The position numbers were made by a program, and so were the translations under genes. Shown one piece after another: positions 1-21,853 of a stretch of DNA of 21,853 bases. The notes below the pieces were generated by a model, which was given only the letters and a program-made list of their open reading frames with translations, did not search any database and was not told where the DNA came from. Location: positions 1 through 21,853 of the forward strand of contig JAACEA010000411.1 of assembly GCA_009936695.1 (NCBI GenBank). Direction: 5' to 3'. Source of the DNA: Planctomycetia bacterium (lineage in GTDB: Bacteria > Planctomycetota > Phycisphaerae > Phycisphaerales > SM1A02). Numbering within the stretch: position 1 is the stretch's first letter; every line of letters starts with the position of its first letter.

Positions 1-28
1 ACCGCCCCCGGCGTCGGCCGAGGGCGGT
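1..28 (-). terminator. Second copy of the tRNA-Gly terminator hairpin
   Basis: Bases 1-12 and 17-28 form a stem of 11 pairs with one mismatch around a 4-base loop. The hairpin matches 2427-2454, which follows the intact tRNA-Gly, at every base but one (13, G for A). Here it lies behind a truncated tRNA copy and is the first hairpin after the dockerin-protein gene, so it may end that transcript. The repeat could continue left of the window; this cannot be seen. Confidence 0.7.
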
Positions 29-42
29 GTTCGTTTCTTCAA

Positions 43-89
43 AGCGGGTGAGGCGATTCGAACGCCCGACATTCACGTTGGCAACGTGA
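43..89 (-). pseudogene. Truncated 3' part of tRNA-Gly(GCC)
   Basis: Bases 44-89 are identical over 46 bases to 2468-2513 of the intact tRNA-Gly. The fragment runs from the first base of the anticodon stem, through the GCC anticodon, variable loop and T arm, to the 3' acceptor strand; 43 would be the discriminator U. The D arm and 5' acceptor strand are missing, so it cannot make a tRNA. The identity stops exactly at the 5' edge of the anticodon stem. This is the usual shape of a tRNA 3' end displaced by site-specific integration; a decayed tandem tRNA is the alternative. Confidence 0.85.
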
Positions 90-96
90 ATGTCGG
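66..96. repeat. Inverted-repeat core, candidate recombinase attachment site
   Basis: Bases 66-77 and 85-96 are perfect 12-base inverted arms around the 7-base centre ttggcaa, which is the complement of the anticodon loop. In the intact tRNA only the 5-bp anticodon stem is symmetric here. The added seven bases of symmetry lie on the side outside the tRNA identity block (90-96). Two inverted arms around a 6-8 bp centre is the known layout of tyrosine recombinase core sites that use a tRNA anticodon loop. The recombinase reading is inference; the palindrome is seen directly. Confidence 0.55.
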
Positions 97-198
97 CGTG
101 GTGCCGGACAGCGGTCCATCTGCGGGCACGACGAATGAAGCTGGCTCGCACCCTGGGCTGACCCGTGACCGCGGATCACCGGCTTCGTTCGGATGTTC

Positions 199-2217
199 CT
201 AGTTGCAGGGGCCCCATGCGCGAAGCAGCATGCCCAGGTCCCGGGCATTGACGGTTCCGTTTCCATCGAGGTGCTCGATGCAATCGGGACAGTCGCCCCA
301 GGCCGAGTAGATCAGGGCGAGATCGATCGAATCGACCACGCCGTCCGCGGCGAGGTCACCGAGACATCCAGGGGCGTTCTCCAGACAGCCGGTGCATCCG
401 GGATACGGGTCCGCGTCCTCGAGTTTGAGGATGCAGGGAAGTTGCCAGCCGGGAATGTGCTGTTGGAGTGGCCCGAATTTGCCGTTGAAGATCCGGAGCG
501 TGACCTGGAAGATCGCCTCGTCCTCGGAATCGGAGACCTGGCCGGGGGCGTTCGGAGATGGAAGCCAGTTCAGTGTCGTGTCCTCGACCGGCGGGGGATT
601 GGGGCTGATCAGCACTCGATAGCAGCTCCGACCGTTGTCATCCACGGTCTTCACCGCTCCCTCCTCTCCGAGCCACGTTCGGTGACTGGTACCGACCGCC
701 TTCACGCAGAAGTTGCCGTCCGCGTCGCAGCTGCTGTTGTAGGTCGAGCAGAGGATCTGGGCTTCCGACTCGGACGAATCCGTGACGTACATCGTCAGGG
801 ACCAGTCGGAACAGAACCGATCGATGCTCGCATCCATGATCAGCACGTACTCGATGGACTCGGGCCGGTCCCCCCCGGTGACCGAGATCAGATTCGAATC
901 GTCGGCGCCCGCGTTCGAATAGGTCGTCGCCGTGGGATAGAACTCGTAGGTCCGGGTGTCCGCGGCAAGCCCCAGCTGGGCGATGTAGGCGCGGAGCACG
1001 GCCTTCGATCCGTAGTCGCCGACGTCCTTGGGCGGAACGATCCACTCGCTTCGATTGGGATCGATGGTGAAGCCGAGCGTCGCCGGATCGATCGGATTCG
1101 GAAGCGAGGGTGTGCCACAGAACAGGTCCACGGCGCAATTGAAGCCGGCGGTGATGTCGTCGAGCTGTTGGGCGGACAACCCGGCGTTCGAAGGGCCCAG
1201 GGTGACCGCATCGACTCCGATGGCGCTGAGCTGCTGGGCGTAGTACTGGTCGATGAGATCCGGGGGGATGGGTGCGTACACCAGCGCTTGAGCGGCGATG
1301 TCCAGATATTCAATGACGTCGAATCCCGGGGCCTGGATGGCCGCGCAGTCGACCTTGTAGGCCTGGTTGCCGTCCACGCATGCGGGGAGCTGACAGGGAT
1401 TGGCCGGCCAGGTCGCGAGGGCCAGCGGAATCTCGACCAGCCCCTGGCCCTGGACCCACTCGTAGCTCGTCGAGGTGAGCTGTCGACACAGGTTTCTCGT
1501 CTTCTCGAGGTCGTCGTATGGAACCGTGATGCGTCCCAGCATCCAGGCGAGCTGGTACGTGCTTTCGATGAGTGACGATGGATCGATATTCTCGTCGGAC
1601 TCGAGATCGTCTGCGTAGTCGGCGTCTCCCCAGTACAGGAAGTACTCGCGAGCACTGAAGTCACCCGACCGGGGATTCAGCGGATCGACGCTTCCCTCCG
1701 TGGACGATGTGGGGCCGGTGCCCCAGGGCGAGGCGTGGAAGAACGAATTCGTCCAAGGGTCGACGAATTGAAGCGAGAAGGAGGCCTCCTGCGGCAATTC
1801 TCCGGGGGCGGGCGGGAAGTACATCTGCGGGTGTGTGATCAGGACCGGGCCCTTGGAAAGATCGAACTGGCCGACCACGTAGAGACTGTCGGTGTTGGGT
1901 CGGACCACCGGATTCAAGCAGCTGGAGATGTCCGCGGAGTAGAAGAGTTGGTTCTGGAAGTACTGTTCGGCTGGAACGAGGACATCACCGCCATCCGTCA
2001 GGTATCGCTCGGTCGTCGAATCGCAGGCGGTCACCTGATTCGCCCTCTGGCTCATGAAGTCCACGAGAGGAGAGAGATAGATATAGCTGAGGAATCCGCT
2101 CCGATACTCGGCGGACACGCCTTTCTCGCAGGTCGGAAGGTAGGCGCTGTAGTCCTGTGCATTGACGTTCGACGCCGCCATGCAGACGAACGGCACGGTC
2201 AGAGCGATGGCTTTCAT
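199..2217 (-). CDS. Secreted DUF1254/DUF1214-like protein with dockerin-type tail
   Basis: The product has 672 residues. The start at 2217 is chosen because GGAGAAG lies just upstream and the protein then opens with a signal peptide (MKAIALTVPFVCMAASNVNA). Residues about 45-185 resemble DUF1254: note RPNTDSLYVVGQFDLSKGP, where the family has a PN-D-T-LY motif before a DLS-GP segment. Residues about 400-600 resemble DUF1214, with NWLPSPNAP followed by a V-TLRIF strand and a KFGP segment. The last 55-60 residues hold two Asp-rich calcium-loop-like repeats (DLAADGVVDSIDLALI and HLDGNGTVNARDLGMLL), each followed by AWG and Cys, as in planctomycete dockerin-like tails. The biochemical role of DUF1254/1214 proteins is poorly known, so no reaction is given. 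The gene is the only one between the two tRNA-Gly copies and looks somewhat less GC-rich than its neighbours. It ends with TAG. Confidence 0.8.
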   Translation of the reverse strand: MKAIALTVPFVCMAASNVNAQDYSAYLPTCEKGVSAEYRSGFLSYIYLSPLVDFMSQRANQVTACDSTTERYLTDGGDVLVPAEQYFQNQLFYSADISSCLNPVVRPNTDSLYVVGQFDLSKGPVLITHPQMYFPPAPGELPQEASFSLQFVDPWTNSFFHASPWGTGPTSSTEGSVDPLNPRSGDFSAREYFLYWGDADYADDLESDENIDPSSLIESTYQLAWMLGRITVPYDDLEKTRNLCRQLTSTSYEWVQGQGLVEIPLALATWPANPCQLPACVDGNQAYKVDCAAIQAPGFDVIEYLDIAAQALVYAPIPPDLIDQYYAQQLSAIGVDAVTLGPSNAGLSAQQLDDITAGFNCAVDLFCGTPSLPNPIDPATLGFTIDPNRSEWIVPPKDVGDYGSKAVLRAYIAQLGLAADTRTYEFYPTATTYSNAGADDSNLISVTGGDRPESIEYVLIMDASIDRFCSDWSLTMYVTDSSESEAQILCSTYNSSCDADGNFCVKAVGTSHRTWLGEEGAVKTVDDNGRSCYRVLISPNPPPVEDTTLNWLPSPNAPGQVSDSEDEAIFQVTLRIFNGKFGPLQQHIPGWQLPCILKLEDADPYPGCTGCLENAPGCLGDLAADGVVDSIDLALIYSAWGDCPDCIEHLDGNGTVNARDLGMLLRAWGPCN

Positions 2218-2426
2218 GACTTCTCCGCTGGGAATGTGGACGAGGTCCAAAATTGATCAAGTGACGTTATTCGGTTTGAACAGGGGAGGCAAAAACATCT
2301 GTTTAGTCGCCGGCTTCGAAAAAAGCAGGCCGTACTCGCCGCGATCGACGCGAAGCACGTCGCTCTCGGCCATGGGCGTCGGCCGGGGAGGTACCTTTCG
2401 AGAGCCCGGCCAACCCCAAAACGACA
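2218..2426 (-). promoter_or_regulatory. AT-richer upstream region of the dockerin-protein gene
   Basis: About 2245-2340 is clearly richer in A and T than its surroundings and probably holds the promoter of the gene starting at 2217. One possible pair on the minus strand is TTGCCT with TAACGT 17 bases later, but the match is weak. A 38-codon frame (2373 to 2257) lies here without a ribosome binding site and is not called. Confidence 0.3.
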
Positions 2427-2454
2427 ACCGCCCCCGGCATCGGCCGAGGGCGGT
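2427..2454 (-). terminator. Intrinsic terminator of tRNA-Gly
   Basis: Arms 2427-2438 and 2443-2454 pair with one mismatch around a 4-base loop. On the minus strand the hairpin is followed by TGTCGTTTT, a short U tract. It lies 12 bases past the tRNA 3' end and is duplicated at 1-28. Confidence 0.75.
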
Positions 2455-2466
2455 GTTCGTTGTAAA

Positions 2467-2538
2467 AGCGGGTGAGGCGATTCGAACGCCCGACATTCAC
2501 GTTGGCAACGTGACGCTCTACCACTGAGCTACACCCGC
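2467..2538 (-). tRNA. tRNA-Gly (anticodon GCC)
   Basis: A complete cloverleaf of 72 bases. Acceptor strands 2532-2538 and 2468-2474 pair over 7 bp and the discriminator is U at 2467. The D arm carries AGCTCAGTGGTAGAGC. The anticodon stem TCACG/CGTGA encloses TTGCCAA, giving anticodon GCC, and the T arm has the usual TTCGAAT loop. CCA is not encoded. The part from the anticodon stem to the 3' end is duplicated at 43-89. Confidence 0.96.
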
Positions 2539-2878
2539 GATTCTGGCAATCGCTTGGATTGTCACCGGCCAAAGGCCTCGGCCGGAGGGGGAGTATACCT
2601 CACCGCGCCGCGTCGACAAGTTCTCGGTCGAAGTGAACCGCGGTCATCTGCCGACTGGCGGGGCGGGCCCGGATAACCCGGATTCCGTGCCTCTGGAATC
2701 CCGCTTTCGGCACGCCACCGCGATGCGGAGCTCGTCGCGAGCTCCCGCCGGATGCGGGCCCGAGCGTCGCGATCGAGGGCGGGCCGAGGCCCACTATCAT
2801 GCGGCTTCCTGTCCGGCTCTCCGGCGTCCCGGCCCGACGCCGACGTTCGGAGGCCGACCGTCCTCGGAGTGTCTCGCC
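2539..2878. other. Gap between tRNA-Gly and the yceI-like gene
   Basis: This 340-base divergent gap holds the tRNA promoter and, in the tRNA leader, a hairpin with ccggcc/ggccgg arms (2563-2583). GGAG at 2866-2869 is the likely ribosome binding site of the yceI-like gene. No convincing promoter was found on the plus strand. The yceI reading frame stays open to 2633, but I see no reason to call that part coding. Confidence 0.5.
2592..2619 (-). promoter_or_regulatory. Sigma-70-type promoter for tRNA-Gly
   Basis: On the minus strand a -35 box TTGTCG (2614-2619) and a -10 box TATACT (2592-2597) are 16 bases apart. The tRNA 5' end lies 53 bases past the -10 box. The -10 matches the consensus at five of six bases, the -35 at four of six. 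Confidence 0.6.
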
Positions 2879-3556
2879 ATGCGTCCTCGTTCAACCCGAC
2901 GTTCAACCCGAAGCTCGATCCGTCCCGTCCGCTGCCTGATCGCCGCCGCCGCCCTCGGCGGCGCCGGACTCGTCGGCGGTTTCACCGCCACCGGACAGCC
3001 CGTCGCGGCGGCCGCCACCGCCCCCGCGAACCCGACCGTGGCTCCGCTCCAATTCAAGCTCGACCCCGTGCACTGCATGGCGCTCTTCCGAATCCATCAC
3101 GTCGGGGCCGGTCAGTTCTGGGGGATGTTCGACCAGGTCGAGGGCACCATGACCTACGCCGAGGATGGCAAGACCGTCCCGACCTTCGACGTGACCGTGC
3201 AGGTCGAGAGCGTGCATTCCGGCACTGAGAAACTCGATCGCACCATCATCGGCCCGCAGTTCTTCAACGCCAAGGAATACGAGACGATTCGCTTCGTCTC
3301 GACCGGCGGCGAGTCGAAGGGCGACGGCGTCTGGGACATCACCGGCGACTTCACCATGCACGGCGTGACCAGGCCGGTCACCGCCAAGGTCGAGTTCACC
3401 GGCCTCGCCGGCAATCCGGTCCAGAAGAAGGCCGGATTCGAAGCGACCTTCGAGGTGAAGCGCTCCGACTACGGCATGGACTGGGGCGTCAAGAACAAGG
3501 CCCTCGGCGACGACGTCCGACTCGTGGTCGGACTCGAGGGCGACTGGACGAGATGA
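2879..3556 (+). CDS. YceI-family periplasmic protein
   Basis: The product has 225 residues. The ATG at 2879 follows GGAG by 9 bases and gives an Arg-rich N terminus, then a hydrophobic stretch (CLIAAAALGGAGLVGGF) ending in AAA, a likely signal peptide. From about residue 55 it matches the YceI lipocalin-like beta-barrel: FKLDPVHCMALFRIHHVG at the start of the domain, then FFNAKEYETIRFVST and GDFTMHGVTRPVTAKVEF, which are hallmark segments. The end (RSDYGMDWGVKNKALGDDV) is also typical. YceI proteins bind isoprenoid-like or other lipids in the periplasm; the ligand cannot be told here. It is the first of three co-directional genes, with 43 bases to the next. Confidence 0.92.
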   Translation: MRPRSTRRSTRSSIRPVRCLIAAAALGGAGLVGGFTATGQPVAAAATAPANPTVAPLQFKLDPVHCMALFRIHHVGAGQFWGMFDQVEGTMTYAEDGKTVPTFDVTVQVESVHSGTEKLDRTIIGPQFFNAKEYETIRFVSTGGESKGDGVWDITGDFTMHGVTRPVTAKVEFTGLAGNPVQKKAGFEATFEVKRSDYGMDWGVKNKALGDDVRLVVGLEGDWTR

Positions 3557-3599
3557 TTCCAACGAACCGGGCATCGTCCCGCTTCCGGAGCCGATTCCC

Positions 3600-4517
3600 G
3601 TGATCAAGACCGTCATCTTCTCGATGATCCTCCCCGTGCTCGCCGGCGGGGGCCTCGTGGCGCTGTGCTGGCTGCTGCCGCCCCTCCGCAAGTGGCGATG
3701 GCTTTCGAGCGCGTGCTTCGGACTCGCCCTCGCGGTGGGCGTCTTCGCGTCCTTCGTCGCGGAGAACGGCGTGCCGCCGTTCCCGCCGGCCGAACGCGCC
3801 CAGTGGCTCGGCTTCGCCGCGGTGCTCGCCGCGGTCTTCGCGATCCTCGGGCCGATGACCGGTTCGGCGGACCGTGACCGAAAGTGGCCCGCGACCGAAC
3901 TCGTGGCGTTCCTCGCGGGTGCGATCGTCGCCGGCCTGCCGCTGATCGCGGAACTCGCGGGCGGCGAGGCGAAGTCGATGTTCAGTGGAACCGGTCCCGC
4001 GGATCAGATCGCGATGGGCCTCGCGGTGGCGCTCGGCTTCCTCGCCCTCGACAAGGTCGTCGAAGCCCGGCCGGGCGTGACGCTGCCCCTCGCGCTCTTC
4101 ATCACCTTCGCGGCCCTTGCGCCGATCGCGGACGCCGCCAGCTGGATCACCCTCACGTTCCTCGCCGCGGTCTCCGCCGGCGTGAGCCTCGTGGCGGCGC
4201 TCTCGGCACGTTTCGGGGGCGGACCTTCGATCGGACGCGGTGGCCTGCTCGCCGCCATCGTCCTGCTCGTGGTGTTCCCGGTCGCCGGATATCGCCAGAC
4301 CTACGGCGAGTTTCCGTGGTGGGTGTGGGGGGTCGCCGCGGGCGCGCCGATCGTGCTCCTGCCGCTCGAGAATCCGTGGGTCGCCAAACTCCCGCCGTGG
4401 GCGGGGCTGACCCTCCGCCTGTGCTGCGTCGCCGCCCTCGCGGGCTTCGCGGTCGTCGTCGCGATCCAGAGCGGCGCAGGTGGCGACGAACTCAACGACT
4501 ACGGTGGCTTCAACTGA
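3600..4517 (+). CDS. Polytopic membrane protein of unknown function
   Basis: The product has 305 residues and starts with GTG at 3600, 9 bases after GGAG. About ten hydrophobic segments can be seen, near residues 4-25, 34-53, 70-86, 101-119, 136-152, 161-177, 182-201, 215-231, 239-257 and 270-290, so it is an integral inner-membrane protein. Loops are short and I see no catalytic or transport motif I recognise. It follows the yceI-like gene by 43 bases and precedes the lipoprotein gene by 71, so the three may be one transcript. A link to envelope lipid or stress biology is only suggested by these neighbours. Confidence 0.8.
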   Translation: MIKTVIFSMILPVLAGGGLVALCWLLPPLRKWRWLSSACFGLALAVGVFASFVAENGVPPFPPAERAQWLGFAAVLAAVFAILGPMTGSADRDRKWPATELVAFLAGAIVAGLPLIAELAGGEAKSMFSGTGPADQIAMGLAVALGFLALDKVVEARPGVTLPLALFITFAALAPIADAASWITLTFLAAVSAGVSLVAALSARFGGGPSIGRGGLLAAIVLLVVFPVAGYRQTYGEFPWWVWGVAAGAPIVLLPLENPWVAKLPPWAGLTLRLCCVAALAGFAVVVAIQSGAGGDELNDYGGFN

Positions 4518-4588
4518 GCCAACCGGCTCGCGGCCACCCGTTCCACCATCTGTTCCACCACCTCGAACGAATCCCTCGGAACCGAACC

Positions 4589-5254
4589 ATGCCGACCGTC
4601 GATCGCACGCTTTCACCCCTCCATCGTTCGGTCCGCGCGACGCTGCTCGCCGCGACCCTGATCATGGGCGGAGGCACGCTCGCGACCGTGGGAGGATGCG
4701 CCTCCAGCGGCGCGACGCCCGCCCCGGTGACCATCGACGCCGCCTCGCCCGAGTCCCTGCTCGCGTCCTTGAAGGCGGCGGCGGGTCAGTCCTTCAATCG
4801 CTACCTCGAGGCGCTGCGTTCGGCCACGGACTGCGAACGACTCCCTGACTTCTGCCGGCTGCTGCAGGCCCGGGAGGACGCGGCTCGGGAGATGGTCGAG
4901 CTGCGTGACGCGATGGCCGAAACGTACGGGGCCTACGGGGCGAACGCCGGCACCATCATGCTTCGTTCCGCGTATCTCGAGCAGTTCGAGGCGATCGAAC
5001 GAGCGTCGGTGTTCTCGAGCGGCGGCGATCTCGCCATCCTCCGGATCGGCACCGAGGTCTACCGGATGCGACTCCAGCCGGTGGGTTGGCGGATCGTGCA
5101 GTTCCCCGATCCGCCCTACGATCCCGCGGCGTCCGCCGACGCGATCGAGATCCTGGTCGCCCGCATCGACGCGATTCGCCGGGACGTCCTCGACGGCCGG
5201 ATCACCGACATGGAGATCCTCGAGGGCCGCATCGCCGGCGCGATGGGCGGCTGA
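4589..5254 (+). CDS. Putative lipoprotein of unknown function
   Basis: The product has 221 residues. The ATG at 4589 is chosen because it yields a basic N terminus, a hydrophobic core (ATLLAATLIMGGGTLATV) and a Gly-Gly-Cys lipobox-like site near residue 37 (VGGCASSG). The open frame extends far upstream, but only as an overlap with the membrane protein gene in another frame. The mature part looks mostly helical in residues 60-125, then has a strand-rich piece around YRMRLQPVGWRIVQFPDPP, which resembles the short surface proteins that check or bind a partner, but no family is recognised. A hairpin at 5309-5339 ends the unit. Confidence 0.75.
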   Translation: MPTVDRTLSPLHRSVRATLLAATLIMGGGTLATVGGCASSGATPAPVTIDAASPESLLASLKAAAGQSFNRYLEALRSATDCERLPDFCRLLQAREDAAREMVELRDAMAETYGAYGANAGTIMLRSAYLEQFEAIERASVFSSGGDLAILRIGTEVYRMRLQPVGWRIVQFPDPPYDPAASADAIEILVARIDAIRRDVLDGRITDMEILEGRIAGAMGG

Positions 5255-5308
5255 CCCCCGTCACGAGCCGAACCGGCCTCGCTCCGCCTGGCTTGCGAAG
5301 AAATGAAA

Positions 5309-5339
5309 CGCGGCCCGACGATCGAATCGTCGGGCCGCG
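5309..5339. terminator. Bidirectional terminator between convergent genes
   Basis: A perfect 14-bp stem (5309-5322 with 5326-5339) surrounds a 3-base loop. On the minus strand it is followed by TTTCATTTC; on the plus strand by TCTTTGG. It separates the lipoprotein gene (plus) from the protease gene (minus), so it probably serves both. Confidence 0.8.
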
Positions 5340-5369
5340 GTCTTTGGATCAGGTTGGAAACAGGGTCGA

Positions 5370-8300
5370 CTACTTGTCCTCTTCCGTGATGCCCATGCCG
5401 CTTCGGTTCGGGCCGGCGGGACGCTCGGTCGGCTGCAGGCCTTCGCCGTTGGCGAGTGCGTCGAGCATCACCTGCACCGCGGTCTCGAGCTGCGGATCAC
5501 CGCCGTCGAGCATCAGGCCGGGATCGTCGATGACTTCGATGTCGGGATCGACGCCGTGGCCCTCGATGCCCCAGGTGCCGTCCGTCTCGTAGAAGCCGAA
5601 GGTCGGCACCGCGGTGTAGCCGCCGTCGATGAGCGACGGGTTGCCGGAGATGCCCACCAGGCCGCCCCAGGTCCGGGTCCCGATCAGGGGACCGAGATCG
5701 TTGTGACGGAAGAGCCAGGGGAACATGTCGCCGCCCGAGCCGGCGAGCCCGTTGATCAGCATGGCCTTCGGGCCGGCGTGCACGCCTCGCGGCCAGCGCC
5801 AGTCCTTCGAGTCACGGGTCGCCCAGTAGTTGGTGACCGGACGGTTCAGGAGTTCGATGAACCGGTCGGGGATCTGCCCGCCGCCGTTCCAGCGTTCGTC
5901 GATGACCAGCGCGGGAAGGTGCGACTGACCGTGGTACTGCCGGACCAGGTCGCTCTGGCCGTCACGGCCGGTGTTGGGCACGTAGATGTAGCCGACCTTG
6001 CCGTCGCTCATCTCCGCGACCATCGCACGCCGATTCTCGATCCAGTCGCGATATCGGAGATTGCCCTCGCCGGAGACCGTCTTCACGACGACGTCCCGGG
6101 TGCCGGTCTCGGATTCGTCGTCGGCGACGGTGAGCACCACGGTGCTCCCCGCGGTACCGACGAACGGGGCGTAGGGGTCGCGGGAGAGATCCATGTCGAC
6201 GCCGTTCACCGCGAGGACGATGTCGCCCTCGCCGAGATCGAGACCGGGTTCCTGCAGCGGGCCGCGGGCGTCGACGTCCCAGACCCCGCCACCGAGGACC
6301 CGCGCGATGCGGTATCCGTCGGGCCGATCACCTTCGGCGGGCGCGGGTTCCCAGTCGACGCCGAGCATGCCGACGTTCATCGAGGGGGCACGCTCGATAT
6401 CGCCGGTGTTGCCGTAGTAGTAGGCATGGCCGACATTCAACTCGGCGATCATCTCGCCGATGATGTGGCCGACGTCTTCGCGGGTCGCGGCCTGGTCGAC
6501 CAGCGGAAGGTAGGTGTCGAGCACCGCTTCCCAGTCGACGCCGTGCAGGCCCGGATCGTAGAAGTGGTCGCGATGGATGCGCCACGCGTCGGTGACGAGC
6601 TGCCGCCATTCCGCACGAGGCTCGATGGAGACGAGCATCGGGCCGGTGACCACCTTGTCCCCGCCATCGCTGCCCGCCTTGCGGATCACCGCGCCCGAAC
6701 CCTGGGGGACGAGAATCTTCTTGCCGTCCGGGGTCATCTGGAAACTGCCGCCGGAGCCCGCCGACTTCTCGCTCGGGTTGCGGTCGCTCATGTCGAACGA
6801 CTTGATACCGCCGTTCTGGCCGCGGCGGACGTACATCAGATGGCCGCGATCGTTGACCGCGAGGTTGCGGAATCCGCCGGGTCGGACCGGAAGCGGCATC
6901 GCCCTGGCCTCGAAGCCTTCGAGATCGATCTCGACCTTTTCGGCGTCGTCGGCGTCCTGATCACCGTCGGTCTCCTCCTCGCCGTCGTCAGCGACGAAGG
7001 CGTTCCTCGTGCCGCTGATCGTCGCGCCGGGCGCACCGTCGTCGGGCTGGCCGGCGCCACTGACCGTTTCGCCGTCGATCACCAGCTCGATGTCCACGGT
7101 GGGACCGTTCTCGATGGTCATCACGAGAGTCAGGGCCTTGGACTCGGGGTCGAAGGTGCCGACGAGATCGCCGGCGAACATCGCGGTGGACACCGTGCCG
7201 GTCACCAGATCGTCGTCGTTGAGGACCAGCATGATGGTCATCGGAATCGCACCCATCTGCGGGATGTCCGCGGTGCACTCCCAGGTTCCCGTCACGGGGT
7301 CCGGATGCCCTGCGGATTCGTCGTCCGCGTCCTCCTCGTCATCCGACTCGGCGTCATCCTCCGAGTCCTCGTCTTCGGCGTCCTCGTCCTTCCACTCCTG
7401 CTCGTCGCTCTCCTCGAGCCACGGGCTGTCGACGTCCTCGCGAAGCGGAACCGCGACCAGCATGCCGCTGTCGTCGTAGATCCAGGTGCCGTCGAGCGAG
7501 GAGTAGCTCGGCGCGAACCGACGGTCGCTCGTGAAGTAGAGCCAGTCACCGTCACGGTCGAAGGCCGGCGAACCGTCGTTGAACATCCCGCTGGTGACCA
7601 CGTGGGTCTCGCCCGAGTCGAAGTCGTGGAGGTGGATCCGGCCCATGCCGGAGTCACCGACCGTGCCCGACCAGGCGGCCCATCGGCCGTCGGTGGTGAA
7701 GCTCGGCTTCGGGAACACGCCGCGTTCCGAGCGGGCGAAGGTGGTCCGCTCGCCGCTTTCGAGGTCGACACGGTGGGCGTCGCCGGTCTTGTCGGCGTAG
7801 ACGAGGAAGGACGAGTCGGGGCCCCAGTGGATCGCGTTCTTGAAGACGCCCATGTCGTCGGTGAGTCGTCGAGGTTCGTCGCGACCGTCGCTGCGTCGCA
7901 CGAAGAGCTCGTATTCGCCGGGCTCGTCGGAGAAGTAGGCGATCCACTTTCCGTCCGGGCTCCAGGAAGGGGATCGTTCGGCCACACCGGAGGTCCGGGA
8001 GAGGTTGCGGGGGCTGCCGTTCTTCGCGGGGAGCGTCCAGAGGTCGCCCCGGGCGGTCGCGGCGACTCGCTTGCCCGACGGCGAGATCGACCATCCCTGC
8101 ATGTAGTCGGAGGCGTCGACCATCTGCGGACGGAGGCTGGCGGTCGCGCCGGGGATCTCGATCTCGATCGGCGTGGTCACGCGGTCACGAGCGTCGTGGA
8201 CGTAGAGGTCGGCACCATTCTGGAAGACGAAGCGAGCGGGGCCCTCGTCGTCGGGGCCGATCGCGGGCCACTTGATGTCGTAGTTCGCGAAACGGGTGAG

Positions 8301-9047
8301 CTGTTCCCGATCGCCCGAGTCGATGTCGTACCGCCAGAGATTCAGGCGATGCTCGTCGCCCGCGTCCGAGAGGTCGTAGAGGTCGTCACCGTGCCCCATG
8401 GGCATGGTGTCGGTGCCTTCCCAGTCGGTCACGCGACGAGACTCGCCGGTCTCGAGGTTCACCAGCCAGATGTCGCTGGCCATGCCGCCGCGGTATCGCT
8501 TCCAGGTGCGGCCGTCCCGCTGGTTGGGGGTGTACGCGACCCAGGTGCCGGTACGGTCGATCGCGGCGTTGGCGCCGTAGGGCATCGGCAGGGCTTCGGG
8601 CAGACCGCCTTCGCCGCCCACCTTGTAGATCCGTTCGGCCCTCGGCACGCCGCCCATGCCGCGGGCGCTGAAGAGCAGTTCGCCGTCGGCGGTCCAGTCG
8701 CTGAGTCGTTCACCGGTCGGATGATGCGTGATGCGTCGGGGCATTCCGCCCTTGGTCGGGACCACGTAGATGTCGCGGTTGCCGTCGTAGTTCCCGACGA
8801 ACGCGACCTCTTCACCATCCGGCGAGAACCGTGGAATCGTCTCGACGCCGTCGGGCGAGGCGAGCGGGAGCGCGGTGCCGCCTTCGATCGGGACCCGCCA
8901 CAGGTCGTTGCCATAGGCGAAGACGATCTCGTTCTTCGAGATGTCCGGGAAGCGGTACATCGACGCTCCGCCGTCCTCCGTGGCCGGGAGGGCGGAGGCG
9001 GTGGTGCCGATGAGAAGCGAGACGGTGATCGAACTGAGCATGTTCAT
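5370..9047 (-). CDS. Tricorn-type S41 protease with an inserted domain
   Basis: The product has 1225 residues. The ATG at 9047 opens a hydrophobic, signal-like start (MNMLSSITVSLLIGTTASAL), so the protein is probably exported. Order of parts: a first beta-propeller of TolB/PD40-like blades (about 35-330, e.g. PRFSPDGEEVAFVGNYDGN), a second propeller (about 330-530 and again from about 705), a core helical region, a PDZ domain (about 915-985) and the S41 peptidase domain. The likely nucleophile is Ser1104 in AGSGGDMF. His874 in LNVGHAYYYG and Glu1162 in GIEGHGVDPD complete the active site by family comparison. Tricorn proteases cut short peptides released by other proteases. Unusual: residues about 536-575 and 683-705 are very acidic and enclose a small beta-rich domain (about 580-682). 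The residue before the His is Gly, where archaeal tricorn has Ser. It ends with TAG. Confidence 0.9.
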   Translation of the reverse strand: MNMLSSITVSLLIGTTASALPATEDGGASMYRFPDISKNEIVFAYGNDLWRVPIEGGTALPLASPDGVETIPRFSPDGEEVAFVGNYDGNRDIYVVPTKGGMPRRITHHPTGERLSDWTADGELLFSARGMGGVPRAERIYKVGGEGGLPEALPMPYGANAAIDRTGTWVAYTPNQRDGRTWKRYRGGMASDIWLVNLETGESRRVTDWEGTDTMPMGHGDDLYDLSDAGDEHRLNLWRYDIDSGDREQLTRFANYDIKWPAIGPDDEGPARFVFQNGADLYVHDARDRVTTPIEIEIPGATASLRPQMVDASDYMQGWSISPSGKRVAATARGDLWTLPAKNGSPRNLSRTSGVAERSPSWSPDGKWIAYFSDEPGEYELFVRRSDGRDEPRRLTDDMGVFKNAIHWGPDSSFLVYADKTGDAHRVDLESGERTTFARSERGVFPKPSFTTDGRWAAWSGTVGDSGMGRIHLHDFDSGETHVVTSGMFNDGSPAFDRDGDWLYFTSDRRFAPSYSSLDGTWIYDDSGMLVAVPLREDVDSPWLEESDEQEWKDEDAEDEDSEDDAESDDEEDADDESAGHPDPVTGTWECTADIPQMGAIPMTIMLVLNDDDLVTGTVSTAMFAGDLVGTFDPESKALTLVMTIENGPTVDIELVIDGETVSGAGQPDDGAPGATISGTRNAFVADDGEEETDGDQDADDAEKVEIDLEGFEARAMPLPVRPGGFRNLAVNDRGHLMYVRRGQNGGIKSFDMSDRNPSEKSAGSGGSFQMTPDGKKILVPQGSGAVIRKAGSDGGDKVVTGPMLVSIEPRAEWRQLVTDAWRIHRDHFYDPGLHGVDWEAVLDTYLPLVDQAATREDVGHIIGEMIAELNVGHAYYYGNTGDIERAPSMNVGMLGVDWEPAPAEGDRPDGYRIARVLGGGVWDVDARGPLQEPGLDLGEGDIVLAVNGVDMDLSRDPYAPFVGTAGSTVVLTVADDESETGTRDVVVKTVSGEGNLRYRDWIENRRAMVAEMSDGKVGYIYVPNTGRDGQSDLVRQYHGQSHLPALVIDERWNGGGQIPDRFIELLNRPVTNYWATRDSKDWRWPRGVHAGPKAMLINGLAGSGGDMFPWLFRHNDLGPLIGTRTWGGLVGISGNPSLIDGGYTAVPTFGFYETDGTWGIEGHGVDPDIEVIDDPGLMLDGGDPQLETAVQVMLDALANGEGLQPTERPAGPNRSGMGITEEDK

Positions 9048-9144
9048 GAAGGGGATCCTGGCGATTCGGATTCGGAGGGTCGTCGTACCAGTCGGCGACG
9101 TGGCGTCGATGGAGATTCGTGCGAAAGACGCCGAGGTCATGAAA

Positions 9145-9185
9145 AAGCCCGGTGGCATTCGCGAGACACGAATGCTACCGGGCTT
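9145..9185 (-). terminator. Intrinsic terminator of the sigma/anti-sigma unit
   Basis: A 17-bp stem (9145-9161 with 9169-9185) has one imperfect pair inside. On the minus strand it is followed directly by five T. It lies 30 bases after the anti-sigma stop and before the protease start at 9047, so the protease is likely transcribed on its own. Confidence 0.85.
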
Positions 9186-9214
9186 GGGGGATCGGGTTGC
9201 GGAGACGGTGGCGT

Positions 9215-10081
9215 TCAGGCGTCCGATGCGGGGGGGCCGGCGATGAGCGGAACCGAACTCTTGTCGCTCTTGACCACGCCGCCCGGTCGCTCGACCGTCA
9301 CGGCGAACAGGTAGGGCGTGTCGACCCGGAGTGGAAGCTTGATCGGAACGACCACTTCGCCGCGATCGTTGACGTCGAAGACGCCTCCGTCGACGGGATG
9401 GACATCGGCGGCCAGCGGCGCGGGATTCGCCGGATCGGGCTCTCGCTCCTTGTCCCAGATCCAGAGCTGGTACTGCTGGATCCTCGGATCGTTGGGTTCG
9501 AGCCCCTTGATCAGCATGTAGCCTTCCTGCGACTCCGGACTGAAGGTCACGTAGCCGGTGACGCCCTCGGCGGGATTCACGAGCCCGGGGGCCCAGTCCC
9601 AGCGGACCGCATCGGGGTGGTTGTCCACCCAAGAGACGAGCTGGGAGGAGTTGCGGACACCGGGAACCTCGGGCTGCCAGGCGATGACGGCCAGCGCGAT
9701 CGCCGCAGCCGCGGCGACCCAGCCGAGCCAGCCCGTGGAAGGACCGGAGACGGCGGGAACCTCATCCGGGGCGGGGAAGGCGAGCGGTCCCGGAATCGCA
9801 TCCGCGATCTCGTCGTGCACGCCGTTTCGCACCCGGTCGGCGACGTCGGCCGGCATCGGCTCGACGCCTTCGAAGGCCGTGGCCAGTTCGGCGGCGGCTT
9901 CCTCGAGGCAGTCCGCACGAACCCACGAGTTCGAGCGAAGAAGGCCTTCGAGCCGCTCGGACTCCGAGTCGTCGAGCCCGAAGAGGGCGCGATCGGAAAG
10001 CAGGTCGAAGAGTTCTTCGGGCGGAAGCTCGAGATGGTCCACGTCTTCGCCGTTGAGATTGTCGTTGTTGAAGTCGTTCAT
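9215..10081 (-). CDS. RskA-like anti-sigma factor
   Basis: The product has 288 residues. The start at 10081 overlaps the sigma factor stop by four bases (ATGA), a sign of translational coupling. Residues 1-125 are an acidic, helical cytoplasmic part with no His-Cys-Cys zinc motif. One membrane segment (STGWLGWVAAAAAIALAVIAW) sits near residues 137-157. The outer part carries the RskA C-terminal fold: GYVTFSPESQEGYMLIKGL, then YQLWIWDKE and a closing region with FAVTVERPGG. In the RskA family this segment is cut by regulated proteolysis to free the bound sigma factor. No such site protease is evident nearby, although a tricorn-type protease lies downstream; a link between them is not supported. 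Confidence 0.88.
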   Translation of the reverse strand: MNDFNNDNLNGEDVDHLELPPEELFDLLSDRALFGLDDSESERLEGLLRSNSWVRADCLEEAAAELATAFEGVEPMPADVADRVRNGVHDEIADAIPGPLAFPAPDEVPAVSGPSTGWLGWVAAAAAIALAVIAWQPEVPGVRNSSQLVSWVDNHPDAVRWDWAPGLVNPAEGVTGYVTFSPESQEGYMLIKGLEPNDPRIQQYQLWIWDKEREPDPANPAPLAADVHPVDGGVFDVNDRGEVVVPIKLPLRVDTPYLFAVTVERPGGVVKSDKSSVPLIAGPPASDA

Positions 10082-10659
10082 GATGCACCTCCCAGCGTGC
10101 CGGCCGCGCCGAGACCCTGAAGGCCGCTGCCTTCAAGGAGTTGACGGAGGCGTATGAGCCCTCGTCTCGCGTGAGTCTTGACGGTCCCCAGAGGCATGCC
10201 GGTGGTGGCTGCGATCTGTTCGTGGGAGCGTCCGTGATGGATCGCCAGGCGGAGCACCTTCTGCTGCTCAGGGCGAAGTTTCTCGAAGGCCTCGGAAGCG
10301 ACACCGGCTTCCTCCGCGACCTCGAGGCCGTCATTGTTCGGTTCCGGCGCCGGTGAGGATTCGGTCAACGCCACGGATTCCGGCCGACGGGAACGCCGGC
10401 GGGTCCGGTCGATCAGTCTGCGCCGGGTGATCATCGCGACGAAGGTGGCTTCGCCCGCGATCGAGGCGTCGAACCTCGATGCGGTCCGCCAGATCTCCAC
10501 GAAGATCTCCTGGACCGCATCCTCGGCTTCCGCCGAGGTGGGGCAGGATCTCCGGGCGAGCGACCAGACGAGGCCGCCGAAGCGACTCATCATCTCGTCC
10601 ACCGCACCGGGTTCGTTTCGGGCCACGCGCTCGAGAATGGGTTCTTCGATCGTTTCCAC
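10078..10659 (-). CDS. ECF sigma factor, SigK-like group
   Basis: The product has 193 residues. The GTG at 10659 is preferred because AGGAG lies 5 bases before it; the longer open frame to 10791 would cross the hairpin at 10728-10758. Region 2 is clear near residues 25-60 (AEDAVQEIFVEIWRTASRF, the core- and -10-binding helices). Region 4 is a helix-turn-helix near residues 125-178 (LRPEQQKVLRLAIHHGRS and MPLGTVKTHARRGLIRLRQ). It should direct RNA polymerase to a small regulon and is held by the overlapping anti-sigma factor. The fasciclin gene just upstream is the obvious candidate target, as in mycobacteria. It ends in TGA inside the next start. Confidence 0.92.
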   Translation of the reverse strand: METIEEPILERVARNEPGAVDEMMSRFGGLVWSLARRSCPTSAEAEDAVQEIFVEIWRTASRFDASIAGEATFVAMITRRRLIDRTRRRSRRPESVALTESSPAPEPNNDGLEVAEEAGVASEAFEKLRPEQQKVLRLAIHHGRSHEQIAATTGMPLGTVKTHARRGLIRLRQLLEGSGLQGLGAAGTLGGAS

Positions 10660-10727
10660 GGTCACTCCTGTTTTCGCCGACCTTCGAGTACGCGCGGTCG
10701 GACGCTGAAGTGTAGCGGAGTGGGAAG

Positions 10728-10758
10728 GGGAGTCGGGCGCGTGATGCGCCCGACTCCC
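10728..10758 (-). terminator. Perfect hairpin between fasciclin and sigma factor genes
   Basis: A 13-bp perfect stem (10728-10740 with 10746-10758) has a 5-base loop. It lies 53 bases after the fasciclin stop and has no U tract, so it may be a partial terminator or a 3' end stabiliser that lowers expression of the sigma gene relative to the fasciclin gene. A small stem with a GAAA loop (10789-10800) lies between it and the fasciclin stop. Confidence 0.6.
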
Positions 10759-10810
10759 GTAGTTGAGTGTGAAACCGGTCATACCGACCACCTTTCGGTG
10801 CGACTGGCGA

Positions 10811-11749
10811 TCAGTCGATCTCGATCACGGGGACGATGACGGAGTCGATGACGTGGATCACGCCGTTCGACGCCTCGATGTCGGTCGCGATGACGTTCGC
10901 TCCACCGATCGAGACCTTGCCGTCCTTGACGGAGATGGGGGCCTTGAAGCCGCCGGCGGTGGGCGCCATCTTGAGCTTGACGACCTGGTCGGAATAGACG
11001 CGGCCGGGGACGACGTGGGCGAGCAGGATTTCCTTAAGCTTGCCCTTGTTCTCGGGAAGCAGGAGCATCTCGACGGTGCCCGCCGGGAGCTTGGCGAAGG
11101 CGGCGTCGTTCGGGGCGAGCACGGTGAAGGGGCCCTTGCCCTTCAGCGTGCTCACGAGGTCCGCGGCGCCGAGGGCGGCGGCGAGGGTCTTGAACTTGCC
11201 GGTGGAGACCGCGACGTCGACGATGTCACGCTGCTCGGGAATCATGACCGCGTCGATGACGTGAACGATGCCGTTGGAGGCTTCGATGTCGGTGGCGACG
11301 ATGTTCGCGCCGGCGATCGTGGGCTTGCCGTTCTTCATCGCGATCTTGGCACGCTCGCCGTTCGCGGTGTCGAGGGTCTTCTTCTTGAGGACGTCGGCGG
11401 CCTCGAACTTCCCGGGGACGACGTGGTAGGTGAGAATCTCGACGAGGGCCTTCTTGTTCTCAGGCTTCAGCAGCGTCTCGACGGTGCCCTTGGGCAGCTT
11501 CGCGAACGCGGCATCGGTCGGGGCGAAGACGGTGAGGGGGCCGTCGCTCTGGAGCACGCCGACCAGGCCGGCGGCCTTGGCCGCGGCGATCAGGGTGTTG
11601 AAGTCGCCGGCACTCGAGGCCACGGCGACGATGTCGTTCGGAGCGCTTGAGCGGGCACCCGCGAGCGTTTCCGACATCTCCATCGGGCAGGTCGACTGGC
11701 AGGGCGGCGAAAGGAGCGTGGTGGACGCGATGAGTGCGGTGAGGAACAT
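10811..11749 (-). CDS. Secreted protein with two fasciclin (FAS1) domains
   Basis: The product has 312 residues. An N-terminal hydrophobic segment ([14 protein letters not shown]) followed by a Cys-bearing stretch suggests export. Two FAS1 domains follow at about residues 38-170 and 178-310. Each has the H1 box ([15 protein letters not shown] and [15 protein letters not shown]), the central YHVVPG or AHVVPG piece and the H2 box ending in [10 protein letters not shown] or [10 protein letters not shown]. The two domains are alike in protein and in part in DNA, so they arose by duplication. FAS1 proteins act in adhesion or matrix contact outside the cell; the mycobacterial relatives are secreted antigens under SigK control. 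Upstream GGAAG lies 8-10 bases before the ATG. The SpoIIE-type gene diverges from it. Confidence 0.93.
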
Positions 11750-11883
11750 TGATTCTGCTTCCGTGGATGCACGGCCTCTCGGGCCGTAAGGAGGTACGAT
11801 TTTGAGGATTCAGGGTCCCCGGACGATGCCGGGGATTTCGCCACTCTGGCTGGCCCGGATTCACCCCACGGCACCCGACCTCG
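11750..11883. promoter_or_regulatory. Divergent, structured region between fasciclin and phosphatase genes
   Basis: This 134-base gap must hold promoters in both directions. Two hairpins are visible: acggcc/ggccgt (11771-11787) and tccccgg/ccgggga (11816-11835). On the plus strand a near-perfect AAGGAGGT (11788-11795) stands 6 bases before a TTG, but the frame it opens overlaps the phosphatase gene in another frame. No confident promoter boxes were found. Confidence 0.45.
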
Positions 11884-13761
11884 ATGAAACTCCGCGGAAA
11901 GGTCTCCATCGCGATCATCGTCCCGCTGGCACTCCTGCTGGCCATTGCGATCCGTGCCGACCTGCTGGATACGCGTTCCCGCCTCATCAAGGACGGTGCC
12001 GACCGGATGCGACGTTCCGCCCGAAACGTCGCCACCGTCATCGACGGCCAGTGTCGGCGAATGGCCCAGGTCGCCGATACCGCCTCGATCTCGGTCGCCG
12101 ACGTCAAGGATTGGACGCGGGACGAACTGTTCGGGCTGGCCCATGGAATCGTGGCGCAGGATCCGATCCTGTTCGGCTTCGGGATCGCCTGGGAGGCGTC
12201 GCCCGGGCCGGAGCGAAAGGGCGTCTTCTTCGGCTACGCCGAGCGATCGCTGGGCGGGATCGAAGAGGTCGACCTGACCGCGCGATACGACATCGCGAGC
12301 CTGCCTCGATACGTGCAGTTGAAGGAGTCCGCGGAGCGCTTCTGGGATCAGATCGAGATCGACCGGAGCGGGGTGCCGACGCGGATGATCGCCTATCTCG
12401 CCCCGGTCATGTCGGGGGGCCGATTCATCGGTGGGGTGTTCGTCGACGTCGAAGTCGATGCGTTCGAACGGATGATCGAGCAACGGGAACTCGACTGCGA
12501 GGATTGGGCGATCGTCGATTTGGACGGCAGGGTCGTCGCGAGCTCACCCGGGGCCGGGCCGGAGTTCGAAGAGGGATCGGTCGGCGATTTCGTGGTTCGA
12601 GCGCGACAGGTCGACGGGCCGGATCGTGCGGTGCGGTTCGAGGATCTGATCGCACGGGCCGCGGTCGGGGAGTCCTTCGTCGAGGAGATCGCGACGAGTG
12701 CCGACGCGGACGGCGTTCGGATGGTGGCCTTCTCGCCGATCGAGGAACCGGGCTGGGTGCTGGTCTCGGGTCGTTCTCAGCTCGCGATGACGGCGTATGC
12801 GGACCGGTTGGTGCTTGCCCGCGCCGGCGTGGTGATCGGAATCGCATTGACCGCCATCGGCATCGTGCTCTTCGGGACCTGGTGGGTCGTCCTCCGGCCG
12901 GTCCGGCGAATCGCCGGCGTGGTGTCGCGGGCGGCGGAAGGCGATCGGTCCGCACGAGTCGGTCTCGGCGGCAAGGACGAGCTCGCGATGCTCGGCGGAG
13001 CGCTCGACGAGGCGTTCCCGCGTCTCGACGAACTCGCCCGGACCCAGGCGTCGCTCGATTCGGCGAGAGTCGTGCAGGAGTCGCTGCTTCCCGCCGAACC
13101 CCTGAACGACGCCGGGGTGTCGATCGCGGGCCGGGTCATTCCCAGTGATCAGACCGGCGGCGACTACTTCGACTACGGCAGGCTGGCGGACGATCGGATC
13201 GCCGTGGGTCTCGGCGATGCCACCGGGCACGGCATGCCCTCGGCGCTCTTCGTGGCGACGGCCCGGGCCTACGTCAGGGCGTCGATCATGACCGAATCCG
13301 ACCTCGCGGCCGCGATCGAACTGGCGAATGATCGTCTGTGCCTCGAGTCCTCGGCCGGACTCTTCATGGTGCTCTTCGCCGCGATCCTCGATCGTGCCGG
13401 CGGGTCGCTGGAAGTGGCTTCGGCCGGCCACCCCGGCTTCCTGCTGCGGTCCGACCAGGATCGATTCGAAGAGATCAAGGCCGGTGGCATCCCGCTGGGA
13501 ATCCAGCCTTCCAGCTATCGATCCACCACGCTTTCGGTCGGTACCGGCGACGTGCTGCTCGTCGCGAGCGACGGTGCGTGGGAATGCCGGAATCCCGCGG
13601 GCGAGATGCTGGGCCTCGAGCGACTGCTCGAGGCGGCGGTCGCCGGCCGGGCGCGATCCGCGGAGACGCAGGTCGCCGAGCTGTTCGACTTCGTCCACCG
13701 GTTCGCGGACGGGCAGCCACTCGACGACGACTGCACGATCCTCGTGGTCCGCATCGACTGA
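11884..13761 (+). CDS. Membrane SpoIIE/PP2C-type phosphatase with sensor domain and HAMP
   Basis: The product has 625 residues. ATG at 11884 is the only start codon after an in-frame stop at 11803; no clear ribosome binding site is seen. Layout: membrane segment (about 7-24), an extracytoplasmic Cache-like sensor (about 30-310), second membrane segment (about 315-338), HAMP linker (about 339-395) and a SpoIIE phosphatase domain (about 400-625). The metal-binding and core motifs are intact: GGDYFDYGRLADD near 424, GDATGHGMPSALF near 443, VGTGDVLLVASDGAWE near 555 and DDCTILVV at the end. Such RsbU-like enzymes remove phosphate from anti-anti-sigma proteins and so switch partner sigma or effector modules. 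No STAS or HPK-like partner lies in the window. The stimulus bound by the sensor is unknown. Confidence 0.93.
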   Translation: MKLRGKVSIAIIVPLALLLAIAIRADLLDTRSRLIKDGADRMRRSARNVATVIDGQCRRMAQVADTASISVADVKDWTRDELFGLAHGIVAQDPILFGFGIAWEASPGPERKGVFFGYAERSLGGIEEVDLTARYDIASLPRYVQLKESAERFWDQIEIDRSGVPTRMIAYLAPVMSGGRFIGGVFVDVEVDAFERMIEQRELDCEDWAIVDLDGRVVASSPGAGPEFEEGSVGDFVVRARQVDGPDRAVRFEDLIARAAVGESFVEEIATSADADGVRMVAFSPIEEPGWVLVSGRSQLAMTAYADRLVLARAGVVIGIALTAIGIVLFGTWWVVLRPVRRIAGVVSRAAEGDRSARVGLGGKDELAMLGGALDEAFPRLDELARTQASLDSARVVQESLLPAEPLNDAGVSIAGRVIPSDQTGGDYFDYGRLADDRIAVGLGDATGHGMPSALFVATARAYVRASIMTESDLAAAIELANDRLCLESSAGLFMVLFAAILDRAGGSLEVASAGHPGFLLRSDQDRFEEIKAGGIPLGIQPSSYRSTTLSVGTGDVLLVASDGAWECRNPAGEMLGLERLLEAAVAGRARSAETQVAELFDFVHRFADGQPLDDDCTILVVRID

Positions 13762-13917
13762 CCCCCGTGGGCGGTCGGGCCGGGACATCGACGACGCCCC
13801 ATCGATGAACGCGAAGAGTGGGAGGACGCCCCATCAACCCGCGGGCCTGCGTGACGTACCGTTCGCGTCGGCGTGTGTCGCGTCGTTCGCCTTCCAGAAA
13901 ATCAAGGGATGATCACC

Positions 13918-14163
13918 ATGACCTATCGGGTGCAGAAGCAGGGTTCGGACAATGACTGGTCGCTGGCCGGGGTGTACCGCAGCCTTTCCGCGGCGGTGGT
14001 CCACTGCGAATCGGCGGCCGCGGTCGCGGGCGGTTGCGAGGAATCGACCTTCCTGATCGCGACGGAGACCGAAGGCGGTGGCGAATTCGTCATGTTGCTC
14101 GAGAACGGCCGTCTGGTCCACGCCGGCGAGGGCTGGGAAGCGGTTGTTCCTGCGGCCGTCTGA
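13918..14163 (+). CDS. Small protein of unknown function
   Basis: The product has 81 residues. The ATG at 13918 is preferred because AAGGG ends 9 bases before it; another ATG at 13909 is too close. The protein has no signal peptide or membrane segment. Short strand-like pieces (MTYRVQKQ, TFLIATET, GEFVMLLENGRLVHAGEG) suggest a small mixed alpha/beta fold. It has two Cys (near residues 29 and 39). I recognise no family. It is 156 bases after the phosphatase gene in the same direction and is followed by a strong terminator, which supports it being a real transcribed unit. Confidence 0.65.
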   Translation: MTYRVQKQGSDNDWSLAGVYRSLSAAVVHCESAAAVAGGCEESTFLIATETEGGGEFVMLLENGRLVHAGEGWEAVVPAAV

Positions 14164-14251
14164 TCGCCGTTGCGCGTCGGGCGTCGAGGTGTCGATGACG
14201 CGGCGATCGCGCCGCGGTCCCGGGAGTCGGTCCGAACGGAAGATCCCCTAT

Positions 14252-14299
14252 CGAAGAACCGCCCCGGACGACGTTGATCGTCCGGGGCGGTGTTCTTCG
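14252..14299. terminator. Strong bidirectional terminator
   Basis: The inner stem pairs ccgccccggacga (14259-14271) with its perfect complement (14278-14290) around a 6-base loop. Outer arms cgaagaa/ttcttcg extend it after a 2-base bulge. It lies between the small plus-strand gene and the minus-strand flippase-like gene, so it likely ends both. Confidence 0.85.
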
Positions 14300-14313
14300 A
14301 TGTCCGGTCGACG

Positions 14314-15606
14314 TCAGCCAGCCTCGGGCTGGATCAGGGTCCTGGCCTTCAAGGTCAGCATCAGATACATCCCGACGAAGGCGACCGCTTGGGCGATCGC
14401 GACGCCCATCGCCCCCCAGATCAAACCGAGCCCGATCATGCCCGCGACCCCGACCAGCGAAGCGGCCACGCAGATCAGCGTCGACGCCATGCCTGCTCCA
14501 CCGTATTGAAGCACCCTCAGGAAGATGCCGGTCGCCACCGTGAACAACCACGAGGTCCCGGCCACCAGCAGGATGGGATAGGACGCCTGATAGGCGTCGC
14601 CGTAGAGCCCGAGAAGTGAAGGGCCGAAGACCGCGAGGATGCCGAAGATCAGAAGGCCGGACCCGCCGACGAGGGAGAACCAACGCCGGATCAGTCGGCG
14701 GTAGTACTCCTGATTCCCCGACTGGATCGCATCTGCGAGAAGGGGAAGAAACAACGCGGTTCCCGCGAAATACGCGACCATGAGCATCTTGGCGAGCCGA
14801 TCCGCAGCGGCGAAGATCGCAGCCTGCCTCCCTTCGTCACAGATCCAGCCGAGGATCGGGAACGGTGCCTGGACGAGCAGCATGCCGCCGAGGCCGCTCA
14901 GGAAGAACGGGAAGGAACCGCGAACCATCTTTCGCCACGGAACCGTCCTCTTGCCGCGTTTGAAGGCTTCGTCCTCCACCAGCAGGTTCAGATACCAGAG
15001 CGCGATGCAGATCAGGAGCGACGCGGCCACCCAACCGGTCGCGACATCGAGGATGCAGACTTCCTCCCCCTTTCGACTCCAGGCTCGCCAGAGGCCGAGG
15101 GCGATGAGCAGGAACTGACCGGGTCCGGTCAGGAACATCGCCCGCCCCGGTGCACCGTGGGCCTGCGCCGTCGCGGCGAGATACCGCATCAGGACCGTGA
15201 GCGGCAGCAGGGCGAGCAAGGTCGTGACGCTCTGCTCGCGTGGCGAGCAGTCCGTTCCGAGCACTTCCTTCACACCGATGATGACGCCCTAGGCGATGCA
15301 GCCCGAACCGATCAGCAGCCAGGGCATCACGCGTCGGATTCCGCGGGCGATGTTGAAGTCGCCACTGCTGATCGCCTAGCGGAACGGCATCATGACGTAC
15401 TGGGGGAGTCCAAGATTCGCGAAGGCCCCGCCGAGCATCGCAAGGCCGAACGCGGCCGTGAACTCGCCGAACTCCGAAATGGGAAGCATGCGTGCGAGCA
15501 TGATCCAGACACCGATGCCGAGGGCGATCCCGAGGAACTGCTGGCCCGCGATCGTGAAGAAGCCTCGGGCCGACGGGGTTTCTGGCGACAGCTTGATATC
15601 CGGCAT
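14314..15606 (-). pseudogene. Flippase-like membrane protein with two in-frame TAG codons
   Basis: The conceptual frame from ATG 15606 (after GGAGAGAGGA) to TGA at 14314 is 430 codons and carries about twelve hydrophobic segments. It resembles Wzx/MATE-type flippases, which move lipid-linked sugars across the inner membrane: an N-terminal FFTIAGQQFLGIALGIGVW helix and a later SGLGGMLLVQAPFPILGWI helix fit, and 430 residues is a normal length. Two TAG codons interrupt it, at 15376-15378 (after residue 76) and 15289-15291, with 28 sense codons between them. There is no frameshift, and the interrupted part still reads as membrane protein with GC-rich codons. TAG ends three other genes here, so it is a true stop. 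Either the gene is a young pseudogene, or the two positions are sequence errors. A shorter product could start at 15273. Confidence 0.8.
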
Positions 15607-15664
15607 GCAGCAGCGATTCCTCTCTCCTCGACCTGTCGTTCCTCAGGCCGATCGATGCATTCAA

Positions 15665-15751
15665 CGGTGAGGGTGGGATTCGAACCCACGGTGACCCGAA
15701 GGCCACGCCGGTTTTCAAGACCGGTGCGTTCAACCGCTCCGCCACCTCACC
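15665..15751 (-). tRNA. tRNA-Ser (anticodon TGA)
   Basis: An 87-base class II tRNA. Acceptor strands 15745-15751 and 15666-15672 pair over 7 bp and the discriminator is G at 15665. The anticodon stem CCGGT/ACCGG encloses CTTGAAA, giving TGA. The long variable arm (TGGCCTTCGGGTCA) and the T loop TTCGAAT are present. CCA is not encoded. Confidence 0.95.
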
Positions 15752-15852
15752 CGGTGAGCAATGTACGCGGTGTCGCGTCCGTGGGCATCGTAACCGCACC
15801 ACGGGGGTCGTTTTCGCAAGGTGATCCGCATGAATCGAACCGCCGCGGCTCC

Positions 15853-15876
15853 GGGCGGATCATCCCTGATCCGCCC
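15853..15876 (-). terminator. Hairpin downstream of the ATP-grasp gene
   Basis: A perfect 10-bp stem (15853-15862 with 15867-15876) has a 4-base loop and lies 20 bases after the ATP-grasp stop. There is no U tract on the minus strand, so it may be a weak terminator or a 3' stabiliser ahead of tRNA-Ser. Confidence 0.55.
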
Positions 15877-15895
15877 TTCCCCTCGATTGCAACGC

Positions 15896-16846
15896 CTACC
15901 CGGGCTGGTCCGCGATGCTCGTCCGCTTCGAGCCCGCGATCGCGTCGATGCGGCCGAGTCGAACCGCGGCGAACTCGAGGATCTGTCGCGCGACGTTGAT
16001 TCCGGTCGCGGGCTCGAATCCCTCGAAGCCCGGTGAGCTGTTCGCCTCGCAGATGCGGAAGTGATCGCCGTCGAAGAGGAGATCGATGCCGGCGATGTCG
16101 AGCCCGACCACCCGCGCCGCTTCCGTGGCGAGCCACTCGATCTCGGGCGTGAGCGGGAAGGGCTCGCCGAATCCCCCGCGCGAGATGTTGGCCTTGAAGG
16201 AACCGTCGGTCGACTGCCGCAGCATCGCTCCGATCGCTCGTCCGCCGACGGTGATGACACGGAGGTCCCGTCCTCGGCTCGTCTCGATGTACTCCTGCAG
16301 GATGAGGTTGACGTTTCCGGTGGAGGCGACCAGGCCCATGATGTCGTCGAGTCGCTGCTCGTCCTCGCAGAGAAAGACCCCGCGGCCGTGCGAACCGGAG
16401 AGGGCCTTCACCACCAGCGGGAAGCCGAGGTAGGTCTTCGCGAGCTCCGCATCGAAAGGTTGCTTCACGAGGATCGTCTTGGCGATCGGCAACTGGCTCG
16501 CGGCAAGCACCTGAATCGACCAGAGTTTGTCCTTGACGATCTCGATCGACTCCGAGGAGTTCAGTGGCTGCACCCCGAGACGCTCGAGGTGCCGCATGAC
16601 GGCCAGCGCGAAGTACGTGGTCCCGCTGCCCATTCGCGGCAGGAGGAAGTCCGGCAGGGGGCGAACCTCGCCGTCGATCCGAACGCTCTTCCGGTCGTCG
16701 CGGGTGACCACGAGATCGAACTGCTCGGGCGCAGAGACGGTCAGGTCGATTCCAAGTCCGGCCGCCTCCTCGAGGAGACGCCGGATCTCGTAGGCCTCCG
16801 GCGGAATCTGGGAACCGGATCGTTTGTAGAGGATGCAACCTCGCAT
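15896..16846 (-). CDS. RimK-type ATP-grasp ligase
   Basis: The product has 316 residues. The ATG at 16846 follows AGGAG by 8 bases. Residues 1-110 are the N-terminal domain with MRGCILYKRSGSQIPPE at the front. The ATP-grasp core follows: VKDKLWSIQVLAASQLPIAK near 108-127, FPLVVKALSGSHGRGVFL with the glycine loop near 140-157, LQEYIETSRGRDLRV near 185-199, and the metal-binding CEANSSPGFEGFE near 266-277. RimK-type enzymes use ATP to join an amino acid, often glutamate, to a peptide or protein carboxyl. The classic target is ribosomal protein S6, but relatives make many peptides, so the substrate is open. The gene stands alone between a structured 537-base gap and tRNA-Ser. It ends with TAG. 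Confidence 0.88.
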   Translation of the reverse strand: MRGCILYKRSGSQIPPEAYEIRRLLEEAAGLGIDLTVSAPEQFDLVVTRDDRKSVRIDGEVRPLPDFLLPRMGSGTTYFALAVMRHLERLGVQPLNSSESIEIVKDKLWSIQVLAASQLPIAKTILVKQPFDAELAKTYLGFPLVVKALSGSHGRGVFLCEDEQRLDDIMGLVASTGNVNLILQEYIETSRGRDLRVITVGGRAIGAMLRQSTDGSFKANISRGGFGEPFPLTPEIEWLATEAARVVGLDIAGIDLLFDGDHFRICEANSSPGFEGFEPATGINVARQILEFAAVRLGRIDAIAGSKRTSIADQPG

Positions 16847-17080
16847 TACGCGTGCTCCTGATCGCCGACCTCTCGGGGTTCGATGTGAACGACGATCGCG
16901 GCGCGGCATCATCGGGTCTCGTCGAGTGAACCGCCAGCAGTCTTCGATCAATTCGCCGGTGCTTTTTCGTGCGAGCCCGGGGTTCGAGGGAAAGCGATCC
17001 CGGACGCGTCACGGGGTGAGGCCGTCATGCAGGGGGCCGGTGGGTCGGGGGCGTCCGGGAGGCCCTCGAAGGCATCGAGC

Positions 17081-17107
17081 CCGGCGCGTTCAACCGCTCA
17101 CCCCGGT
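17081..17107 (-). pseudogene. Possible tRNA-Ser fragment
   Basis: Bases 17081-17099 match 15721-15739 (D arm and anticodon-stem edge of tRNA-Ser) at 18 of 19 positions, and ctcaccccggt follows, which resembles the tRNA's 5' end and flank with about ten bases missing. It is short, so chance cannot be excluded. Confidence 0.4.
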
Positions 17108-17188
17108 CCGATGGGGGTTCGGCCTTGAACGGGGCGGTGGCGACCGCCGGGCGGACGTTTCGGCGTTTCCGTGTCGATATCAAGGAGT

Positions 17189-17225
17189 GGGCCACCACTC
17201 CGCAGGCAGTCGGAGTGGTGGACCC
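17189..17225. repeat. Long hairpin with competing arms
   Basis: Bases 17189-17202 pair with 17211-17225 over 14 bp with one bulged A around an 8-base loop. A further copy of ggagtgg at 17184-17190 can pair with the same ccactcc strand, so two folds exclude each other. The arrangement looks like an attenuator or a small mobile-repeat remnant. Confidence 0.5.
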
Positions 17226-17383
17226 GTCGGTCATCACATGCCGGTGGGGGGCATGCGATCACCATCCTTGAAGGACCCCCGGAAGGCGGGTCCCTGTCGA
17301 CGAGGTGAGACCTCGACCACGCCCATACGGTCCTGAAGAGGTGGTGGTTCGTCGCTTCGAGGAGTTTTCGGACCAACGAACGT

Positions 17384-20074
17384 TCAGTCCAGGAGGTCGG
17401 AACGGACTTCCTGAAGACTTTCGGGGTCGAGCAGCCGAGCGACGAGCCCCGTCCATCCGGTCTGGTGCATCGCGCCGCAGCCTCGTCCGGTCTCCCCGCA
17501 GAAGTACTCGTGGAATGGAAGGTGTCCGTTCCAGGTCGGATCGGTGAATCGAGGGTCCTCCCCGAAGAGCGGACGGTGGCCGCCGGCGTCTCGGAGGAAG
17601 AGGTCGACCAGTCGTCTCCGAACACGCTGCGCGGCGGCGGCGATGTTCGTGGTCTCGCCACCGCTCGGGAACTCGATCTTGAAGTCGTCGCCGTAGTAGT
17701 GATGGAACTTCAGCATCGCTTCGAGCAGCAGGACGTTCAACGGGAACCAGACCGGGCCTCGCCAGTTGGAGTTTCCGCCGAAGAGCGGCGTCCGGCTCTC
17801 GGCCGGCTCATAGTCGACCTGAAGCTGCCGGCCGGCGAGCTCCATGCGGAACGGTTCCTCGAGATGCTCGCGACTCACCGATCGAATGCCGTTCGGCGCG
17901 AGCATCCGGTCCTCGTCGAACGCGACGCGGAACAGGCACTTCATGCGGTGACCTCGGAGGAGCGAGAGGAGGCGGCGATCGCCGCGACCGGGTACCGACC
18001 AGCGACTCACCAGCGACGCCATCTCGGGATTCTCGGAGAGCGTCCGTTCGACGGTGGCGCCGAACTCCGGAAGGCGTTCGAGGATCTCGGGCTCGATGGT
18101 CTCGACCGCGATGAGCGGGATCAGGCCCACCAGCGAGAAGATGCGCAGGGGGTGGGGTTTCCCCTCGGGATCGACGAGGGTGTCGAAGTAGAACTTGTCG
18201 TCCTCGTCCCAGAGCCCGGTGCCGGAGTCGGCGACCGAGGTCATGGCCCGGGCGATCTCCAGGAAGTGGAGGAAGAACTTGCCGGCGAGGTCCTGGTAGA
18301 CCGGGTCGTGGAGCGCGAGTTCGAGGGCGATCCGCATCATCTTCAGGGCGAAGGCGGCGACCCAGCTGGTCGCGTCCGCCTGCTGCAGCCGCCAGCCGTC
18401 GGGAAGGGGAGCGCTCCGGTCGAACGCGCCGATGTTGTCGAGACCGAGGAATCCACCGTCGAAGATGTTGTGGCCTTCGGCGTCCTTGCGGTTCACCCAC
18501 CACGCGAAGTTCAGGAGCAGGCGATGGAAGATCCGCTTGAGGAAGTCGAGATCGCCGTCGCCGCCCTTCGCGTGTCGCTCGATCTGGAAGGTTCGCCATG
18601 CCGCCCACGCATGCACCGGCGGATTCACATCCCCGAACGCCCACTCGTAGGCGGGCAGTTCGCCGTTGGGATGCATGTAGCGGTCGTCGACGAAGAGCAG
18701 CAGTTGTCGCTTCGCGAAGGCGGGATCGATCGCGGCGAACGTCACCGCCTGGAACGCGCTGTCCCAGGTCGCGTACCAGGGATACTCCCACGCATCCGGC
18801 ATCGAGAGCACGTCATGGTTGGCGATGTGCGTCCACTCGTGATTGCGTCCGTTCTTGTGACCACGCGGCGGCGGCGGTTGTCCGGGATCGCCCTCGAGCC
18901 AGCGACGGACGTCGTAGTTGTAGAACTGGCAGCCCCAGATCATGCCGGCGTGCGCCTGGCGGAGGATCCCCCGGGCGTCGTCGGATTCGCACTTCTCCTC
19001 GTGCGGGAGGTGGAACGCGTCGCATTCGGCGCGTCGACGATCGATGGTCTCGTCGACGTCCGCGAGTCCTGGCGTCGCCTCCACCGGCGCGAGACGGATC
19101 CGGACCGTGGCGGTGCCGTTCGCGGGTACCTCCAGCACATGGTGCAGCCCGACCTTCGTCCCGTGTCCCTCGGGATTCACCGCCTCCGGGCGACCATCGA
19201 CGATCGCGTCGTGGATCGCGTCCTTCGGGTGCGGACAGATCGCCTTCGAGCCGAAGACCTTCGGGAAGTTCGTCTCGTTCTCGCAGAAGAGCGGCGTCGC
19301 GTCCTCGGTGAATTCGAGGCGGTACGAGCCGACCTCCGGGTGGACGACGTCGATCGACCCGTCCTCGCCCGTCTTCATGGTCGGGCGTTCGGCGTCCGCT
19401 CCCCACGACCAGGTGTTTCGGAACCACGCCTGCGGAACGAGATGCAGGGTCGACGGCTCCGGGCCGTGGTTGGTGACCTCGACTCGGAGCAGGATGTCCT
19501 CGGCGTCGGCCTTGGCGTATTCGACCTGGACGTCGAAGAACCGGTTCTCGTCGAAGACGCCGGTGTCGACGAGTTCGTACTCGCGATCTTCGACGCCCCG
19601 CGCGGCATTGGTCTCGACGAGATCCTCGTAGGGGAACGCGGCCTGCGGATATCGATAGAGCATCCGGAGATACGAGGCGGTGGGCGTGGCGTCGAGAAAG
19701 AAGTACTGCTCCTTCACGTCCTCGCCGTGATTGCCCTGGCCGTTGGTCAACCCGAAGAGTCGTTCCTTCAGGATGGGATCACGACCGTTCCAGAGGGCGA
19801 GCCCGAGGCAGATCCGCTGGGATCGATCGCAGAAGCCCGCGAGGCCGTCCTCACCCCAGCGATACGCGCGACTCCGGGCCGCGTCATGCGAGAAGGAGTC
19901 CCAGGCGTCGCCGTCCGGCGAATAGTCCTCGCGCACCGTGCCCCACTGGCGCTCGCTCAGCCAGGGGCCCCAGCGGCGCCACGGCGATTCCATGTCGTCG
20001 GCGTCGGCGAGTCGGGCATCCTCGGCGGTCGGTGCGTGCGGGGCGGCGGTGTGTTCGACGGGAGGCGTGGTCAT
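17384..20074 (-). CDS. GH63-type alpha-glucosidase (MGH1-like)
   Basis: The product has 896 residues, the usual length for the large bacterial glucosidase group in GH63. The ATG at 20074 (MTTPPVEH) is taken; an ATG at 20107 would overlap the previous gene by 14 bases and is possible. The N-terminal part is a beta-sandwich (e.g. LRVEVTNHGPEPSTLHLVPQ near 200). The (alpha/alpha)6 barrel follows, with WYATWDSAFQAVTFAAIDP near 432-450, holding a likely catalytic Asp, then NWRGPVWFPLNVLLLEAML near 768-786 and FHEYFCGETGRG near the end, with the second likely acid. No signal peptide is seen, so it acts in the cytoplasm. It starts 19 bases after the debranching enzyme stop, so the two are co-transcribed. 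GH63 enzymes free glucose from alpha-glucosides; the exact substrate here is open. Confidence 0.88.
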   Translation of the reverse strand: MTTPPVEHTAAPHAPTAEDARLADADDMESPWRRWGPWLSERQWGTVREDYSPDGDAWDSFSHDAARSRAYRWGEDGLAGFCDRSQRICLGLALWNGRDPILKERLFGLTNGQGNHGEDVKEQYFFLDATPTASYLRMLYRYPQAAFPYEDLVETNAARGVEDREYELVDTGVFDENRFFDVQVEYAKADAEDILLRVEVTNHGPEPSTLHLVPQAWFRNTWSWGADAERPTMKTGEDGSIDVVHPEVGSYRLEFTEDATPLFCENETNFPKVFGSKAICPHPKDAIHDAIVDGRPEAVNPEGHGTKVGLHHVLEVPANGTATVRIRLAPVEATPGLADVDETIDRRRAECDAFHLPHEEKCESDDARGILRQAHAGMIWGCQFYNYDVRRWLEGDPGQPPPPRGHKNGRNHEWTHIANHDVLSMPDAWEYPWYATWDSAFQAVTFAAIDPAFAKRQLLLFVDDRYMHPNGELPAYEWAFGDVNPPVHAWAAWRTFQIERHAKGGDGDLDFLKRIFHRLLLNFAWWVNRKDAEGHNIFDGGFLGLDNIGAFDRSAPLPDGWRLQQADATSWVAAFALKMMRIALELALHDPVYQDLAGKFFLHFLEIARAMTSVADSGTGLWDEDDKFYFDTLVDPEGKPHPLRIFSLVGLIPLIAVETIEPEILERLPEFGATVERTLSENPEMASLVSRWSVPGRGDRRLLSLLRGHRMKCLFRVAFDEDRMLAPNGIRSVSREHLEEPFRMELAGRQLQVDYEPAESRTPLFGGNSNWRGPVWFPLNVLLLEAMLKFHHYYGDDFKIEFPSGGETTNIAAAAQRVRRRLVDLFLRDAGGHRPLFGEDPRFTDPTWNGHLPFHEYFCGETGRGCGAMHQTGWTGLVARLLDPESLQEVRSDLLD

Positions 20075-20093
20075 GGGGGCTTTCGGGCTGGAG

Positions 20094-21853
20094 TCACGCG
20101 AACGCATCGGAATCGACGCCGCGGCGGTGGTCGATCAGGAGTCGGAGTGCGGCGAGAATCTCGCCGACGCTCCAGGCCTGGCTGAGGCATCCACCGGCGC
20201 GGTGCGGCGCATCGCCGCTGTGCACCTCGGCGATGCCGCCCATCACGCGACGTGAGGACTCGTCGACGATGCCCGAGAGAATCTCGTGCAATGCATCGGG
20301 ATCACGATGGACCCGCAGGTGCGACCGCACGAAGGGACCGAGCAGCCACGGCCAGCTCGATCCCATGTGATACGCCGCATCGCGGGCCGCTTGATCGCCT
20401 TCGTATCGGGGCTGGTATCTCGGATCCGCGGGATCGAGGGTCCGGAGCCCGGTGGGAATCCGCAGCACGCGATCACAGGTCTCGAGCACGCTTGCGGCGC
20501 GATCTCCGGTCACCGGGGGGTGGACGCAGCCGGTCGCGAAGAGCTGGTTCGGACGAAGGGAGCCGTCGAGTCCGTGCGGACCGTCGACCACGTCGGCGAG
20601 ATAACCGTGGTCGGGCATCCAGAAGCGGTCGAAGGAGGCCCGGACCTGGTCGGCCGCGCCGGTGAACCGGGTGCCGTCCTCGCCGAAGGCCGCCGCGAAG
20701 CGGGCACGCCATCGCCATGCGGAATGGAGCAGGGCGTTGAGTTCCACCGCCTTGCCGGCCCGGGGCGTCACCACCGTGCCGTCGATCCGGGCATCCATCC
20801 AGGTGAGCTGCAGACCCTCCTCGCCCTGGTCGAGCAGGCCGTCCGCAGGGTCGATGCGGATGCCGTGCCGGGTCCCGGCGCGATGGGCGTCGAGAATCTC
20901 GTCGACGCTTGGAAGGAGGCTGCGAAGGAAGGCGTTCGCCGTCGACTCGCCCTCGTCGCCCGAGGCGATCCAGGTCCGGCCCACGGCTTCGATGAACAGC
21001 AGGGCCGCATCGGCGGTGTTGTATTCGGGCGGAAGACCGAGACCGGGGAAACGGTTCGGGATCATTCCGCCGTCGACGAATCTCGCGAAGGTGGCGAGGA
21101 TCTCCCGGGCGATCTCCGCCCGGCCGGTCGCGAGGCAGATTCCGGGAATCGAGATCATGGTGTCCCGGCCCCAGTCGGCGAACCACGGATAGCCCGCGAT
21201 GATCGACTTGCCCTGCCCGTCCCGGGTGGGGCGATCGACCACGAAGCGGTCGGCGGCGGCGACCAGGGTCTCGTGGATCGGGGGCGGTTCGGCGTCGAGC
21301 CCGGTCCGCGCGAGCTCGATCAGTGCGCGACGACGCGCCGTCTCCTCCGCGAACGGATCGCGATCGCGGAAGTCGAATCCGGCGTCGTCGCCCGCCGCGA
21401 GCTCGATCCGCAGCACGTCGCCTGCGGCGAGGTCGGCGGTCGCTTCGGCGAGCAACAGATGGTCGTCGACGTCGTCGTAGCCCCGCCGAGTCTCCGTCTG
21501 GAGGTGGTAGCCGCGATACCAGTCGTCGCCCGGCGCGAGTCGGCCGCCGGCGACCCGGATCGAGACGTCGAGTTCGCTTCCGCCGTGCCTGTTCTCGGGC
21601 AATCGAAGTCGGAGCGCGGTGTCTTCAAGTTCGAGCGTGCGGGCCGCCCAGGAAGCCCCGGGCGCGAGCAGGTCGGCAAGCCGGTTGCCGCCGACGACCT
21701 TGACCGCGAGTCGAATCGGACGGTCGGTCGCCTCGACCCGGTACTCCACGATGGTCGCCTCGTGGCCGTGCGGCATCACCATTCGACGGGAGATCCGGGT
21801 GTGGCCGCAGAGCCACTGGTGCTCGACGGTGCCGTCGTTTGCGCGACAACGAA
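20094..21853 (-). CDS. Glycogen debranching enzyme (amylo-alpha-1,6-glucosidase), 5' end cut
   Basis: 586 codons are visible; the frame is still open at the window edge, upstream of an internal ATG at 21782, so the true start lies outside. About 60-110 N-terminal residues are probably missing compared with bacterial enzymes. The N-terminal beta domain continues to about the middle, then the GDE C-terminal (alpha/alpha)6 barrel shows its signature pieces: IAGYPWFADWGRDTMISIPG, YNTADAALLFIEAVGRTW, TWMDARIDGTVVTPRAGKAV, LRPNQLFATG, YHMGSSWPWLLGPF and a closing GGCLSQAWSVGEILAALRL. It removes alpha-1,6-linked glucose at branch points of glycogen-like glucans. It is the first visible gene of a minus-strand unit with the GH63 enzyme and ends with TGA. 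Confidence 0.92.
   Translation of the reverse strand, partial: RCRANDGTVEHQWLCGHTRISRRMVMPHGHEATIVEYRVEATDRPIRLAVKVVGGNRLADLLAPGASWAARTLELEDTALRLRLPENRHGGSELDVSIRVAGGRLAPGDDWYRGYHLQTETRRGYDDVDDHLLLAEATADLAAGDVLRIELAAGDDAGFDFRDRDPFAEETARRRALIELARTGLDAEPPPIHETLVAAADRFVVDRPTRDGQGKSIIAGYPWFADWGRDTMISIPGICLATGRAEIAREILATFARFVDGGMIPNRFPGLGLPPEYNTADAALLFIEAVGRTWIASGDEGESTANAFLRSLLPSVDEILDAHRAGTRHGIRIDPADGLLDQGEEGLQLTWMDARIDGTVVTPRAGKAVELNALLHSAWRWRARFAAAFGEDGTRFTGAADQVRASFDRFWMPDHGYLADVVDGPHGLDGSLRPNQLFATGCVHPPVTGDRAASVLETCDRVLRIPTGLRTLDPADPRYQPRYEGDQAARDAAYHMGSSWPWLLGPFVRSHLRVHRDPDALHEILSGIVDESSRRVMGGIAEVHSGDAPHRAGGCLSQAWSVGEILAALRLLIDHRRGVDSDAFA

Follow-up and report, generated by a model that had tools for sequence, protein, structure and literature searches.

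The left end of this locus raises the question of why a truncated tRNA gene should run directly into its own mirror image. The window, the stretch of 21,853 nt analysed here, is a whole contig (C283) of a 3.0-Mb draft genome (G000) in 592 contigs. It carries an intact tRNA-Gly(GCC) gene at 2467–2538 and, at 43–89, a truncated 3′ half of that gene, both on the minus strand. The half is 100% identical to 2467–2513 and lies within a 49-nt direct repeat (41–89 and 2465–2513, 100%), and a terminator-like stretch is also duplicated, with 1–35 (minus strand) being a 97% copy of 2427–2461. At the inner edge of the truncated half, positions 66–96 form a perfect palindrome. The sequence-only reading had described 12-base perfect inverted arms (66–77 and 85–96) around a centre formed by the anticodon-loop segment TTGGCAA (78–84). 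These arms are confirmed and, as the centre is itself nearly symmetric, the palindrome extends to 31 nt, with 15-nt arms around a single central nucleotide. The intact tRNA does have only 5 nt of mirror symmetry beyond the anticodon loop, as was claimed. The truncation itself had been placed exactly at the 5′ edge of the anticodon stem, and this has to be moved: identity between the tRNA copies ends 5 nt past the loop, so a crossover probably lies in the loop (78–84) and not at the stem edge.

The left-end truncated copy, taken here as an att-type junction, bounds a 2.4-kb cassette of one DUF1254 gene and a terminator. The only large gene between the tRNA copies is a 683-aa ORF at 199–2250 (minus strand), with DUF1254 and a dockerin match below the Pfam cut-off, for which a 96% identical protein is found in the congener G004. 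The DNA match to G004 is broader, as 41–2512 is 96.7% identical to L051:14873–17346, where the unit occupies another array position, between other cassettes and with both flanks different. This block includes the tRNA-Gly terminator at 2427–2461 (minus strand), which is thus carried by the cassette, and at its right end the two sequences diverge after the CGTG that follows the loop. For the same two genomes the chromosome beside the tRNA is 88.5% identical (L053) and the xerC region 85.2%. The 3′ half of the intact tRNA (2467 to about 2508) would then have come with the cassette and its 5′ half would be chromosomal, and the terminator-like stretch at 1–35 would go with the displaced 3′ half and belong to a next cassette, cut by the contig end. 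Positions 85–198 are the putative element-side arm, in the place held by conserved arms in other cassettes. The start of this arm is common to L051:14879, with no other match covering it among the matches listed, and the arm belongs to no arm family seen elsewhere. As in the anticodon-loop class of tRNA islands, an intact tRNA is accompanied by a displaced 3′ fragment in the same orientation, and junctions coincide with the loop in four cassette pairs and in most truncated copies; no integrase gene was found within the window cassette, whose one large gene is the DUF1254 gene. As in cis-mobilizable elements, an integrase-less unit has att-type repeats at both ends and stands in tandem, with tandem neighbours observed for the G004 homologue and presumed for the window itself.

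The palindrome is more than expected by composition: perfect inverted repeats with arms of 12 nt or more and a spacer of up to 8 nt are absent from 20 dinucleotide shuffles of the window, and the real window has four. The other three (5309–5339, 10728–10758 and 14259–14290) are probably terminators, so real DNA has hairpins of this size for other reasons. Folded as a single strand, the window junction beats its shuffles on both strands (z = −3.2 and −3.6), as does the intact tRNA (z = −3.3), and the one other junction folded, from the arm family called arm A, is no better than shuffles (z = −0.18). The sequence-only reading had proposed seeking the 31-mer in relatives; the exact sequence occurs in 5 of 147 loci, all five being copies of the window itself. 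Neither this 31-mer nor the truncated-copy and arm-A patterns gave any match in viral contigs. Across 37 distinct element-side arms, including two doubtful matches (L093:9506 and 10576) and leaving out the window's own arm (12 of 12 mirrored positions) as a duplicate of the G004 homologue, the mirror match is 0–8 of 12, the exception being that homologue with 10 of 12 and Ns in its tRNA half. The mean over these 37 related and hence non-independent arms is 4.9 of 12, against 3.1 in shuffled arms. A weak symmetry of the core may therefore be general among element-side arms, and the complete mirror is confined to the window cassette and, within its Ns, the G004 homologue. The description of the locus as an att-type core holds up for the junction, with a loop crossover and element sequence right after it, and is not supported for the full mirror as a working feature, given the low match of the other arms. 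Judged by its sequence, 66–96 may be called a recombinase-core-like site, and nothing in our analysis shows that the palindrome hairpin matters.

Two other origins of the mirror can be weighed. A transcription terminator of the cargo gene would fit the position of the palindrome downstream of that gene and the presence of other perfect hairpins of similar size in the window; however, a scan of 1–2700 finds no terminator-like site at the palindrome, and the other arms examined, the G004 homologue apart, lack the full mirror, which leaves this explanation highly improbable. We put no higher the chance that the palindrome was made by fold-back (template-switch) copying, the alternative raised at the outset, or reflects misassembly at the end of a contig. 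In favour, the contig that makes up the window begins within a repeat, and the mirror reaches 15 nt. Another assembly, however, has this arm with this cassette behind it (L051:14879–17346), and the terminator copies at the two sites are not identical. A fold-back old enough to have passed to both the window cassette and its G004 homologue is possible.

Cassettes found in more than one context provide evidence that such units move. One case is L093:3510–8253 (G136), which is 98.7% identical over 4744 bp to L140:4736–1 (G112) from a different genus, against 69.7% over 789 bp (best local alignment) for the xerC region of the two genomes. At its right end this cassette adjoins an intact tRNA in one of the two genomes and, in the other, a junction with arm A; this implies recent movement, by whatever route. 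G136 has a completeness of 70% and the contig measures 12 kb, which leaves room for misbinning, though two contexts for one cassette remain. Its left end is a complete or near-complete tRNA copy in both genomes, and thus a cassette can bear a whole tRNA. Within L140:1–4762, the cassette has CoA-transferase-like genes and is bounded by the near-complete second tRNA-Gly copy; it is the one also present in G136. Other shared cassettes also exceed their backgrounds, with 94.8% over 1792 bp for L059/L060 (G001/G005) versus 80.9% in the tRNA flank (L062/L063), 88–92% for G004/G020 versus 73.7%, and 89% for G009/G178 versus 68.6%. Four cassette pairs diverge 2–4 nt past the loop segment; the G004/G020 block, which stops short of the junctions, is not among them. 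Cassette sharing and loop junctions together support site-specific recombination in the anticodon loop. In these draft assemblies we saw no matched empty and occupied tRNA-Gly pair and no excised circle. The phage records that match are two entries for one Agrobacterium phage, with 47 nt in common with the tRNA portion of the window cassette, and 559 plasmid records match parts of the G136 cassette at 60–90%, the best listed covering 45% of it and none 80%.

Homologous recombination between tRNA 3′ halves with their terminators (a repeat of about 85 bp) could instead be shuffling old islands, the loop boundary being a relic and nothing integrating today. Repeats of 80–90 bp do exist, some truncated copies are decayed, and the arrays of genus g1, that of the window, showed no dedicated integrase nearby. 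Such exchange would, however, create no new boundaries at the loop, and the inter-genus cassette of 98.7% identity with its two end contexts implies recent movement. We regard this explanation as unlikely.

Related draft genomes contain truncated tRNA-Gly halves repeatedly and in tandem, most of them ending at the anticodon loop, with varied cargo between them. Thirty same-strand intervals between copies span 298–5797 bp (median 2425); for this set the overlap of two G004 contigs was removed, two cassettes are counted in two genomes each, the gapped sites L055:5229, L058:8191 and L113:5141 were added by hand, and L058:6363 was left out. A second query variant was used in this search for other lineages. 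The truncated-copy pattern matches 4 of 181 family genomes in its strict form and 43 in its relaxed form, many of the latter being intact tRNAs. By reading of the matches, a truncated copy is clear in at least 14 of the 181 (G000, G001, G003, G004, G005, G009, G014, G020, G113, G136, G165, G168, G178 and G180), a lower bound because the patterns were strict and most of the genomes were not inspected singly; G025 and G186, which diverge a few bases later, are ambiguous. A few copies end short of the loop (e.g. L052:6116) or amount to nearly whole tRNAs (L140). Contigs of the genus mates G005, G006 and G007 end 2–5 nt beyond the tRNA 3′ end and the window begins inside the repeat, both of which fit assembly breakage at repeats. 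Most of these genomes are fragmented drafts, and single cases are open to misbinning. The sequence-only reading had seen a single island at tRNA-Gly; this is one cassette, apparently of an array.

None of the 30 array-contig proteins scanned, some from outside bounded intervals, matches a recombinase family; matches include a lipid kinase, a glycosyltransferase, a thiamine-dependent enzyme, pntAB, beta-helix, SOUL and a helicase. Cargo genes of the cassettes point in both directions. The element-side arms form families that are common to cassettes with different genes and from different genera and hosts, arm A being present in 4 of the 181 family genomes. Some further arrangements were noted alongside these. 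In another family of the order, L061:161–8645 (G048) has a row of four truncated tRNA-Gly copies, of which three share an arm. In G003, L055:3602–4689, beside tRNA-Gly, comprises three tandem copies, about 80% identical, of a short stretch; one scanned protein there matches the nitrile hydratase alpha family, and related copies occur in the G020 and G004 arrays. At L111:1973, a decayed truncated copy lies in opposite orientation to the other site of its contig and has an arm resembling that of L060:2272.

Two loci suggest which type of enzyme could act on these sites. In L090, from another Phycisphaerales MAG, an integrase adjoins a truncated tRNA-Gly copy (PHROG integrase, E = 5e-23, with no Pfam match), and in L111 (G165) a tyrosine-integrase remnant adjoins a truncated copy that bears the opening 14 nt of an arm A. 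At E 1e-15, this remnant or a homologue of it is found in 19 of the 181 family genomes, including G165, and in none of the eight g1 genomes. Twenty of their 22 loci hold an intact tRNA gene, always on the 3′ side of the integrase, with 9 tRNAs convergent with it and 11 co-directed, so that not all loci show the expected 3′-end arrangement; the two tRNA-Gly(GCC) cases are both convergent and do. In genus g1 two XerC/XerD-like tyrosine recombinases were found per genome, with one further integrase-like gene at a tRNA-Arg in G005. This gene (L109:5487–6490) is divergent, has a PHROG but no Pfam match and overlaps the end of tRNA-Arg(ACG), a possible second docking site, on a contig that ends soon after. 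The two recombinases of G000 are matched best by XerC and XerD models, just under the cut-offs, and those of the other genomes are presumed to be XerC/XerD. Both G000 matches lie on contigs other than the window, and among tyrosine-recombinase matches in 15 genomes only that of G165 is on an array contig. The absence of a dedicated integrase near g1 arrays refers to tyrosine enzymes as sought by Pfam, PHROG and one protein query together; the L090 integrase went unseen by Pfam, and an enzyme of still greater divergence could go unseen by all of these. Against the integron integrase model TIGR02249 (cut-off 265), the two recombinases of G000, the only genome compared, score 118 and 112 bits.

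Resident XerC/XerD might recombine the tRNA-Gly anticodon core themselves, as happens with mobile elements that exploit Xer, and seven of the eight g1 genomes, like each of G020, G180, G014, G136 and G168, yielded only two tyrosine recombinases. The core, however, matches the E. coli dif, which may differ from that of the host, at 11 of 28 positions at best, and integrases of another type adjoin such sites. In our view this role is very unlikely. With an integrase in L090, a remnant in G165 and, in g1, the Xer-like pairs plus the gene at tRNA-Arg in G005, we infer a tyrosine integrase that acts on the cassettes in trans.

Tandem copies are mostly cut at the loop, and cassettes stand in different contexts with junctions just past it. 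From these patterns it is likely that the feature at the left end of the window is the distal junction of a small cassette without an integrase gene that was inserted at tRNA-Gly(GCC) as one of an array. The incoming form would be a circle consisting of anticodon loop, tRNA 3′ half, terminator, cargo and element arm, which would recombine through the 7-nt anticodon-loop segment with the chromosomal tRNA gene. A functional tRNA would be restored by the 3′ half and terminator that arrive, and those already present would be displaced to become the truncated copy that bounds the previous cassette, if insertion proceeds in the direction suggested here. Repeated insertion would then give a tandem array, and recombination between copies could release or exchange cassettes. 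An autonomous element would supply the enzyme, a tyrosine integrase for which the inverted arms would serve as core sites. A broader proposal, that marine Phycisphaerales keep a resident integron-like gene-capture locus with tRNA-Gly as docking site, tRNA 3′ halves as cassette sites, exchange across genera and no dedicated chromosomal integrase, the recombinase being household XerC/XerD or transiently supplied, is tentative and on balance doubtful.

Much of this has precedents. Displaced-fragment tRNA islands, anticodon-loop crossovers, integrase-less accretion units and additive tRNA islands are already described (PMC4383910, PMC3146451, PMC4119200, PMC10872708). In Alteromonas fGI1 (PMC4119200) and Methylophilaceae fGI-2 (PMC10872708), a conserved tRNA is the insertion target for gene cassettes, as it is here, with repeats of the last 20 nt of tRNA-Lys in the latter. 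The repeat of the window type differs in being a 3′ half up to the anticodon loop, and the units, mostly 0.3–6 kb, each bring a tRNA 3′ half of their own, in many cases together with a terminator-like hairpin. The Dehalococcoides ssrA islands are likewise tandem and bounded by RNA-gene 3′-end repeats, and 15 have no integration module and may be mobilised with their neighbours; that system uses the tmRNA T-loop and a serine recombinase, in contrast to the tRNA-Gly anticodon loop and putative tyrosine integrase here (PMC3146451). Integrons and the integrase-less arrays known as CALINs share the plan of tandem cargo cassettes with one common recombination site (PMC8618304). Unlike integrons, our arrays have a tRNA half as site and cargo pointing both ways, with no intI found in G000 and no attI or attC identified. 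There is also a likeness to the Islander anticodon class, with its crossover subsite in the anticodon loop, displaced tRNA fragment and restored tRNA. Islander requires an integrase gene, retains a tandem array only where every island brings an integrase gene of its own and lists four tandems of at least three, so integrase-less arrays would be filtered out (PMC4383910).

Among the literature matches listed (titles and abstract starts), no such array is described in planctomycetes, nor is there a description of the combination found here, in which small units with cargo only, each bearing a tRNA half and in many cases a terminator, occur in several genera with no integrase found next to most of them. 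Integron finders search for attC or intI. These arrays thus point to a gene-capture platform that surveys can miss. We propose that they offer uncultured marine planctomycetes a route for exchanging small gene sets across genera, in which a crossover in the loop would rebuild the needed tRNA at each insertion, so that the docking site would stay usable.
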